From Pseudomonadota bacterium (GTDB lineage Bacteria; Pseudomonadota; Gammaproteobacteria; Burkholderiales; Rhodocyclaceae), in contig JAFEFC010000036.1 in assembly GCA_018240785.1 (NCBI GenBank), forward strand, positions 186,001 to 250,000: DNA of 64,000 bases, read 5' to 3'. The translations under genes were made by a program, and so were the position numbers. This document shows, in pieces, positions 1 through 64,000 of this stretch (position 1 is its first letter; every line of letters starts with the position of its first letter). A model generated the notes under the pieces. It was not told the DNA's origin. It saw only the letters and a program-made list of their open reading frames with translations, and made no database searches.

Positions 1-1475
1 TGGTGGCCCGACTCACCTACCGCTTCCAGCCTAAGGCGGGCCTGGGGCGCGCTCCGGAATCGTTGAAGGACTATGAGTATGTGATCTTCGGTGGCGACGA
101 TCCCGACATGCGTATCGGCGGCGCACTCCGCCGGATGTTGCCAATAGATGTTCAGGTAGCCCTGCGTGACGCTGAGAAGGACCTTGCGAGCTGGCGCAAT
201 TCGCCATTGAGGCCGCTCATTGAGGATCTTGCCGCGTCGTTGGATGATGACGCCCGTGAGGAGATTCAGGATCAGGTCGACCAAGCACAGCGAGAGCTGG
301 CTGGACACGAGGAAGTGGTAGCGACAGCAGAACGGATCAGCGAACGGCTGATCGCCATCGCTGGGGGGCAACATGCCGTTCCGGTATCGCTCGGACTTGC
401 ACCAACTAGAGTCGACGCGTTGCTGCGCAGCCTGCGGCTGCTGATCGACAACGGCGTACGCGGAGTCGGCGATGCCAGTTTGGGAACCGCGAACCTGATC
501 TTCCTGGCGCTGAAGAGTCTCGAACTGGACCGCCTCGTTTCCGATGGAGAGCGCGACCACACCTTCTTCGTAGTCGAGGAGCCCGAAGCGCACCTGCACC
601 CGCACGTGCAGCGTCTAATCTATCGTTACTTCCTTGGCACGGGGGCGGAAGATGGTGAGGAACAGCCACCGCTTACGACAATCCTCACAACCCACTCGCC
701 ACATATCGCAAGCGTTGCGCCGATCAGATCTATTGTTCTGCTGCGCCATGACACAGCGGAAGGCAAGACTGTCGCGGTCTCGACAGCAAACGCACCTTTC
801 ACGCAGCGGGATGAAGAGGATCTTCAACGTTACATTGACGTCACTCGCGGCGAGATTTTCTTTTCTCGGGGGGTGATTCTGGTCGAAGGCGACGCCGAGC
901 GCTTCATCGTTCCCGCGTTTGCCGAGGTACTCGATATTCCCCTCGATATGCTTGGAATCACTGTGTGCTCGGTGGGGGGGACTAACTTCACCCCGTATGT
1001 GAAGCTACTGGGCCCTGAAGGACTCAACATTCCCCATGTGATCCTGACGGACCGGGATCCAACCAATGGTAATCATCCATTGGTTCGCAGGCGGCTTATC
1101 AATGTCCTTGACGTGATTGAGGGCGGTGTCGATCACGAAAACTTGGATGCGGATGAAGTGATCGAGCTTGCCGAGCAGTACGGATACTTCGTCAACGAGA
1201 ACACGTTGGAGCCCGAACTATTTGCAGGTGGACTGGCGCAGGACATGCAGGAGGTAATTCGGGAGGAACTGCCGCGATTAAGGAGAGAAACTCTGAATGC
1301 CTTGCAGCAGTGGGTGGACGATCCTGATCAGGTTGATGAAGACTGGCTGCTCAGATTGATCGAGAGGATCGGAAAGGGGAGGTTTGCGCAGGCACTTGCA
1401 CCGTCGGTGTCACAGGACGTTTGTCCGGCTTACATTCGTTCCGCTCTGGAGCATATCCGTGACGCCATCGCGTAG
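1..1475 (+). CDS. OLD-family ATP-dependent nuclease (GajA-like), 5' end cut off by the window
   Basis: This is the C-terminal part of an overcoming-lysogenization-defect protein: an ABC-type ATPase joined to a Toprim nuclease. Visible are the signature-like segment ASLGTANLIFLAL, the Walker B strand FFVVEEPEAHLHP, the H-loop TTHSPH, and then the Toprim motifs ILVEGDAE (catalytic Glu) and ILTDRDP (Asp-x-Asp). The Walker A motif and true start lie upstream; the GTG at base 3 is not taken as the start. The UvrD-like gene overlaps its 3' end, the arrangement of Gabija gajA-gajB, where GajA cuts DNA and is held in check by nucleotides. Pairing with Gabija is inferred from domains and synteny. GC content is lower than in the ICE core, consistent with acquired cargo. 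Confidence 0.85.
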   Translation, partial: VARLTYRFQPKAGLGRAPESLKDYEYVIFGGDDPDMRIGGALRRMLPIDVQVALRDAEKDLASWRNSPLRPLIEDLAASLDDDAREEIQDQVDQAQRELAGHEEVVATAERISERLIAIAGGQHAVPVSLGLAPTRVDALLRSLRLLIDNGVRGVGDASLGTANLIFLALKSLELDRLVSDGERDHTFFVVEEPEAHLHPHVQRLIYRYFLGTGAEDGEEQPPLTTILTTHSPHIASVAPIRSIVLLRHDTAEGKTVAVSTANAPFTQRDEEDLQRYIDVTRGEIFFSRGVILVEGDAERFIVPAFAEVLDIPLDMLGITVCSVGGTNFTPYVKLLGPEGLNIPHVILTDRDPTNGNHPLVRRRLINVLDVIEGGVDHENLDADEVIELAEQYGYFVNENTLEPELFAGGLAQDMQEVIREELPRLRRETLNALQQWVDDPDQVDEDWLLRLIERIGKGRFAQALAPSVSQDVCPAYIRSALEHIRDAIA

Positions 1476-3276
1476 TGTCAGCACAGCCTACTTGGCTCAG
1501 GCTGCCGAACTGGCTGGGAATCCGGGTCAGTTGGCAGCCTACAACTCTCAAGGACATTGTGTGGTACTCGCCGGTCCCGGGAGCGGTAAGACCAAGACAC
1601 TCGTCCTAAAGCTCGCCCGCATCCTAGCCGAAGACGTCGAGGCCCCTCGTGGCGTTGCGTGCATCACTTATAGCCAGGAGTGCGCTCGCGAACTCGCTCG
1701 CCGAATTGAAAGCTTGGGACTTCAGCAGGCACCTAATCTTTTCATTGGTACGGTCCATGGGTTCTGTCTGCGTCATCTCTTGATGCCGTATGGACGCCTG
1801 GCCGGCCTGCCCATATCTTTCCCACTTTCGGTGGCCACTCAACGAGTCAGTGATCGGTTGTTGAAGCAAACTGGAGATGCGCTTTTCGGCCAGAACCATC
1901 CGTACAAAGTTATTGACCTCGGACGGCATCGCCGTTCCGTGCTCAATCGAAATAGCGTCGCTTGGCGTAGCGAGGAGGAACTCGCTGCCTGGGCCGAGAC
2001 CTACGAGGCCGCTCTGCGCGACGAGGGGCTGATTGACTACGATGACATGGTTGTCTTCGGCCAACGTTTGATCGCCGAGCACGACTGGGTACTACCTCTG
2101 GTTCAGGCAAAATTCCCCGTGCTCGCGGTGGATGAGTACCAGGATTTAGGTGTAGCACTGCATCGCATCGTCAAACGCCTTGCCTTCGACGGGGGTGTCC
2201 GACTTTTCGCTGTCGGGGATGCGGATCAGTCGATATATGGATTTACGGGGGCTGATGGCGCGTTGCTCATGGAATTGGCGGCTCGCAGAGACATTGAGCC
2301 TGTCCAGCTTCAATTAAATTACCGTTCTGGTGCAGGGATCGTGACTGCGTCAGAGATGGCGCTTGGAGAAGCCCGAGGCTATCAAGCGAGCGATCCTGCG
2401 CGACAAACGACCATCGAATTTGTCCTGCGCCCGGGTGGTACGGCGGACCAGGCTGCGCACGCCGTCGCGCAGATCATTCCGGCGGCCTTAGCCTCCAAGC
2501 CGGGACGAACACTGGGCGATATCGCGATCCTATACAAAGACTATCGCGCAGGCGATATCGTGGCTAAAGCTGTGGCAACCGGCGGTCTCGATTACATCCG
2601 TGTGGATACCGCAGCACCTTACCGCAAGGTTGCCCTAACAAGTTGGGTAGAAGATTGTGCGGCGTGGTGCGCGGGTGGCTGGCGTGTTGGACGCCCACAA
2701 TTGCGTGGACTACTCGACCGCTATCGCGCATTTCATCGGGCGAGCTTGGACGATTCACAGGCCAAGCGCGAAGAGCAAGAGCTAACCGCCTTGCTATGGG
2801 AGCTGCGCGCTGACCAGCAACCTGCGCGAGAATTTGTTGCTTCGTTGCGCAACGGTGTAGTGGATCATCTGCTGGCGGCTGAATTGGCGCTCGCTGATCA
2901 GAAAGAGCAACTGGATCGCATGACGGCAGCGCTCGCCGAAGGCGGTGCACTGGCTTCGCTAGACATCACTAGTTTGGGCGGTCGGGACGGTTCGCCCGAT
3001 CACCTGAATCTGCTGACACTGCATTCCGCAAAGGGCTGTGAGTACGACGTCGTCATCATGGTTGGACTCGACCTCGGAAATCTGCCGTGGCGCAATGAAA
3101 CTCCAGAGAAGTTGCGCGAAAGTCGCCGGCTCTTCTATGTGGGACTCACACGTGCTCGCGACGAGGTCCACATGCTGTATTCGGGCTTCGTTGATGGCCG
3201 CTATGGCCCTATGCGCTTTGGGCGCTCGCCATTCCTTGATGAGCTGGAGGCGCGAATGCGTGCCGCTGGCATTTGA
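1459..3276 (+). CDS. UvrD/Rep-type superfamily 1 helicase (GajB-like)
   Basis: All SF1A helicase motifs are present: Walker A LAGPGSGKTKTL near the N-terminus, motif II AVDEYQDL, motif III GDADQSIYGF, motif IV QLNYRSG, motif V LHSAKGCEYD and motif VI FYVGLTRARDEV. The chosen start is the GTG at 1459, giving about 605 residues; an ATG at 1384 lies deep inside the upstream gene. The coding overlap of 17 bases with the OLD gene indicates translational coupling. In Gabija systems the helicase-like GajB assembles with GajA and senses DNA ends; that role here is inferred from the partner. It is somewhat longer than the roughly 500 residues usual for GajB, so a related OLD-UvrD defence type is possible. 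Confidence 0.88.
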   Translation: MTPSRSVSTAYLAQAAELAGNPGQLAAYNSQGHCVVLAGPGSGKTKTLVLKLARILAEDVEAPRGVACITYSQECARELARRIESLGLQQAPNLFIGTVHGFCLRHLLMPYGRLAGLPISFPLSVATQRVSDRLLKQTGDALFGQNHPYKVIDLGRHRRSVLNRNSVAWRSEEELAAWAETYEAALRDEGLIDYDDMVVFGQRLIAEHDWVLPLVQAKFPVLAVDEYQDLGVALHRIVKRLAFDGGVRLFAVGDADQSIYGFTGADGALLMELAARRDIEPVQLQLNYRSGAGIVTASEMALGEARGYQASDPARQTTIEFVLRPGGTADQAAHAVAQIIPAALASKPGRTLGDIAILYKDYRAGDIVAKAVATGGLDYIRVDTAAPYRKVALTSWVEDCAAWCAGGWRVGRPQLRGLLDRYRAFHRASLDDSQAKREEQELTALLWELRADQQPAREFVASLRNGVVDHLLAAELALADQKEQLDRMTAALAEGGALASLDITSLGGRDGSPDHLNLLTLHSAKGCEYDVVIMVGLDLGNLPWRNETPEKLRESRRLFYVGLTRARDEVHMLYSGFVDGRYGPMRFGRSPFLDELEARMRAAGI

Positions 3277-3342
3277 GTGTGAACCAGGGAATCTGGAGTG
3301 TCGGTGCTGCGTCGGCGCATGTCGAGCAACACCACAGTCGAG

Positions 3343-4122
3343 CTACATCTTTGCAGCCAAGCGATTGGCTGCAAAACGCTCGCGCGAGAGTCTGGCGGCG
3401 TTATTCATCGAGTCTAGGTTATCGATACACCATAGACCGTTGATGCAAAGAAAGCGCTCACTAAGCACTGCTTCAAGTATGTTTGGAAGGGTTGCGTTGA
3501 AGAATCCGGCACCCTTGACCGTTGGGGCCGGATCTAGCTCAAGCATCGCGACCGGCAGGTCAGAAAGGCACGGGCCGAAGTGGCCGGCCGAAGGGAACTT
3601 GCCCCCAAACTCGGTGCGCAGACGCTCCTTTCCCATGCTCTTGGTGAGTGTGCTATATCGCTCCTGCCGCAGCAACCAAAGAGACTTGACGCCCGCCTCG
3701 CGGTACCGCTCTTGGCGTTTACGGTAGTCACGGAGCGACTGATACGATCTTTGGATCTCGACAGCCAACCTAACCCCATTGCGCTCACCCCAGACATCAG
3801 CCTGCCAGCGACCTGCATCACCCGAACCCGGCATTTCAACCGAGGCACGGCATCCAAGATCTTCAAGCACGCTGCGCACAAGTATCTTGGCCGCCAGGTG
3901 CCATTGGCTTTCTTCGGAAGTACTGCACGCACCTCCTAGATGCGCAAAGAAGGGGTACCCATTAGCACTAACCTTGGGAATCGCTGGAGCGTTGCAGCAA
4001 GGCATCAGCAGATCACCGACGCAGTACGCCCGTTGCAACTCTTCCCACTGCGCCTGAGACATATGCAGTGCGTTGGCTGCACCAGTACCATCTGCATATG
4101 CTGCTTCGATCACCATAGCCAC
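3343..4122 (-). CDS. CoiA-like competence/nuclease family protein
   Basis: The 259-residue product has the two-part layout of CoiA-type proteins: an N-terminal half with Cys-rich segment (PCCNAP) and the motif PFFAHLGG followed by Glu-Ser and HLAAK, then a PD-(D/E)XK-like nuclease core in which WQADVWGERNG and LAVEIQRSY supply the Asp and Glu-x-Gln. Such proteins are known in competence and also appear as orphan nucleases on mobile elements. The gene converges on the helicase gene and is not in an operon with it. An AAGGAGG lies just upstream; GTG at 4122 or ATG at 4116 could be the start. Its substrate is unknown. Confidence 0.7.
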   Translation of the reverse strand: MAMVIEAAYADGTGAANALHMSQAQWEELQRAYCVGDLLMPCCNAPAIPKVSANGYPFFAHLGGACSTSEESQWHLAAKILVRSVLEDLGCRASVEMPGSGDAGRWQADVWGERNGVRLAVEIQRSYQSLRDYRKRQERYREAGVKSLWLLRQERYSTLTKSMGKERLRTEFGGKFPSAGHFGPCLSDLPVAMLELDPAPTVKGAGFFNATLPNILEAVLSERFLCINGLWCIDNLDSMNNAARLSRERFAANRLAAKM

Positions 4123-4218
4123 AGTGCCTCCTTGAATCTCGGTATTGTCTAATCAGTTTAGCCTTCCCCGCGCTGGGAGCGGGGCGGTGATCGAATCCTC
4201 CGAGCAGCAATTTCCTAG

Positions 4219-4251
4219 AAAAATGCCGGCACCCCCGAAAGGATGCCGGCA
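4219..4251 (-). terminator. Rho-independent terminator after the ICE helicase gene
   Basis: Two copies of the self-complementary octamer TGCCGGCA (4224-4231 and 4244-4251) form a stem; on the minus strand it is followed by five T residues. It lies 10 bases after the helicase stop codon and ends the long minus-strand ICE gene series. Confidence 0.8.
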
Positions 4252-4260
4252 GACAGCAGA

Positions 4261-6540
4261 TCACGCAGTTACCAATTGCCGGGCCAATGCGACCTCCACG
4301 GAATCACCATCCTGGTTCAGGACATCGAGCCCCGATTCGGGTACATCGCCCGAAGTGGACTGCGAGACCATGATCTTCTTGGCCATCAGCTCCAGGCAGG
4401 TCATCTGCGAGGAGCCGGCGTAGCCCAGGTACATCACGCGCACGGACAGCTTCTGCCCGATACGCCAAGAGCGGCGTGCCGCCTGCTGGAGCGAATACAC
4501 GTTGTAGCCCGACTGCATGAACACGATCGTCGGAAACTCCAACAGGTCCAATCCCGTCTTGACAAGCTCCGGATTGGTGATGAGCACGTCGATGCCACGG
4601 TCCAACTGCTCGGCGATCCAGTCCTCGCGGCGGCTGGCATCCACGCTTGCGCGCAGTACCGCCACTTTGAAGCCTTCCTGCTCCAGCAATACCTTCAACC
4701 GGCTAGTCGTGTCGCGCGTGCCGGTATAGACGGTGTAGGCCAGAACCTTGCGGCCCTGTGCTTTCTCTTCCCTGCAGATGTCGATCAGCTCACGCTCCTT
4801 GGGGCTGATCTCGAACTCGTTGAACTGAGCCGGGACAAACGCCAGGGTGTTGCGCGTACGCGGATGCACAACGGTCTCCGACCGGAAGCAGCAATCCGGC
4901 CAGGCCAGCAGCACATTGAGGACTACACCGAGCAAGGTAGTATCGCGTCGCGCCAGAGCCTGTTTCAGCTCCGCGGTCAGCCGACCTGCCAGATCGCGGT
5001 AGGCCGCGGCTTGCGCCGTGTCCATCGCGACTTCACGAAACTCTTCGTCATACGGCGGCAGGACATTGCCGCCGATGTCTCTGAGCTTGAGGAAGATCGT
5101 GAACGGCAGGATGCAGCGCAGCACACCCTTCGGGCCGAAGCCCGGGGCCTTGACCGTTCTGACACTGACTTTCGTGCCTTTCGCGGTCTTGTGCGCCGTC
5201 CCGGTGCTCTCGGAATAAATGTCCTTCAGGACACCGTGATCGCGCATGAACGCCATCGCGGCCGAGGTCATGCTGCCGCTCGTGGTCGGGCGATAGCCGT
5301 CTTCGATCATCCGCCCGGGAAGGGCTCGGAACAGCAGGTAGAACAGATCGTCGCCGTAGCCGCCCATCAACGTGCCGGTCAGCAGCAAGGTCTTGCGAGC
5401 CTTCGCCGCCAGCACGCCCATGGCCTGGCCCTGGGCGCTGCCGCCGTTCTTGTACTCGTGGGCCTCGTCGGCGATGAGCAGGTCGAACGTGCCTTGCGGC
5501 AGGTAGCGCTTGATGAACTCGGACGGTTGATAGCCGCCCTCGCCAAAGCCGAACTCCATGTTGGCCATCGCACGTTCCATGCGCGTGGCTTGACGGTCGG
5601 AAAACACCAGCTCGCCGTTGCCATCCATGAGGTTGATGAACTCGTGAATGTTGTCGCCGAGCATCGAGGCCAGGAAGCCGTCGCCGAACTTCTGCATCAG
5701 CTTCTGCGCGGTGACTTCCCCGATCGTCGGGATGCGCTTCAAGGCTTTGAGCACGGCCGAGGACTGGTCGCTGCCGGACAGGCTGCGCGGGCGGATCAGT
5801 GTCCACAGGGGCGCAGCGCAATGGCCGCACTTCCTGCGGGATTCCTCGGCTTCGAGCGCGACCGGGTTGACCGGCTCGCCGTCGAGGTCGGTGATGACCG
5901 TGCCGCAGTCCGGGCACGCTGCCACGTCGCCGTGGCGGGTGCGCCGCGTGGTGAAAACGGGCTTCCAGTGGAAGCCCATCCGCATCCTCACGCGGCCCAG
6001 GACGAAGAACTCCTGACCCGTGGGCTGGACACCCAACTGCTCACGCAGCTTGATGAGCTTGACGAGCGTATCCGGCCCGTTGAGCACCCACACTTTGGCG
6101 CCCGCTACCGTCTCCTGGATCTCGCGCCGCCACTTGTAAACCAGGTGCGGTGGCGAAAGCACCAGAGTGCGGCGGTAGCCTTCGGCGTTGAGCACGACAG
6201 CCGTGGCGATGCCGACGGTCGTCTTCCCGCAACCCATCTCGCCGTTGACGATCGCGGCGCGTTCGCCACGGTCGATCAGCAGCTCGGCAGCAGCGTGGAC
6301 GACTTCGGCCTGGGCCGGGAACAGCTTGCGCTTGAGGCTGGCGACGATGAGTTGCCGGTGCGCCTGCGGTTGGCCGGTATAGACCGGCGGATTGGCGCTG
6401 TTGAGGGCGTCGAGCAGTTCGTCGCCGAACTCGCCAACGAAATCCTGAAGGCTCAGGGTCAGAGGGTTGGATTCCGCGTCGAGCAGTTCGCCCTGCACGG
6501 GTGTGGCTTCAGCGGTAGTGGTGTCGAGATCGAGGGACAT
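4261..6540 (-). CDS. SNF2-like DEAD/DEAH helicase of the ICE core
   Basis: The 759-residue protein is a superfamily 2 helicase: Walker A GEMGCGKTT near residue 95, motif Ib-like LVLSPPHLVYKWRREI, a Zn-finger-like insert with CPDC and CGHC pairs, the DEAH box LLIADEAHEYKNG, TLLLTGTLMGG (motif III), and C-terminal motifs ending in QQAARRSWRIGQK. The start at 6540 is supported by a GGAG eight bases upstream; an in-frame ATG at 6594 lies in the leader hairpin and is rejected. Homologues sit at this place in PFGI-1-like elements, but their function in transfer or replication is not established. It is the last gene of the minus-strand series. Confidence 0.88.
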   Translation of the reverse strand: MSLDLDTTTAEATPVQGELLDAESNPLTLSLQDFVGEFGDELLDALNSANPPVYTGQPQAHRQLIVASLKRKLFPAQAEVVHAAAELLIDRGERAAIVNGEMGCGKTTVGIATAVVLNAEGYRRTLVLSPPHLVYKWRREIQETVAGAKVWVLNGPDTLVKLIKLREQLGVQPTGQEFFVLGRVRMRMGFHWKPVFTTRRTRHGDVAACPDCGTVITDLDGEPVNPVALEAEESRRKCGHCAAPLWTLIRPRSLSGSDQSSAVLKALKRIPTIGEVTAQKLMQKFGDGFLASMLGDNIHEFINLMDGNGELVFSDRQATRMERAMANMEFGFGEGGYQPSEFIKRYLPQGTFDLLIADEAHEYKNGGSAQGQAMGVLAAKARKTLLLTGTLMGGYGDDLFYLLFRALPGRMIEDGYRPTTSGSMTSAAMAFMRDHGVLKDIYSESTGTAHKTAKGTKVSVRTVKAPGFGPKGVLRCILPFTIFLKLRDIGGNVLPPYDEEFREVAMDTAQAAAYRDLAGRLTAELKQALARRDTTLLGVVLNVLLAWPDCCFRSETVVHPRTRNTLAFVPAQFNEFEISPKERELIDICREEKAQGRKVLAYTVYTGTRDTTSRLKVLLEQEGFKVAVLRASVDASRREDWIAEQLDRGIDVLITNPELVKTGLDLLEFPTIVFMQSGYNVYSLQQAARRSWRIGQKLSVRVMYLGYAGSSQMTCLELMAKKIMVSQSTSGDVPESGLDVLNQDGDSVEVALARQLVTA

Positions 6541-6560
6541 GGTGATGCTCCAAAGAAAAT

Positions 6561-6599
6561 GGGGCATGCACCACCCCCAACGGGGCAATGGCATGCCCC
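6561..6599 (-). promoter_or_regulatory. Leader hairpin H1 before the helicase gene
   Basis: Arms GGGGCATG (6561-6568) and CATGCCCC (6592-6599) pair, with a second inner pairing of C-runs and G-runs. The hairpin ends about 15 bases before the Shine-Dalgarno sequence. Member of the recurring leader family described in the findings. Confidence 0.6.
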
Positions 6600-6672
6600 G
6601 GAGTGGGAAGAGAATCGGCGCGTGGCCGAAGGTTGAAGGTGCGGGCCTGGGTGGCCTGCGAGTGAACCGTGC

Positions 6673-6978
6673 TCAGTCCTCGGACGGCAACACGATGACG
6701 GTGGCGCTGCGCTGCGCGTCGGTAACGATGCGAATGGCCAGCCCTGGGTGGATCACGTAGTGCGACTCCAGCGAAGCACCTGATTGAAGCGCGGTGCTGT
6801 TGGCCTGCCATTGCTGGACGTTGACGTCTCCCCAGTCGCCACGGGTGTGGCGCCTGAAGTACGGGATTGGGTCGAGGCGACCCGCGCGGACCAGGCGGTC
6901 AACGGCTCTGCTGAAGATAAGCGCCCCGATGGGGAACGCCAGCCTCTGGCAGTAGGTTTCGATGCGATGCGATGCCAT
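6673..6978 (-). CDS. Conserved ICE protein, paralogue of the next gene upstream
   Basis: A 101-residue protein of unknown function. The centre reads LDPIPYFRRHTRGDWGDV, closely matching LIDPLSYVQRHVRGDWGEI in the neighbour at 7064-7384; both then continue with a Q(W/A)xAN(S/D) segment, a short hydrophobic strand and end in VxLP. The two are therefore tandem paralogues. An AAGGAGGAG precedes the ATG at 6978. No membrane segment or signal peptide is seen. Function cannot be assigned. Confidence 0.75.
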   Translation of the reverse strand: MASHRIETYCQRLAFPIGALIFSRAVDRLVRAGRLDPIPYFRRHTRGDWGDVNVQQWQANSTALQSGASLESHYVIHPGLAIRIVTDAQRSATVIVLPSED

Positions 6979-7006
6979 GGGCTCCTCCTTGGTTATTGAG
7001 CCACGA

Positions 7007-7041
7007 CACCCCTGGCGGAGTGAAGTGGCTCCGTCAGGTGG
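7007..7041 (-). promoter_or_regulatory. Leader hairpin H2
   Basis: Inner arms TGGCGGAG (7013-7020) and CTCCGTCA (7029-7036) are flanked on the minus strand by CCACC on the 5' side and GGGGTG on the 3' side; the Shine-Dalgarno sequence follows. Confidence 0.6.
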
Positions 7042-7063
7042 ATGGGATGACGAGGCGGTGCCT

Positions 7064-7384
7064 TCAGATCAGGTCGCGCTCTTCGGGAAGCTGGACCACC
7101 GTGGTCTGGTGGTCTTCGCTGGTCTTCACGATCAACACCAGTTCCGGCGTGATCCGGTACTGGGAGATCATCAGGTTGTCCTGATCGAGTGCGACATCGT
7201 TGGCCTGGCGGGTGGCCTCGTCGATCTCGCCCCAGTCGCCGCGCACGTGGCGCTGCACATAGGACAAGGGATCGATGAGACCTCGGCGGGCCAGCCAATG
7301 CACCTTCTCGCTCAACTGCAACGAGGCCGGTGCGAACAAGGGTTGCTTGTGCGGCGCGGGCCGCTTGAACGGATTGGGGAACAT
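7064..7384 (-). CDS. Conserved ICE protein, paralogue of the downstream gene
   Basis: This 106-residue protein shares the core (G/R)LIDPxxYxxRHxRGDWGE with the product of 6673-6978. The N-terminal 25 residues are basic and proline-rich (FKRPAPHK), and the C-terminus reads VVQLPEERD. It sits between the paralogue and the DUF6094 gene, with its own leader hairpin and an AAGGAGAA Shine-Dalgarno. Family members are found in ICEs of this type but have no assigned role. Confidence 0.75.
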   Translation of the reverse strand: MFPNPFKRPAPHKQPLFAPASLQLSEKVHWLARRGLIDPLSYVQRHVRGDWGEIDEATRQANDVALDQDNLMISQYRITPELVLIVKTSEDHQTTVVQLPEERDLI

Positions 7385-7412
7385 GGTGTTTCTCCTTCGA
7401 TGAAGTGCAGCG

Positions 7413-7430
7413 GGACGTCGGGCGTCCGGT
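7413..7430 (-). promoter_or_regulatory. Leader hairpin H3
   Basis: Short stem GGACG (7413-7417) with CGTCC (7423-7427). On the minus strand it is preceded by GATCCACC, and the Shine-Dalgarno sequence follows about 15 bases later. It lies directly after the stop of the DUF6094 gene. Confidence 0.5.
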
Positions 7431-7433
7431 GGA

Positions 7434-8543
7434 TCAGCGGATGGTCAGCACCTCGCCCCGTGTCGGGGAGCCAGGCGTCATGTCCCATGCGCGGATGACG
7501 GGCACGAACTTGTCGGTGAGGATGCGGGTCTCGGCGATGGAGCCGTCTTCCCGTTCGGTGAATTCCCGCTGGAGCGTCTTGTCCTTGTGGGTGTCACCTT
7601 TGACGACGAGCACGCGCCCGGTCTTGGAGCGCACAACCCCCGAGATCGCGCCCGCGGCCAGAGCCAGGGCGAGATGCCAGTGGGACAAGGCCCGCGCCGG
7701 TGGACGCAGCGACTGCTGCGCGGCCCCCAGGTGCGTGTCCAGCGACGGCCAGAGGCCTTGCAGCCTGCCGACTTCATCGGCGAACTGCTCGGGCTCCATC
7801 GTCACGCGGAAGAAATACTCCGGCTCGGCCGGACTGGCGGGGACGATGTACGGCAGGAACGGCCAATCGCTCGGCAGTTCCTCGGGTTCGACTTCGCCAA
7901 GCCCAATCTGCAGCAGCAGATTGCGCACGGCCTTGCCCGAATCCGACGCCAGCTCGCGCTGGCGCACCCGGCGTCCGAAGATCACCACCTGCTTGAACTG
8001 CGTCTCCACCGCTCGGTAGATGCGCAGGTCCGTGTAGTGGCGTGTCAGCCAGCCGACCAGTTCCGCGTCGAGCACGTAGCCGGGGACGATGAAGACCAGA
8101 ACGCCGCCGTATTGCAGCAACGACAGACTGCGCTGATAGAACAGCTTTTCGAGGCGGGCACGTCCCTGACCTTGGTAGCCGATGTTGCCGTTGACGTCCT
8201 TGGACAGGTCGCCATACGGCGGGTTGAGCCAGAGCAGCCCGAACGACTGCTTGGAGACCATCGTGTCCATCAGGTCCGCGTGCAGGCAGTGATCGACCAG
8301 GCCGCGGGCATGGCGTGCCCGCTCCGCGTCGAACTCGACGGCGAACGCCTTGGCCTGCTCGCGCCCGAGGGCATGGGCGGCTTCGGCGATCGCCACGCCT
8401 TCGCCGGCGCAGGGATCGAGGATGCACATCGGCCCGTCGCTGGGCATCAGTGCGTTGAGGGCTCTTTCGAGCGTGGGTTCGTCGGTCGGGTAGTAACCGT
8501 TCTTGGCGAAATTGCGGGCGAGCCGCGGGAACATGAGGGCCAT
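7434..8543 (-). CDS. DUF6094 family N6-adenine methyltransferase-like protein
   Basis: A 369-residue protein with an N6-type methyltransferase fold: CILDPCAGEGVAIAEAA is the S-adenosylmethionine-binding motif I (DPxxGxG), and LLWLNPPYGD is the catalytic (D/N)PPY motif. The N-terminus ARNFAKNGYYPTDEPTLERAL is typical of the DUF6094 proteins found beside ICE helicases. The start at 8543 follows an AGGAG; an earlier in-frame ATG (8582) lies in the leader. It could methylate ICE DNA to avoid restriction, but activity and target are inferred from motifs only. Confidence 0.82.
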   Translation of the reverse strand: MALMFPRLARNFAKNGYYPTDEPTLERALNALMPSDGPMCILDPCAGEGVAIAEAAHALGREQAKAFAVEFDAERARHARGLVDHCLHADLMDTMVSKQSFGLLWLNPPYGDLSKDVNGNIGYQGQGRARLEKLFYQRSLSLLQYGGVLVFIVPGYVLDAELVGWLTRHYTDLRIYRAVETQFKQVVIFGRRVRQRELASDSGKAVRNLLLQIGLGEVEPEELPSDWPFLPYIVPASPAEPEYFFRVTMEPEQFADEVGRLQGLWPSLDTHLGAAQQSLRPPARALSHWHLALALAAGAISGVVRSKTGRVLVVKGDTHKDKTLQREFTEREDGSIAETRILTDKFVPVIRAWDMTPGSPTRGEVLTIR

Positions 8544-8574
8544 GGAAGTCTCCTGGTTGGCGGGAAGGAATGGC

Positions 8575-8604
8575 GGAAGCACGCCAAGGCGTGCCTCCGA
8601 GGGT
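8575..8604 (-). promoter_or_regulatory. Leader hairpin H4 before the DUF6094 gene
   Basis: Arms GGAAGCACGCC (8575-8585) and GGCGTGCCTCC (8588-8598) pair with one mismatch around a two-base loop; CCCACC precedes the stem on the minus strand and the AGGAG follows. Confidence 0.6.
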
Positions 8605-8607
8605 GGG

Positions 8608-9255
8608 TCAAGCCGCTACCGCTTCCGGCGTCCAGATCTTGGCCGGATAGGGATAGGCGGTGAGCACGTCACTGCGGATCAGGGAACCCAGCGCCAGGGT
8701 CAGCGCCGGCACGTCGATGGCGAGCCGATGGCCTTCCAGTGGCCCGAGGGCGAACGGAAGGCGGGCCAGCATCTCGCGGGTTTGCAGCAGTTCCAGCACG
8801 GTCTCGCGCCAGTGGTCGAGCAGCGGCAACGGGCAGGTGTCCCGCACCAGCATCCACAGGCGGTCGAGCCGGTGGGCGCTGTCGCGTGGCAGCAATGCCA
8901 GCGCGCTGGCGTTGGCCTTGTCGGGCTTGACGCAGCGCCGGTCGAACAGCCACACGTTGGAGAGCGATCCGAACAGCGTTCGCCGGTAGGCGCGCGTGAT
9001 GCGCTTTTCCAGTCGATCGACGTTGCCGATGAACACCGGGACGCTGCCGCCCTGGTTGGTGATGACGTGGAACTGGTCCAGTCCTTGCTCGTCGCGCCCG
9101 AGGGTCAGGCGAGCGAGGAACTGCTGGACGGCGGTGTCGCGTGCCCAGATGGACAGGAAGATCAGGTTGCCCTGGTCATCGCCGACGCAGGCGTCGGCCA
9201 TCACGTCCGGGCATTCGTCGATGCGGTACAGCGTGGAAGAAGTGTTTGCGGGCAT
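8608..9255 (-). CDS. Conserved hypothetical ICE-core protein (215 aa)
   Basis: The product begins MPANTSSTLYRIDECPDV and contains a segment LIFLSIWARDTAVQQFLARL and a central RRTLFGSLSNVWLFDRRCV. It is soluble-looking, with no signal peptide or membrane helix, and is rich in Leu and Arg in the C-terminal half. Its fixed place between DUF6094 and small acidic proteins is typical of this ICE family. I cannot assign a function. Confidence 0.75.
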   Translation of the reverse strand: MPANTSSTLYRIDECPDVMADACVGDDQGNLIFLSIWARDTAVQQFLARLTLGRDEQGLDQFHVITNQGGSVPVFIGNVDRLEKRITRAYRRTLFGSLSNVWLFDRRCVKPDKANASALALLPRDSAHRLDRLWMLVRDTCPLPLLDHWRETVLELLQTREMLARLPFALGPLEGHRLAIDVPALTLALGSLIRSDVLTAYPYPAKIWTPEAVAA

Positions 9256-9282
9256 GGTGGTGTCCTCGGATGAACGGGAACA

Positions 9283-9322
9283 GCACCGCCCCCCTGGGGC
9301 AAGTACTGCCCCAGGGGGTGGG
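9283..9322 (-). promoter_or_regulatory. Leader hairpin H5
   Basis: The strongest of the series: a perfect 12-bp stem, CCCCCTGGGGCA (9290-9301) with TGCCCCAGGGGG (9307-9318), flanked by CCACC on the 5' side of the minus strand. The stop of the upstream gene is only about 15 bases away. Confidence 0.65.
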
Positions 9323-9332
9323 AGAAAGTCGC

Positions 9333-9593
9333 TCAGTCCGGCTCGAACTGCCGGGTGTGCGGATTGAAGTGAAGCGCCTCGTCCACCGCGGTGATCGGCG
9401 TGAAGCCGTCCAGGTAGATGTTGTTGAGGTACTGGTCGCGGTAGGTCAGTGCCTGCCGTGCCTGCTCCTCGGTGAGGCCGTTGTCGATGAAGTACCCCAG
9501 CATTTCCTCGTCGGAGGAAACTTCGTCGTTGGACAAACTGCCTTCAACGAGTTTCAACAGCGAGGCGGGGAGCGCAGCCAGGATCGGGTCCAT
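9333..9593 (-). CDS. Small acidic ICE protein (86 aa)
   Basis: The start at 9593 (MDPILAALPASLLKLVEG) follows a consensus AGGAGG; the longer open frame upstream overlaps the neighbouring gene. The protein is acidic, with a helix-rich middle (NDEVSSDEEMLGYFIDNGLTEEQA, shown here only as a description of charge) and an aromatic segment YRDQYLNNIYLDGF. No known domain is recognised. It lies 16 bases after the preceding gene and is probably co-translated with it. Confidence 0.7.
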   Translation of the reverse strand: MDPILAALPASLLKLVEGSLSNDEVSSDEEMLGYFIDNGLTEEQARQALTYRDQYLNNIYLDGFTPITAVDEALHFNPHTRQFEPD

Positions 9594-9609
9594 GTCGGTT
9601 CCTCCTGGC

Positions 9610-10017
9610 TCAGGCCAACAGCGCCGCGGCGGGTGCCGTGGATGCCGTGGGGGTGCGCCGCCGCGCGTGGTAGGCGCGAACGCCTGCACGCCAGTCGGCG
9701 GACTGCTCCGGCGCCATGTCGAGGTAGCTCAACGGGCACGAGTAGTAGTACGGGTGCATGGACTCGTCCAGCGGCTTGTAGCCCCACTGGTTGCCGCTGC
9801 GTTCCAGCAGATCGCAACGGATGTAGCGCAGGGACTGGCCCGGTGCGAGATCACGATGCACGCCTTCGGCCCTGGCCGTCACTTCCGCGACGGACCAGAG
9901 GACGTTGCCGCGCAGCGCGTGGGCGATGACCTTGACGCTGGCGCGCTCGGTCACTTGCGGTGCGATCAGTTCCGCGATCAATTCAGACCGCGATTGGGGG
10001 GAGAAATACCAGCCCAT
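9610..10017 (-). CDS. Conserved protein with MGWYFS start (DUF6927-like)
   Basis: The 135-residue product begins MGWYFSPQSRSELIAELI, contains ALRGNVLWSVAEV and IRCDLLERSGNQWGYKPLDESM, then PYYYSCPLSYLDM. This pattern matches small ICE and plasmid proteins I associate with DUF6927, though that name is from memory and not checked. It may adopt an alpha/beta fold; there is no membrane segment. A consensus Shine-Dalgarno (AGGAGGC) precedes the ATG. Function unknown. Confidence 0.72.
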   Translation of the reverse strand: MGWYFSPQSRSELIAELIAPQVTERASVKVIAHALRGNVLWSVAEVTARAEGVHRDLAPGQSLRYIRCDLLERSGNQWGYKPLDESMHPYYYSCPLSYLDMAPEQSADWRAGVRAYHARRRTPTASTAPAAALLA

Positions 10018-10048
10018 GAGAGGCCTCCTGAAGAATGGAGCCGGAAGC

Positions 10049-10077
10049 CTCCCCGTGGGGGAGAACCCCCAGCGGGT
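10049..10077 (-). promoter_or_regulatory. Leader hairpin H6
   Basis: Inner arms TGGGGG and CCCCCA (10056-10071) pair inside outer arms CCCG and CGGG; on the minus strand the stem is preceded by ATCACCC and followed by the AGGAGG of the next gene. Confidence 0.55.
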
Positions 10078-10120
10078 GATGGAATGCCGCGTGTGCGACG
10101 AAGGAACCTATGCTTTGCCC

Positions 10121-10459
10121 TCAGTCCCAGTCGTCATCGTCGCGATCACAACCGGCCGGGCAGTAGCCGAACTCGATCCCATGCGAGCAGTAGCCATGCT
10201 CCGCATTCCAGTCCTGGGTTTCCTGCCGTTCGGCCGGTGTTGCGTAGTCCCATTCCTGTGCGATCTTCAGCGCCTGTGCGTGCTGTTCTTCCGGCAATCG
10301 ACCGAGTTGCGCGTCGATCGCCGAACTGAAGCGTTCGACGTAGTAGTCGTGAGACAGTCCGCAACCCTTGGTGGCTTGTGCGGCTGCCGTCTCGCAGAGA
10401 GCCCGCCACGCGGGTTCATCCAGCGCGGAGCGGGGGATATCGCAAGCGATGGTGGACAT
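10121..10459 (-). CDS. Small ICE protein with Cys/His-rich acidic tail (112 aa)
   Basis: From the ATG at 10459, preceded by GGAGG, the product starts MSTIACDIPRSALDEPAW. The C-terminus has a possible metal-binding cluster (HGYCSHGIEFGYCPAGC) followed by an acidic run of Asp residues and a final Trp-Asp. An in-frame region upstream to 10645 is leader and neighbouring gene sequence. No family is recognised; the Cys-His arrangement suggests zinc or iron binding, as an inference only. Confidence 0.7.
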   Translation of the reverse strand: MSTIACDIPRSALDEPAWRALCETAAAQATKGCGLSHDYYVERFSSAIDAQLGRLPEEQHAQALKIAQEWDYATPAERQETQDWNAEHGYCSHGIEFGYCPAGCDRDDDDWD

Positions 10460-10488
10460 GATGAAGACCTCCAGAAGATGGCCAGGGC

Positions 10489-10522
10489 CTCCCCCGCATG
10501 GGGAAGGAACCCCGGCGGGTGG
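10489..10522 (-). promoter_or_regulatory. Leader hairpin H7
   Basis: Outer arms CACCCGC and GCGGGGG and inner arms CGGGG and CCCCA form one long stem on the minus strand, preceded by CATCC and followed by GGAGG before the ATG at 10459. Confidence 0.6.
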
Positions 10523-10553
10523 ATGAAGAACACCGCGCATGCGGCGTCTACGA

Positions 10554-11243
10554 TCACGCAGGTTGCAGTTCGGCCTGGCGGCTCCACTCCTGCGTCTTGA
10601 AGTCCAGCGCGTAGCCCAGCTCGCCCAGGCGGGCGATCTGTGCACGCAAAGCGCGGCGGTCGATGGTCGAATCCAGTTTCACGGACTCGCCCAGCGGCCA
10701 CAGCAGGCCGAAGAGCGCGGGGTCACCGTCTTGGGTGCTGCCGGGGGCAGCAGCCTCAGCAGGTGGCGGCGCATCCACGCCAAAGGGCGTGGTATCGACC
10801 ATCGGGTCCGCGGACGCCTGCACGGGTGCGGGCTTGGCGGGCCTGGACGCTTTGGTCGGCTTGGCCGGCGTTGTCGCAGGCTGCGCCCCTTGCTCTTCAT
10901 CGAGCGGATCGACGTCCTGGGTGGCGAAGCTGCGGGCTTCGTCGCGGCTGAGTTTGTCGATGCCGTTGAGCGTCATGCCGTCGAGGCTGGCACGGATCTC
11001 GAACCGCATGCCGCCGCCGACCGGATAGGACTTCGGGAAGATGTACCTGATGATGAATTCCCCGTCGTACTTGCCTTCGGGGTACTGCTCCAGCTCCGGG
11101 TCTTTGACCTCGAAAGTACCGAGGTGCGTGGCGAGGCGGCCAACCGTGAACGGGCCGTTCTTGCCGCGGATGGTACGCAGCGTGAGCTGGCCGGGGACGA
11201 CGATGGGCGCAACCGATTTCTCGGAAGCCGATGGGGTTGCCAT
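10554..11243 (-). CDS. DUF3275 family ICE protein
   Basis: The 229-residue protein has an N-terminal OB-like segment (LTLRTIRGKNGPFTVGRLATHLG, FEVKDPELEQYPEGKYDGEF, FPKSYPVGGG), then a proline/alanine-rich linker of about 70 residues and a conserved C-terminal block beginning FGLLWPLGESVKLDSTIDR and ending near YALDFKTQEW. This two-block layout is characteristic of DUF3275. The N-terminal block resembles single-strand-binding folds, so nucleic-acid binding is plausible. The ATG at 11243 has an AGGAGAA upstream. Confidence 0.82.
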   Translation of the reverse strand: MATPSASEKSVAPIVVPGQLTLRTIRGKNGPFTVGRLATHLGTFEVKDPELEQYPEGKYDGEFIIRYIFPKSYPVGGGMRFEIRASLDGMTLNGIDKLSRDEARSFATQDVDPLDEEQGAQPATTPAKPTKASRPAKPAPVQASADPMVDTTPFGVDAPPPAEAAAPGSTQDGDPALFGLLWPLGESVKLDSTIDRRALRAQIARLGELGYALDFKTQEWSRQAELQPA

Positions 11244-11266
11244 GATGGTTCTCCTGATGATGAATG

Positions 11267-11292
11267 ACGGGCCGCCGACGGCACCCGGTGGA
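11267..11292 (-). promoter_or_regulatory. Leader hairpin H8
   Basis: On the minus strand CATCCACC is followed by nested arms CGGG/CCCG and GCCG/CGGC, then the AGGAG of the DUF3275 gene. Confidence 0.5.
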
Positions 11293-11305
11293 TGAGAGGA
11301 AATGG

Positions 11306-11326
11306 CCTCGCCCGAGGTGGGCGAGG
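11306..11326 (-). terminator. Hairpin after the DUF932 gene
   Basis: Perfect 8-bp arms CCTCGCCC (11306-11313) and GGGCGAGG (11319-11326) lie directly after the DUF932 stop codon. The following minus-strand bases (CCATTTCC) are only weakly T-rich, so it may attenuate rather than terminate. Confidence 0.45.
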
Positions 11327-11337
11327 TCCGCGTGGCA

Positions 11338-12165
11338 TCACGCCTTGAGCTGGCGCATGCCTTCGGCCAGCAGCCACAACGCCCGGTTCAGGCGCAGGTT
11401 CTGGTCGATGCCTTGCACCGGACGGGTGCGCTGATTGCGGCCGTTGGCCGTGCGTCCGTTCAGGCCCCCTTTGACGAGGTTCTCCTGGACGCGGTTGAAG
11501 ACGGCCCACAAGTCGTTCTTGCGGTCGTCCCATCGCCGGGGTGCCAGCAGTTGGCTCTCCGTGACAGGCGTGGACTTGGCTGGATCGTCGTACTTGAGTG
11601 CGAGCGCGGAGTTTGCAAAGACCTCCGCTTCGCCCTCATCGAGGGTGATGGTGCGCATCGCATCGCGCGCGTTCTGCACGCGCTCGAAGCCTTCGAGGAC
11701 TCCGTAGGCACCTTCGATCACCTGGCTGGCCACGTCGCCCTTGTGGGGAACGCGGATGTCGGCGGTGGTGTCACCGCAAACCAGGCCGTTGTGGCAGACG
11801 AACCGGAACATGCCGGCGAGCATCTGATAGCTGCTCGTGCCGTCGTGGCTGTTGAGCAGGATGATCTCGTTCGCCTCGTCGCCGTTGATCTGGCTCGCAT
11901 GGCGAAGTCGGATGAGGTGCTTCGTATACTCGCGCCGGTCTTCGTTGCGCACGCGTGTCTGGCACACCATGAAGGGCTCGAAGCCCTCCTGGCGCAGCTT
12001 GGTCAGCACGGTCGAGGTCGGTATGTAGGCATACCGATCGGACCGGCTCCCATGCGGAGCGTCGGCGAAGATCGACGGAACGACGGCACGAATGCGGTCG
12101 TCCGAGAGTGGACGATCGGAGCGCAGGATCGGGGATTGCGGAGCAAAACGGGATGCCAGAGACAT
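11338..12165 (-). CDS. DUF932 family protein
   Basis: A 275-residue member of the DUF932 family, widespread on plasmids and ICEs. Recognisable segments are YAYIPTSTVLTKLRQEGFEPFMVCQTRVR, the conserved LRHASQ and NSHDGTSSYQMLAGMFRFVCHNGLV (spans given here only to identify the domain), and the C-terminal NLWAVFNRVQENL-like helix. The N-terminal start at 12165 follows AAAGGAGAT. The family has no proven function; the histidine-aspartate pair in the NSHDG motif and the Cys-His-Asn of FVCHNG are its most conserved residues. Confidence 0.85.
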   Translation of the reverse strand: MSLASRFAPQSPILRSDRPLSDDRIRAVVPSIFADAPHGSRSDRYAYIPTSTVLTKLRQEGFEPFMVCQTRVRNEDRREYTKHLIRLRHASQINGDEANEIILLNSHDGTSSYQMLAGMFRFVCHNGLVCGDTTADIRVPHKGDVASQVIEGAYGVLEGFERVQNARDAMRTITLDEGEAEVFANSALALKYDDPAKSTPVTESQLLAPRRWDDRKNDLWAVFNRVQENLVKGGLNGRTANGRNQRTRPVQGIDQNLRLNRALWLLAEGMRQLKA

Positions 12166-12193
12166 GGCTGATCTCCTTTGAGAAATGCGGTAA

Positions 12194-12217
12194 CCGCGCG
12201 GCGGTGAGACCACGCGG
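12194..12217 (-). promoter_or_regulatory. Leader hairpin H9 before the DUF932 gene
   Basis: Arms CCGCG (12194-12198 region) and CGCGG (to 12217) with an inner GGCGGTGAGACC; on the minus strand CATCCCCCG precedes it and AAAGGAG follows. Confidence 0.45.
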
Positions 12218-12285
12218 AACTCGGGGGATGAAATGCGCAAGCGCGCGTCATGGGGACGCGGCGGATGCGGGAAGAGAAGCGACAA

Positions 12286-12301
12286 GGCCCCGTGAGGGGC
12301 C
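12286..12301 (-). terminator. Hairpin after the DUF3577 gene
   Basis: Arms GGCCCC and GGGGCC around GTGA directly follow the stop of the DUF3577 gene. On the minus strand the tail reads TTGTCGCTTCTCTTCC, so termination would be weak. Confidence 0.4.
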
Positions 12302-12309
12302 ATGCCGTA

Positions 12310-13215
12310 TCAGAACGAAGCAGCCAATGCCGGCTCCTGCTCCTCGACTTGCGCCTCGGGCTCGCGCTCGGCGGGCTCGGTGGCCGTGTCGATGGCGTCG
12401 TCGGCTTCGGACGCGGATGCGTCTTCGGCCGGCGGCGCCTCGGGTTGCGCCTGGCTCGTCGGATAGACCTGGGTGCCGTCGATCTTGATCAGACCGATGT
12501 GGACCAGCGTCGATTCCAGGCTTGCGGCCGGTTCCCCGGCGTGCTCGCCCTTGGTGCGGATGTACGGATCGATCTTCATGTCGTTCAGACGGAAGGCGAT
12601 CAGCACCTTGCGGTCACCCTCGATGGCCTGAACGCACCGGCGAACCAGATGCTCGGCTTCCGGGGTGGCGACGATGGTGTCGAAGTACCGATACTCCGGT
12701 TCATCGACAGGCCCGGCCAGTGCTGCGACGGTGCAAGAGAGGAACGAGTCGCCAGCCTTTGGGGTGACGTCCTTCACACGATTGAGATAGCCGATGCCGC
12801 GGGTGATCAGCTCGTGCTGCTCGATCGAAGCCAGTTCGGCCCGGTCGATCAGTTCGGCCTTGAGCAGTCGCGCCTTGAGGGACGCGGCGGCCTGACCCTT
12901 CTGCTCACCCTTGTCGCGGATGTACGCATCGCCCCACAGGTCACCGAGGCGAAGTCGCACCAGCGGGCGCTGCTTGGGATCGTCAACGCCGATGTAGCGC
13001 TGAACGAGCTTCTTGGCCTCGGCACCCGAGACCTTGACGTCGAAGTAGCGGTAGCTGGGGTCCCGGGCGGGGCCGACCAGCGCGGCGATGGTGCAAGCAA
13101 GGAAAGGCTGCGCACGGCGGCCGCCCCGGACGGGCACTTCACGGACACGCTGGACGTAGCCGATGCCCGAGGTGTGGAGGTCGAAATACGATTTCTCGTT
13201 GGACGTGGTGTTCAT
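12310..13215 (-). CDS. DUF3577 (STY4534-type) protein with an internally duplicated domain
   Basis: The 301-residue product contains two copies of one domain. Copy 1 (about residues 17-75) has GIGYVQRVREVPV, FLACTIAALVGPARDPSYRYFDVKV; copy 2 (about 135-195) has GIGYLNRVKDVTP, FLSCTVAALAGPVDEPEYRYFDTIV. Each is followed by RLGDLW / RLNDMK and D.YIR.KGE. The tail is an acidic Ala/Glu-rich segment ending in LAASF. Such proteins are linked to ICE replication or maintenance in SPI-7-like islands, from context only. The start follows GGAGAT. Confidence 0.82.
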   Translation of the reverse strand: MNTTSNEKSYFDLHTSGIGYVQRVREVPVRGGRRAQPFLACTIAALVGPARDPSYRYFDVKVSGAEAKKLVQRYIGVDDPKQRPLVRLRLGDLWGDAYIRDKGEQKGQAAASLKARLLKAELIDRAELASIEQHELITRGIGYLNRVKDVTPKAGDSFLSCTVAALAGPVDEPEYRYFDTIVATPEAEHLVRRCVQAIEGDRKVLIAFRLNDMKIDPYIRTKGEHAGEPAASLESTLVHIGLIKIDGTQVYPTSQAQPEAPPAEDASASEADDAIDTATEPAEREPEAQVEEQEPALAASF

Positions 13216-13252
13216 GGTGAATCTCCATTGGGATGAAGCGGAGACACACCGG

Positions 13253-13290
13253 CCCACGCATGCGGGGAAGGTGCGTAACCCCGCGGTGGG
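13253..13290 (-). promoter_or_regulatory. Leader hairpin H10 before the DUF3577 gene
   Basis: Outer arms CCCAC and GTGGG with inner arms CGCGGGG and CCCCGCA around a loop; the stem spans 13253-13290 and is followed by GGAGAT. It shows the family layout most clearly. Confidence 0.65.
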
Positions 13291-13361
13291 TTGATAAGGC
13301 GAAAGCATCCGCCACCAGAGGCTGGTGGCCGCTCGCGGATGGATGCGGTGCGAGCTGGCTC

Positions 13362-13454
13362 GGTCACGCAGTGGGAACTGCGCCGCAACCTCGAAGACCG
13401 ATGGTTGCCTGGCATGTCGCTGACAACGTCAGCAGGCATGGGGTCAGCATGGCC
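13362..13454 (-). ncRNA. Three-hairpin RNA element, copy A
   Basis: On the minus strand the element reads CCATGCTGACCCCATGCC, then stem 1 GCTGAC/GTCAGC, ACATGCC, stem 2 GCAACC/GGTTGC, and stem 3 CGCAGT/ACTGCG. Three further copies lie at 15533, 18539 and 19439 with different but still complementary stems. It sits between XF1762 and the DUF3577 leader hairpin. Downstream a GCATCC...GGATGCTTT stem-loop follows. Structured RNA is inferred from the covariation. Confidence 0.65.
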
Positions 13455-13980
13455 GGGCCTCGCGCGCGCGGCAGCAATCAATCGGCATCCGGGTGCTTCC
13501 CTTTGTCCGCGCCGCCCGGCGCCTGCCACAGGCATTTGGGGCGGCGCAGGTGCTCGGGGTATCGGCGAGGGGGAGGCTGGGACGGCTCCAGGCGCCGCCG
13601 CCGCGCGCGCCAATCAGCCGCCAGCCGGCGGCGCGCGGGCTGGCGCCGCCTTCGTCGGGTAAGGTGTAGGTGATCAGGCGGATGTAGCCCAGCGACTTTG
13701 CCGCCTGCCAGGCCGCGCCGTATAGCTTGCTGCAGGCGTTGGGTGTGCTGTCGGTGCACAGCCGTGTGACTTCCCGCGTCCAGCCATCGTCCAGGTGCCG
13801 CGCGACCGGCCGGCCGACGATGGCCACGCCGCGGATCAGGTCGCTGTCGACCAGCGTGACGGCCAGGGCGAACTTCGCAGCCTGGACCGGACGGTGATGG
13901 TGTGCCAGCACGAAGACGTTGGCCGTGCGCAGCGACACCGGCAGCAGGTGCAGCCTCGGCGAGGTCGATGATGTGTTCAT
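13444..13980 (-). CDS. XF1762 family protein, probably frameshifted near its C-terminus
   Basis: The first 130 residues match the XF1762 family of small GNAT-like ICE proteins: VFVLAHHHRPVQAAKFALAV, RGVAIVGRPVARHLDDG, the stretch CTDSTPNACSKLYGAAW and LGYIRLITYTLPDE, GASPRAAGWRLIG. After GGGAWSRPS the reading frame gives an unlikely Cys/Arg-rich tail to 13444, whereas the neighbouring frame gives EHLRRPKCLWQAPGGADKG and stops at 13478, which fits the family ending. A one-base indel in the C-rich run at about 13565-13590 is the simplest reading. It may be a mutation or a sequencing error. The ATG at 13980 is accepted as start. Confidence 0.75.
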   Translation of the reverse strand: MNTSSTSPRLHLLPVSLRTANVFVLAHHHRPVQAAKFALAVTLVDSDLIRGVAIVGRPVARHLDDGWTREVTRLCTDSTPNACSKLYGAAWQAAKSLGYIRLITYTLPDEGGASPRAAGWRLIGARGGGAWSRPSLPLADTPSTCAAPNACGRRRAARTKGSTRMPIDCCRAREARPC

Positions 13981-14077
13981 GCGGTCGTCTCCGGTGGCAT
14001 GCCGGCGCTGTGGCCCGCGGGGCGTGCCTTGGCGGCTGGAGACGAACGCGCATGCGCGGCGATGGCCGCGGTGCGAA

Positions 14078-14104
14078 CAAAAGAAAGCCCCCGGTGCGGG
14101 GGCT
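14078..14104 (-). terminator. Rho-independent terminator after the DUF3085 gene
   Basis: Arms AGCCCCC (14086-14092) and GGGGGCT (14098-14104) are followed on the minus strand by TTTCTTTTG. It lies between the DUF3085 stop and the XF1762 start. Confidence 0.7.
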
Positions 14105-14130
14105 GCGAGGGCTGCGCGGCGGTTGCCGCT

Positions 14131-14484
14131 TCAGGCGGGAGGCACCACGGCCAAGGACAGGTGCGTGGCGGTGGCGGACAGCACGAGATCGTCCGCCGAG
14201 TGCAGGAGGCGCGTGAACAGGCCGTCCTTCGGGTCGAAATACTCCGCAAAATCGTCGCCACCCAGCTCGCGGCCGGCGAGGTGCCACCAGTCATCGAACG
14301 GGTCGGTGTCCGGGTTGCAGCCGACGGCGTAGGCGAGCAGTTGCTGGCGTCCATCCGGGCGACGCTCCCCACGCTCGGCGAGGAAGTACACGCCCTGGTC
14401 CTTGACCAGGACGATGCGGCACTGATTGGCGATGGCTTCGGTCAGCACGGGGCGCAGGTCGGCGCCTTTGAATCGCAGTGACAT
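14131..14484 (-). CDS. DUF3085 family protein
   Basis: A 117-residue protein starting MSLRFKGADLRPVLTEAI, with VLVKDQGVYFLAERGER, the conserved YAVGCNPDTDPFDDWW and a GGDDFAEYF segment near the C-terminus. These identify DUF3085, a small protein common in ICEs and conjugative plasmids with no known function. The ATG at 14484 follows AGGAGAT. A T-rich terminator hairpin lies immediately upstream of its leader, so its expression may depend on readthrough or an internal promoter. Confidence 0.82.
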   Translation of the reverse strand: MSLRFKGADLRPVLTEAIANQCRIVLVKDQGVYFLAERGERRPDGRQQLLAYAVGCNPDTDPFDDWWHLAGRELGGDDFAEYFDPKDGLFTRLLHSADDLVLSATATHLSLAVVPPA

Positions 14485-14502
14485 GGATGAAATCTCCTGT
14501 GT

Positions 14503-14545
14503 TAAAAAAAGAGAAAGGCCCTCCACCCGATGGGATGAAGGGCCT
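14503..14545 (-). terminator. Rho-independent terminator between the 274-aa gene and DUF3085
   Basis: Arms AGGCCCT (14516-14522 on the plus strand) and AGGGCCT (14539-14545) are followed on the minus strand by TTCTCTTTTTTT. The start of DUF3085 is only 20 bases further on, so the hairpin is in its leader. Confidence 0.72.
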
Positions 14546-14608
14546 GTAGGTCACGCGGCCGGAATGGCTGGAACGCCGTGGCGGGTGCCTCGGGTCAGCC
14601 GAGGGGCG

Positions 14609-15433
14609 TCATGCCGGGACGGCTTGGCGCTTACGGGCCGCCTTCGCGTCGAGGATGCTCACGTCGATCTGGCGCCAGCGCCCGTCGTCGATGAGCCGCT
14701 CCAGCACTTCGCCGAGCATGTCGAAATACACCTCGTCGTGCCGATCGACCAGTTCGACCGATTCACCGTTCTGACGGTGCAGTTCCACCACGTAGGTGTC
14801 TCCGCCGCGGTCGTAGAGGATCGTCACCCGGCCCTCGAACTTCGCGGTCGAGACCGTGAAGCTGATCGCCGGCGGGGTCTCGATGATCTTGGAGGGCGTG
14901 GGATCGACCCAGGTGAAGTCGCGGGCACCGGCATCCACCAGCATGTGGGTGATGCGCCGGAAGCGATCGGGGGCCGGCATCTCTTCCAACTGCTCGATGA
15001 GCTGGCCCAACTCCATGCACTGCGGCGTGGGAATGGGCAGCTTGGCCGGCGCCGAGCCGAGGATGTGCCTCGTGATGGTGTACGGCGTGCCGTCCGAAGT
15101 CTTCTCGGTGATGACCTCCGGCGTGTCCGCGCGCAGTCCGTCGAAGCGACGACGGGCATAGGGTTGGACATGCACCTTGGCGCCTTCGGCAGGAACCGTG
15201 GTCACCAGGCTGGGATCGAGCACCGCGAACTCGGAAGGCTTGAGCTTGACGACGATGGCATCGTCGGTCGCAGCGACCACCTTGCCGTCGAAGGGTTGGG
15301 GGTCGATGGCAAAGCCCAGCGTTGAGGACAGCGGCTGATCATCGAACACGCGGTACTTGAACGATCGCACGTTACGGGGCACATGGCCTGCGACCAGCGA
15401 AGGCATCATGGATTTGATGAGGGAACGGTCCAT
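14609..15433 (-). CDS. Conserved hypothetical ICE-core protein (274 aa)
   Basis: The product starts MDRSLIKSMMPSLVAGHVPRN. The first half has beta-rich segments (FKYRVFDDQPLS, VVAATDDAIVVKLKPSEFAVLDPSLV) and a basic YARRRFDGL; the second half has LGQLIEQLEEMPAPDRFRR and a C-terminal WRQIDVSILDAKAARKR. I recognise it as a regular member of this ICE gene set but cannot name a domain. The ATG at 15433 follows AAGGAG; earlier in-frame codons up to 15691 cover hairpin H11 and element B. Confidence 0.75.
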   Translation of the reverse strand: MDRSLIKSMMPSLVAGHVPRNVRSFKYRVFDDQPLSSTLGFAIDPQPFDGKVVAATDDAIVVKLKPSEFAVLDPSLVTTVPAEGAKVHVQPYARRRFDGLRADTPEVITEKTSDGTPYTITRHILGSAPAKLPIPTPQCMELGQLIEQLEEMPAPDRFRRITHMLVDAGARDFTWVDPTPSKIIETPPAISFTVSTAKFEGRVTILYDRGGDTYVVELHRQNGESVELVDRHDEVYFDMLGEVLERLIDDGRWRQIDVSILDAKAARKRQAVPA

Positions 15434-15467
15434 GGGGAAACTCCTTGAGAAATAACAAGGGATTCCC

Positions 15468-15499
15468 CGCCCGCAAGGGAGAGGTCCCTTGTGGGTGGC
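15468..15499 (-). promoter_or_regulatory. Leader hairpin H11
   Basis: Inner arms ACAAGGGA and TCCCTTGC with outer CCACCC and GGGCGG; same architecture as H10 with a different inner stem. Followed by AAGGAG and the ATG at 15433. Confidence 0.65.
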
Positions 15500-15532
15500 G
15501 TGGATGGACGCGGTAGGTCCGTAGGAAGAAAC

Positions 15533-15624
15533 GACCAGCACGGTTTCCCGTGCTTGCAGCCTCGAAGGTCTCGACTGCCTGGGCATGTGTCGGCAGCGCC
15601 GACGGACATGGGGTAAGCATGGCC
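15533..15624 (-). ncRNA. Three-hairpin RNA element, copy B
   Basis: Minus strand: GGCCATGCTTACCCCATGTC, stem 1 GTCGGC/GCCGAC, ACATGCCCAGGCA, stem 2 closing with AGGCTGC, stem 3 AGCACGG-GAAA-CCGTGCT. Flanks match copy A almost base for base, while the stems differ in sequence but stay paired. It lies upstream of hairpin H11 in the leader of the 274-aa protein gene. Confidence 0.65.
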
Positions 15625-15690
15625 CCGGGGTGGTCGGCCTGCCCGCAGGAAACGGCACCGCAACATGCCCGCATTCCTGTGCTGCGTACA

Positions 15691-15713
15691 AGAAAAAGCC
15701 CCTCGAAAGGGGC
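15691..15713 (-). terminator. Rho-independent terminator after the 92-aa gene
   Basis: Arms GCCCC and GGGGC around a TCGAAA-type loop (15698-15713) followed on the minus strand by TTTTTCTTG, nine bases after the stop of the upstream gene. Confidence 0.75.
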
Positions 15714-15721
15714 CGGAGGGG

Positions 15722-16000
15722 TCAGGCTTGGTACACGAAGTAGTGCTCGCGCTGACGCGGAAAGAACACGTGCTTCCACGTGTCCCCGCTTGTGTTGCCA
15801 CCGTCGAAGATGACCATTTCGTAGTCGTCCACGTCGGTGTCCATCAGGTCGGCGCTGGCGATATGGCGCATGTGCAGCATGCCGCTCATGCGCTCGACTA
15901 CCAGGATCTGGCCGATGGCATCGTCCTGGCTCATGGCATTGAAGCAGGCTCCAAGCTGGTGCTCGAAGTCCGATACGGGCGAGATGAGATCGGGGAACAT
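15722..16000 (-). CDS. Small conserved ICE protein (92 aa)
   Basis: The product begins MFPDLISPVSDFEHQLGACF and includes GQILVVERMSGMLHMRH, YEMVIFDGGNTSGD and a basic-aromatic end (FPRQREHYFVYQA). It is a short alpha/beta protein without membrane segments. It has its own leader hairpin H12 and a TAGGAG Shine-Dalgarno, and is closed by a terminator. Function unknown. Confidence 0.72.
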   Translation of the reverse strand: MFPDLISPVSDFEHQLGACFNAMSQDDAIGQILVVERMSGMLHMRHIASADLMDTDVDDYEMVIFDGGNTSGDTWKHVFFPRQREHYFVYQA

Positions 16001-16023
16001 GGGATCGCTCCTATGAAAGTGAA

Positions 16024-16055
16024 CCGGCCCGGCTCCCTGGCGGGAGACGGGCCGG
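16024..16055 (-). promoter_or_regulatory. Leader hairpin H12
   Basis: Arms CCGGCCCG (16024-16031) and CGGGCCGG (16048-16055) with an inner CTCCC/GGGAG pairing; the AGGAG of the 92-aa gene follows on the minus strand. Confidence 0.6.
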
Positions 16056-16096
16056 CATGCGGTGAGGAAAAGGTAGGCTGGGGATGTGTCTGGCAG

Positions 16097-16828
16097 TTAT
16101 TCGCCGGCCAACGGCAGGCCCGGCAACACGGGTGCGTCGGCATCGAGAATGAGGATGCGCACATCGGCCTGGCCGGCCAGTGCAAGGATCTGTGCCAGGT
16201 CGTCCGGCATGCCCTTGCTGCAGTGCTCCTGCCGAAGCTGCTCGGCGGAGATCTCCTCGACGTCCTGCAGGTGCTGGCCCGTCCAGGGCGTGGAAATCAG
16301 CTTGACGCCGATCGCCGGGCTGTAGGGAACCCGGAACGCAATGAACAAAAAGGCTTCCGGCGTCGCGAGGTCAGCCAGGTTGGCCAGGTACTGGCCGGTT
16401 TCGTGGCTGATGTGCGCGCTGCTGATTTCCCAGCACCGGCTGTAGTAGCCGGTCTCGAAGCTCAACCGCTGCACGACTTCCCGTGCGGCCTCGGCCGAAT
16501 AAGTGTCGCCAATGTGGACGGGGAGGCCGTCGAAGTCGTCGCCGTGGATCGCGTACACCACGGCACCCACCACGCCGTAGGCGCCTTCACCGGCATCGCG
16601 TTCGGCCAGCACCTCGGCACTCACGGAGTCTGGGCCATTGCTGACTACGGCGAAATCGCTGGTGACGATGCAGGATGCTGAAACCAGCTCCTCATCGGAG
16701 AGGTGTTCTTGGCTCTGGTGGATGTTTCGCCAGACATGCGGGCTTCCGTCCTCGTGGCTGATGGACAGCGTGCGGACGATTTTCAGATTCCAGTAGCCGC
16801 GTAGAAAGGGATTGGGATTCTGGGACAT
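16097..16828 (-). CDS. ABC-like beta-rich ICE protein, DUF5983-like C-terminus (243 aa)
   Basis: The start MSQNPNPFLRGYWNLKIV at 16828 follows GGAGAA. The N-terminal half has VRTLSISHEDGSPH and a Ser/Asp-rich stretch; the C-terminal segment DDLAQILALAGQADVRILILDADAPVLPGLPL resembles the ending of DUF5983 proteins of ICEs, a name recalled from memory. The 84-residue extension upstream to 17191 is rejected because it crosses a leader hairpin and the next gene. No catalytic motif is seen; function unknown. Confidence 0.72.
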   Translation of the reverse strand: MSQNPNPFLRGYWNLKIVRTLSISHEDGSPHVWRNIHQSQEHLSDEELVSASCIVTSDFAVVSNGPDSVSAEVLAERDAGEGAYGVVGAVVYAIHGDDFDGLPVHIGDTYSAEAAREVVQRLSFETGYYSRCWEISSAHISHETGQYLANLADLATPEAFLFIAFRVPYSPAIGVKLISTPWTGQHLQDVEEISAEQLRQEHCSKGMPDDLAQILALAGQADVRILILDADAPVLPGLPLAGE

Positions 16829-16864
16829 GGGATTTCTCCAACAGAATAATGATGGAGCCAATCC

Positions 16865-16894
16865 CCGCCACCGGGAATTGACCCCGGTGGGTGG
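16865..16894 (-). promoter_or_regulatory. Leader hairpin H13
   Basis: Arms CCACCGGG and CCCGGTGG around AATTGA (plus-strand view), flanked by CCGC and GTGG; on the minus strand it begins CCACCC and is followed by GGAG and the ATG at 16828. Confidence 0.65.
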
Positions 16895-16911
16895 AAAGAA
16901 AGGAAACAGCG

Positions 16912-17598
16912 TCAGGTGACGCTGATCGTTGGCGTTTGGGCCAATCGCTCGGCGACGCGTCGGCGCAAATTCATGCGGAATGGCTCGTCGCTGACGCCCG
17001 CCAGCAGATTGATGGTCTCCAGCGCAATCAGGGCCGAGGCCTCTTCGATGTCGGCGGCCACAATGGCCTTGCGCAGTTGGTCGCCGAGCTGGAGGGCCTG
17101 CGAGGAGGAACTGATGACGCGGACCTCGCGGCTCAGGTAGCAGCCGTTGCCGCCGAACTCGAACAGCCGCGGCTTGCTGCAATACCAGCATCCCTCGAAC
17201 TGGATGGCGGTCAGGTGGTGGCCGTCATCGAATCGGGTGGCGATCAGAAACAATGCGTCGAGATCGGCGGTGTCCTCGAACGAATGACGCTCGATCAAGT
17301 TCCCCAGCTCTTCGTCCTCATCGGCACCGAAGTGCACGGCGAGCAGTTCGAGCAGCGGCGGGATCGAAAGCCCTTCGTCGTCCGGCATCGGAATGCCGAG
17401 TTGCGTGGCCAGGTCTTCCAGGCCATCGAGCACGTCCGGCCATTGCGGATTGGTGGTCTCGGCGATCTGGGCGATGTAGGCCTGCCCGTTGCCGGGATGG
17501 CTCTCGTCCAGCGCGAAGGCGCCGAACAGCGCCTGGATGACGGGCGTCACACGGTCGAGCACGAGAACGCCGGTGGCTTCGTAGTAATTGTTGGCCAT
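16912..17598 (-). CDS. Conserved hypothetical ICE-core protein (228 aa)
   Basis: The product begins MANNYYEATGVLVLDRVTPV and has an acidic helical first half (PDVLDGLEDLATQLGI, LLELLAVHFGADEDEEL), a central aromatic motif FEGCWYCSKPRLFEFGGNGCYLS (23 residues, so described here only by its paired Cys at WYC and GC) and a C-terminal helix ending in AQTPTISVT. The paired cysteines could bind metal. The ATG at 17598 follows AAAGGAG. No family name is known to me. Confidence 0.72.
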   Translation of the reverse strand: MANNYYEATGVLVLDRVTPVIQALFGAFALDESHPGNGQAYIAQIAETTNPQWPDVLDGLEDLATQLGIPMPDDEGLSIPPLLELLAVHFGADEDEELGNLIERHSFEDTADLDALFLIATRFDDGHHLTAIQFEGCWYCSKPRLFEFGGNGCYLSREVRVISSSSQALQLGDQLRKAIVAADIEEASALIALETINLLAGVSDEPFRMNLRRRVAERLAQTPTISVT

Positions 17599-17630
17599 GA
17601 AGGCTCCTTTCGATGAATGAACGGAGCCAG

Positions 17631-17658
17631 CCCTTGCGGACGATGGCATCCGCAGGGG
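17631..17658 (-). promoter_or_regulatory. Leader hairpin H14
   Basis: Nested arms CCC/GGG and TGCGGA/TCCGCA around GATGGCA-type loop; the AAAGGAG of the 228-aa gene follows 20 bases later on the minus strand. Confidence 0.6.
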
Positions 17659-17700
17659 AACCGCCTGATGCCGGATGGCACTGGGCGGGGAGAAACGCGA

Positions 17701-17731
17701 GGGACATGGCCTCGGGCGAGGCGCATGTCCC
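17701..17731 (-). terminator. Strong hairpin after the 130-aa gene
   Basis: Arms GGGACATG (17701-17708) and CATGTCCC (17724-17731) enclose GCCTC/GAGGC, giving a nearly continuous 13-bp stem. It follows the stop at 17779 by about 50 bases; the tail GCGTTTCTCC is only partly T-rich. Confidence 0.5.
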
Positions 17732-17778
17732 TCATGGGGTCGCGTGAACGCAGTGATGAAGGTGTGCCGGGGACCGGC

Positions 17779-18171
17779 TCACCAACCGCTGTAGTTCAGC
17801 AGGAGGTCGGCGATCACCTGGCGACGAGGCAGATCGAGGCCGTCGAAGTCCGACAACCCGTTGAAGTGGCAGCGCTTGAGCATGGCACCGCCCTCGCGCG
17901 CGTTGTAGAAGCTGACCATCGCGGACAGGAACATGCGTTCCCCGCTGCTCAGGACGCCGAGGGCGTCGTTGAGGCGCAGCATGTCGGGGCGCAGATCCCA
18001 CTTGCTCTTGGCCTGGTTCAGACCTTCACGGGTGCCATCGCCAAACCATTGCGGGCCGGCGATCTCGACACCACGCTTCCATGCCTCGAAAAAGGCTTGG
18101 GGCGCGGCGCTGAAATGCCGTTCTTCCCGAACGATCTGATCGACGACTTCCTGCGGCAGTAGCTGGTTCAT
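17779..18171 (-). CDS. Small conserved ICE protein (130 aa)
   Basis: The product starts MNQLLPQEVVDQIVREERHF and includes FFEAWKRGVEIAGPQWFGDG, LNDALGVLSSGERMFLSAMV and a short C-terminal block RRQVIADLLLNYSGW. The GERMFLSAMVSFYN helix resembles helical bundle regulators but is too short to classify. It is followed 21 bases upstream by the 73-aa gene and both are probably translated from one message. Function unknown. Confidence 0.72.
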   Translation of the reverse strand: MNQLLPQEVVDQIVREERHFSAAPQAFFEAWKRGVEIAGPQWFGDGTREGLNQAKSKWDLRPDMLRLNDALGVLSSGERMFLSAMVSFYNAREGGAMLKRCHFNGLSDFDGLDLPRRQVIADLLLNYSGW

Positions 18172-18192
18172 GACGTGATTCCTCCAGTTGGA

Positions 18193-18414
18193 TCAGGGAA
18201 CGGCGAGCTGGGACCAGCCGCCTCTTTCGAGGGCACGTTGAGCCGCGGCATGGCTGCGGAAGTACTCACGAGATTCCCGCGAAACGGGACCTTCGGTATC
18301 GCGCGTGCCGATGTAGTGGCCGGCGGCGCTGTGCAGGACTTCGAGCGGCAGGAACTTGCCGCAGTAGGTCAAGGCCAATTGACCGAATCGGCCGAAAGAG
18401 GCTTGCTGGGACAT
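18193..18414 (-). CDS. Small conserved ICE protein (73 aa)
   Basis: From the ATG at 18414, preceded by AAGGAG, the product reads MSQQASFGRFGQLALTYCG, then FLPLEVLHSAAGHYIGTRD and SREYFRSHAAAQRAL. It is basic and compact. The segment GHYIGTRDTEGPVSRES is characteristic of small proteins in this ICE position. No function is known. It has leader hairpin H15 and the three-hairpin element C upstream. Confidence 0.68.
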   Translation of the reverse strand: MSQQASFGRFGQLALTYCGKFLPLEVLHSAAGHYIGTRDTEGPVSRESREYFRSHAAAQRALERGGWSQLAVP

Positions 18415-18445
18415 GGATGGGCTCCTTGGAAAAGCGGGGCCCTGT

Positions 18446-18476
18446 CCCTCACGGGATGGCAGCTCCCGCACGCGGT
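18446..18476 (-). promoter_or_regulatory. Leader hairpin H15
   Basis: Core arms CGGGA and TCCCG around TGGCAGC, in the leader of the 73-aa gene, followed by AAGGAG. A run of seven T residues lies just upstream of it on the minus strand. Confidence 0.5.
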
Positions 18477-18538
18477 TGAAAAAAAGCATCAGCGTCTTGG
18501 CGACGCGCGTCCGCGCAATGGATGCGATGCGGACTGGT

Positions 18539-18624
18539 GGGTTGCGCGGGGAGAACCCCGCGGCAGCCTGAAACCCTGGCTGCTGGCATGTGCTGACGAA
18601 TCAGCGAGCATGCGGGCAGCTTCG
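18539..18624 (-). ncRNA. Three-hairpin RNA element, copy C
   Basis: Minus strand: CGAAGCTGCCCGCATGC, stem 1 GCTGA/TCAGC, ACATGCCA, stem 2 GCAGCC/GGCTGC, stem 3 CGCGGGG/CCCCGCG. It is followed by a further stem-loop closed by GCATC/GATGC and seven T residues, as also seen in weaker form after copy A. Confidence 0.65.
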
Positions 18625-18693
18625 TGGGGGGGGCGCGCCACGTCAGTTGGAAATCGGCATCTGGTCCAGCCCCGATTGATGTACGCAGAGACA

Positions 18694-18721
18694 AAGAAAA
18701 GCCCCGCAGCAAGTGCGGGGC
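18694..18721 (-). terminator. Rho-independent terminator after the 185-aa gene
   Basis: Arms GCCCCGC (18701-18707) and GCGGGGC (18715-18721) followed on the minus strand by TTTTCTTTG. It separates the 185-aa gene from element C. Confidence 0.78.
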
Positions 18722-18747
18722 GGTCATGACGGTGCGGTGAGGCTGGA

Positions 18748-19305
18748 TCAGCGGGGCTTGTCGCCCAGGACATGCTGCTTCCAGATGGCGAATGCCTCGT
18801 CCGCTGGCAGCTCGGCCAGGATGACGATGGGCTGGTCCTGTCGGCTGCGCAGCTTTGCGAAATACGCTGCGCGGTCGGCAATGGCCTTGAGCTTGATGCC
18901 CTTGAGGAACAGCAGCCTGCCGTCCTTGATGAACAGCACCTTGTTGCCGATGTCGCGGTTGAACGCGGTGCGCAGCTTGCGCTCCGCGTGCATGGCATCG
19001 GCCAATTGGTCCACTAGGAAGTCGAGCGTCATGTCGATGAGAAGCGGCTCGTCGTCTTCGCGTTCGACGTCGAGCGATGCCGGCGGCAGGCTCTTGGCGA
19101 ATTCCTCGGCCTGGGCCAGCAGCGCGGCCTGGCCTTGCAACGCGCGCACGAACGTCGAGCCGCCGTGTCCGTCGTTGCGGGCTTCGGCGATGGGCCTGCC
19201 GTCGAACATGACGGTGGCGGTGAAGCACAGCGTTTCCTCGCTCGCGAAATCCGCGACCTTGAGGTTCTTGAGGGTGATGCGGTCTTGTCGGGTGATGGTG
19301 TCCAT
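18748..19305 (-). CDS. Conserved hypothetical ICE-core protein (185 aa)
   Basis: The start MDTITRQDRITLKNLKVADF at 19305 follows AGGAC. The N-terminal half is a beta-rich domain with LCFTATVMFDGRPIAEARNDGHGG, which matches small ICE proteins that open with the phrase SEET(L/I)CF. The second half is basic and helical (DQLADAMHAERKL, FIKDGRLLFLKGIKLKAIAD). It has no membrane segment. The role is unknown. Hairpin H16 and element D precede it. Confidence 0.74.
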   Translation of the reverse strand: MDTITRQDRITLKNLKVADFASEETLCFTATVMFDGRPIAEARNDGHGGSTFVRALQGQAALLAQAEEFAKSLPPASLDVEREDDEPLLIDMTLDFLVDQLADAMHAERKLRTAFNRDIGNKVLFIKDGRLLFLKGIKLKAIADRAAYFAKLRSRQDQPIVILAELPADEAFAIWKQHVLGDKPR

Positions 19306-19341
19306 GGGAAGTCCTGATATCGACCGGGTTGACGACACGCC

Positions 19342-19371
19342 CCTGACGGGACGCGGCATACATCCCGTGGG
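19342..19371 (-). promoter_or_regulatory. Leader hairpin H16
   Basis: Arms ACGGGA (19346-19351) and TCCCGT (19363-19368) inside AACCC and GGGG outer arms; it sits about 35 bases before the ATG at 19305. Confidence 0.6.
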
Positions 19372-19438
19372 TTGGAGGAAGGTGGCATCGATGCCCGGTG
19401 GGCAGCGTTCGCCGGAGAGATGCCGGGGCGAACTGGCG

Positions 19439-19515
19439 GGTGGCGTGGGCGGAACCCACGGCAGTCTGGACACCCTGGCTGCTGGCTGTTGCCGATGCGT
19501 CGGCAATGCAGGAGG
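19439..19515 (-). ncRNA. Three-hairpin RNA element, copy D
   Basis: Minus strand: CCTCCTGCA, stem 1 TTGCCGA/TCGGCAA, CAGCCA, stem 2 GCAGCC with GACTGC, stem 3 CGTGGG/CCCACG around TTCCG. Copies C and D share the sequence CAGCAGCCAGGGT exactly. It lies upstream of the 185-aa gene. Confidence 0.65.
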
Positions 19516-19548
19516 GAGGATCGTGCGACCCGCCGGCCGCGTCTTGCA

Positions 19549-19681
19549 TCAATCCGAAGCGATCGATCCCGTCTTGTGCAGGTACTGCACCAGCCGGCGT
19601 CCCCAGCCACGCGACGCACTGCACGGCCATGGAATTGCCGATCGCCTTGCAGTTCGGTGCATCGGCGGTGCGTAGTGAGGC
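19549..19681 (-). pseudogene. C-terminal remnant of a DNA cytosine-5 methyltransferase
   Basis: The minus strand encodes TADAPNCKAIGNSMAVQCVA followed by WLG and, after one extra base, RRLVQYLHKTG. This is the C-terminal motif X region of 5-methylcytosine methyltransferases (AIGNSMAVxxxxWLGxRL). The rest of the enzyme is absent: upstream lie a Shine-Dalgarno, an out-of-frame ATG at 19707, hairpin H17 and a terminator. It appears to be a deletion and frameshift remnant of a gene that once stood between topB and the 185-aa gene. Confidence 0.55.
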
Positions 19682-19726
19682 GGATTGCAATGTTGGCGGT
19701 CATGTGGGTCTCCCGTTCGTGTGGCG

Positions 19727-19742
19727 CAGGGCCATCGCCCTG
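19727..19742 (-). promoter_or_regulatory. Leader hairpin H17 before the methyltransferase remnant
   Basis: Arms CAGGGC (19727-19732) and GCCCTG (19737-19742) around CATC, followed on the minus strand by GGGAGA and the ATG at 19707. It shows that the lost gene had the same leader type as its neighbours. Confidence 0.45.
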
Positions 19743-19762
19743 GCCGGGGCGTTGAAAGGCAG

Positions 19763-19795
19763 GAGAAAGGCGCCGAAGGCCCCAGGGGCCTTCGG
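19763..19795 (-). terminator. Terminator-like perfect hairpin
   Basis: Arms CCGAAGGCCCC (19773-19783) and GGGGCCTTCGG (19785-19795) form a perfect 11-bp stem; the minus-strand tail reads CGCCTTTCTCC. It lies upstream of the methyltransferase remnant. Confidence 0.5.
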
Positions 19796-20234
19796 CTCGG
19801 GAGGAAAGAAGAACCACCCGTGGGCTGATTGGCAGGCCCGGTCGTCGCTAGAACCGTCTGCTCATCCAGCAATCACACCCGGCCCATGTCGTGGCTGGGG
19901 CCGGCATCGTCTGGCGCACATCCGCGCACAAAGGGAGCCCGTTTTTGCGCCGGCGGGCACCGGCACCGAATACCGCTGACCGCGAAGGGTCTCCGGATGG
20001 CTCGCACAGGCAAGCCATCGGGGGACCCTTCGCAGCGGCGGAAGGAATGCAGACGAGGAGAACGCGCGGGGTGCGGTTCGCGGAGAAGCCACCTTCAGGT
20101 CCCGCGGCCGGGGCCGGCCGGACGGGACGCGCACACGGAGCAAGAAGGCGTTGCGCGCTGGGGCGTCCCGCAGGGCATGCGGGACACGGGCCACGCCGCC
20201 GATGGCGGGCATGGCTCACGGGGAACGGGGGCGG
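19796..20234. other. Gene-free stretch downstream of topB with one long hairpin
   Basis: No ORF here has coding character; the overlapping frames are Arg/Pro-rich shadows. The only clear structure is the long inverted repeat at 19982-20033. The segment probably held the rest of the lost methyltransferase gene or its spacer. Confidence 0.5.
19982..20033. repeat. Long inverted repeat, 21-bp arms
   Basis: The left arm starts GCGAAGGGTCTCCGGATGGC and the right arm is its reverse complement with two mismatches (positions within the CTCCGG/CCCCGA part); the loop is about 10 bases. It lies about 200 bases after the topB stop and could end the topB message or be a separate structured element. Confidence 0.6.
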
Positions 20235-22268
20235 TCAGGCGCCTTTGCGGCCACCGCCACTGGTACGGCGTGGACGCGAGGCACCACGCCTGGACGTGCC
20301 GGTTGCCACCGGCAGCGTGCCTTTGCAGTCGGGGTAGCGACTGCACGACCAGAACGGGCCGCTCTTGCCGGTTCGCTGGCGCGTGGGTGCGCCGCACTGC
20401 GGACAAGCCGGTCCTTGGGGAACCTTGATGGACAGGGACGTGCTGCCGTATTGCGCGATCAACTGCGAAATCCAGGCGGCCTGCTTGCCGATGAACACAT
20501 CCAGGGTGAGTTGTCCGCCCTCGATCATGTCCAGCGCCTGTTCCCAGACGGCGGTGGTGCCGGGGTCGGCAATCGCCGCGGGCACGGCGTCGATCAGCGT
20601 GAACGCCGCATCCGATGCGCGGATGGAGCGCCCCTTCTTCACGATATAGCCGCGGGCGATCAGCCCGCTGATGATGTTGGCCCGCGTCGCCTCGGTGCCG
20701 ATGCCCGTCGTGTCCTTGAGCTTCTGCTTCAGGCGCGGGTCGGTCACGAAACGCGCAACGCCCTTCATCGCCTTGACCAGTTCGCCCTGGGTATAGGGCT
20801 TGGGCGGCATCGTCTTGAGGGCCTTGATGTCGGCCCCGGCGACCTGGCATGCCATCCCGTCACGCAGCGCAGGCAGCACCTGGGTGCGCACGGGGGCGTC
20901 GCCATCCTCATCGGCGCTGCCTTCACGTTCGGACTCGGCCAGCACCAGGCGCCAGCCGCGGGCGACGACCTGCTTGCCCGTAGCCACCAGCTTCTGCTGG
21001 CCGCAGGAGAGATCCGCCACGGTGCGGTCGAACTCGTGGTGCGGGAGGAACTGGGCCAGGTAATGTGCCCGGATCAGCCGGTACAACGCCCGTTCCTTCT
21101 CGCTCATGGCGGAGAGATTCGCGGGTTCGAGCGTCGGGATGATGCCGTGGTGCGCCGTCACCTTGCCGTCGTTCCAGGCGCGCGAGCGCTGGGTGCGGTC
21201 GAGCTGGCCCATGATCTGGGCCAGCGTGGGATCGGTCTTGAGCAGGCTGTCCAGGACCGTGGGCACTTCGGCGAACATGCTTTCGGGCAGGTAGCCCGAA
21301 TCCGAGCGCGGGTACGTCGTGGCCTTGTGCGTCTCGTACAGGGCCTGGGCGATCTCCAAGGTTTCCTGCACGTCCAGCCCAAGCTGCTTGGAACAGACTT
21401 CCTGCAAGGTGCCCAGGTCGAACAGCAGCGGCGGGCCTTCGCGCACGCGCTCGGTCTCGACCGACACCACCTGGGCACTGCCCGCGGCGCGGATCTGCTG
21501 CGCGGCCTGCTGTGCGACGGGCTGCCGCAGGCAGCGGCCGGCGTCGTCGGTGCTGGCATCGGGTGCCACCCACTGCGCGGTGAACGTCTGACCGCCTGCG
21601 GACAGCGACACGTCGATGGCCCAGTACGGCACGGACACGAAGGCCGCGATCTCTCGGTCGCGGTCCACCACGAGTTTGAGCGTCGGGGTCTGTACACGCC
21701 CGACCGACAGCACGCCATCGTAGCCGGCCTGCCGCCCGAGCACGGTGAACAGCCGGCTGAGGTTCATGCCCACGAGCCAGTCGGCGCGCGAGCGCGCCAG
21801 CGCCGAGTAATACATCGGCAGCGTCTCGGCCGAGGGCCGCAGCTTGGCGAGCGCGGTGCGGATGGACGCATCGTTGAGCGCCGACAGCCACAGGCGTTCG
21901 ATGGGACCGCGGTAGCCGCACAGGTCGATGATCTCGCGTGCGATCAGTTCGCCTTCGCGGTCGGCGTCAGTGGCGATGACAAGCTGGGTCGCCTTCGCCA
22001 GAAGCGCTTTGACGACCTTGAATTGCGTGGCGGTCTTCGGCTTGACCTCGACCCGCCACTGCTGGGGAATGATGGGCAGCTGTTCCAGCGACCAGCGCTT
22101 GAGCGCCGCGTCATAGACCTCGGGTGCTGCCGCTTCGACGAGATGGCCGATGCACCAGGTGACCGTGACACCGGAGCCGTTGAGGCAGCCTTCACCGCGC
22201 TGCGTGGCGCCGAGAATCCGGCCGATGTCTTTGCCCTGGGAGGGCTTCTCGCACAGAAACAGCCGCAT
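20235..22268 (-). CDS. topB: DNA topoisomerase III (ICE-encoded)
   Basis: A 677-residue type IA topoisomerase. The N-terminal Toprim domain has LFLCEKPSQGKDI and the acidic ATDADREGELIAREI; the active-site tyrosine is in KATTYPRSDSGYLPE; RVQTPTLKLVVDRD is the conserved domain IV segment. The C-terminus carries a topoisomerase zinc finger (CPQCG ... WSCSRYPDCKGTL) and a basic tail. It relaxes or decatenates single-stranded or hemicatenated DNA, here probably during ICE replication or transfer. It is paired with ssb, as in ICEclc. The ATG at 22268 has a weak Shine-Dalgarno. Confidence 0.95.
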   Translation of the reverse strand: MRLFLCEKPSQGKDIGRILGATQRGEGCLNGSGVTVTWCIGHLVEAAAPEVYDAALKRWSLEQLPIIPQQWRVEVKPKTATQFKVVKALLAKATQLVIATDADREGELIAREIIDLCGYRGPIERLWLSALNDASIRTALAKLRPSAETLPMYYSALARSRADWLVGMNLSRLFTVLGRQAGYDGVLSVGRVQTPTLKLVVDRDREIAAFVSVPYWAIDVSLSAGGQTFTAQWVAPDASTDDAGRCLRQPVAQQAAQQIRAAGSAQVVSVETERVREGPPLLFDLGTLQEVCSKQLGLDVQETLEIAQALYETHKATTYPRSDSGYLPESMFAEVPTVLDSLLKTDPTLAQIMGQLDRTQRSRAWNDGKVTAHHGIIPTLEPANLSAMSEKERALYRLIRAHYLAQFLPHHEFDRTVADLSCGQQKLVATGKQVVARGWRLVLAESEREGSADEDGDAPVRTQVLPALRDGMACQVAGADIKALKTMPPKPYTQGELVKAMKGVARFVTDPRLKQKLKDTTGIGTEATRANIISGLIARGYIVKKGRSIRASDAAFTLIDAVPAAIADPGTTAVWEQALDMIEGGQLTLDVFIGKQAAWISQLIAQYGSTSLSIKVPQGPACPQCGAPTRQRTGKSGPFWSCSRYPDCKGTLPVATGTSRRGASRPRRTSGGGRKGA

Positions 22269-22473
22269 GTCCGTCCATCCGCTTCCCGTTGTTCATGGAG
22301 TTGCTGGGATCGAGGATGCCGAGCGCCTGTTGGGGCAGCAGCAAACAAGCTGCATGCGGCAGCGACCGCTTTCACGCCGATGGAACGGCTTGGGCGGGAT
22401 GGCGTGCGGCCGGCGGTGTGCGAGCCGGGAGCCGCGATGTTCGGGAGCGCGCGGAAGCCGGTGGACGCTGATG

Positions 22474-22496
22474 GAGCTATCCCCTGGGGATAGCTC
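22474..22496. repeat. Perfect palindrome between ssb and topB
   Basis: Arms GAGCTATCCCC and GGGGATAGCTC pair perfectly around one central base. The core CCCCTGGGGA recurs in the duplicated segment near 24741. It is in the topB leader, about 205 bases before the topB start; it may be an RNA hairpin or an operator. Confidence 0.6.
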
Positions 22497-22544
22497 GCGA
22501 GGACATGGGGGGCGGCAACGTACTGCGGCCGCCCCCACGCCGGA

Positions 22545-22997
22545 TCACTTCCTGCGCTTGGGCTCCTTCGACGCTGCCGGTTCCTGGGCGGCCTGGGGCT
22601 TGGGCTGCGCGTCCTGTGCGGTCTCCTGCGATTTGGGGCTCAGAACGACGGACTCGATGCGGAACGGCAGGATGCCGACGCTGCGCGCGTTGATCTGCCA
22701 GGTCTCGCGCGGCTGATCCTCGTTGTCGGTCCAGGGTTCGCGCTCCATGCGGCCGACGACCAGCACGCGCATGCCCTTCTGGTAAAGGTCCTTCCAGTGT
22801 GCGGCGTCGCGGTGCCAGATTTCCACCGGCGCCCAGAAGCCGCCGCGGTCCTCGAAGTCACCGCCCTTGGTGGGAACGGGGTTGTCGAAATACACGTTCA
22901 GCCGCAACAAGCGCCGCGGTTCGTCGTTGCCGTTGGGGAACTCCCGGTACTCGGGGGGCGAGCCGATGTTGCCTTCGCCCGAAAAATGCGTGCTCAT
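22545..22997 (-). CDS. ssb: Single-stranded DNA-binding protein (ICE-encoded)
   Basis: A 150-residue OB-fold protein: MSTHFSGEGNIGSPPEYREF, then RLNVYFDNPVP, APVEIWHRDAAHWKDLYQKG and VLVVGRMEREPWTDN. The C-terminal tail is Gln/Pro/Ala-rich and ends in basic residues (KEPKRRK); the acidic tip used by chromosomal SSBs to recruit repair proteins is missing. It would coat single-stranded ICE DNA in conjugation. It stands between inrR and topB exactly as in ICEclc. An AAGGAGATTG precedes the start. Confidence 0.9.
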   Translation of the reverse strand: MSTHFSGEGNIGSPPEYREFPNGNDEPRRLLRLNVYFDNPVPTKGGDFEDRGGFWAPVEIWHRDAAHWKDLYQKGMRVLVVGRMEREPWTDNEDQPRETWQINARSVGILPFRIESVVLSPKSQETAQDAQPKPQAAQEPAASKEPKRRK

Positions 22998-23070
22998 GGT
23001 GCAATCTCCTTGGTGGTTGAAATACCCGTGCCATGTCGGCGTCGGGCGCGTGCTGGGGTGCCCGACGCGA

Positions 23071-23598
23071 TCACCGATCGCGCACTCCGGGGGGTATGGA
23101 CGCGAGCCGGCGCAGGTAGGCGTCTTCCGCCTCGGCGGCCTTGCTGGCGCACTCCTGGGCCTGCCTACCCAGGGTGTGCAACAGGCTGATCTGCATGTTC
23201 AGCGTGATGCGCTGCAGCTCGATCGCGTGCAGGTCGGCCAGCAGGTTGACCGGCGTGCTGGTGCTCGCCATCAGCTCCTGCCACAGGGCCACGCCCATGG
23301 CCGAGCGGTCGTTCCTGCGCCAGCGCAGGAACGTCGTTCCCGCGCCAGTGGTCTGCTGGGCCAGTTCCACGGGCAGCAGATGGAAGGGATGCCCACCGGC
23401 CTGTTGCAGCACTTGTCGCTGCGCCAGGCCGATCAACTCGTCGCGCATGGCGAAGCACTGGCTGGCCCAGGCCTCCAAGTCCCCTTTACCTTTAAAAGGC
23501 TTTAAAAGGCCTTTTAGAGAGGCCGCGTGTTCCAGGCGCATGAAGGCTCCCTGTTGCAGGCCCCGGAAGTAGCGGGTCGGCTGGTTCAGATCGCTCAT
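23071..23598 (-). CDS. inrR: DUF3158 protein, InrR-like
   Basis: A 175-residue protein: TRYFRGLQQGAFMRLEHAASLKGLLKPFKG, FAMRDELIGLAQRQVLQQ, HLLPVELAQQTTGAGTTFLRWR (DUF3158 hallmarks). In ICEclc the gene at this position, inrR, activates expression of integrase and transfer genes; Pfam notes the link between DUF3158 and InrR. Start ATG overlaps the preceding stop (ATGA), so translation is coupled to the PFL_4669-type gene. The DNA near the 5' end contains a run of repeated CCTTTTAAAG-like units at about 23485-23517. Role by analogy only. Confidence 0.8.
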   Translation of the reverse strand: MSDLNQPTRYFRGLQQGAFMRLEHAASLKGLLKPFKGKGDLEAWASQCFAMRDELIGLAQRQVLQQAGGHPFHLLPVELAQQTTGAGTTFLRWRRNDRSAMGVALWQELMASTSTPVNLLADLHAIELQRITLNMQISLLHTLGRQAQECASKAAEAEDAYLRRLASIPPGVRDR

Positions 23599-24389
23599 GC
23601 GGATTCGTCCTCGCCGGCAGTGGCTGCGCCTTCGGACGGGTCGGCAGCAGCGGCCGCATCACCATCGACGCTGGTAGCGGCTGCGGCAGGATTCTCACCG
23701 CGCTGTTGCAGACCACGGCGCACCATGGGTGGCGCAAACGTCGAGCGGCGCGTGCCTTCGAGGACGTCCTGCGGCAACTCGCCGAACTTCTCCAGCGCGA
23801 CCCGCGCTGCGGCATTCTTCGCCGCGAAATCGTCGCGGGTGCAGCCCGAGTAGCGGTACTGCTGGGCCAGCGAGAACAGGCTGCGCAGCGCGTGCGCGCC
23901 CTCGTTGAGCCAGCGCTCCAAAGTGCTGCGGTCGATCAGCGCGGTGTGGTGGGCGAGGATCAGCTTGCGCGCGATGTCGTCGTAGTCGGCCAGGAGATAG
24001 ACGGCGGCAAAGCCCAACTGCGCATTGACGAACAGCGGCAGCTTGACGGGCTGCACGTTGAGGTTCTCGCCCAGGCTCAATGCCGCAGGCACGCCCGCCA
24101 GTGCCTGGTCCACTTGTTTGCGCAAGGTCTGCAGCGTGGTCCTGGTCTGGTCGAGCTTGTCCTCGATGCGCAGCATCCACCAGTCGCTGTAGGGGTCGTC
24201 CTGCTCCGAGCCGCGCTTCATCTTATTCATCACCGCGATGTAGCCGTTCAGGCCGACGATGCCGGGTCGCCCTTCGGCGGCGGCGCGGCCGTGCCAGATG
24301 CGGGAAGCGTGATGCGTGTGCAGCGTCAGCGACATCGCGCTGCGCAGGGAGCCGAGGTTGAGTTGCAATGGTTCGTTGCTGGTTGCCAT
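23595..24389 (-). CDS. PFL_4669/TIGR03761 family ICE protein
   Basis: The 264-residue product has the family pattern MSLTLHTHHASRIWHGRAA, GIVGLNGYIAVMNKMKRG, then DDPYSDWWMLRIEDKL and NAQLGFAAVYLLADYD(D), followed by LAHHTALIDR and a disordered Ala-rich acidic tail. This is the integrating conjugative element protein TIGR03761. It is found only in ICEs of this group between the replication protein and inrR. Function is not known. The 419-bp spacer upstream carries the duplicated segment. Confidence 0.86.
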   Translation of the reverse strand: MATSNEPLQLNLGSLRSAMSLTLHTHHASRIWHGRAAAEGRPGIVGLNGYIAVMNKMKRGSEQDDPYSDWWMLRIEDKLDQTRTTLQTLRKQVDQALAGVPAALSLGENLNVQPVKLPLFVNAQLGFAAVYLLADYDDIARKLILAHHTALIDRSTLERWLNEGAHALRSLFSLAQQYRYSGCTRDDFAAKNAAARVALEKFGELPQDVLEGTRRSTFAPPMVRRGLQQRGENPAAAATSVDGDAAAAADPSEGAATAGEDESA

Positions 24390-24620
24390 GGTGAGCGCTC
24401 GCAGTTGGACAGGGAGCCGCCAGCATCCGCATGCAGCGGAAGGCAGTCAGTCAACAAACCGAAATGAGCCGGCCCCCGGTTCTATGCGCGCTGGCGGCGC
24501 AGCGCGCAACGGTCCCTTGGAGGCCGGAGCATTCACGTTGGCGCTCCGTGCCTCGGTCGTTGACGGTATGCGTACTGCACCGCACGTCGCGCTGCCGTTC
24601 GACACGATCCTTCGCCGCGC

Positions 24621-24855
24621 AGCCGTCCCCAGTGGACCGTTCCGTTGAGCGCCATGGAGGTCTGCTTCATGGTCTTGCAGGCGCTCTACTCAGGTTTTGC
24701 GCAGCATGTCGCGCCGTCGTCCGGCGTTTCACCACACAGCCGTCCCCTGGGGACCGTTTCTGCCGACCGCCAAGGAGGTCTGCTTCATGGCCTTGCCAGG
24801 CCCTGCGCTCAGGATTTGCGCAGCAGATCGCGCAGGCGCTCGATGTGCTGCCGGG
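24621..24855 (-). repeat. Imperfect tandem duplication of about 118 bp after the replication gene
   Basis: Matching landmarks are repeated 117-119 bases apart: AGCCGTCCCC (24621, 24738), GGAGGTCTGCTTCATGG (24656, 24774) and CAGG(T/A)TTTGCGCAGCA (24691, 24810). The unit includes the last codons and stop of the STY4528-type gene, so the second copy preserves a decayed version of that ending. On the minus strand each copy holds an ATG opening MKQTS: 24729-24788 (19 residues) and 24533-24670 (45 residues), and a hairpin of GTCCCC/GGGGAC type. Confidence 0.7.
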
Positions 24856-26041
24856 CCACCGCGGGCGGCACGACGTTGCGCGGCGGCTCGGGCGGTGGCG
24901 CTCGCGCCGCCGATGGTGTTGGCGCTGCCGGGCTGGTCTGCTTGGCCCACGCATTGAACTCGCCGCGCATGGCGCGCTGGATGATGCCGAACAGGTACCC
25001 GGCGGGGTTGCGGATGCCATGCTTGCCGCACCGTGCGGCCCACTCGTCCAGCACAGCCTGCCGCAGGGCAGCGTCCACTTGCTGCAACGCCATCCTGGCG
25101 CCGGCTTGCTGTTCCGCCTTCAGTTCCGCGAAACGCTTGGGCCATTGCAGGTCGCCCAGCGCGCGCGCCTGCGCGGTAGTACGTACTTCATCAATACGAC
25201 TACTACGTACTGTACGGTCCTGCTTCGGATTCCGAAGAGCGCCGTCTGGCGCGGGTTTCGGCCCTGCTTCGGATTCCGAAGAAGGGCGTTCGCCATTCCG
25301 AAGAAGGCTGGCGGGCCCTTCTTCGGAATCGTGGATCGCATCCTCCTGTGGATAACTTGCGGTGGCGGTGATGCCCTGGTCGGCCAGGCGCTCGGCGAGC
25401 ACTTGCAGCCGCGACGGCAAGGTGCGTCCGGACAACATCGGGTCGTCCGCGATCTCCTGGAGGGTGTTGAGTCCCACCACCTGGACGGCCTTGGCGGAAT
25501 GCCCCAGCGACTGGCTGACCAGGGCCAGGTAGTCGGCGTCGAGCTGCATGGCCTCGAACAGTGTCAGGGGTTCGTCGTGCAGGACGTAGAGGTTTCCGAG
25601 GATGCGGCCGGTCTTGGGGTCGCGCCGTCGTCGCACGAGGCTCAGCCAGCGCGTCAGGCGCAGCAGCGTCAGCGCCCGCGCGACGGTCTCGTGGGAGGCT
25701 TGTCCCGCGCAGGGCATGGACGCCAGCCATGGGCGCAACTGCTCATAGGTCGGGAACGTCGTGACGCCGTCGTCGTTGAGCATCAGCCGGAACACCTGCC
25801 AGGCGTTGCGCTCCAGCGGTGTCAGGCGGCGGTCGACGAACAGCCGCCGCGGCACGCTCTCGTGCCGATTGCCACTGAATAGGAAGGCGTCGCCGGACGC
25901 CGCAGGCGTGGGCACTGCCATGGGCGCTGGCGCGCGGGGATTTGGATTGGGCGTGAGGTCCTTCAGCGCAGCGTCGAACAGGTCGGCGAGTGCGATGGGG
26001 CCTTGACGCGGGGCTCGTGGGGCGGTGTCGTCCACGGCCAT
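24809..26041 (-). CDS. STY4528-type ICE replication protein
   Basis: A 410-residue protein of the pathogenicity-island replication family. The N-terminal region has FLFSGNRHESVPRRLFVDRRLTPLERNAWQVFRLML and TFPTYEQLRPWLASMP with SHETVARALTLLRLTRWLSLV, a winged-helix-like DNA-binding part. After the linker (about residues 229-285) comes a helical C-terminal part (RNPAGYLFGIIQRAMRGEFNAW) typical of replication proteins that contact the helicase. The linker DNA carries palindromic repeats and a DnaA box. It starts three bases after the DUF2857 gene. Role in ICE replication is inferred from the family. Confidence 0.84.
   Translation of the reverse strand: MAVDDTAPRAPRQGPIALADLFDAALKDLTPNPNPRAPAPMAVPTPAASGDAFLFSGNRHESVPRRLFVDRRLTPLERNAWQVFRLMLNDDGVTTFPTYEQLRPWLASMPCAGQASHETVARALTLLRLTRWLSLVRRRRDPKTGRILGNLYVLHDEPLTLFEAMQLDADYLALVSQSLGHSAKAVQVVGLNTLQEIADDPMLSGRTLPSRLQVLAERLADQGITATASYPQEDAIHDSEEGPASLLRNGERPSSESEAGPKPAPDGALRNPKQDRTVRSSRIDEVRTTAQARALGDLQWPKRFAELKAEQQAGARMALQQVDAALRQAVLDEWAARCGKHGIRNPAGYLFGIIQRAMRGEFNAWAKQTSPAAPTPSAARAPPPEPPRNVVPPAVARQHIERLRDLLRKS
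25176..25355. other. Candidate replication origin inside the replication gene
   Basis: Repeats present: AGTACGTACT palindrome (25178-25187) and a similar TACTACGTAC (25201-25210); CCTGCTTCGGATTCCGAAG at 25219-25237 and again at 25263-25281; a perfect 13-bp inverted repeat ATTCCGAAGAAGG (25295-25307) with CCTTCTTCGGAAT (25317-25329); and a perfect DnaA box, TTATCCACA on the minus strand (25347-25355). All lie in the segment coding for the low-complexity linker. The layout resembles phage lambda ori within gene O. Origin function is inferred. Confidence 0.55.
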
Positions 26042-26044
26042 GGC

Positions 26045-26605
26045 CTAGTCCAATCCCTGATCGACCCAGTTCCTGATCGCGGCCCAGACCACCGAGAGCG
26101 GCAGTGACATGCCCTCGGCCAGGTCCATGGCCGCATCGAGAATCGAGGTCTCATCCTCCAGATCGACGTTCCTGCTGCTGGTCACGGCTTTCCATTGCCG
26201 CCAAAGTTCGGTGTCCTGGGTCTCGTCCAGGACGGGGTGGCGCCCCTTGCGCTTGGGCAGGCCGAGGATCTCCCGCCGCAGGGCGACTTCCTGATGGGTC
26301 AGGCCATAGAAGCGGCTGACCATCTCCGTGCTGGCCCCCAGCCGCAGCATGCGATCGACCGTGGCGATTTCCTTCTCCACGTCCTGTGCCTGGTTGAGCA
26401 GGCGCTGCAGCACTTCGCGGTTGACCGTGACCGAGCACCACGAGACGCTGGCGTTGGCCAGCACGCTGATCAGCGCGGGGTGCTTGAGCGCATCCAGCTC
26501 GGCCTCGCCGAAGCCCATCGCCTTGCAGCGGCGCAGTTGGCCGTTGCGAAGGTCATACAGCGCCTGGGCAATCACGGCCTGGTTGAGCGGATGCGATGTG
26601 GACAT
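26045..26605 (-). CDS. DUF2857 family protein
   Basis: The 186-residue product has MSTSHPLNQAVIAQALYDLRNGQLRRCKAMGF, LKHPALISVLANASVSWCSV, and LGLTHQEVALRREILGLPKRKGR-like residues (here YGLTHQEVALRREILGLPKR), matching DUF2857, a regulator-like ICE protein with a helix-turn-helix-type middle. The ATG at 26605 is preceded by GGGAGGC; a second possible start at 26623 overlaps parB. It lies between parB and the replication gene with almost no spacing, so it is part of that operon. Function is not established. Confidence 0.82.
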   Translation of the reverse strand: MSTSHPLNQAVIAQALYDLRNGQLRRCKAMGFGEAELDALKHPALISVLANASVSWCSVTVNREVLQRLLNQAQDVEKEIATVDRMLRLGASTEMVSRFYGLTHQEVALRREILGLPKRKGRHPVLDETQDTELWRQWKAVTSSRNVDLEDETSILDAAMDLAEGMSLPLSVVWAAIRNWVDQGLD

Positions 26606-26619
26606 GCGGCCTCCCTCGC

Positions 26620-28293
26620 TCACGTCCCGGGCGCCGTGGTGCCGGCTTCCAGGTCCAGCAGACGCCGGGCCAGGCGGAGCAGCCGAAATAGCTTGACCAA
26701 CGCCGTGTCGCTCAAGCGCCTTGTGCAGTCGCCGTGGTGTTGACCCTGGCCGTGCAGCAGTGCTGGCAAGTCGGCGGCGAGCTGCGCGCCATCCACGCCC
26801 GCTTCAGCAGTGGGCTGACCCGTCAGAGTGATGAGCAGCGCCAGCACCGCCCGGCCGAGCGGCGATGGTGCATGGGCGGGCGCGCAGCAAACGAAGCCGA
26901 TGCCATCGGAGCGATCCTCGATGCACTCGTCCAGGGCTGCCTCCCCGGCGATCTCGCGCGCGAACTGCGCGATGTGGATGCGCAGCCGATCGGGCGTGTC
27001 CAGGCCGGCGTCGATGTACCAGACGTCGGAGATCGGATAGAGCCCGCCGGCTTGCACCGGGATGGACTGCAGCACGCTCGCCGAGAAGTCGGGCGGCAGC
27101 GCATCGCCCAACTGGTCGGCAACCATGCGCTGGATCGACTGCAGCCGTTCGGTCGTCGGTGCCGGCGAGACGATGTGCTCGAGAAGCAGATCGCCTGGTG
27201 CGGCCGTGGGGCTTTCCGTTGTCGTCTCTCGGGCCGTATCCTCGCGCAAGGTGGGCTCGGACGCCGGAGGGCTGGCGGGTGGAGGACTGGCCGCCGCTGC
27301 AGGCTTGGCGATGGACGATGCTACGCCCGGGGGAGGCGGCGTGCCGGCGGTGGGCGAAGGCAACGCCGGCGGCGCCGCAGGTGGCGTCGGGTCACTGACC
27401 AGCGCCCGGTGGCGGCTTTCCGATTCGGTCAGGTCCAGCGCCAACACGTCGTAGCCGATGCCCAGCAGCTCGGACATCTGGCCGATCAGCTCGTCCTGCA
27501 CGCGCTGCGGCGCGAACTCGTCGCCCTGCGTGTCGAACTGCGCCAGCACCTCCTGAAAGAAGCTGTCGAAGTCCAGCGGCAGCGTGCGGTCCTTGGCATA
27601 GTGCTCCCAGGTGCGCTTGCAGGCCGTCCGCATGACCGACAGCCGCTCGACCTGGTGGCGCCCCAGGCCGCCATAGAGCACAGTGGGAATGGCGGGCAGC
27701 AGGTAGCGCACCGCGTCGGCCATGCGGGTGATGTGCGACCGCTGGACGGGGAACCCATCGGCCGCCAGGCGGCGGGCCAGTTCCGACTGGCTCAGGGCGG
27801 CGCTACTCTCCTGCTCGTAGAACTCGCGTGCTTTCTCGACGCCGAGCGCGCGCTCGATGAACGTGAGGCCACCGCGCAGTTCGTTCTCGGCAAGATGCCC
27901 GGTCAGCGCGACGATTTCACCGCGCTCCGGCCATGGCCGAAACAGGCACGATATGCGGAAGAAGCGTTCGTCCTTGGTCTCCGACCAGAGTTCGCGCAGG
28001 ATCGCCAGCCGCGTGTTGCCGCCGTTGCGGATGATGTAGTGGTCCTCGCCGGGCCGGCGGGTGATGGCTGGCGCCGCGTCCAGGCCGCGCTCGCGGATGG
28101 ACGCCTTGATTTCCTCGTAGGCGGGGTTGCGCTTCATGCGCGGGTCATGGTCGTAGGGCCGCAGCTGGTCCAGCGTCACGACCATGGGCGTGTCCGCGAT
28201 CGGGTCGCTCAAGGCCGTAGCCGCTGGGCCGCTGCGCTCGAAGCCGGCCGCGAGCAGCTTGCCGGCCATGTCCTGCGAGGTCATGTCAGCCAT
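26620..28293 (-). CDS. parB: ParB family partition protein of the ICE
   Basis: A 557-residue ParB-like protein. The N-terminal ParB/Srx domain has VVTLDQLRPYDHDPRMKRNP, IKASIRERGLDAAP and the nucleotide-binding signature IIRNGGNTRLAIL; a helix-turn-helix follows (LSQSELARRLAADGFPVQRSHITRM region). A proline/alanine linker (about residues 305-385) leads to a C-terminal domain unique to ICE ParBs, with GLYPISDVWYIDAGL. With ParA it should stabilise the excised element. The ATG at 28293 lies within the end of the small gene upstream (8-base overlap), so the two are translationally coupled. Confidence 0.9.
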   Translation of the reverse strand: MADMTSQDMAGKLLAAGFERSGPAATALSDPIADTPMVVTLDQLRPYDHDPRMKRNPAYEEIKASIRERGLDAAPAITRRPGEDHYIIRNGGNTRLAILRELWSETKDERFFRISCLFRPWPERGEIVALTGHLAENELRGGLTFIERALGVEKAREFYEQESSAALSQSELARRLAADGFPVQRSHITRMADAVRYLLPAIPTVLYGGLGRHQVERLSVMRTACKRTWEHYAKDRTLPLDFDSFFQEVLAQFDTQGDEFAPQRVQDELIGQMSELLGIGYDVLALDLTESESRHRALVSDPTPPAAPPALPSPTAGTPPPPGVASSIAKPAAAASPPPASPPASEPTLREDTARETTTESPTAAPGDLLLEHIVSPAPTTERLQSIQRMVADQLGDALPPDFSASVLQSIPVQAGGLYPISDVWYIDAGLDTPDRLRIHIAQFAREIAGEAALDECIEDRSDGIGFVCCAPAHAPSPLGRAVLALLITLTGQPTAEAGVDGAQLAADLPALLHGQGQHHGDCTRRLSDTALVKLFRLLRLARRLLDLEAGTTAPGT

Positions 28294-28555
28294 GGCCGCA
28301 CCCCTCGCAGTCCCCACGACCGCCGGCCGGCGCCATGCGGGCCTCTCGCTCGGCGCGGCGGATCTGCGCACGGGCGTTCAATTCGGCCCGGTGGTCGCTC
28401 GCGGTCGAACTGGTGTAGATCGCCGCGCAGCCGGCCTTGGTGAACTTGAGGTGCCCGCCCGGCGTGCGCTTGACGTGCCAGCCTTCACCGACCGCGAACT
28501 CGATCAGCGCGCGCAGCCGCTTGTGGCCGCGGGCCAGTTCATGTGCGTTCGCCAT
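28286..28555 (-). CDS. shi: Small shi-like protein between parA and parB (HicA-like fold)
   Basis: An 89-residue protein, MANAHELARGHKRLRALIEFAVGEGWHVKRTPGGHLKFTKAG(C) in outline, whose EGWHVKRTPGGHLKFTK motif with its histidine looks like the HicA toxin fold (double-stranded RNA-binding-like). In ICEclc the gene in the same place, shi, helps arrest growth of transfer-competent cells together with parA. It overlaps parA at its start (17 bases) and parB at its end, so all three are one translational unit. The C-terminus has a CEGCGHG motif. No HicB-like antitoxin gene is seen. Symbol assigned by position. Confidence 0.65.
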   Translation of the reverse strand: MANAHELARGHKRLRALIEFAVGEGWHVKRTPGGHLKFTKAGCAAIYTSSTASDHRAELNARAQIRRAEREARMAPAGGRGDCEGCGHG

Positions 28556-29414
28556 GGGACCTCCCGGCATCAAGAGGACGTGGCGGGCGACCGGACATTG
28601 CGGCAAATCTGTCCTGCCATTGCGGGAACAGCTCGCTTGCGAGCGCGCGCATCGTGTCGAGCGAGGCCGGCGCGACCCTGCCGGGCGGCTGGCGGTGCTC
28701 GACCCGATGCACCGGCAGGCCGCGCGTCGCGGCGCGCGGATAGGCTTCGATGGCTGGCACGTCGGTGGCGAGCACGCGGATGCCGGCATGGTCTTGGAAC
28801 AGGTCGCGCAGGGCCTGCTGGATCAGTCGGGCGTTCGCCGACACCGGGTGGACGCGGTTGATGAGCAGGTGCAGCGGCGGCGGTTCGATGCCCAGGTGCC
28901 GGTACGGCGCGATGTCTTCGAGCAACTGCATGGTGCCGCGTCGAAGCTCCCGGGCCGCGAGGATTTCCGGCGTGACGGGCGACAGCGCAAGGTCGGAGGC
29001 GAGCACCGCCATCTCCAGCAGCACGGAACGCGCGCCCTGGGTGTCGATCAGCACCAGGTCGTAGAGGGGAGCAAGTGCTGGCAGCAGATGCCGCAGCCGC
29101 AGGCGGCCATCCGGCGCATGCAGCAATAAGGTGTTCAGCTCGCCCCGGTGGTCGTTGGACAGCACCAGGTCCAGGCCCGCGATGATCGTGCGGGACACGA
29201 GCTGGCCAAGGTCGCGCTCGTTGAAGGCCAACAGCTCATAGATGCCGCCCGGCGCGCGCTGGGTCAGTTCGTAGTAGGAGGACAAGGTGGGCTGCACGTC
29301 GAGATCGAGCAGCAGCACGCGCAGGCCCGCGTCCGCGGCGAGCCCGCCCAGGTTGGCGGCCGTCGTGGTCTTGCCGACGCCGCCCTTCGTTGAAATGATG
29401 GATACGACCTGCAT
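28539..29414 (-). CDS. parA: ParA family ATPase of the ICE
   Basis: A 291-residue Walker-type ParA ATPase: the deviant Walker A KGGVGKTT with its signature lysine at residues 10-17, VLLLDLDVQPTLSSYY (Walker A' Asp), and YDLVLIDTQGARSVLLEMA (Walker B). No N-terminal helix-turn-helix is present, so it is the short form that depends on ParB for specificity. It works in partition of the ICE; with shi it has been tied to growth arrest in ICEclc. It is the first large gene of the parA-shi-parB unit, 42 bases after alpA. Confidence 0.93.
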   Translation of the reverse strand: MQVVSIISTKGGVGKTTTAANLGGLAADAGLRVLLLDLDVQPTLSSYYELTQRAPGGIYELLAFNERDLGQLVSRTIIAGLDLVLSNDHRGELNTLLLHAPDGRLRLRHLLPALAPLYDLVLIDTQGARSVLLEMAVLASDLALSPVTPEILAARELRRGTMQLLEDIAPYRHLGIEPPPLHLLINRVHPVSANARLIQQALRDLFQDHAGIRVLATDVPAIEAYPRAATRGLPVHRVEHRQPPGRVAPASLDTMRALASELFPQWQDRFAAMSGRPPRPLDAGRSHGERT

Positions 29415-29456
29415 GGCGCTCTCCGGCTGGGAATGGGAAGTCCGCGGGAGAACGGG

Positions 29457-29669
29457 TCAGGTCCGGTGGTTGAGGCGCTCGGCGATCCACTGGTCGATTT
29501 CGATCGAATCCCAGCCGACGGCGCGCACGCCCAGGCGCAGCGCCTGGGGAAACTGGCGCTTCTTCATCAGGTTGTAAATGTGGGCGCGTTTGAAGCCGGA
29601 CTTGGCTTCGACTTCATCGAGCCGCAGGATGCGGCGCTCGTTCGGCGGGAGTACAGGGGGCTGCGACAT
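29457..29669 (-). CDS. alpA: AlpA family excision/regulatory protein
   Basis: A 70-residue helix-turn-helix protein with the AlpA core ILRLDEVEAKSGFKRAHIYNL(M)KKRQFP, RLGVRAVGWDSIEIDQWI. AlpA proteins act as transcription regulators or recombination directionality factors in islands. The ATG at 29669 (AGGAG upstream) is preferred to the GTG at 29678. It heads the alpA-parA-shi-parB group at the ICE end, with a palindromic operator candidate 74 bases upstream. Confidence 0.88.
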   Translation of the reverse strand: MSQPPVLPPNERRILRLDEVEAKSGFKRAHIYNLMKKRQFPQALRLGVRAVGWDSIEIDQWIAERLNHRT

Positions 29670-29742
29670 GGCGGTCACTCCTGAACGCTCGGTGGCGTTT
29701 GTTGGCGTGACCTTTATTCAATAGACCTGGCTGCGGAAAGAC

Positions 29743-29756
29743 ATTGCAAATGCAAT
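29743..29756. promoter_or_regulatory. Palindromic operator candidate upstream of alpA
   Basis: ATTGCA-AA-TGCAAT is a perfect 6-bp inverted repeat in an unusually AT-rich part of the spacer. On the minus strand it overlaps a TTGCAA that could serve as -35 element. It is a likely binding site for the regulator of the alpA operon. Confidence 0.45.
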
Positions 29757-29788
29757 CTCCGCGGTTGCACATACAAGCTGGAAAAACC

Positions 29789-30535
29789 TCATGCGCTTGC
29801 GCTACGGACGTACTTCCTGGCGTTGGCGAACTTGCCGTTCAAGGTTCGCTCCGTGATGCCCATGGTGCCGCCGAAGTGGGCGACCAATGCCGAGACGAGT
29901 GCCTCCTGTGTTTTGAAGCTGGAATAGGGCACACCCGAAGGGGACTGGCCCAGCATCAGCGTCAGCATCCCGCCGATGATGTTGAGATACGTCGTCTCCG
30001 CTCGCTCGCTGATCTCGCATTGCTTGGAAGCCAGCAGCGCGGTGGACTGCTTGAGCAAGGTGTCGCGCTGCTCCTGCAATTCCTGCATCTGGCGACGCGC
30101 ATGCTCCAGGGCCGCCTGAAGGGCCAGTCGCTCGATCAGGATCGCCTGTCCTGTTTCCAAGGTGATAAAAGGATGCGCCATGCGTTCGCCACGGCTGAAC
30201 AGGAATCCTGGCCGGTGCTCGGGATAGTGGTTGCGCATCCAGCGCTTCAGATCGACATGGCGAACGGTCAGATCCGGCGACTGCAGCAGCTTCGGATCAT
30301 TGAGCGTGATGCCGTTCTGGCCGTAGGGCAACTCCCCGTTGAGGATGCCGTCATAGATACGCTCCGAGTACAGCCGGCACTCATTCCATCGCGGGCAATT
30401 CAACGATGGAGGCAGGAAGCGCGGTGACGCGATCGCAGCCAGGATCATCGGCAGGTACCGCAGCAACCCGGCCCACCGTATGGCAGCCTCGATGGGACGA
30501 TAGAACACCTTCGATGTTGGAATGTCCTTGTGCAT
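29789..30535 (-). CDS. Conserved hypothetical protein at the ICE end (248 aa)
   Basis: The product begins MHKDIPTSKVFYRPIEAAIR and contains CPRWNECRLYSERIYDGI, PDLTVRHVDLKRWMRNHYPEHRPGF, a coiled-coil-like segment (ALEHARRQMQELQEQRDTLL) at about residues 140-165 and a C-terminal domain with TYLNIIGGMLTLMLG and GGTMGITERTLNGKFANARK. The last part resembles a small DNA-binding domain seen in recognition of repeated helices, so it may be a regulator. An AAAGGAG precedes the ATG. It reads toward alpA. I cannot assign a family. Confidence 0.72.
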   Translation of the reverse strand: MHKDIPTSKVFYRPIEAAIRWAGLLRYLPMILAAIASPRFLPPSLNCPRWNECRLYSERIYDGILNGELPYGQNGITLNDPKLLQSPDLTVRHVDLKRWMRNHYPEHRPGFLFSRGERMAHPFITLETGQAILIERLALQAALEHARRQMQELQEQRDTLLKQSTALLASKQCEISERAETTYLNIIGGMLTLMLGQSPSGVPYSSFKTQEALVSALVAHFGGTMGITERTLNGKFANARKYVRSASA

Positions 30536-30763
30536 GTCTTCGTCTCCTTTCGGAAGCGCTACATCACCGGCTCCTTTCTTGCCCTGCCAAGGGCTGCTGT
30601 GTCGTTATGACCTTCCGCGGGTGCCTGGGAAGATGCCCTGAACGTAGACGGGCGAGGTGATTGGTTTGGCGTCCGCTGTAGGTGGCCTCGTCTTGCTCGT
30701 TGTGCAAGAATCGATCGGTTGCCGGCCCATCGAGCGATGAGGACGAAAGCTCGATATTGGCGC

Positions 30764-31117
30764 TCACGGTACCAGCGTCATGCGCTGCGCTGTTCCCCGC
30801 AAAACCGATTTGGTATGGTCTGATACGGCGATGGTTTCAGAAGCTGCGATCAACGGCTTCTGTTCTCCGGGACCTAGGGTCGGCAGAGAAAATCCGGCGG
30901 TGTCATATCTGCCCCGGATGCTGATATAGCGATATAGCATCACCCGCGCAGGTCCAGATGACTGCCAACCTGAGATTCGATGCTCACAAGTCCGTAGCAG
31001 TTGGTCTACTTGCTCTCTGGTTTCGAGACTGGAAGTGTTGTCGTCCGGTCCGAGGTAGATGGGCGGGGTGATGAATGCCCTGGCATTCCAGGAAGTGGCT
31101 TTGCCTAACATGCTCAT
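30764..31117 (-). CDS. Possible ICE-end protein (117 aa)
   Basis: The ORF starts MSMLGKATSWNARAFITPPI and has a plausible mixed composition (YLGPDDNTSSLETREQVDQL, ARVMLYRYISIRGRY). A second ORF of 67 residues begins with a GTG that overlaps its stop (30564-30767), which would suggest coupling, but that one looks less protein-like. The Shine-Dalgarno is weak (GGGGA). No family is recognised. It may be real or a chance frame at the ICE border. Confidence 0.35.
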   Translation of the reverse strand: MSMLGKATSWNARAFITPPIYLGPDDNTSSLETREQVDQLLRTCEHRISGWQSSGPARVMLYRYISIRGRYDTAGFSLPTLGPGEQKPLIAASETIAVSDHTKSVLRGTAQRMTLVP

Positions 31118-31622
31118 GGTAAAATTCCCCAGGCTTACTTTGGAATTCCGTTCGGGTGTACTCGGGCCGAGTTCTGGCTTTTAAATTCAACACTTTGGTC
31201 TGTCCATGACCCGTACCGCTTCGACCAACATCGCTCTGTGGTGGCGCTTCCAATAGGAAGCGGCATGTCGTTGCGGTCTTGACCGCACCTTGCCGCCGTA
31301 CCGGCAGGCAAGGTTTCAAGAAGGCTCCCCGGCACGGCGGCTCCAAGATTTGAGGAGATTGCCCGATGCCCTTGGCACCCCAGCCCCGTCGTAGAACTGA
31401 TGCCCCGCGCGCTGTGTCGCCGCGAGGGGTAGGTCTGTCCGCCCAGTCTCAGCACTTGGCCCTGGCATGCGGGCGCCGTCGCTGCGTCAGTACACCGCAC
31501 TGGCGCACGCCAAGACATCTCTCAGGAGCCCTTGCTACCTTGAGCCAGCACATGCTCGCGCTTCGTCCATCGCAATCAACTGTCGATGTGTGTAATAAAG
31601 TGGGTAATGGAGGTTGTGTGTA
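31118..31622. other. ICE border spacer without a recognisable gene
   Basis: This stretch holds three inverted repeats (31245-31314), then an open frame 31366-31623 with a good AGGAG but no recognisable product, and an AT-rich end with two copies of TGTGTAAT (31588 and 31616 area). The ICE-chromosome junction is expected here. No tRNA gene or long direct repeat is visible, so the att site cannot be placed. Confidence 0.5.
31245..31314. repeat. Three adjacent inverted repeats at the ICE end
   Basis: CGCTTCC-AATA-GGAAGCG (31245-31262), TGCGGTC-TT-GACCGCA (31272-31287) and ACCTTGCC...GGCAAGGT (31287-31314) follow each other within 70 bases. Such clustering fits binding sites for recombination or nicking proteins, or a structured RNA. 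Confidence 0.55.
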
Positions 31623-31661
31623 ATGGAAAACATTAATGAAATCAAGGACTTAGAATCATGA
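31623..31661 (+). CDS. 12-codon leader ORF coupled to trpG
   Basis: ATG at 31623 opens [12 protein letters not shown] and its TGA overlaps the trpG start codon (ATGA). A GGAGG lies 10 bases upstream. It has no Trp codon, so it is not a classical attenuation peptide. It may be a coupling ORF or the replaced 3' end of the gene that stood upstream before the ICE inserted. Confidence 0.45.
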
Positions 31662-32230
31662 GACTCCTGATGGTCGACAACTACGACAGCTTCACCTACA
31701 ACCTGGTGCAATACTTCGGCGAACTCGGCGCCAAGGTGAAGGTGTATCGCAACGACGAGATCACGCTGGAGCAGATCGCGGCGCTCAAGCCCGACCAGCT
31801 CGTGATTTCCCCGGGGCCGTGCTCGCCGGCGGAGGCCGGCATCTCGGTGGCGGCGATCAAGGAATTCGCCGGCAAGCTGCCCATCCTCGGCGTCTGCCTC
31901 GGCCACCAGAGCATCGGTGCGGCTTTCGGCGGACGCATCGTGCATGCCCGGCAACTGATGCACGGCAAGACCTCACCGGTGCATCACAAGGACATCGGCG
32001 TGTTCCACGGCCTGCCCAATCCGCTCACCTGCACCCGCTACCATTCGCTGGCGATCGAGCGCGAGACGCTGCCCGATTGCCTCGAGATCACCGCATGGAC
32101 CGAAGACGGCGAGATCATGGGCGTGCGCCACAAGACCCTGGACGTCGAAGGCGTGCAGTTCCACCCCGAGTCCATCCTGACCGAGCGTGGCCACGACCTG
32201 CTGCGCAATTTCCTCGATCGCGCGCGCTGA
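31658..32230 (+). CDS. trpG: Anthranilate synthase component II (glutamine amidotransferase)
   Basis: The 190-residue class I glutamine amidotransferase supplies ammonia to anthranilate synthase component I in tryptophan synthesis. Seen are [15 protein letters not shown] at the N-terminus, the oxyanion strand VISPGPCSP, the nucleophile in [10 protein letters not shown], and the His-Glu pair in [13 protein letters not shown]. It is followed by trpD and trpC in one operon. trpE is not in the window; upstream is the ICE border. The 12-codon leader ORF overlaps its start. Confidence 0.96.
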
Positions 32231-32263
32231 AGCGGCGGCCGACCGGCTGAAGGAAGAACACAG

Positions 32264-33304
32264 ATGACGATTACCGCACAACAGGCGCTGCAGCGCACCA
32301 TCGAACACCGCGAGATCTTCTACGACGAGATGCTGTCGCTGATGCGCCAGATCATGGCCGGCGAGATCTCGCCGGTGATGACCGCCGCCATCCTCACCGG
32401 CCTGCGCGTGAAGAAGGAAACCATCGACGAGATCACCGCCGCCGCTGCGGTGATGCGCGAGATGTCCACCAAGGTGGTGGTGAAGGAACCCGGTCCGCAC
32501 TTCCTCGACGTGGTCGGCACCGGCGGCGATTCCTCGCACACCTTCAACATCTCGACGACGACCATCTTCGTCGCCGCCGCGGCCGGCGCGCGCGTGGCCA
32601 AGCATGGCGGGCGCAGCGTGTCGTCCAAGTCCGGTGCCGCCGACGTCATCGAGGCGCTGGGCGCCAACCTGAACCTGACGCCTGAGCAGGTCGCCGAATG
32701 CATCGAGGCCACCGGCATCGGCTTCATGTTCGCGCCCAACTTCCACAGCGCGATGAAGAACGTCGCCCCGATCCGCCGTGAGATGGGGGTGCGCACCATC
32801 TTCAACATCCTCGGCCCGCTGACCAACCCGGCCGGCGCGCCGAACACGCTGCTCGGCGTGTTCCACCCCGATCTGGTGGGCATCCTGGCGCGCGTCATGC
32901 AGCGCCTGGGCGCCGATCACGTGCTGGTGGTGCACGGCCTCGATGGCATGGACGAGGCGAGCCTCGGTGCCGGCACCATGGTCGGCGAGTTGAAGAACGG
33001 CCAGATCCTCGAATACGAGATCCATCCCGAGGACTTCGGCCTGCCGATGGCGGCCACCCGCAACCTGCGCGTGGCCGATGCGCAGGAGTCGCGCGAGGTG
33101 CTGCTCGGCGTGCTCGACAACGAACCCGGTCCGGCGCGCGACATCGTGCTGCTCAACGCTGGCGTGGCGTTGTACACCGCCAACCTCGTCGATTCGATCG
33201 GCGACGGCATCGTGCGTGCGCGCGAGATCGTGGCATCCGGCGCGGCACGTGCCAGGCTCGACCAGTTCGTGCAATACAGCAAGCGCTTCGGGGCAGGGCA
33301 ATGA
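32264..33304 (+). CDS. trpD: Anthranilate phosphoribosyltransferase
   Basis: A 346-residue enzyme that transfers phosphoribosyl from PRPP to anthranilate, the second step of tryptophan synthesis. It has [19 protein letters not shown] (PRPP-binding loop), [35 protein letters not shown] and the DG(L)DE-like [20 protein letters not shown] Shine-Dalgarno precedes the ATG. Its stop overlaps the trpC start by four bases, so TrpC is translationally coupled. Confidence 0.97.
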
Positions 33305-34098
33305 GCGACATCCTGAAGAAGATCTGCGCGGTCAAGGTCGAGGAAGTCGCGGCTGCGTCTGCGGCGAAGCCGCTCGCCGCGGTGCGCGCCGACGCGGAGG
33401 CCGCGCTGAAAGACGTCCCCGCGCGCGATTTCGTCGGCGCGATCCGCTCGAAGCACGCTGCCGGCAGATCGGCGGTGATCGCCGAGATCAAGAAGGCGAG
33501 CCCGTCCAAGGGTGTGATCCGCGAGGATTTCCGCCCTGCGGACATCGCCCGCTCGTACGAGGCCGCCGGCGCCGCCTGCCTGTCGGTGCTGACCGACCGG
33601 CAGTTCTTCCAGGGTTCGCCCGACTACCTGCAGGCTGCGCGCGCCGCCTGTGCACTGCCGGTGCTGCGCAAGGACTTCCTCGTCGACGCTTACCAGGTGT
33701 ACGAGGCACGCGCGATGGGTGCCGACGCCATCCTGCTCATCGCCGCCAGCCTCGAGCTCGCGCAGATGCGCGACATGGAGGCGATCGCGCAGGCCCTGGA
33801 CATGGCGGTGCTGGTCGAGGTGCATGACGGCGACGAGCTGGAGCAGGCGCTGCAACTGAGCACGCCGCTCGTCGGCATCAACAACCGCAACCTGCGCACC
33901 TTCGAGGTGTCGCTGCAGACCACCCTCGAGCTGCTGCCGCGCGTTCCCGCCGGGCGTATCGTCGTCACCGAATCCGGCATCCTGAAGCCGGAAGACGTCG
34001 CGCTGATGCGCGCCCATGCGGTGCAGACCTTCCTCGTCGGCGAGGCCTTCATGCGTGTCGCCGAGCCGGGCGAGGGGCTGCGCGCGCTGTTCGGCTGA
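33301..34098 (+). CDS. trpC: Indole-3-glycerol phosphate synthase
   Basis: The 265-residue TIM-barrel enzyme closes the indole ring in tryptophan synthesis. The family motifs are [80 protein letters not shown] and VTESGIL. It is monofunctional, with no TrpF domain. It ends five bases before tamB, which may be read from the same message. Confidence 0.97.
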
Positions 34099-34103
34099 GA
34101 GCC

Positions 34104-37100
34104 ATGAACGGGCCGGACGACGCTGCGCCGCCAGCGCCGGATGCCGGTGGTGCTCCCGGAGGGCAGGCGAAGGCGGTGCCGCGGCGGCGCTGGCCAGGCT
34201 GGCTGGCAGGGGGCGTCGTGGTCACGCTGGCTGCGTTGGCCGGCGTGGGCAGTTGGCTCGTCGGCAGCGAATCCGGCGCACGCGCATTGATGGACCTCGC
34301 GCAACGCGCGAGCGGCGGGGAACTCGAGATCAGCGCGCCTCACGGGCGCGTCCTTGGCCCCTTGCGGATCGACACGCTCCGCTTCGCTTCAGCCGACCTG
34401 CATGTCTCGCTCGACGGGCTGGATCTCGATTGGCGGCCGGCGGAGCTGCTGTCCGGCCGTCTCGTCGTCGATCGCCTCGCCGCGGCCAGCCTGCGCGTCG
34501 CGCGCCGGCCTTCCACGCAGGCCGAGCCGACGTCCGCGCCGCAGAGCCTCACCCTGCCGCTGGCCATCGAGCTGGCTCGCGTGCAGGTCGGCAGCTTCGA
34601 ATTGCGCGAGCTGCCGCCCGCTGCGCCGGCTTCGACTCGCGAACCCGGCGAGCAGGGCGCGCAGGCGCCGGCGCCGGGCGCGCCCATCCTGTCCGCCACC
34701 GATTTCTCCGCCGCCCTCGGCAGCGACGGCCGCCATCACCGCCTTTCCTCCCTGGCGCTGACCCTGCCGCAAGGGCGGGCGGAGCTCGCCGGCGAACTCG
34801 ATGGCGTCTCGCCTTTTGCGCTGGCAGCCAGCGGCCACTTTGCCGGCCGGCAGGACGGTCGCAGCTACACCCTTCAGCTCGCTGCCGCCGACACCTTGCT
34901 GCAGCCGCGCATCGAACTGCAGGCCGAAGGCGAAGGGCTGCAGGGGAAGGCGGAGCTGCGCGCCGCGCCCTTCGATCCTTTGCCGCTGCGCGCGCTCAAG
35001 CTCGCGCTCGGCGACGTCGATCCTGCGGCTTTCGCCGCCGGTGCGCCGCGCGCAGCATTGCGCGTGGAGGCGGATCTCGTTGCCGCGGAAACCGGCGACG
35101 CGCTGCTCAGCGGCCCGCTGCGCATCACCAACCTGCGCCCGGCGCCTGCCGACCAGGGCGGCATCCCGCTCGACTCGCTCGCCGGCCGCGTCGCCTGGCG
35201 GCCGGACGCGGTGCAACTCGACGCCCTCGACATCCGGCTGCCCGCATCTGCGCCTGCGGCGGCACAAGGCCGCATCAGCGGCCGGCTGGCATGGTCGCTG
35301 GCCGCGGGCAAGGCTCGGGATGCCGCGCAAAATGTGCCGGTCACGGACGCACCGCAATCGGCGGGCGCCGAAGTGCCTGGTTTCGGCAACATCGAGGCCG
35401 CGCTCGAACTCGCCGGCGTCGATACGCGAGCCCTGGATTCCCGCCTGCCGCGCCAGCTTCTCGGCGGGCGCGTCGAGCTCGGTGCCGACGTGGCGCGGCA
35501 GCATGCGCAGCTCGACCTCGCCGTCGGCAAGGCGCGCATCGAGGCCACTGCAGCGCTGCTGGCCGGCGCGACGGATGCGGCCGGGTATGTGCCGCGCAGC
35601 TTCACCATCGACGGCCGCCTGCGCCAGCTCGATCCGCGCGCCCTCCTCGCAGAGGCGCCGTCGGCGCTGCTGAACCTCGACATCGCCGCCAGCGGCACCC
35701 TGGCACCGCAGCCGGAAGTGCAGGCGAAGTTCAGCCTGCCGGACAGCCGCTTCGAAGGGCGGCTGCTCGGCGGCGCGGGGGCGTTCCGCTATGCGGCCGC
35801 CGGCGACGGCTTTCGTCTGTCGGATGTCGTGCTGGCGCTGGAGCTCGCCGGCAACCGGCTGCAGGCGAATGGCAACTGGGGCGGGCCGGGCGACAGCCTG
35901 GCGCTGAAGGTGGATGCGCCCGCGCTGGCGGCCATCGGCCACGGTCTCGGTGGGCGTGCCGGCGCTGCGGGAACGGTGTCCGGCAGCCTCGCCAGGCCTG
36001 CCGGCGCGCTGACTTTCTATGGTGAAGCCCTGCGCCTGCCGGGCGAGCTGAAGCTGGCCGCGGTCAATGGCGAGGCCCGCCTCGATGCCGGCGTCGACGG
36101 TCCGTTCAGGCTGTCCGTGGGCTTGTCGGGGCTCGCGTCGGCCGGTGCGCGCGCGGCCGACAAGGGGGAGCCCGCTGCAGCCCTGGTCGACACCGCCTTC
36201 CTGATGGCCGACGGCACCCGCGGCGCACATGTGCTGAACCTGAACGCGTCAGGGCTCGCCGGCAACACGCTGGCGCTGCGGCTGCAGGGCGGGCTGGCGG
36301 CGGGCACGCCTGGCGGCGCAGGCCGCGCGGCAAAGCCCGCGCCGCTGCGCTGGGCGGGCCGCCTCGAAGCGCTGGAAACGGGCGGCAAGCTCGCGCTGCG
36401 TCTGCTGGCGCCGGCAGCGCTCGAACTGGCCCCCGATCGCGTCGACCTGGCTGCGGCCGAACTTGCCGCCGGCGAACAGGGGCGCGTGCGCCTGCTCGAG
36501 ACACGCTGGACGCCGTCGGCCAGCGTCGCGCGCGGGTCGCTCACCGGCCTGGTGGTCGATCTGCGCCAGCGCGACGCCACGAGGTCGCTGGCTGCGCGTG
36601 CCGATCGCGCAGATCGTCCAGATCGCGCCGATCGCCCACGGCGCGGCCCGGGCCCGCTGACGCTGGGCGCGGAATGGAACCTGCGTGCCGGCGACACGCT
36701 GGATGGTGACGCGCGCCTGTTCCGCGAAGCGGGCGATGTCAGCATCGAGGGCGAGATCCGCACCCGGCTCGGCCTCGAGGCGCTCGAGGCGAGGCTGGCA
36801 GCGCGCGGCGACCGGCTCAGCGTCAGCGTGGAAGCGCGCGGCACCGAACTGGGACGCGTCGAGGGCTCCGCCTCGTTGCGTGCCGAGCGCGTGGGCAAGT
36901 CCGGCTGGCGCATCGCGCCGCAGGCGCCGCTGCAAGGGCAGGCGCGGCTCGACATGCCCTCCATCGACTGGCTGGGCCGGCTGATGCGCGAGAACGTCGA
37001 TACTGCCGGCAGCCTGCGCGGCGAGTTCGCGCTCGGCGGCACGGTGGCCGAGCCGCTGGCGAGCGGGCGCATCAACGGTCGCGGACTGCAAGTGGCGCTG

Positions 37101-38291
37101 GTCGACCAGGGCTTGGTGCTGTCGGGCGGCGAGCTGGACATGAGCTTCGACCGCGATCGGCTGCGCCTCGACCGCCTGGCCTTCGTGTCGCCCAACCGGG
37201 TGCGTCCGCGCGACAACCGCGTGCCCGTCGAGCGCCTCACCGCCACGCCGGGCACGCTGAACGCGTCGGGCGAAATCCTGCTCGCCACCGGCGCCGGCGA
37301 ATTCCGCTTCGAGGCCGAGCGCCTGCCGCTGCTCCAGCGGCCGGACCGCTGGCTGATCGTGTCGGGCAAGGGCAGCGGACGTTCCACCTGGACCACGCTC
37401 GACCTGCAGGCCGATTTCCGCGCCGACGCCGGCTACCTGGAATTCGCCGAGTCTCCGGCGCCCAGCCTGGGCGACGACGTCGTCGTGCTGGGGCGCGAGG
37501 AGCAGGCCGGCAATTTCGGCGTGCGCGCCGATCTGCGCGTGGCGCTCGGCGACGCGCTCTACCTGTCGGCGATGGGGCTGGATACGCGATTATCGGGCGA
37601 ACTGCGCCTGCGCCAGCAACCGGGCCTGCCGCTGGCGGCGGTCGGCACGGTGGCGACGGTGGGCGGCAGCTACCGCGGCTACGGCCAGCGCCTCAGCATC
37701 GAGCGCGGCCTGGTCAATTTCCAGGGGCCGCTGGACAACCCCGGGCTCAATGTCGTCGCCCTGCGCAAGGGCCTCGCCGTCGAGGCGGGCGTCGAGGTCC
37801 TCGGCAGCGTGCGCCGGCCACTGGTGAAGCTGGTGTCCGAGCCCTCCGTGCCCGATCCGGAAAAGCTGTCGTGGATCGTGCTCGGCCGCGCGCCGGACGC
37901 CGCCTCGGGCGCGGACCTCGGCCTGCTGCTGCCGGCGGCGCAGGCCTTGCTGGGCGGCCCGGGCGGCGGCATGACCGACAGCCTGTCGCGCAGCCTGGGC
38001 CTGGATTCCTTCTCCATCGGCCAGGGCGAATTGAACAGCAGCTCGCGCACCGCGACCAGTCGTGTGGTCGGCGGCGGCGCGCGCATCGCCAGCGGCCCGA
38101 CGGTGTCGGGCCAGGTGCTGAGCGTTGGCAAGCGCCTGGGCAGCGACCTGTTCCTGTCCTTCGAGCAGAGCCTCGGCGGCGCGGAGACGCTGGTCAAGCT
38201 CACCTACCAGTTGTCGCGCCGGCTGTCGCTGATCGCCCGCGGCGGCACCGACAACTCGCTCGACCTGCGCTACAGCTTCAGTTTCCGCTGA
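34104..38291 (+). CDS. tamB: Translocation and assembly module protein TamB
   Basis: At 1395 residues it has the expected size of TamB, the long beta-groove protein that spans the periplasm and helps insert outer-membrane proteins and move phospholipids. A cytoplasmic basic segment and one membrane helix (WLAGGVVVTLAALAGVGSWLV) lie at residues 34-56, followed by long beta-helical stretches and the conserved C-terminal DUF490 domain with VGGSYRGYGQRLSIERG, LDNPGLNVVALRKG, VPDPEKLSWIVLGRAP and the last strand DLRYSFSFR. tamA is not beside it. It follows trpC closely. Confidence 0.9.
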   Translation: MNGPDDAAPPAPDAGGAPGGQAKAVPRRRWPGWLAGGVVVTLAALAGVGSWLVGSESGARALMDLAQRASGGELEISAPHGRVLGPLRIDTLRFASADLHVSLDGLDLDWRPAELLSGRLVVDRLAAASLRVARRPSTQAEPTSAPQSLTLPLAIELARVQVGSFELRELPPAAPASTREPGEQGAQAPAPGAPILSATDFSAALGSDGRHHRLSSLALTLPQGRAELAGELDGVSPFALAASGHFAGRQDGRSYTLQLAAADTLLQPRIELQAEGEGLQGKAELRAAPFDPLPLRALKLALGDVDPAAFAAGAPRAALRVEADLVAAETGDALLSGPLRITNLRPAPADQGGIPLDSLAGRVAWRPDAVQLDALDIRLPASAPAAAQGRISGRLAWSLAAGKARDAAQNVPVTDAPQSAGAEVPGFGNIEAALELAGVDTRALDSRLPRQLLGGRVELGADVARQHAQLDLAVGKARIEATAALLAGATDAAGYVPRSFTIDGRLRQLDPRALLAEAPSALLNLDIAASGTLAPQPEVQAKFSLPDSRFEGRLLGGAGAFRYAAAGDGFRLSDVVLALELAGNRLQANGNWGGPGDSLALKVDAPALAAIGHGLGGRAGAAGTVSGSLARPAGALTFYGEALRLPGELKLAAVNGEARLDAGVDGPFRLSVGLSGLASAGARAADKGEPAAALVDTAFLMADGTRGAHVLNLNASGLAGNTLALRLQGGLAAGTPGGAGRAAKPAPLRWAGRLEALETGGKLALRLLAPAALELAPDRVDLAAAELAAGEQGRVRLLETRWTPSASVARGSLTGLVVDLRQRDATRSLAARADRADRPDRADRPRRGPGPLTLGAEWNLRAGDTLDGDARLFREAGDVSIEGEIRTRLGLEALEARLAARGDRLSVSVEARGTELGRVEGSASLRAERVGKSGWRIAPQAPLQGQARLDMPSIDWLGRLMRENVDTAGSLRGEFALGGTVAEPLASGRINGRGLQVALVDQGLVLSGGELDMSFDRDRLRLDRLAFVSPNRVRPRDNRVPVERLTATPGTLNASGEILLATGAGEFRFEAERLPLLQRPDRWLIVSGKGSGRSTWTTLDLQADFRADAGYLEFAESPAPSLGDDVVVLGREEQAGNFGVRADLRVALGDALYLSAMGLDTRLSGELRLRQQPGLPLAAVGTVATVGGSYRGYGQRLSIERGLVNFQGPLDNPGLNVVALRKGLAVEAGVEVLGSVRRPLVKLVSEPSVPDPEKLSWIVLGRAPDAASGADLGLLLPAAQALLGGPGGGMTDSLSRSLGLDSFSIGQGELNSSSRTATSRVVGGGARIASGPTVSGQVLSVGKRLGSDLFLSFEQSLGGAETLVKLTYQLSRRLSLIARGGTDNSLDLRYSFSFR

Positions 38292-38398
38292 ACGCGCTGC
38301 GAATGATCGCCCCTCGCTGCGGTCACAGCATCTAGCAGTTGCGGCGGAGCCGCTCACCATTCCGCCCCCTCATCCCCGACCCAACGGAGACAACGACC

Positions 38399-38989
38399 AT
38401 GAACAACACGACGACTGCGCCCGCCGGCGAACTGCCGCCCTTGCCGACTGCCGGGCACGAAACCGCGATCCTCGGTGGCGGATGCTTCTGGTGCCTGGAG
38501 GCGGTCTTCCAGCGCACGGATGGTGTGCTGTCGGTGCAATCCGGCTACAGCGGCGGTCTCGTCGAGGCGCCCAGCTACCGGCAGGTGTGCACCGGCACCA
38601 CCGGCCACGCCGAAGTGGTGAAGGTGGATTTCGATCCGTCGCGCATCGGCTACCGCGAGATCCTCGAGATCTTCTTCTCCATCCACGATCCGACGACGCC
38701 GGACCGCCAGGGCAACGACGTCGGCCCGCAATACCGCTCGGTGATCTTCGTCACCGACAACACCCAGCTCGAGACCGCGCTGGCGCTGATCGAGGAGCTC
38801 GACCAGGCCGGCCTGTGGCCGGCGCCCATCGTCACCGAGGTCAAGCATGCCGACCTGTTCTGGCCGGCGGAGGAGGAGCACCGCGACTACTTCGCCAACC
38901 ACCCCGAGCAGTCCTATTGCCGCTATGTCGTCGCGCCCAAGGTGGCCAAGTTCCGGCAGAAGTTCGCGGCGCGCTGGCGGGCGGAATGA
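38399..38989 (+). CDS. msrA: Peptide methionine sulfoxide reductase MsrA
   Basis: The 196-residue enzyme reduces methionine-S-sulfoxide in proteins. The catalytic Cys is in AILGGGCFWCLEAVFQ; other family motifs are GYSGG, VCTGTTGHAEVVKV, FFSIHDPTTPDRQGNDVGPQYRS (described, longer than a short motif) and the C-terminal HRDYFANHPEQSYCRYV. The start at 38399 has GGAGA upstream; an ATG at 38339 is in the untranslated leader. MsrB is not fused. Confidence 0.95.
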   Translation: MNNTTTAPAGELPPLPTAGHETAILGGGCFWCLEAVFQRTDGVLSVQSGYSGGLVEAPSYRQVCTGTTGHAEVVKVDFDPSRIGYREILEIFFSIHDPTTPDRQGNDVGPQYRSVIFVTDNTQLETALALIEELDQAGLWPAPIVTEVKHADLFWPAEEEHRDYFANHPEQSYCRYVVAPKVAKFRQKFAARWRAE

Positions 38990-39041
38990 GCGCGGCGGCG
39001 GGTAGAATTCCCTTCCTTTCACTCCAACAACGGAGATTCGC

Positions 39042-39386
39042 ATGACCCAGACCACCACCGCCAGCGGCCTCGTCATCGACGACCTCGAGACCGGCAGCGG
39101 CGACCTCGCCGAAAAGGGCAAGATGGTATCGGTGCATTACACCGGCTGGCTGACCAACGGCACCAAGTTCGACTCCAGCAAGGACCGCAACGACCCGTTC
39201 AACTTCCCGCTCGGCGCCGGCCACGTGATCCGCGGCTGGGACGAGGGCGTGCAGGGCATGAAGGTCGGCGGCAAGCGCAAGCTGACGATCCCGCCGCAAC
39301 TGGGCTACGGCGCCCGCGGCGCCGGCGGCGTGATCCCGCCGAACGCCACGCTGGTGTTCGAGGTCGAGCTGCTGAAGGTGCTCTGA
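39042..39386 (+). CDS. FKBP-type peptidyl-prolyl cis-trans isomerase
   Basis: A 114-residue single-domain [61 protein letters not shown] and [17 protein letters not shown], all active-site segments of the family. It has no signal peptide, so it is cytoplasmic, and assists protein folding. A TAGAAT -10-like box sits 39 bases upstream and CGGAG is the Shine-Dalgarno. A GC hairpin (39406-39431) follows. Confidence 0.93.
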
Positions 39387-39464
39387 GCGCGCGCTCGCGT
39401 TCGAACGGCCGCCGCCGCAGCGTGGCGGCCGCAAACAGAATGATGAACAGGTGGGGGCGGAGAC

Positions 39465-39923
39465 ATGAAACTCGACCCGGTGCAGCGGCGCATCCTCGCC
39501 CAGTTGCAGAAGGACTCGTCGATCAGCACCCAGACGCTGGCCGACAAGGTCGGCCTGTCGGCGTCGCCATGCTGGCGGCGCGTGCGCGAGCTGGAAGAAG
39601 CCGGCCTGATCCGCGGCTACGTGGCCCTGCTCGACCGCCGCAAGATCGGCCTCGACACTTGCGTGTGGGTGCGCGTCAAGCTCAGGAAGCACAGCGCCGA
39701 CGTGCTCGATCGCTTCGAGCAGGCGGTGAAGAACTGTGACGAGGTGGTGGAGTGCTACGAGCTGCTGGGCGAGACCGACTGCCTGCTCAAGCTTTACCTG
39801 CCCAGCCTCGAAGCGCTGTCCACCTTCATGCACAACTTCCTGCTGAAGATTCCGGAAGTCGACATCACCAACTCCAGCGTGGCCTTGCGCGAGATCAAGA
39901 ACGAAACGGCGCTGCCGCTGTAG
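39465..39923 (+). CDS. Lrp/AsnC family transcriptional regulator
   Basis: 152 residues with an N-terminal winged helix (LDPVQRRILAQLQKDSSIS, LADKVGLSASPCWRRVRELEEAG) and a C-terminal RAM ligand-binding domain (VWVRVKLRKHSADVLDRFEQ, CDEVVECYELLGETDCLLKLYL, FLLKIPEVDITNSSVALREIK). It lies just beyond the 3' end of the divergently located liv operon, so it may control branched-chain amino-acid transport or catabolism in response to an amino acid. This is inference; no operator could be identified. Confidence 0.9.
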   Translation: MKLDPVQRRILAQLQKDSSISTQTLADKVGLSASPCWRRVRELEEAGLIRGYVALLDRRKIGLDTCVWVRVKLRKHSADVLDRFEQAVKNCDEVVECYELLGETDCLLKLYLPSLEALSTFMHNFLLKIPEVDITNSSVALREIKNETALPL

Positions 39924-39960
39924 CCGCGGCAGCGCCGTCTCCGCCCGTCGCCGGCGCGAC

Positions 39961-40704
39961 TCAGGCGGCGAGCAGCTCCTCGCCGAGGTAAGCGCTGCGC
40001 ACCTTGGGGTCGCTCAGCAGCTCGCGGCCGGTGCCGCTCAGCGTGATGCGTCCGCCGTCCATCACGTAGGCGCGTTCGCTCACTTCCAGCGCCAGGTTGG
40101 CGTTCTGCTCGACCAGCAGCACCGCCATGCCTTCGCGGGTGATCGCGTGGATCACCTCGAAGATCTTCTCCACCACCAGCGGCGCCAGGCCCATCGACGG
40201 TTCGTCCAGCAGCAGCACCTGTGGCCGCGACAGCAGCGCGCGGCCGATCGCGACCATCTGCTGCTCGCCGCCGGACAGGGTGCCGGCGGTCTGGTGCAGG
40301 CGCTCCTTGACGCGCGGCAGCAGCGTGAACACCTTCTCCATGTCGGCGGCGACGCCGTCGGCATCGCGCCGGGTGTAGGCGCCGGTCATCAGGTTCTCCT
40401 GCACCGTCAGGCGGGTGAAGATGCCGCGGCCCTCCGGCACCAGCGCCAGGCCGCGGCGCAGCCGCAGGTGCGAGGGCAGGCGGCCGATCTCGTCGCCGCC
40501 GTACAGGATCTCGCCGCCGGCGTGCGGCACGACGCCGGCCAGGGTGTTGAGCGTCGTCGTCTTGCCGGCACCGTTGGCACCGATCAGCGACACCAGCTCG
40601 CCCTTGTGCAACTGCAGGTCGATGCCCTTGACCGCCTGGATGCCGCCGTAGGCGACCTGCAGCTTGCGGACTTCGAGGATGGGGCGGGTGTTGTCAGTGG
40701 GCAC
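39961..40704 (-). CDS. livF: Branched-chain amino-acid ABC transporter ATP-binding protein LivF
   Basis: A 247-residue ATPase of the hydrophobic amino-acid uptake family: Walker A LIGANGAGKTTTLN, signature LSGGEQQMVAIGRAL, Walker B VLLLDEPSMGLAP, H-loop LLVEQNANLAL. It pairs with LivG as the motor of the transporter. The start codon is GTG at 40704, overlapping livG by 11 bases. It is the last gene of the liv operon. Confidence 0.95.
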   Translation of the reverse strand: MPTDNTRPILEVRKLQVAYGGIQAVKGIDLQLHKGELVSLIGANGAGKTTTLNTLAGVVPHAGGEILYGGDEIGRLPSHLRLRRGLALVPEGRGIFTRLTVQENLMTGAYTRRDADGVAADMEKVFTLLPRVKERLHQTAGTLSGGEQQMVAIGRALLSRPQVLLLDEPSMGLAPLVVEKIFEVIHAITREGMAVLLVEQNANLALEVSERAYVMDGGRITLSGTGRELLSDPKVRSAYLGEELLAA

Positions 40705-41460
40705 GGTGGTCTCCCAGGTAGGCGCGGATGACGCCGGGGTCGCGCTGGACCTCGGCAGGAGTGCCTTCGGCGATCTTCTTGCCGAAGTCGAGCACGGCGA
40801 CGCGGTCGCACAGGCCCATGATGAGCTTCACGTCGTGCTCGATCAGCAGCACGGTCACGCCGTCGGCGCGGATCGTCTCGATCAGCGCGCGCAGGCCGGC
40901 GGTTTCGGTCGCGTTCATGCCGGCGGCAGGTTCGTCCAGCGCCAGCAGTTGCGGCTCGGTGGCCAGCGCACGGGCGATCTCCAGCCGGCGCTGGTCACCG
41001 TAGGACAGGTTGCGCGCCACCGTGTCGGCGTGGCGGCCGATGCCGACATAGTCGAGGATCTCGAGCGCGCGCTCGGTCACCAGCCTTTCCTCCTCGCGCG
41101 CCGCGCGGCTCTGCGCGAGGATGCCCCACACCCCGGCCGAGGTGCGGATGTGATGGCCGGCCATCACGTTCTCCAGGGCGGTCAGCTCGCGGAACAGGCG
41201 GATGTTCTGGAAGGTGCGGGCGATGCCGTGGGCGACGATGCGGTGCGGCTTGCCGACCGGCAGTTCCGCGCCGTTCATGACGAACTCGCCGCCATCGATC
41301 GGGTAGGCGCCGGTGAGCACGTTGAAGAAGGTCGTCTTGCCCGCGCCGTTGGGGCCGATGAGGCCATAGACCTCGCCGCGGTGGATCTTCAGCGACACGT
41401 CGGTGAGCGCCTGCAGGCCGCCGAAGCGTTTATTGACGGTGCGCGATTCGAGCAGGGTGA

Positions 41461-41464
<4 letters not shown>
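40694..41464 (-). CDS. livG: Branched-chain amino-acid ABC transporter ATP-binding protein LivG
   Basis: The 256-residue ATPase has Walker A LIGPNGAGKTTFFN, the LivG-type signature LSYGDQRRLEIARALA, Walker B LLALDEPAAGMNATE and LLIEHDVKLIMGL. The ATG overlaps the livM stop (ATGA). It provides energy, with LivF, for import of leucine, isoleucine, valine or related substrates. Confidence 0.95.
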
Positions 41465-42549
<1,085 letters not shown>

Positions 42550-42579
42550 GGATGCGTTTCCTGTGAGGTCGGCCGGAGT

Positions 42580-43512
42580 TCAGGCGCGGTCGGCGACCCG
42601 CTCGCCGAGCAGGCCCGAGGGGCGGAAGATCAGTACGGCGCCGAGGATCATGAAGGCGAAGATGTCCTGGTAGCTGGAGTTGAGGAAGCCGAAGGACAGG
42701 TGCTCGATGTAGCCGGCGCCGAAGCTCTCGACCAGGCCGAGCACCAGGCCGCCGACCATCGCGCCGGGGAGGTTGCCGATGCCGCCGAGCACCGCTGCGG
42801 TGAAGGCCTTCAGCCCGGGGGTGAAGCCCATGCTGTAGTGCGCGATCGCGTAGTTGGAGGCGAACAGCACGCCGGCCAGCGCCGCCAGGCCCGAGCCGAT
42901 GATGAAGGTCGCGGCGATCACGCCGTTGGCGTTGATGCCCATCAGGCCGGCGACGCGGTGGTTCTCGGCGGTGGCGCGCATCGCGCGGCCCAGCCGGCTC
43001 TTGTTCACCAACAGCATCAGCCCGCCCATCAGCGTGAAGGCGACGACGATGGTGAAGATCTGCATCGGCGACACCACGACGCCGGCCACCGGCTGCATCG
43101 GCGCGGTGTCGATCAGTTGCGGGAAGACGTGGAACTCGCGCCCCCAGATGATCATCGCCAGCGTCTGCAGCAGGAAGGACACGCCGATCGCGGTGATCAG
43201 CGGCGCCAGGCGCGGCGCGTTGCGCAGCCGGCGGTAGCCGATGCGCTCGATCAGGTAGCCCAGCGCCATGCAGGCCGGCACGGCGACGACGACGCCGGCG
43301 AGCAGCAGCACCAGCGGCGGCAGACCCGGCACGGCGGAAGACAGGAACAGGATGGTCTGCAGCGCCACCAGCGCGCCGACCATGACGATTTCGCCGTGGG
43401 CGAAGTTGATCAGGCCGAGGATGCCATAGACCATGGTGTAGCCGAGGGCGACGAGCGCATAGATGCTGCCCGCCACCAGGCCGTTGAGCGTTTGCTGAAG
43501 TAAGGTTTCCAT
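42580..43512 (-). CDS. livH: Branched-chain amino-acid ABC transporter permease LivH
   Basis: The 310-residue permease has eight predicted membrane helices and LivH motifs: LNGLVAGSIYALVALGYTMVYG, LINFAHGEIVMVGAL, RLGRAMRATAENHRVAGLMGIN (cytoplasmic coupling loop, listed for identification) and SMGFTPGLKAFTAAVLGGIG. It forms the channel with LivM. The gap to livK contains a GC hairpin that may reduce read-through from the abundant binding-protein gene. Confidence 0.94.
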   Translation of the reverse strand: METLLQQTLNGLVAGSIYALVALGYTMVYGILGLINFAHGEIVMVGALVALQTILFLSSAVPGLPPLVLLLAGVVVAVPACMALGYLIERIGYRRLRNAPRLAPLITAIGVSFLLQTLAMIIWGREFHVFPQLIDTAPMQPVAGVVVSPMQIFTIVVAFTLMGGLMLLVNKSRLGRAMRATAENHRVAGLMGINANGVIAATFIIGSGLAALAGVLFASNYAIAHYSMGFTPGLKAFTAAVLGGIGNLPGAMVGGLVLGLVESFGAGYIEHLSFGFLNSSYQDIFAFMILGAVLIFRPSGLLGERVADRA

Positions 43513-43614
43513 CGTTTCACCCTGATGGACGGCGCACGCCGTCTTGGATCTGGACGCGTCGGCCCGCGGCGCCCGCGGTGGGGCGGGCGCCGGAGTCGAA
43601 ATGCGGGGGAGGAG

Positions 43615-43638
43615 GGGCCGGCCCGCCGGGCCGGCCGG
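43615..43638 (-). terminator. GC-rich hairpin between livK and livH
   Basis: GGCCGGCCC and GGGCCGGCC pair directly downstream of the livK stop; no T-run follows. Such a stem commonly stabilises the upstream binding-protein message and attenuates the permease genes. Confidence 0.5.
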
Positions 43639-43646
43639 TCAGGGGA

Positions 43647-44792
43647 TCACTGCAGGGTCTGCAGCGGGGCCCAGCGGCCGCCGCTGAAGTTGTAGACGGT
43701 GATGGCGCCGCCCTTGATGTCGCCGCTCTGGTCGAAGGCCAGCGGTCCGGTCACGCCCTGCGCGTTCAGCGCCTTCAGCGCAGGCTGGTACTTGGCCGGC
43801 TCGACCGAGTTGGCGACCTTCATCGCCTCGATCAGGGCCATCGTCGCGTCGTACGAATACGGCGCATAGACGTGGATGTCGCTGCCGTAGCGCTGCTTGA
43901 ACTCGGTGCGGAAGGCGGCGCCGCCCGGCATCTTGTCGAGCGGTATGCCGGCCTGGGTGCAATAGGTCGTGGCCGACAGCGCGTCACCGGCCATCTTGAT
44001 CATCTCGCCGGTGCAGCCGCCGTCGCCGGTGAGGAACTTGGCGGTGAGGCCGAGCTGCTTCATCTGCCGCGTCAGCGGGCCGGACTGGGCGTCCATGCCG
44101 CCGTAGAACACCACGTCCGGATTGGCCGCGCGCACCTTGGTGAGGATGGCCATGAAGTCGGTCGCCTTGTCGTTGGTGAACTCTCGCCCGACGACCTGCC
44201 CGCCGGCGGCCTTCACCGCGTTGGCGAAGGCGTCGGCCAGGCCCTGGCCGTAGGCGGTGCGGTCGTCGATCACCGCGATCCTCGTCGCCTTCAACTGCTC
44301 GACGGCGTACTTGCCCAGGGCGTTGCCCTGCTGCAGGTCGTTGGCGATGACGCGGAAAGTCATCTTGTAGCCCTGCTGGGTCAGCTTCGGGCTGGTCGAG
44401 GACGGGGTGATCATCGGGATGCCCGCGTTCTCGTAGATGCGGGCGGCCGGCACCGAGGCTCCGGAGGTGACGTGGCCGACGACGCCTTTCACGCCGGCAT
44501 CGGTCAGGCGCTGCGCGACGGTGGTGGCGGTGCGCGGGTCGGCCTGGTCGTCCTCGCTGACGAGCTCGAACTTCACCGTGTCGCCACCGATCTGCAGCTT
44601 CTTCGCGTTGGCGTCCTCGATCGCGAGGCGTGCGCCGTTCTCGCCGTCCTTGCCGAATGCGGCGGCCGGGCCGCTGAGCGGGCCGGCATGGCCGATGCGC
44701 ACGACGACTTCCTTGGCCTGGACGGTGCCGGCGGCGAGGCTGGCGGCCAGGCATGCGATGGCGGGGGCGATGAACAGTTTGTTCGCTTTCAT
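43647..44792 (-). CDS. livK: Branched-chain amino-acid ABC transporter substrate-binding protein
   Basis: A 381-residue periplasmic binding protein with a Sec signal peptide (MKANKLFIAPAIACLAASLA, cleavage expected after VQA) and the Peripla_BP_6 fold: VVRIGHAGPLSGPAAAFGKDGENGARLAIEDAN, VVGHVTSGASVPAARIY and PMITPSSTSPKLTQQGY in outline. It delivers leucine-type or aromatic substrates to LivHM. The ATG at 44792 is preceded by GGAGGAG; longer in-frame starts lie in the untranslated region. First gene of livKHMGF. Confidence 0.93.
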   Translation of the reverse strand: MKANKLFIAPAIACLAASLAAGTVQAKEVVVRIGHAGPLSGPAAAFGKDGENGARLAIEDANAKKLQIGGDTVKFELVSEDDQADPRTATTVAQRLTDAGVKGVVGHVTSGASVPAARIYENAGIPMITPSSTSPKLTQQGYKMTFRVIANDLQQGNALGKYAVEQLKATRIAVIDDRTAYGQGLADAFANAVKAAGGQVVGREFTNDKATDFMAILTKVRAANPDVVFYGGMDAQSGPLTRQMKQLGLTAKFLTGDGGCTGEMIKMAGDALSATTYCTQAGIPLDKMPGGAAFRTEFKQRYGSDIHVYAPYSYDATMALIEAMKVANSVEPAKYQPALKALNAQGVTGPLAFDQSGDIKGGAITVYNFSGGRWAPLQTLQ

Positions 44793-45249
44793 TGTGTGTC
44801 TCCTCCTTGTGGGCGGCGGTGCGCGCTCGGGCTCGACAAGCATGGTGGAGACGGATGGACGCCGGTTGCACGCGCGGCAGCCGGCGAATCCACGATGGTT
44901 TGTCTCCTGCTTGTATTTTTTCCTGCAGTCACTCGTGGGGGTGTCTGCGAGGTGAGGCATGGTACGGAGGAGCGTGCGGAATTGTTTTTCGTTGAAAGGC
45001 TCCGTTTATGGATCCAGAAGAAAATTTTTTCCTTCGCGCGGCGAAATCCCGCGAGATCGTTCCGAAAGTGACTGGCGCGGCGCAACATCACGCCCCGCGA
45101 GAGCGCGGCGGGCCGGTGCGCGGCCCTGCGGCGGAACGGTCGCAGGCGTTGATACGGCGATGAGGTGGCGATGAGGCGGCAAGCGGGAGAGGCCCCAGTG
45201 GATCGGGGAGGCTTCCGCGGATGGAGCAGGCGGCCGGATGGCCGTGCAG
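44793..45249. other. Spacer upstream of livK
   Basis: No gene is seen. It should contain the liv promoter on the minus strand; an AT-rich part with AAAATTTTTT lies at 45024-45033. No clear -35/-10 pair or operator was identified. Confidence 0.5.
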
Positions 45250-45448
45250 AGCTGTAGACGTGACGACGGGGACCGAAGTCCCCGCCGGCTTTTCTTTGGT
45301 AACAAGGCTCAAGCAGCCTCGGCATAGGCCTTAAGCGGCCAGTGCGAAACGCTCATCGTTGGCGTTTGTGGTTTTGCGCGGATTACGTCCGTCGCCTCTC
45401 GGGTTGCCTGCTCACCCTTGCCCGCCCTGTCGAGACCAGGTCAGCCCC
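45250..45448 (-). ncRNA. ssrA: Two-piece tmRNA, coding piece (tag ANDERFALAA)
   Basis: On the minus strand the piece starts GGGGCTGACCTGGTCTCGAC at 45448, the 5' acceptor strand and D-like loop of tmRNA. The tag reading frame at 45363-45331 encodes ANDERFALAA followed by TAA. The seven 5' bases GGGGCTG pair with CAGCTCC of the acceptor piece (one G-U). Because this piece lies downstream of the CCA end, the gene is circularly permuted. tmRNA rescues stalled ribosomes with SmpB. The 3' end near 45250 is approximate; a GGGGAC/GTCCCC hairpin is the last structure. Confidence 0.88.
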
Positions 45449-45484
45449 GTCAGAAGAAAACGCGCTCTGAAGGACATTCCCTTT

Positions 45485-45595
45485 TGGTGGAGCTGGGGGG
45501 AATCGAACCCCCGTCCAGAACGTCTCCGGCTTGCCGGAATTACAACCATGCCTGCATTGTGGGGGCGTGCGCGTCTGGTTTCAAGCCCATGCACC
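45485..45595 (-). ncRNA. ssrA: Two-piece tmRNA, acceptor piece
   Basis: The 3' end at 45485 reads CAGCTCCACCA, preceded by a T-arm GGGGG-TTCGATT-CCCCC. The 36-base spacer to the coding piece (45449-45484) is removed during maturation of permuted tmRNA. AGGTGCATGGGC at about 45590 resembles the conserved element next to helix P2. The 5' boundary is estimated. Confidence 0.85.
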
Positions 45596-45918
45596 TCCGA
45601 CCGGTGGTGAATCTGTAACGCGATGCGACGAGGACAGGGCTGAAAGCGCCGGTCCAGCGGGGTTGATGTTGCACTGCATCCACGCCCTCGCTGCAGAACG
45701 TTCCCCCGCGAGCGGTTTGTGCGAAAGATTTTTTCCGCCGCCGACGAATTCACGCCGCATCGAGGAAATTTTCCGCCGCGGCTTCTCCGTACGATGCCAC
45801 CTCGCCGTTCGCTGACGAGGACGAGCGCCAAGACCAACCATACAGGAGACAACGTCGTCAGGCCGGACGCCCGCGCCAACAGCGCGCCGCGTCGGTGCCC
45901 GCGACGGTTCACGCCACC
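45596..45918. other. Spacer between ssrA and the oxidoreductase gene
   Basis: No gene is recognised. It must carry the ssrA promoter (minus strand) and the promoter and leader of the oxidoreductase gene (plus strand); an ACAGGAGAC lies at 45842 but is too far from the chosen start to be its ribosome site. Confidence 0.5.
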
Positions 45919-48900
45919 ATGTCGAACACACAGCCCCCCGTCACTCTCGACGACAAGTACACCCTGCAATCCGGGCGCGCCTGGATGACCGGCATCCAGG
46001 CCCTGGTGCGCCTGCCGATGATGCAGAAGATGCGCGATGAAGCGGCCGGCCTGAACACCGCCGGCTTCGTCACCGGCTACCGTGGCTCGCCGCTCGGCAA
46101 CGTCGACCAGGAATTCTGGAAGGCGAAGAAGTTCCTCGAGCCGATGCACATCCGCTTCCAGCCCGGCCTCAACGAGGACCTGGCCGCCACGTCGGTGTGG
46201 GGCACGCAGCAGGTCAACCTCGACCCCAACGCGATGTACGACGGCGTGTTCTCGATCTGGTACGGCAAGGGCCCCGGCGTCGACCGCACCGGCGACGTGT
46301 TCCGCCATGCCAACGCCGCCGGCACGTCGAAGCACGGCGGCGTGCTGGTGATCGCCGGCGACGACCACGCGGCGAAATCTTCGACGCTGCCGCATCAGAC
46401 CGAGCATGTGTTCAAGGCGCTGATGATGCCGGTGCTGGCGCCGGCCGGCATCCAGGAATACCTGGAATACGGCCTGCACGGCTTCGCGCTGTCACGCTAC
46501 TCCGGCTGCTGGGTGGCGTTCAAGGCGCTCACCGACACGGTGGAAACCTCGTCCTCGGTGGATGTCGATCCATTCAAGGTGCACACGGTGATCCCGTCCG
46601 CCGAGGAATTCCCGCTGCCGGCCGATGGCCTCAACCTGCGCTGGCCCGACCCGCCGCTGGTGCAGGAAAAGCGCCTGCTGCACCACAAGCTGTATGCCGC
46701 GCTCGCCTACTGCCGCGCCAACAACCTGAACCGCACGGTGATCGACAGCCCGAACGCCAAGCTCGGCATCATCACCAGCGGCAAGAGCTACCTCGACGTG
46801 CGCCAGGCGCTGGAAGACCTCGGCATCGACGACAAGGTGGCGTCCGAGATCGGCTTGCGCCTGTACAAGGTGGGCATGGTGTGGCCGCTGGAAGCTGAAG
46901 GCGTGCGTCGCTTCGCCGACGGCCTGGACGAGATCCTGGTGATCGAGGAGAAGCGCCAGTTCCTCGAATACCAGTTGAAGGAAGAGCTCTACAACTGGAA
47001 CGAGAACGTGCGTCCGCGGGTGATCGGCAAGTTCGACGAGAAGGGCGAATGGGCCCTGCCGCACTCGGACTGGCTGCTGCCGGCCGCCGGCGAGCTGACG
47101 CCGGCGATGATCGCGCGCGCCATCGCCGCCCGCATCGCCCGCTTCTATACCTCCGACCGCATCAAGGCGCGGCTGGTGTTCCTCGAGGCCAAGGAGGCGG
47201 CGCTCGCCAAGCCGCGGCTCTCCATCGCGCGCGTGCCGCACTACTGCTCCGGCTGCCCGCACAACACCTCGACCAAGGTGCCGGAAGGCTCGCGTGCCAT
47301 CGCCGGCATTGGCTGCCATTACATGGCCACCTGGCTGTCGCCCGAGCACACCCAGACCTTCTGCCAGATGGGTGGCGAAGGCGTGCCCTGGGTCGGGCAG
47401 GCGCCTTTCACCAAGACGCCGCACGTGTTCGCCAACCTGGGCGACGGCACCTACATGCATTCGGGCATCCTCGCCATCCGCGCCGCGGTCGCCGCCAAGG
47501 TGAATATCACCTACAAGATCCTCTACAACGACGCGGTGGCGATGACCGGCGGCCAGCCGCACGACGGCACGCTGTCGGTGCCCATCATCGCCCGACAGTT
47601 GCTGGCCGAAGGGGTCGGTACGGTGGTGGTGGTCAATGACGGCACGCCGCGCGCCTACGGTCCGGCCGACCTGCCGCACGGCATCGCCATTCGCCACCGC
47701 GACGAGCTGGATGCGGTGCAGCGCGAGCTGCGCGATGTGCCTGCGGTGACCGCCATCATCTATGACCAGACCTGCGCCGCCGAGAAGCGCCGCCGCCGCA
47801 AGCGCGGCAAGTTCCCCGATCCGCAGCAGCGTGTGGTCATCAACGACCTGGTGTGCGAAGGCTGCGGCGACTGCAGCGAGAAGTCGAACTGCATGTCGGT
47901 GGCGTCGGTCGAGACCGAGTTCGGCCGCAAGCGCATGATCGACCAGTCGTCGTGCAACAAGGACTTCTCCTGCGTGAAGGGCTTCTGTCCCAGCTTCGTC
48001 ACCATCGAGGGGGGCAAGCTGAGGAAGGGCAAGGCGGTCGGTGCCGCCGCAGCCACTTTCGCCGAGCTGCCGCTGCCGCAATTGCCGGCGACCTCGGCGC
48101 CGTGGGGCATCCTGATCACTGGCGTCGGTGGCACCGGGGTGGTGACCATCGCCGCGCTGCTGGGCATGGCTGCGCATGTGGAAGGCAAGGGCATCTCGGT
48201 GCTGGACATGGCCGGCCTGGCGCAGAAGGGCGGCGCGGTGTGGTCGCATGTGCGCATCGCTGACAAGCCCGAGCAGCTCCATGCCGCTCGTGTCGCCGCC
48301 GGCGAGGCCAATGCGGTGATCGGCTGCGACCTGGTGGTGGCGGCCGGCGACGAGTCGCTCGCCAAGATGCGCGCCGGCCACACCCGGGTGGTGATCAACC
48401 GCGACCAGACCATGACCAGCGAGTTCGTGCGCGGCTTCGCCGCCCAGGCCCGCAGCGGCAATGTCGCGGCCAATCCGGACCCGCAGTTCCCCGCCGGTTC
48501 GATGGAAGCGCAGATCGTCGATGCGGTCGGTGCTGACCGCGCCGAATTCATCGACGCCACCCGGCTCGCCACCGCGCTGCTGGGCGACTCGATCGCCACC
48601 AACCTGTTCATGCTCGGCTATGCCTGGCAGAAGGGGCTGGTGCCGCTCGCCAGCGAATCCCTCCTGCGCGCCATCGAGATCAACGGCGCCGCGGTCGAGG
48701 CCAACAAGACCGCCTTCCTGTGGGGCCGTCGCGCCGCGGTGGACCTGAAGGCGGTGAGCGAAGCGGCCAAGCCTCAGCACGGCAAGCCGGCGCACCACAA
48801 GCTGTCGCAGAGCCTCGACGAGCTGATCGCGCGGCGCAAGGCGCAGCTCACCGACTACCAGAATGCCGCCTACGCCGAGCGCTACGCGAAGCTGGTCGAG

Positions 48901-49506
48901 CGCGTGCGCGCTGCCGAGACGCGGATTGCGCCGAGCATCACGCTGCTCACCGAGGCGGTGGCGCGCGGCTACCACAAGCTGCTCGCCTACAAGGACGAAT
49001 ACGAAGTGGCGCGCCTCTACACCGACAGCGACTTCCTGAAGCGGGTCGAGGAGCAGTTCGAGGGCGATTACAAGCTCGTCTTCCACCTCGCGCCGCCGAC
49101 GCTCGCCGACAAGGATCCGCAGACCGGCGAACTGAAGAAGAAGACCTACGGCCCGTGGATGCTGAAGGCGATGCGCGTGCTGGCGAAGTTCCGCCACCTG
49201 CGCGGCAGCCTGCTCGATCCCTTCGCCCGCAGCCACGACCGCAAGCTCGACCGCGAGCTGATCGCCGGCTACGAGAAGCTGGTCGAGGAGATCCTCGCCG
49301 GGCTCGAACTCGCCAACCACGAGACGGCGGTGGAGCTCGCTTCCATCCCCGAGCAGATCCGCGGCTTCGGCCATGTGCGCGAGCGCTACCTGGCGCATGC
49401 CCGCAAGCGCGAGGCGGCGCTGCTCGACAAGTTCCGTGGCAAGGCGCACGTCACCGACGCCGCGCCGGCGCGGCTGCGCAAGGTCATCCCCGTGTTCGCC
49501 AGCTGA
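45919..49506 (+). CDS. Fused indolepyruvate:ferredoxin oxidoreductase family protein
   Basis: A 1195-residue enzyme that joins the IorA-like and IorB-like parts. Order: pyrimidine-binding and thiamine-diphosphate parts (VTGYRGSPLGNVDQEFW at the N-terminus; IAGIGCHYMATWL, NLGDGTYMHSG and YNDAVAMTGGQPHDG in the ThDP region), a [4Fe-4S] segment with CEGCGDCSEKSNC and SSCNKDFSCVKGFCP, then the gamma domain with LITGVGGTGVVTIAALLGMA and LAQKGGAVWSHVRI. It oxidises arylpyruvates or branched 2-oxoacids to acyl-CoA with ferredoxin as acceptor. The leucine-dehydrogenase-type gene follows. ATG at 45919 is preferred; a GTG at 45895 is possible. Confidence 0.92.
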   Translation: MSNTQPPVTLDDKYTLQSGRAWMTGIQALVRLPMMQKMRDEAAGLNTAGFVTGYRGSPLGNVDQEFWKAKKFLEPMHIRFQPGLNEDLAATSVWGTQQVNLDPNAMYDGVFSIWYGKGPGVDRTGDVFRHANAAGTSKHGGVLVIAGDDHAAKSSTLPHQTEHVFKALMMPVLAPAGIQEYLEYGLHGFALSRYSGCWVAFKALTDTVETSSSVDVDPFKVHTVIPSAEEFPLPADGLNLRWPDPPLVQEKRLLHHKLYAALAYCRANNLNRTVIDSPNAKLGIITSGKSYLDVRQALEDLGIDDKVASEIGLRLYKVGMVWPLEAEGVRRFADGLDEILVIEEKRQFLEYQLKEELYNWNENVRPRVIGKFDEKGEWALPHSDWLLPAAGELTPAMIARAIAARIARFYTSDRIKARLVFLEAKEAALAKPRLSIARVPHYCSGCPHNTSTKVPEGSRAIAGIGCHYMATWLSPEHTQTFCQMGGEGVPWVGQAPFTKTPHVFANLGDGTYMHSGILAIRAAVAAKVNITYKILYNDAVAMTGGQPHDGTLSVPIIARQLLAEGVGTVVVVNDGTPRAYGPADLPHGIAIRHRDELDAVQRELRDVPAVTAIIYDQTCAAEKRRRRKRGKFPDPQQRVVINDLVCEGCGDCSEKSNCMSVASVETEFGRKRMIDQSSCNKDFSCVKGFCPSFVTIEGGKLRKGKAVGAAAATFAELPLPQLPATSAPWGILITGVGGTGVVTIAALLGMAAHVEGKGISVLDMAGLAQKGGAVWSHVRIADKPEQLHAARVAAGEANAVIGCDLVVAAGDESLAKMRAGHTRVVINRDQTMTSEFVRGFAAQARSGNVAANPDPQFPAGSMEAQIVDAVGADRAEFIDATRLATALLGDSIATNLFMLGYAWQKGLVPLASESLLRAIEINGAAVEANKTAFLWGRRAAVDLKAVSEAAKPQHGKPAHHKLSQSLDELIARRKAQLTDYQNAAYAERYAKLVERVRAAETRIAPSITLLTEAVARGYHKLLAYKDEYEVARLYTDSDFLKRVEEQFEGDYKLVFHLAPPTLADKDPQTGELKKKTYGPWMLKAMRVLAKFRHLRGSLLDPFARSHDRKLDRELIAGYEKLVEEILAGLELANHETAVELASIPEQIRGFGHVRERYLAHARKREAALLDKFRGKAHVTDAAPARLRKVIPVFAS

Positions 49507-49518
49507 GTCTGTTTCTCG

Positions 49519-49579
49519 TGTAGGAGCGGGCTCGACCGCGACCGACCCCGTCAAATCGCGGTCAAGCCCGCTCCTACGC
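49519..49579. repeat. REP-like inverted pair
   Basis: GTAGGAGCGGGCTCGACCGCG (left arm, about 49520) and its near-perfect reverse complement ending GCCCGCTCCTAC (to 49577) flank a short spacer. This is the kind of palindromic intergenic repeat known as REP/BIME. A related half-copy TAGGAGCGGACCCGGCCGCG occurs after DUF2970 (58280). Confidence 0.65.
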
Positions 49580-49691
49580 GGCAGCGTCGGACCATTTCAT
49601 CGAATCAACCACCCGCCAGCCACGCAGCCTCGTGGCCAACCGCCTCGCGGCGCGCAGGCCGGCACACTTCACCATAAGGAAGGAGACACCC

Positions 49692-50741
49692 ATGGCCGTT
49701 TTTTCCCAGATCGATTTCGCCGACCACGAGCAGGTCGTTTTCGTCAGCGACGACGCGAGCGGACTGAAGGCGATCATCGCCGTCCACAATTCCAACCTCG
49801 GCCCCGCGCTCGGCGGCTGCCGCATGTGGCCTTATGCCACCGAGGACGAGGCGATCCGCGACGTGCTGCGCCTCTCGCGCGGGATGACCTACAAGTCGGC
49901 GATGGCCAACCTGAAGCTGGGTGGCGGCAAGTCGGTGATCATCGGCAACCCGCGCACGCAGAAGACGCCGGAGCTGCTCGCCGCCTTCGCCCGTGCGCTG
50001 GAGCAGTTGAACGGCCGCTACATCGCCGCCGAGGATTCGGGCACCAGCGTCGCCGACATGAAGTACATGGCGCAATTCACCCGTCACGTCGCCGGCATCG
50101 TCGACAAGCCCACCGATGAAGGCATGCGCAGCGGCGACCCGTCGCCGGCCACCGCCTACGGCGTGTTTGTCGGCATCAAGGCGGCAGTGAAGGAGCGCCT
50201 CGGGCGCGATTCCCTGCAAGGCCTGCGCGTCGCGGTGCAGGGCGTGGGCAACGTCGGCTTCGACCTCGCCCGCCAGTTGAAGGAAGCCGGCGCCGAGCTG
50301 TGGGTGACCGACATCCACCGCGAATCGCTGACCGCGGCCGCGCGCGAACTGGGCGCCACCGTCGTCGCACCTGAGGATATCTTCGGCCTGGATGTCGACC
50401 TCTTCGCCCCCTGCGCGCTCGGCGCCATCCTCAACGATGCGACCATCCCGCAACTGAAGGCGAAGATCGTCGCCGGTGCTGCCAACAACCAGCTCGCCGA
50501 GGCCCGCCATGGCACCGAGCTGTTCCGCCGCGGCATCCTGTACGCGCCCGACTACGTGATCAACGCCGGCGGCATCATCGACGTGTACCACGAGCGTACC
50601 GGCTTCGACCGTGGCGTGCTGCTGCGCCACATCGAAGGTATCTACGACAACCTGATGGAAGTCTTCGAGCGCTCGCGCAAGGAAGAGCGCCCCACCGGCG
50701 AGGTGGCCGACGCCATCGCCGAGGAGCGTTTCAAGCGCTGA
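49692..50741 (+). CDS. Leucine dehydrogenase-type (Glu/Leu/Phe/Val) amino-acid dehydrogenase
   Basis: The 349-residue enzyme oxidatively deaminates an amino acid with NAD. Seen are [19 protein letters not shown], the catalytic lysine in [17 protein letters not shown], the Asp-containing [19 protein letters not shown]-type stretch, and the Rossmann motif [17 protein letters not shown] with Asp at the second strand (TDIH) favouring NAD. Length and the LGGGKSVI version are typical of leucine or phenylalanine rather than glutamate dehydrogenases. Its 2-oxoacid product would feed the oxidoreductase encoded upstream. AGGAGA lies before the ATG. Confidence 0.9.
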
Positions 50742-50758
50742 TTCCTCTGCTGCAGATG

Positions 50759-50805
50759 CCATGAAACAGGACGGGAGCCCACGGGGCTCCCGTCCTGTTT
50801 CATGG
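50759..50805. terminator. Long perfect hairpin terminator
   Basis: Two 22-base arms, beginning CCATGAAACAGG and ending CCTGTTTCATGG, pair perfectly around a 3-base loop, 17 bases after the dehydrogenase stop codon. It would stop transcription in both directions. Confidence 0.8.
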
Positions 50806-50947
50806 TCGGCAAGGACGCGGTGGCGGACGGCGGACTGACACGCAGTGACGAGGTTGCGGCCAACGGGAGGTGCGGCATTGCGTCGCATGATCGGCTACAG
50901 GGGGTTCTTGCTATATTGCCCTGCCGACGAATAGCCAGGAATTCACG

Positions 50948-51928
50948 ATGAATGCATGTGCCAGACCCGCACTCCGCCCGCTCCTGCTCGCGCTCGCCGC
51001 AGCTTCGGCTTCACCGCTGGCGACGGCCTCATGCGGCCAGGCGTTCTGCTCGATCAACACCAACTGGCATGCGCAGGGGGTATGGACCGAACCTGGACTG
51101 CGGCTTGACCTGCAGTATCAGTTCATCGACCAGGACCAGTTGCGCCGCGGCTCGCACGAGGCCTCCGTCGGCGACGTTCCGCGCCATCATGACGAACTGC
51201 GCACGATCAACCGCAACTGGCTGGGCACGCTGGACTATTCGATCGACCCGCGCTGGGGCGTGTCGGTCACGATGCCGGTTACCAGCCGCAGCCATTCGCA
51301 CGTCCACAATCATCACGAAGACGATGGCAGCATCGCGCACGAGACCGAGGCCTGGAATTTCAGCCGCGTCGGCGACCTGCGCGTGGTCGGGCGCTACCAG
51401 TTCATGGGCGAGGGCCTGTCGCCGAGTGCCGGCGTCAACTTTGGCGTCAAGCTGCCGACGGGCAGCCACAAGGTCGAAAACGGCGATGGCGAGCGTGCCG
51501 AGCGTAGCCTGCAGCCCGGAACCGGCACTACCGACGCCATCGTCGGCGCCTGGTATCGGCTGCCGCTCAACGACGGTGATTCGGCGCTGTTCGCGCAGGC
51601 GATGGCTCAGGTGGCCGTAGGCCAGAATGACGGTTTCCGGCCCGGAAACCAGTACAGCGTCGATGTCGGCTGGCAGCGGCAACTGGCGCCGCAGTGGGCG
51701 GCCTTCGTGCAGGCGAACTTCCAGTTGCGCAGTCGCGATAGCGGCATCGACGCCGAGCCCGAGGACAGCGGTTCGCGCAAGCTGTTTCTCAGTCCCGGCC
51801 TGAGCTACGCGATCGCGCGCGATTTCCAGGTCTACGCATTTGCGCAGTTGCCCGTCCGTCAGCATGTCAATGGCGTGCAGCTCACGGCGGACTGGGCAGC
51901 GATGCTCGGCGTCAGCAAGTCGTTCTGA
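50948..51928 (+). CDS. Outer-membrane beta-barrel protein with a His-rich loop
   Basis: 326 residues with a signal peptide (LLLALAAASASPLATAS) and CGQAFCSINTNW after it. Alternating aromatic strands (LRLDLQYQFIDQD, WGVSVTMPVTSRS, LRVVGRYQFMGEG, GVNFGVKLPTGS) and the terminal Phe are typical of outer-membrane barrels. A loop reads SHSHVHNHHEDDG, which could bind a metal ion. It resembles the porin-like transporters of unknown substrate in Proteobacteria. It stands alone between terminator hairpin and the convergent recQ. Confidence 0.72.
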   Translation: MNACARPALRPLLLALAAASASPLATASCGQAFCSINTNWHAQGVWTEPGLRLDLQYQFIDQDQLRRGSHEASVGDVPRHHDELRTINRNWLGTLDYSIDPRWGVSVTMPVTSRSHSHVHNHHEDDGSIAHETEAWNFSRVGDLRVVGRYQFMGEGLSPSAGVNFGVKLPTGSHKVENGDGERAERSLQPGTGTTDAIVGAWYRLPLNDGDSALFAQAMAQVAVGQNDGFRPGNQYSVDVGWQRQLAPQWAAFVQANFQLRSRDSGIDAEPEDSGSRKLFLSPGLSYAIARDFQVYAFAQLPVRQHVNGVQLTADWAAMLGVSKSF

Positions 51929-52067
51929 GCCCGCGCTGCCGCTTGGTGGGCGATGCGGCCTGGTCATCGAACCAGGCCGGGCAGGCGATGGGGACGAAGG
52001 GACAATGCTGGGGCAGCCGCGTTCGGTGCGCGGCCTGGCGGGTGCGTCGTGAGGGGAAAGGCGGCGC

Positions 52068-53897
<1,830 letters not shown>

Positions 53898-53911
53898 TGG
53901 CCGCGATTCTA

Positions 53912-54400
53912 TCATCCGCCCCGGATCCGCCGGATCAGCGCGGTCGTCGAGCGCTCGACCTCGAACGGGATCGAATGCACCTCGCCGCCCCAGCCGCGCA
54001 CTTCGGGCGCGCCGACGATGTTCTCCGGCGTCCAGTCGCCGCCCTTCACCAGGATATCGGGACGCGCCTCGAGGATGCGCGCGATCGGCGTGTCCTCGTC
54101 GAACCAGGTCACCAGGTCCACGCTCTGCAGCGCTGCCATCACCGCGAGGCGGTCTTCGAGCGGATTCATCGGCCGATCGTCGCCCTTGCCCTGGCGCTTC
54201 ACCGATCCGTCGGTGTTCAGCGCCACCACCATCGCCGCGCCCAGTGCGCGCGCCTGCGCAAGGTAGGTGACGTGGCCGCGGTGCAGGATGTCGAAGCAGC
54301 CGTTGGTGAACACCAGCGGACGCGGCAGCGCGGCGACGCGTGCGGCAAGTTCCTCGGGCGGGCAAATCCTGGCTTCGAAGGCGGGGCGGGGGTAGGGCAT
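53912..54400 (-). CDS. rfaE2: D-glycero-beta-D-manno-heptose 1-phosphate adenylyltransferase
   Basis: A 162-residue nucleotidyltransferase making ADP-heptose for lipopolysaccharide inner core. [20 protein letters not shown] has the HxGH motif, and [30 protein letters not shown] and [17 protein letters not shown] are typical. The kinase half of the bifunctional HldE is absent, so another gene must supply it. It is upstream of recQ on the same strand with 14 bases between them. Confidence 0.93.
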
Positions 54401-54568
54401 GGCAGCGCAAGTGAAAGACTCTGGCCGCGATTGTAGGCGAAGCCTGACTGCGGCCATGAGGGAACAGCTGTTTTTGCAAGGCAGCAAAAACGGCTGCGGG
54501 AAAACCCCGAATGAGGCGCCGAAGGCTGCGCGGCCCCTGCCGGCTAGCAGATGCTGCATTGCGACATA

Positions 54569-54582
54569 TTGATTTTTATCAA
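54569..54582 (+). promoter_or_regulatory. Perfect FNR/ANR binding site upstream of coxB
   Basis: TTGAT-TTTT-ATCAA matches the FNR-family consensus TTGAT-N4-ATCAA exactly. Its centre lies about 86 bases before the coxB start, in an AT-rich promoter region. It suggests oxygen-responsive control of the aa3 oxidase operon. Confidence 0.7.
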
Positions 54583-54661
54583 AAACCCATGTTGCGATCA
54601 TTAAATTCGCTATGGCACCATCGATCGAAATTGCTAATACTGCATCCGCCTGGGGGGAGTC

Positions 54662-55519
54662 ATGGGTCGTGCCGGTCGCATCGCAGCGTTATGCCTCGCC
54701 TCGTCTGTCTCGCTCGCGCACGCCGAGCCGCACGCCCGCTACAACCTGCAGCAACCAGTGACCGGGATCGCTGAGCAGATCAACGACATGCACACCCTGA
54801 TGCTGTTGATCTGCCTGATCATCTTCGTCGGCGTGTTCGGTGTGATGTTCTGGGCGGTGTTCAATCACCGCAAGTCCAAGGGCGCGGTCGCTGCCCATTT
54901 CCACGAGAACACCGCTGTCGAGATCGCCTGGACCATCATTCCGGTGCTCATCCTGCTCGGCATGGCCTGGCCGGCGACGAAGACGGTCATCGCGATGAAG
55001 GACACCTCCAACCCCGACCTCACGGTGAAGGCCACCGGCTATCAGTGGAAATGGGGCTACGACTACCTGCAGGGCGAAGGCGAGGGCATCCGCTTCCTGT
55101 CGGCGCTGTCCACGCCGCGCGAGCAGATTGAAGGCGGCGCGCCCAAGGGCGATGCCTACCTGCTGGAAGTCGACAACCCGCTGGTGGTCCCGGTCGGCAA
55201 GAAGATCCGCGTGCTGCTCACCGCCAACGACGTCATCCATTCGTGGTGGGTGCCCGCCTTCGGTGTGAAGCAGGACGCCATTCCCGGCTTCATCCGCGAC
55301 ACCTGGTTCCGCGCCGACAAGGAAGGGGTGTATCGCGGCAACTGCGCCGAACTCTGCGGCCGCGACCACGGCTTCATGCCCATCGTCGTGCAGGTGCTGT
55401 CAGCAGAGAAATACGCCGCCTGGGTTGCGGAACAGAAGGCCAAGGCTGCGGCAACTGCGTCTGCAGCGCCGTCCGCCGAGGCCGATTCCGCGCCCGCCAC
55501 TGCGCCGGACAAGGGCTAA
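54662..55519 (+). CDS. coxB: Cytochrome c oxidase subunit II
   Basis: A 285-residue subunit with signal peptide (AALCLASSVSLAHA), two membrane helices (MLLICLIIFVGVFGVMFW; IIPVLILLGMAWP) and a periplasmic cupredoxin domain. The copper A site is complete: WVPAFGVK with the His in VIHSWW, and CAELCGRDHGFM with two Cys, Glu, His and Met. ATGYQWKWGYDY is the aromatic electron-entry region. The C-terminal tail is Ala/Glu/Pro-rich and lacks a heme c domain. A GGGGGAG precedes the start. Confidence 0.97.
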   Translation: MGRAGRIAALCLASSVSLAHAEPHARYNLQQPVTGIAEQINDMHTLMLLICLIIFVGVFGVMFWAVFNHRKSKGAVAAHFHENTAVEIAWTIIPVLILLGMAWPATKTVIAMKDTSNPDLTVKATGYQWKWGYDYLQGEGEGIRFLSALSTPREQIEGGAPKGDAYLLEVDNPLVVPVGKKIRVLLTANDVIHSWWVPAFGVKQDAIPGFIRDTWFRADKEGVYRGNCAELCGRDHGFMPIVVQVLSAEKYAAWVAEQKAKAAATASAAPSAEADSAPATAPDKG

Positions 55520-55594
55520 GCTGCCGCCCCGGCACCTGCATCCAGCAACCGTCGCACTCGTCGCACTCGTCGCCATCCGCCAGGAGAACTTCGC

Positions 55595-57169
55595 ATGGCT
55601 GCCGTCACCCCGGATCAGTTGCATGGACATCACGCCCCCAGGGGCGTGATGCGCTGGCTCACGACGACCAACCACAAAGACATCGGCACGATGTACATGA
55701 TCTTCAGCTTCATCATGTTCCTGTCCGGGGGCGTGCTGGCGCTGACGATCCGTGCCGAACTGTTCAAGCCGGGGCTGCAGGTGGTGCAGCCGGAGTTCTT
55801 CAACCAGCTCACCACCATGCACGGCCTGATCATGGTGTTCGGCGCCATCATGCCGGCCTTCGTCGGCTTCGCGAACTGGATGATCCCGCTGATGATCGGC
55901 GCCTCCGACATGGCCTTCGCGCGCATGAACAACTGGAGCTTCTGGCTGCTTCCGCCTGCAGCGATCCTGCTCATCGGCTCGTTTTTCGCGCCCGGCGGCG
56001 CCACCGCCGCGGGCTGGACGCTGTATGCGCCGCTGTCGGTGCAGATGGGCATGGGCATGGACTTGGCGATCTTCGCCATCCACATCATGGGCGTGAGCTC
56101 CATCATGGGTGCCATCAACATCGTCGTGACGGTGCTCAACATGCGTGCGCCCGGCATGACGATGATGAAGATGCCTTTGTTCTGCTGGACCTGGCTCATC
56201 ACCGCCTACCTGCTGATCGCAGTGATGCCGGTGCTCGCCGGTGCAGTGACGATGATCCTCGCCGACCGCCACTTCGGCACCAGCTTCTTCAACGCCGCCG
56301 GCGGCGGCGACCCGGTGATGTACCAGCACATCTTCTGGTTCTTCGGCCACCCGGAGGTGTACATCATGATCCTCCCGGCCTTCGGCATCGTCAGCCAGAT
56401 CATCCCCACCTTCTCGCGCAAGCCGCTGTTCGGCTACGCGTCCATGGTTTACGCCACCGCCTCGATCGCCATCCTGTCCTTCGCAGTGTGGGCGCACCAC
56501 ATGTTCGCCACCGGCATGCCCGCCGCCGGCCAGCTCTTCTTCATGTACGCCACCATGCTGATCGCCGTGCCCACCGGCGTGAAGGTGTTCAACTGGATTG
56601 CCACCATGTGGCGCGGCTCGCTCAGCTTCGAACCGCCGATGCTATGGGCCACCGGCTTCATATTCGTGTTCACGATCGGCGGCTTCACCGGCCTCATCTG
56701 CGCCATCGCCCCGATCGACATCCAGGTGCAGGACACCTACTACGTCGTCGCCCACTTCCACTACGTTCTGGTCGCCGGTTCGCTGTTCGCGCTGTTCGCC
56801 GGCGCCTATTACTGGCTGCCCAAGTGGACCGGCCACATGCCCAGCGAATCCCTCGGCAAGCTGCACTTCTGGTGTTCGATGGTGTTCTTCAATCTCACCT
56901 TCTTCCCGATGCACTTCCTCGGCCTCGCCGGCATGCCGCGCCGCATCCCCGACTACGCGCTGCAGTTCGCCGACTTCAACGCCATCGCCAGCGTCGGCGC
57001 CTTCGGCTTCGGGCTGTCGCAACTGATCTTCATCGTCGTCGTCGTGAAATGCATCCGCGGTGGCGAACGCGCCGCGGCCAGGTCGTGGGAAAGCGCCGAA
57101 GGGCTGGAATGGACCGTGCCTTCGCCCGCGCCGCATCACACGTTCGAGGAAGCGCCGGTCGTCCGGTGA
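55595..57169 (+). CDS. coxA: Cytochrome c oxidase subunit I
   Basis: The 524-residue catalytic subunit has twelve membrane helices and binds heme a, heme a3 and CuB. Ligand motifs are FMLTTMHGLIMVFG-type (TTMHGLIMVFGAIM, heme a His), WFFGHPEVYIMILPAFG with the CuB His and cross-linked Tyr, WAHHMFATG (two CuB His) and VVAHFHYVLVAG (heme a3 and heme a His). It reduces oxygen to water and pumps protons. AGGAGAA lies before the ATG. Confidence 0.98.
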   Translation: MAAVTPDQLHGHHAPRGVMRWLTTTNHKDIGTMYMIFSFIMFLSGGVLALTIRAELFKPGLQVVQPEFFNQLTTMHGLIMVFGAIMPAFVGFANWMIPLMIGASDMAFARMNNWSFWLLPPAAILLIGSFFAPGGATAAGWTLYAPLSVQMGMGMDLAIFAIHIMGVSSIMGAINIVVTVLNMRAPGMTMMKMPLFCWTWLITAYLLIAVMPVLAGAVTMILADRHFGTSFFNAAGGGDPVMYQHIFWFFGHPEVYIMILPAFGIVSQIIPTFSRKPLFGYASMVYATASIAILSFAVWAHHMFATGMPAAGQLFFMYATMLIAVPTGVKVFNWIATMWRGSLSFEPPMLWATGFIFVFTIGGFTGLICAIAPIDIQVQDTYYVVAHFHYVLVAGSLFALFAGAYYWLPKWTGHMPSESLGKLHFWCSMVFFNLTFFPMHFLGLAGMPRRIPDYALQFADFNAIASVGAFGFGLSQLIFIVVVVKCIRGGERAAARSWESAEGLEWTVPSPAPHHTFEEAPVVR

Positions 57170-57362
57170 GCGGTTCAAGGATGAGGCCAGGCATGTCTCC
57201 GGAATATGTGACAAGAGAGCATCGATCGGGGCGGGGTATTCACAGAGCCGGCGAGGACTGTCCGAGCACCGAGCTTAGCGAGGGCGAGTTCCGCAGCCGA
57301 CGGCGTGAATGCCCCGTCTCGGTCGATGCGGATCGCAGGCACGGATGAACGGAGTCAATGAG

Positions 57363-57476
57363 ATGACCAAGTCTGACCGCCGCACCGCCAACCTCCGCAT
57401 GGGCCTGGTCCTGGCCGCGGTGGCGCTCGCCTTCTTCCTCTTCGTCATCCTCAAGTACAAGGTGTTCGGCCGATGA
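57363..57476 (+). CDS. Cytochrome oxidase small assembly protein (37 aa)
   Basis: A 37-residue membrane peptide, MTKSDRRTANLRMGLVLAAV as its first twenty residues, then a hydrophobic stretch ending KYKVFGR. It has one transmembrane helix with a basic N-terminus. Its stop overlaps the ctaG start (ATGA). Such peptides sit between coxA and ctaG in many Betaproteobacteria and are thought to assist oxidase assembly; the role is inferred from position. Confidence 0.8.
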   Translation: MTKSDRRTANLRMGLVLAAVALAFFLFVILKYKVFGR

Positions 57477-58072
57477 ATTCGCCAGCCGACAACGGCCTCG
57501 CCTCAGACAACCGGCGCCTGCTGCTGCGGCTGGCGCTGTCCGCGCTCGTCATGTTCGGCTTCGGTTTCCTGCTCGTCCCCTTCTACGAAAAGATCTGCGA
57601 CGCCACCGGCATCAACAACGTCCTACGCCCCGAAGCCGAAGCCGGCGCCCGCTTCGCGGCCGACGCCCCGCTCAACTCTCAGGTCGACGCCAGCCGCAGC
57701 ATCCTCGTCCAGTTCGACGCCAACCTGCACGACCTGCCGTGGCGCTTCCAGCCCGTGCAGCGTTCGGTGAGCGTGCACCCCGGGCAGCTCGTCCACGTCG
57801 AATACGAAGTCACCAACACTCGTGCTGAACCGATCACCGGCCAGGCCGTACCCAGCTACGGCCCGCAACTGGCCGGGCAATACTTCCGCAAGCTCGACTG
57901 CTTCTGCTTCGCGCAGCAGACCCTCGCGCCCGGTGAACGGCGAATCATGCCGGTCGTCTTCGTCGTCGATCCCGCGCTGCCGCCCGACGTCAATACCATT
58001 ACGTTGTCCTATACGTTCTTCGAGCTCAAGGGTCGCAGTGCCGCGAGCAGCGCAGGAGGAAGGGCGTCGTGA
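57473..58072 (+). CDS. ctaG: Cytochrome c oxidase assembly protein CtaG (Cox11 family)
   Basis: The 199-residue protein inserts copper into the CuB site of subunit I. It has one membrane helix (LALSALVMFGFGFLLVPFYEKICD) and a periplasmic domain with the copper-binding KLDCFCFAQQTL and FVVDPALPPDVNTITLSYTFFE. It is translationally coupled to the small assembly peptide before it and to DUF2970 after it (GTG start overlapping the stop). Confidence 0.96.
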   Translation: MNSPADNGLASDNRRLLLRLALSALVMFGFGFLLVPFYEKICDATGINNVLRPEAEAGARFAADAPLNSQVDASRSILVQFDANLHDLPWRFQPVQRSVSVHPGQLVHVEYEVTNTRAEPITGQAVPSYGPQLAGQYFRKLDCFCFAQQTLAPGERRIMPVVFVVDPALPPDVNTITLSYTFFELKGRSAASSAGGRAS

Positions 58073-58281
58073 CCGATGCCCCGCGGCGTGCCGGCTTCCT
58101 CGCCACGATGCGCGCCGTGCTGTGGTCGTTCTTCGGCGTGCGCAGGCGCCAGGCCTACATCGACGACGCGGGCTCACTCAACCCGCTCGCCGTTGTGGTG
58201 GCGGGCGTGCTGGCGGGGGCGGTGTTCGTGATCGTGCTGGTGCTGATCGTGCAGTGGATCGTCGGGGGCGCCGGCCTCTAG
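58069..58281 (+). CDS. DUF2970 family small membrane protein
   Basis: A 70-residue protein with RAVLWSFFGVRRRQAYIDD, the DUF2970 hallmark, and one membrane helix (LAVVVAGVLAGAVFVIVLVLIV). It starts with GTG at 58069, overlapping ctaG by four bases. It belongs to the cox operon of Betaproteobacteria and is probably an assembly or stability factor, although no function has been shown. Confidence 0.88.
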   Translation: MTDAPRRAGFLATMRAVLWSFFGVRRRQAYIDDAGSLNPLAVVVAGVLAGAVFVIVLVLIVQWIVGGAGL

Positions 58282-58381
58282 GAGCGGACCCGGCCGCGAG
58301 TCAAGGTTTGGGGTTGTGACGTATGAGGAGTCGCGGCAAGGTCCGCGCCGGCAGAGCAAAACTGAAATGGGAGGCAGCGTC

Positions 58382-59248
58382 ATGAACCGGGCTTCAGGCA
58401 TGCATGCAGGGGATCATTACTTCGTCCCCGAACCGTCGAAGTACCCCATCGTCGGCTCGGTCGCCCTGCTTCTGTTTGGCAGCGGTGCGGCCCTGTGGCT
58501 GAACGCGGTGCCTGCCGGGCGCTGGATGTTCTTCCTCGGCATCGCCACCCTCATCTTCATGATGTTCGGCTGGTTCGGCCAGGTCGTGCGCGAATCGCAG
58601 GGAGGACGCTACGGGCGGCGGGTGGACAAGTCTTTCCGCTGGTCGATGGGTTGGTTCATCTTCTCCGAAGTGATGTTCTTCGCGGCGTTCTTCGGCGCCC
58701 TGTTTTACGCCCGCGTGCTGTCCGTTCCCTGGCTCTCGTCGGGCGACAATGCCGCCCTGCTGTGGAATGGCTTCAGCGGCGCGTGGCCGACCGCCGGCCC
58801 ATACGCTGCCGACCCCTTCACGCCAATGGCCGCGTGGGGAATCCCGGCGATCAACACGCTGATCCTGTTGACTTCGGGCGTCACGCTCACCTTCGCGCAC
58901 TACGGCCTGCTCAACGGCAAGCGCGGTCAACTCAAGCTCGGGCTGGCCGTCACCATCGTGCTCGGCGCCATCTTCCTTGCGCTGCAGGCCTACGAGTACA
59001 TCCACGCCTATGAAGCGCTCAACCTGCGACTCGACAGCGGCATCTACGGCTCCACCTTCTACCTGCTCACCGGCTTCCACGGCATGCACGTCACGGTGGG
59101 CGCCATCATGCTCACGGTGATGCTGTTTCGCACCTTTGCCGGCCATTTCAGCCCGGAGCACCACTTCGGCTTCGAGGCCGCGGCGTGGTACTGGCACTTC
59201 GTCGACGTCGTGTGGCTGCTGCTCTTCGTCGTCGTCTATTGGCTGTGA
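58382..59248 (+). CDS. coxC: Cytochrome c oxidase subunit III
   Basis: A 288-residue membrane protein with seven helices: YPIVGSVALLLFGSGAALW, MFFLGIATLIFMMFGWFG, RWSMGWFIFSEVMFFAAFFGALFYAR, INTLILLTSGVTLTFAH, TFYLLTGFHGMHVTVGAIML and AAWYWHFVDVVWLLLFVVVYWL. The Glu in FSEVMFF and the His in GFHG are conserved lipid-pathway residues. It stabilises subunit I. The ATG at 58382 is preferred; an earlier one at 58316 is in the leader next to the half REP. Confidence 0.96.
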   Translation: MNRASGMHAGDHYFVPEPSKYPIVGSVALLLFGSGAALWLNAVPAGRWMFFLGIATLIFMMFGWFGQVVRESQGGRYGRRVDKSFRWSMGWFIFSEVMFFAAFFGALFYARVLSVPWLSSGDNAALLWNGFSGAWPTAGPYAADPFTPMAAWGIPAINTLILLTSGVTLTFAHYGLLNGKRGQLKLGLAVTIVLGAIFLALQAYEYIHAYEALNLRLDSGIYGSTFYLLTGFHGMHVTVGAIMLTVMLFRTFAGHFSPEHHFGFEAAAWYWHFVDVVWLLLFVVVYWL

Positions 59249-59254
59249 AAGCCG

Positions 59255-59452
59255 TCAGAGCCTGCCATCGATGAGCCCCGTCGCAAATCCCGCCATCAGC
59301 AGCGCGAACAGCGTCAGCGACAGGCCGACGCGGATCGCCAGCGCGCGCGCCACGCGCGTGCCGCCCTGTCCGCGGTCGCGCAGCAGGAACAGCAGCGCCG
59401 AGCCCAGGCTGGACACGATCAGGATGAGAAACAGGATGACGATGATGCGCAT
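59255..59452 (-). CDS. DUF2909 twin-transmembrane protein, opposite strand
   Basis: A 65-residue protein of two membrane helices, MRIIVILFLILIVSSLGSAL and IRVGLSLTLFALLMAGFATG, joined by a short basic loop. This is the DUF2909 family that regularly interrupts cox clusters of Betaproteobacteria on the opposite strand. It ends six bases after coxC and starts just before SURF1, so its promoter overlaps the SURF1 leader. Function is unknown. Confidence 0.85.
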   Translation of the reverse strand: MRIIVILFLILIVSSLGSALLFLLRDRGQGGTRVARALAIRVGLSLTLFALLMAGFATGLIDGRL

Positions 59453-59506
59453 GGCCGGGCTCCGGGCGGTGTCGCGCCAGTGTAATGTGCGGGCGGAGCA
59501 AGGCCA

Positions 59507-60331
59507 ATGAACCTGCAGGCCGCCGGCCGTTCCACCCATCGCGTGAGTCGCCGTGCTCCGCCCTCGCCGCCCGGCACGCCGCGTGAGGGACGGCGCGCGG
59601 GGCGCTCACTGACCGGCGCGCTGCGCACGGCGGTGCCCCTGGTGGCTGGCCTGCTGCTCGTTGCGCTGACGGTGTCGCTGGGCAACTGGCAGACGCGCAG
59701 GGCGCAGGAAAAGGCTGACCTGCAGCAACGCTTCAACCTGCTGGCGCGCGGCGGTCTTGTCGCAGCACGCGCCAGCGACCTGCCTGCCCCCGGCCAGCCG
59801 CTGCGTCTCGAAGGCGAGTGGCTGGCGCAGCACAGCGTCCTCCTCGACAACCGCACACAGGGCGGGCGTGCCGGCTACCACGTGCTGACGCCGCTGCGCC
59901 TTGCCGACGGCTCGGGCACCGTGCTGGTCAACCGCGGCTGGGTGGTGGCCGATGCCGACCGCAGCCGCTTGCCGGCCATCCTCACGCCGCCCGGGCCGCA
60001 GACCGTCGACGGCCGCATGCGCCCGTTCGAGGCCCGACCCTTCTCCCTGGGTGCCGACGTGGCGGACGGCCGCCGCTGGCAGCACCTTGATGTCGACCGC
60101 TATCGCCGCCTGCTCGGTGATGCGGCGGGCACGCAACTGGCCGGCTGGATGGTGCAGCAGACGTCTGGCGCTGTGGACGGCCTGTTGCGGGACTGGCCGG
60201 AACCTTTCATGGGCGCCGATCGCCACCGCGGCTATGCGCTGCAGTGGTACGCCCTTGCCGGCCTTTTTGCGGCGCTGACGGCTTGGTATGCGGGGCGCCT
60301 CCTGACGCGGAAATCCTTTCATGAACGATAG
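59507..60331 (+). CDS. SURF1 family oxidase assembly protein
   Basis: The 274-residue protein helps place heme a in subunit I. It has two membrane helices (VPLVAGLLLVALTVSLGNWQTRRA and ALQWYALAGLFAALTAWYAG) enclosing a periplasmic domain with the motifs GNWQTRRAQEK, GYHVLTPLRL, VLVNRGWV and RGYALQWYAL. The first 35 residues are basic and poorly conserved; a later start is possible. The next gene overlaps its stop by 11 bases. Confidence 0.92.
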   Translation: MNLQAAGRSTHRVSRRAPPSPPGTPREGRRAGRSLTGALRTAVPLVAGLLLVALTVSLGNWQTRRAQEKADLQQRFNLLARGGLVAARASDLPAPGQPLRLEGEWLAQHSVLLDNRTQGGRAGYHVLTPLRLADGSGTVLVNRGWVVADADRSRLPAILTPPGPQTVDGRMRPFEARPFSLGADVADGRRWQHLDVDRYRRLLGDAAGTQLAGWMVQQTSGAVDGLLRDWPEPFMGADRHRGYALQWYALAGLFAALTAWYAGRLLTRKSFHER

Positions 60332-60974
60332 CTTGAGCCTTGATCGCGCAGACGCGGCGGCGGACTTGCAGTCCCACACACCGGGCCAGCGGCGGCGCAG
60401 CCGCAGCACCTTGATCCTGCTCGCGATCGTCTGCGTGCTGCCGGTGCTCGCCTCCTATTTCACCTTCTATGTGTGGCAGCCACAGGGTCGGGTCAATCAC
60501 GGCACGCTGCTGGCTCCGGCGATGTTGCCGGCAACGGTGCTCGCTGGCGTGGGCGGGCAGGCCCCGCTGGCGCGTGCGGAGCTGGAGCGCAGATGGACGC
60601 TGGTGCTGGCCGCGCCCGCGGCCTGCGAGTCGGCGTGCGCGCGGGCGCTCTATGTGTCGCGCCAGGCGAGGCTGGCGCAGGCGCAGGATGCGGAGCGCGT
60701 CGCGCGCGTATGGCTCGTCACCGACTCTGGCACGCCTGCCGCCCCGGCGCTGTCCGGTCAGGAAGGCCTGCGCCTGGCGCGCGCCGATGCCGCCTGGCTG
60801 GCCGCGCTCGGCGTGGATGTGGATGCGGGGGCGGTGTTCCTCGTCGATCCGCTCGGCAACGTGATGATGCGTTTCGACGACGACTCCGACTCGATCCGCG
60901 CCGCACGCGGCCTCACCAAGGACCTGCAGCGCCTGCTGAAGTATTCCGCGCTCGGTCGTGGCGCGAAGGGCTAG
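60321..60974 (+). CDS. Membrane-anchored thioredoxin-fold protein of the cox cluster
   Basis: The 217-residue protein has a basic cytoplasmic N-terminus, one membrane helix (STLILLAIVCVLPVLASYFTFYVW) and a periplasmic domain shaped like SCO/thioredoxin proteins: RRWTLVLAAPAACESACARAL with two Cys, and VFLVDPLGNVMMRFD. The Cys spacing (CESAC) is the CxxxC of copper chaperones. It lies between SURF1 and ctaA as in many Betaproteobacteria, so a role in oxidase assembly is inferred. Confidence 0.85.
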   Translation: MNDSLSLDRADAAADLQSHTPGQRRRSRSTLILLAIVCVLPVLASYFTFYVWQPQGRVNHGTLLAPAMLPATVLAGVGGQAPLARAELERRWTLVLAAPAACESACARALYVSRQARLAQAQDAERVARVWLVTDSGTPAAPALSGQEGLRLARADAAWLAALGVDVDAGAVFLVDPLGNVMMRFDDDSDSIRAARGLTKDLQRLLKYSALGRGAKG

Positions 60975-60981
60975 GGCGGCC

Positions 60982-62025
60982 ATGGACCGCGCGCTGACGC
61001 TCTATCGCCGCCTTGTGCTGCTGGCGCTCGGCCTCACCGCCTGCGTGGTGGTGTTCGGCGCCTATGTACGGCTTTCCGACGCTGGCCTCGGCTGTCCCGA
61101 CTGGCCAGGGTGCTACGGCAAGCTCAGCCCCGCGCATGCGGCGGCGGAAATCCTCGATGCACACGAGGCCGCGCCGCACGGCCCAGTGAGCCTGCCCAAG
61201 GCCTGGAAGGAGATGACCCACCGCTACCTGGCGGCCAGCCTCGGCCTGCTGATCATCGGCGTCGCCTTTCTCGCCTGGCGGCTGCGCGGCCAGGCGACGG
61301 TATCCGCAAGGGTGGCCGGCCTGCTTGTCGGGGTGGTGGTGTTCCAGGGGCTGCTGGGCAAATGGACGGTCACCCTGCTGTTGAAACCGGCCATCGTCAC
61401 CGCCCACCTGCTGGGCGGCATGACGACGCTGGCCTTGCTCGCCTGGCTTGCGCTGCGCGCGATGGGTGTTGCGCGGCTGCAGGCCGGGGGGGTCGGTGGC
61501 GTTGCGCCTCGACTGTGCATGGCGGCACGCCTCGGCCTTGCGCTGCTGTTCGCACAGATCGCCCTGGGCGGCTGGACGAGCACAAACTACGCCGCGCTCG
61601 CCTGCACCGACTTCCCAACCTGCCACGGCAGCCTGTGGCCCCGCGCCGACTACGGCAACGCCTTCCATGTGGTGCGAGAGCTCGGCATGACGGCGGATGG
61701 CGAGTTGCTGTCGAATGCGGCGCTCACCGCCATCCATTGGGCGCATCGCATCGGCGCGGTGGTCGTCGGCACCGTGCTGCTGGCGCTGGGCTTCACGCTT
61801 GCCGGCCGGAAGGGGATGGAACGCCTCGGGCTTGCCCTCGCCGCCGCGCTGCTGCTGCAGGTGTCGCTGGGCGCTGCCAACGTCTGGCTGTCGCTGCCGC
61901 TGGGGCTGGCCGCCGCGCACAACGCGGGTGCCGTGCTGTTGCTGGCGCTGATGGTTTCGATCAACTACCGGCTGGCCGGCGCGCCCGCACGTGCGCGCCA
62001 CGGACTCGCCATTGTCACCGTATGA
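60982..62025 (+). CDS. ctaA: Heme A synthase CtaA
   Basis: The 347-residue membrane enzyme oxidises heme O to heme A. Eight helices are predicted. Motifs: [22 protein letters not shown] with the Cys pair, [18 protein letters not shown] (His ligand in THRY), VTAHLLGGM (His), [22 protein letters not shown] and [19 protein letters not shown] (His ligands). The start at 60982, eight bases after the previous stop, is preferred to the one at 60958. Confidence 0.95.
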
Positions 62026-62036
62026 AGGAGCGTGCA

Positions 62037-62936
62037 ATGAGGATCCTGGCCCCCGCTCAAGATGGATTCGCGCGTCGCGCGCGTGCCTTCTATGTGCTGA
62101 CCAAGCCGCGGGTGAATACGCTGATCGTGTTCTGCGCGGTGATCGGCATGTTCCTCGCCGTGCCAGCAGGCCTGCCTGAGCCCTTCGTCGTGTTCTGCGC
62201 CACCGTCGGCATCGCCTGCGTCGCGGGTGCTGCCGCAGCCATGAACTGCCTGGTGGAACAGCACATCGACGCCCGCATGGCGCGCACCCGGGGCCGGCCG
62301 CTGCCGCGCGGTGAGCTTGCCCCGGTGGAAGTGCTGGCCTTCGCCGGGCTGCTGGGCGGCTTCGGTCTCACTGTCCTGCATCGTGCCGTGAACCCGCTGA
62401 CGATGTGGCTCACGCTGGCCACTTTCGTCGGCTACGCGGTCGTCTACACGCTGTTCCTGAAGCCGCGCACACCGCAGAACATCGTCATCGGCGGTGCTTC
62501 CGGCGCGATGCCGCCGGTGCTGGGCTGGGCGGCCGTCACCGGTGAAGTGAGCGCCGATGCCTTGCTGCTGTTCCTCATCATCTTCGCGTGGACGCCGCCG
62601 CATTTCTGGGCCTTGGCGCTGTACCGCACCGAGGACTACGCGCGCGCCGGCCTGCCCATGCTGCCGGTCACGCACGGCCAGGCCTACACCCGCCTGAGCG
62701 TGCTGCTCTACACCCTGATCCTGTTCGGCGTCACGCTGCTGCCTTACGCCACGCGCATGTCCGGCATGGTGTACCTGGTGGCCGCCGTCGTCTTGGGCGC
62801 ACGCTTCGTGCATTACGCCTGGCGGCTTCATCGCGACTACAGCGACGTCCTTGCGCGGCGCACCTTCCGCTTCTCCATCGCCTACCTGTTCGGCCTCTTC
62901 GCCGCGCTGCTGCTCGACCACTACCTGCCGTACTGA
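62037..62936 (+). CDS. ctaB: Protoheme IX farnesyltransferase CtaB
   Basis: A 299-residue UbiA-family prenyltransferase that makes heme O. Seen are [17 protein letters not shown], the Asp-rich site [20 protein letters not shown] and the second site [20 protein letters not shown](R)AG. Nine membrane helices are predicted. AAGGAG lies eight bases before the ATG at 62037; an ATG at 62022 overlaps the ctaA stop. It completes the heme A pathway with ctaA. Confidence 0.96.
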
Positions 62937-63045
62937 GACCGCGCCGGGTACGAGTCCAGCCGCGGCGAATTGACGCAGCGCATTAACGCTGGCTGCAGCG
63001 GCCGACTATCATCGGCGCGTGCAGATGATGTGCTGGAGCTGGAAG

Positions 63046-63657
63046 ATGCGTGTGCAGCGTAGAAATTTCATGATGGTGTGTTGCAGGGGGGCGGCGCTCG
63101 CCCTCGGCGTGGCGGTGCTCGCCGGCTGCAAGCCGGCCGAACCGGTGTTCCGGTCCACGGACATCACCGGTGCCGACTACGGCAAGTCGCTCGCGCTGAC
63201 CGACCACAACGGCCAGAAGCGCACCCTGGCCGATTTCCGCGGCAAGGTGGTGACGGTCTTCTTCGGCTACACCCAATGCCCGGATGTCTGCCCTACCGCG
63301 CTGTCGGGCATGAGCGAAGTCATGCGCCAGCTTGGCCCGGATGCAGACCGGCTGCAGGTGATCTTCGTCACCGTCGACCCCGAGCGTGACACCCCGGCGC
63401 TGCTGTCGGAGTACGTCCCGGCTTTCGACAAACGCTTCCTCGGCCTGTACGGCACGCCGGAGCAGATCGCCGAAGTGGCGAAGGATTTTCGCGTGTTCTA
63501 CCGCAAGAGCGGCGATTTGAATGGTCACTACACCATCGACCACTCCGCCGGCACCTACGTCTTCGACCCGAGCGGTCGCCTGCGGCTGTACGTGAAGCAC
63601 GCCGAAGAGCCGGCGGTCATCGCCGCGGACATCAAGGCGCTGCTGGCGGGGAAGTGA
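63046..63657 (+). CDS. SCO1/SenC copper chaperone lipoprotein
   Basis: About 203 residues with a lipoprotein signal (LALGVAVLAGCKPAEP, lipobox LAGC) and a thioredoxin-like SCO domain. Copper ligands are the two Cys in YTQCPDVCPTALSGM and the His in TIDHSAGTYVFDP. It delivers copper to the CuA site of subunit II. The start at 63046 has a GGAG upstream; 63070 or 63019 are other possibilities. It is the last gene of the cox cluster. Confidence 0.93.
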   Translation: MRVQRRNFMMVCCRGAALALGVAVLAGCKPAEPVFRSTDITGADYGKSLALTDHNGQKRTLADFRGKVVTVFFGYTQCPDVCPTALSGMSEVMRQLGPDADRLQVIFVTVDPERDTPALLSEYVPAFDKRFLGLYGTPEQIAEVAKDFRVFYRKSGDLNGHYTIDHSAGTYVFDPSGRLRLYVKHAEEPAVIAADIKALLAGK

Positions 63658-63674
63658 GGCGCGGTCCTGCCTCC

Positions 63675-63764
63675 TCAGCGGATTTCGATGATTGACTCGC
63701 CCGCGTTCAGGGCTTGTACGAGTGAAGGAAGAATTGATGCGAAGGCGTCTACCCGCAACTTCAT
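63675..63764 (-). pseudogene. Shrunken remnant of a DUF5615 PIN-like toxin gene
   Basis: The ATG overlaps the DUF433 stop (ATGA), where the DUF5615 toxin normally begins. Only 29 codons remain: MKLRVDAFASILPSLVQALN then AGESIIEIR. The first residues look like the start, the rest like the C-terminal helix and strand of the family, so the middle with the catalytic acids seems deleted. Confidence 0.5.
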
Positions 63765-63997
63765 GCGGCGATCAGGATCGTGTGATCAGCCTGCAATGCT
63801 GCATATTCGAGCGCTGCCCGGATGTCCATTTCTTCGAGAAACGGATAATCCTCGAGAATCTCACTGAAACTCGCACCGGCGCCCAACAGGCCCAGGACAT
63901 CCGACACCCTCAGGCGAAACCCGCGAATGCACGGACGTCCACCGCAGTGGTCCGGCGAAACGGTGATTCTCTCAAGCAATTCGCCCTTCGCATTCAT
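63761..63997 (-). CDS. DUF433 family antitoxin-like protein
   Basis: A 78-residue protein with the DUF433 pattern LERITVSPDHCGGRPCIRGFRLRV, VLGLLGAGASFSEILEDYPFLEEMDIRAAL (in outline) and YAALQADHTIL. The N-terminal part forms a winged-helix-like fold. DUF433 genes usually stand before DUF5615 PIN-like toxins as antitoxins; here only a remnant of the partner follows. The gene is complete, starting three bases from the window end. Confidence 0.88.
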   Translation of the reverse strand: MNAKGELLERITVSPDHCGGRPCIRGFRLRVSDVLGLLGAGASFSEILEDYPFLEEMDIRAALEYAALQADHTILIAA

Positions 63998-64000
63998 TGA

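Follow-up and report, generated by a model that had tools for sequence, protein, structure and literature searches.

The window (the whole stretch of DNA analyzed, 64,000 nt) carries four copies, A to D, of a structured RNA on its minus strand, as the original prediction had claimed, and the stems listed there were borne out as paired by the sequence and by alignments. The genes that follow the RNAs lie on the same strand. Copy A (13305..13450) precedes the gene of an STY4534/DUF3577 ICE replication protein (12310..13215; NF040584, PF12101), for which the ATG start was read. Copy B (15467..15620) is followed by a gene of unknown family (14609..15433; no Pfam family at E 0.01), copy C (18486..18622) by a gene at 18193..18414, and copy D (19385..19521) by a gene of unknown family (18748..19305). 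ICEclc ORFs were matched through the related element of Paraburkholderia xenovorans LB400, where the gene stops agreed exactly with the ORF names for 95213, 94175, 91884 and 89746, were one base or less off for 88400 and 84835, and drifted beyond. By position, the gene after B is the counterpart of ORF84835 and that after C the counterpart of ORF88400 (LB400 stop one base off in both cases). Terminator-like hairpins stand immediately before B and C (15714-15697 and 18721-18701, respectively), while the terminator scan listed none directly upstream of A or D; the claim that all four copies sit between such a hairpin and a gene leader was thus retained for B and C only.

The element had been described as not recognized, but it is almost certainly the radC RNA (RF01754), itself among the candidates then named for comparison. 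With a gathering cut-off of 40 bits, Rfam scores were 124.8 bits for A, 106.5 bits for B and 94.5 bits for C; copy D did not reach the cut-off, and Rfam gave no hit to it up to E = 1. An unfiltered scan of the window with a covariance model trained on 30 relatives, the window copies and all D-type copies being held out, recovered all four copies (102.4 bits for A, 71.2 for B, 74.9 for C and 28.4 for D, the last with E 2.5e-6), and the next place scored 15.5 bits. A first model had yielded 112, 83.9, 82.9 and 49.3 bits, the next place reaching 18.5, but these scores are partly circular since all four window copies were in its training set. Copies in the D position elsewhere exceeded the Rfam cut-off, with 69.8 bits in LB400, whose element holds five radC RNAs in total, and 62.5 bits on another contig of the same genome (C9). 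Judged by the held-out model, its position and these kin, copy D is a divergent radC RNA. Each copy is about 140–150 nt long and exceeds the spacers first delimited, which had covered the 5' two thirds; the 3' domain runs on for 40–60 nt.

When 36 sequences were aligned with MAFFT from sequence alone, 86.4% of the cells paired, compared with 27–47% when partners were slid by 1–3 columns, and both sides changed in 38 of 50 pairs. The values for hairpins 1, 2 and 3 were 81.7, 99.1 and 88.7%, respectively. Compensatory change in a selected RNA structure, as proposed earlier, was therefore confirmed. Single-strand folding energies were only modestly unusual (z of −1.5 for A, −3.0 for B, −3.9 for C and −1.1 for D, with 26 of 200 shuffles equal to or better than D), so that the case for an RNA structure rests on covariation. 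Among 33 non-redundant sequences, G-U cells outnumbered A-C cells (113 vs. 37), as expected if the sense strand is the functional one.

The homologues support a conserved 5' domain, in which a pseudoknot (PK1) ties three hairpins together, and an exchangeable 3' domain that would form either a second pseudoknot (S1/S2) or a local hairpin; neither pseudoknot is in the printed Rfam alignment. In copy A, the letters read off the sequence pair 13400-13396 with 13365-13361 (PK1), 13355-13350 with 13336-13331 (S1) and 13346-13341 with 13310-13305 (S2). Copy B has the second kind of 3' domain, in which a local hairpin replaces S1/S2, and B-like 3' domains occur among the homologues. The pairings are GGGUU/AACCC (PK1), GUCCGC/GCGGAC (S1) and GCAUC/GAUGC (S2) in copy C; copy D has lost the outer CAUG pairs of hairpin 1 and keeps GGGUG/CACCC, GUUCGC/GCGAAC and GGCAUC/GAUGCC. 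The alignment behind the pseudoknot tests and the G-U count was limited to the 150 best of 178 matches; the 28 that scored lowest, including window copy D, had been dropped. Taken alone, PK1 failed two of five measures against shuffles (reached by 204 and 464 of 500 shuffles), and one slid version of PK1 still had a z of 4.0 in a tree-aware test. In that test, S1 reached a z of 6.3 on all 111 rows, a figure preferred to the result on 85 'class I' rows, which is biased because these rows were picked for S1 pairing. Covariation support for the 3-bp 3' stem of Rfam was nil (z 0.1). The unpaired CCCAGG and CUUCAAG are conserved, and invariance of bases outside the stems points to specific recognition more than to passive protection.

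Among 178 distinct copies, 177 had a same-strand gene start 3' of the RNA, at a median distance of 79 nt (middle half 67–93). On the antisense side, the same lax finder returned 110 of 175, with a median of 196 nt (middle half 71–279). It is thus highly probable that the radC RNA is a cis-acting 5' leader of ICE transfer-gene messages, and the earlier view of an element that recurs along one ICE in front of genes stood. The downstream proteins form no fewer than a dozen clusters unrelated to one another, and all of these occur in mobile-element settings. The radC gene itself follows 20 of the 178 copies; in 19 of these 20, the end of the preceding ORF lies within hairpin 2, so the RNA is internal there and not a plain 5' cap. 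When 43 leaders were scored for a Shine-Dalgarno hairpin, 26 reached the threshold, only 14 beat 95% of shuffles, and the B, C and D types had none. These scores did not support a simple Shine-Dalgarno switch shared by every copy. Leader hairpins did not differ clearly from those of host genes, in a comparison in which several start coordinates were 3 nt off. The 3' stem was likewise rejected as an intrinsic terminator in the majority of copies: in most of the leaders inspected GGAUGC is not followed by a T run, the C type being the exception.

Upstream of the RNA, promoter-like sequences lay at fixed places. In a sister family (f15), the best promoter-like pair ended at RNA nt 2-6 in all 16 non-redundant copies, and 14 of the 16 had a TTGAC-type promoter placed for a start at hairpin 1; in the other group, xAxxxT stood at the corresponding place in 62% of 60. 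In ICEclc-type elements, a conserved box was located about 56 nt upstream of the RNA in 73 of 81 copies, while the radC-gene copies were box-less (8 of 8 non-redundant). In the window, the boxes lie on the minus strand at 13477..13506 for A (PWM score 25.7, 56 nt before the RNA), 15647..15676 for B (25.2), 18649..18678 for C (29.5) and 19548..19577 for D (18.4). With A–C left out of training, the first three scored 24.1, 24.1 and 28.0; D scored 19.5 in this second PWM, whose training included D-type boxes. The same box occurs at the published inrR promoter, where there is no radC RNA. Its window counterpart (24453..24482, minus strand) scored 18.1 and 18.6 and was in neither training set, and the LB400 counterpart contains the published −35 TTGACT and −10 TGTCGATCCT. 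With D-type boxes in training and inrR left out, the five best places on both strands of the window were those of A–D and the inrR-type promoter. A–D therefore share an upstream box at a fixed distance, as expected of an ICEclc transfer-competence promoter. From promoter anatomy, transcription is predicted to start at about RNA nt 12 (minus strand, A ~13439, B ~15609, C ~18611, D ~19510), so that the message would open within hairpin 1, leaving hardly any free 5' end.

The box emerged only from the alignment of many copies, and no other common motif came out when 27-mers of seven LB400 regions were compared pairwise. Eight ICEclc promoters, those of inrR, ORF88400 and ORF81655 among them, are said to share a 27-bp motif (PMC9286271), to which the box presumably corresponds. 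The radC RNA itself was rejected as this motif, given five radC RNAs in LB400 versus eight motif promoters and given inrR, a motif promoter without the RNA.

In ICEclc, the segments 68241-81655, 83350-84835 and 85934-88400 are described as the three core transcripts with high induction (PMC2892462). ORF84835 follows B, ORF88400 follows C and, by a distance argument, ORF81655 probably follows A; the three most induced transcripts thus begin with the genes that follow B, C and probably A. In stationary phase, RNA-seq coverage rises upstream of 81655, 88400, 84835 and 89247, and BisDC dependence and subpopulation expression were published for P88400 and P81655 (PMC9286271). No bistable promoter activity was seen in published reporter assays of the fragments preceding ORF84835 (B) and ORF89247 (near D) (PMC9286271), which counts against start sites at B and D, and RT-PCR joined ORF89247 and ORF89746 across D (PMC2892462, Table 1).

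The favored reading, with a probability of about 0.4, is that a folded 5' end controls message lifetime or translation of the transfer genes. In the ICEclc family, the start would be set by a promoter type common to inrR, a known transfer-competence promoter. Transcription beginning at about RNA nt 12 would leave a folded 5' end at hairpin 1, which may block decay requiring a free 5' end and so prolong message lifetime. The unpaired CCCAGG and CUUCAAG may be offered to a factor and, in many copies, a downstream gene start held in the Shine-Dalgarno hairpin would be a possible output. The internal, box-less radC-gene copies, the non-universal Shine-Dalgarno hairpin and the invariant unpaired bases speak against this mechanism. 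More speculatively, the double-pseudoknot leader fused to a transfer-competence promoter might form an element-wide post-transcriptional switch of conjugation, one that reads one signal or RNA-binding protein and jointly sets how long all main transfer messages last and how they are translated. As for the putative ICE-wide RNA regulator of the original prediction, cis position, shared promoter box and repetition fit.

A ligand- or protein-sensing riboregulator, with the 5' domain as sensor and the variable 3' domain and leader as a mainly translational output, is a tentative alternative. The sensor-like conserved domain with its invariant unpaired bases, the swapped 3' domain, the many leaders with a Shine-Dalgarno hairpin and the several copies per element before different genes would all suit it. 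The variety of downstream clusters in mobile-element settings argues against a shared metabolic pathway, and the output hairpin is missing in the B, C and D types. The put and EAR RNAs are processive antitermination elements. A similar function in long transfer operons would agree with the location of the RNA near the start of long ICE messages and with terminator-like hairpins inside the B operon (14104-14086), before B and before C; it is nevertheless improbable, as the transcription units published from RT-PCR and Northern blots stop at these places and do not run through them (PMC2892462).

The RNA could also be a promoter-independent processing or stabilizing element inside longer messages, with the observed 5' ends made by adjacent cleavage; the internal radC-gene copies would suit this. 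The fragments upstream of ORF84835 and ORF89247, with raised RNA-seq coverage but no promoter activity, point the same way, and their authors mention transcript processing (PMC9286271). Fixed-distance promoter elements in 14 of 16 f15 copies and 73 of 81 others make this explanation unlikely. A small RNA acting in trans, or a signal in single-stranded DNA during transfer, would match the multiple copies and the mobile-element-like settings at every locus examined, and G-T pairs are workable in single-stranded DNA too; it is the least probable explanation in view of the constant distance to a same-strand gene start, the RNA-type promoters and the fact that most leaders, those of the C type excepted, have no T run beyond the 3' stem.

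Compared with these alternatives, control by a folded 5' end remains the preferred reading; the switch, if true, would give the bistable control of ICEclc-type elements a further, RNA-based level, and the promoter box is a candidate site for their activator. The literature searched contained no paper on the function of the radC RNA, listed in 2010. The window and its kin place the RNA in a defined context, at the main messages of ICEclc-type elements. These elements are a well-studied gene-transfer model, in which promoter, start site and structure are open to ordinary genetics.

The 2010 survey ranked the radC motif as a certain RNA, probably cis-regulatory, with open riboswitch status (Weinberg et al. 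2010, PMC2864571, Table 1). The window copies share with RF01754 hairpins 1–3, CCCAGG, CUUCAAG, the 3' hairpin and the place before genes in Proteobacteria; they differ from the record in copy D, below the cut-off, and in PK1 and S1/S2, supported by homologues. Covarying radC pairs missing from the database structure were reported previously (Rivas 2020, PMC7657543), possibly with the pseudoknots among them. STAXI (RF01728) is another pseudoknotted RNA that occurs repeatedly on mobile elements, close to ssb, topoisomerase and antirestriction genes (PMC2864571), but it has tandem pseudoknots and belongs to Enterobacteriales (PMC2864571), and the window contained no RF01728 match at E up to 1. 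The box of A–D resembles the ICEclc transfer-competence promoters in that it also occurs at the inrR promoter (Sulser 2022, PMC9286271), whereas the radC RNA itself accompanies only C and probably A of the eight motif promoters described there (PMC9286271).

The original prediction had described the four minus-strand spacers as copies of one RNA element and called for their comparison with Rfam. When the window was scanned against all of Rfam 15, three of them fell in radC RNA (RF01754; cut-off 40 bits), namely copy A at 13450–13305 (124.8 bits), copy B at 15620–15469 (106.5 bits) and copy C at 18622–18486 (94.5 bits), all on the minus strand. The fourth, copy D, had no listing in this Rfam 15 scan, even at E up to 1. 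With a first covariance model of 36 sequences, D scored 49.3 bits, and the next place in the window 18.5 bits. Since this model contained all four window copies, a second model was built from 30 relatives, without the window copies and without D-type copies. This held-out model scored A, C, B and D with 102.4, 74.9, 71.2 and 28.4 bits, respectively, against 15.5 bits for the next place. The D-type copy of the related element of Paraburkholderia xenovorans LB400 reached 45.8 bits with the held-out model and 69.8 bits with the Rfam model. Copy D is a real, divergent radC RNA. The identity of the copies as radC RNA and their leader position are well supported.

The radC RNA was listed in 2010 as a certain RNA that is probably cis-regulatory, and the accessible body text of that paper mentions it once (PMC2864571). 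No functional study of radC RNA or RF01754 was found in the literature searched, with subscription journals mostly outside it, and two 2026 papers on ICEclc yielded no passage on motif or RNA terms. The window's own genome held 18 matches above the cut-off, one of them on the window's contig about 22.5 kb past the left edge of the window. In the same family, a match at E 0.001 was present in 27 of 199 genomes (26 above the cut-off), in a search with stricter filters, which drop weak matches. One sister genus had matches in 7/13 genomes and a phylum sample in 6/398, the window's genome counted among the latter. In related elements, 80 named loci surrounding the PFL_4669/AcaB gene were covered; 44 of them contained at least one match (127 matches in total), although many of these loci end before reaching the radC RNA region. 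Elsewhere, at 45261–45598, the window carries a tmRNA gene in two pieces (permuted), as in the betaproteobacterial type.

The best 150 matches of one scan and the 127 from the PFL_4669/AcaB loci were pooled to 179 distinct RNAs, and gene starts were counted for the 178 that had 300 nt or more of sequence behind them. A same-strand gene start lay downstream in 177 of these (median 79 nt, middle half 67–93), whereas on the antisense upstream side, which served as the control, the lax gene-start finder succeeded in 110/175, with widely spread distances (median 196, middle half 71–279). The downstream proteins formed 14 clusters, the largest being the group of the C and D genes (43), STY4534 (32), the B gene (31) and RadC (20). 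Two separate stretches of the STY4534 protein encoded after A (12310–13215) matched its family, suggestive of a doubled domain.

The folded 5' end may fix the lifetime of the message and would also set translation where a copy has a Shine-Dalgarno hairpin. Such a hairpin was over threshold in 26/43 leaders and beyond 95% of shuffles in 14/43. In 19 of 20 copies before radC genes, the preceding ORF stops at a UAG within hairpin 2, at RNA nt 45–47 (L001, L019, L204 and others). Therefore, the first 47 nt of those RNAs are also coding and the radC-gene copy is internal to an operon, so that a bare 5' cap cannot be the full explanation. Many genes of this element, with or without a radC RNA, have two successive hairpins in their leader, the second of which encloses the Shine-Dalgarno sequence just upstream of the start codon (minus strand, 13215–13270, 15433–15475, 16831–16885 and 17601–17650). 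A small comparison with the leader hairpins of the window's host genes showed no clear difference.

The nested hairpins 1–4 of the copies were those of Rfam. A pseudoknot, PK1, in which the hairpin 2 loop pairs with a strand 3' of hairpin 3, was spotted in all four copies (A, CGGUC/GACCG; B, GACC/GGUC; C, GGGUU/AACCC; D, GGGUG/CACCC). Two stems that interleave near the 3' end, S1 (GUUCGC/GCGAAC) and S2 (GCAUCC/GGAUGC), were noted as well. On a structure-blind MAFFT alignment, 87.6%, 87.0% and 84.8% of cells were paired in PK1, S1 and S2, with two-sided changes in 5/5, 4/6 and 3/6 pairs, respectively. When 111 distinct sequences were aligned to a model lacking all three helices, PK1 was paired in 86.6% of cells vs. 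9–44% after sliding; for PK1 alone, the counts of two-sided-change pairs and of pair types on these sequences were no better than in shuffles. At the helix level, a tree-aware simulation on the 111 rows gave z 6.4 for PK1 (p 0.0017), 6.3 for S1 and 4.1 for S2, but 0.1 (p 0.27) for Rfam's alternative 3-bp 3' stem; as an unfavourable control, one slid version of PK1 reached z 4.0. Single pairs at p 0.01 numbered 13/32 in the nested stems, 2/5 in PK1 (one of them only 52% paired), 1/6 each in S1 and S2 and 0/8 among unpaired controls. S1 was absent, with another 3' domain instead, in 9/33 non-redundant sequences, including B-like copies, and conservation was among the highest at the unpaired CCCAGG and CUUCAAG. 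No novelty is claimed for the pseudoknots, since the accessible text of Rivas 2020 (PMC7657543) reports that the radC database structure misses covarying pairs.

In f15, a family other than that of the window, the best promoter-like pair ended at RNA nt 2–6 in 16/16 non-redundant copies, with TTGAC as the −35 element in 14; transcription is thus predicted to start at about nt 9–13, in the first pairs of hairpin 1. For the other group, the promoter score was not in excess (7.17 vs. 7.02 shuffled), but 62% of 60 copies had xAxxxT in this position. About 56 nt upstream, 73 of 81 non-redundant copies shared a conserved box,.AAa..GGg........AATgCcGATTtcc, and all 8 copies without it precede a radC gene. 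Both strands of the window were scanned with a matrix from whose retraining A–C and all sequences 70% alike had been left out. The top five places were the boxes of C, A, B and D and the promoter ahead of the AcaB/inrR genes, the last never included in training, whereas D-type boxes were included and retraining started from a matrix that had seen A–C. A weaker match to the box precedes the topoisomerase III gene (22344–22373, minus strand; 12.2 and 12.3, noise about 9–10), and LB400 has one in the corresponding position. Inspection by eye showed a repeat of about 115 bp (ACCATGAAGCAGACCTCC ... CCCAGGGGACGGCTG), present as two degenerate copies upstream of the inrR-type promoter (24530–24830, minus strand).

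The elements published for the inrR promoter, TTGACT and TGTCGATCCT, are present in the LB400 element, with the box directly before them. The accessible text on ICEclc places the inrR start 25 nt before the start codon, and Table 1 at 96,204; these values are unreconciled (PMC2892462). Down to ORF84835, gene stops in LB400 agreed with the ICEclc ORF names, either exactly or to one base; on this map, B is followed by ORF84835 and C by ORF88400. We take ORF81655 as the STY4534 gene after A because of its distance to the helicase gene, itself a presumptive match (7979 as calculated from the ICEclc names, compared with 8049 in the window and 6236 in LB400). In the part available of Gaillard et al. 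(PMC2892462), 68241–81655, 83350–84835 and 85934–88400 were highly induced in stationary phase with 3-chlorobenzoate or fructose, RT-PCR linked 89247 with 89746 across D, and 5' RACE upstream of 81655 and 88400 failed. A weak primer-extension product was reported there about 250 bp before ORF81655; the predicted transcription start of A lies 224 nt ahead of its gene. The sections available of Sulser et al. (PMC9286271) report that coverage rises upstream of 84835 and 89247, but with no bistable promoter activity there. This argues against transcription starting at B and D, or else the fragments were too short, a possibility that the authors allow. The same study describes bistable promoters at 88400 and 81655, the genes assigned here to C and A, with a 27-bp motif in common.
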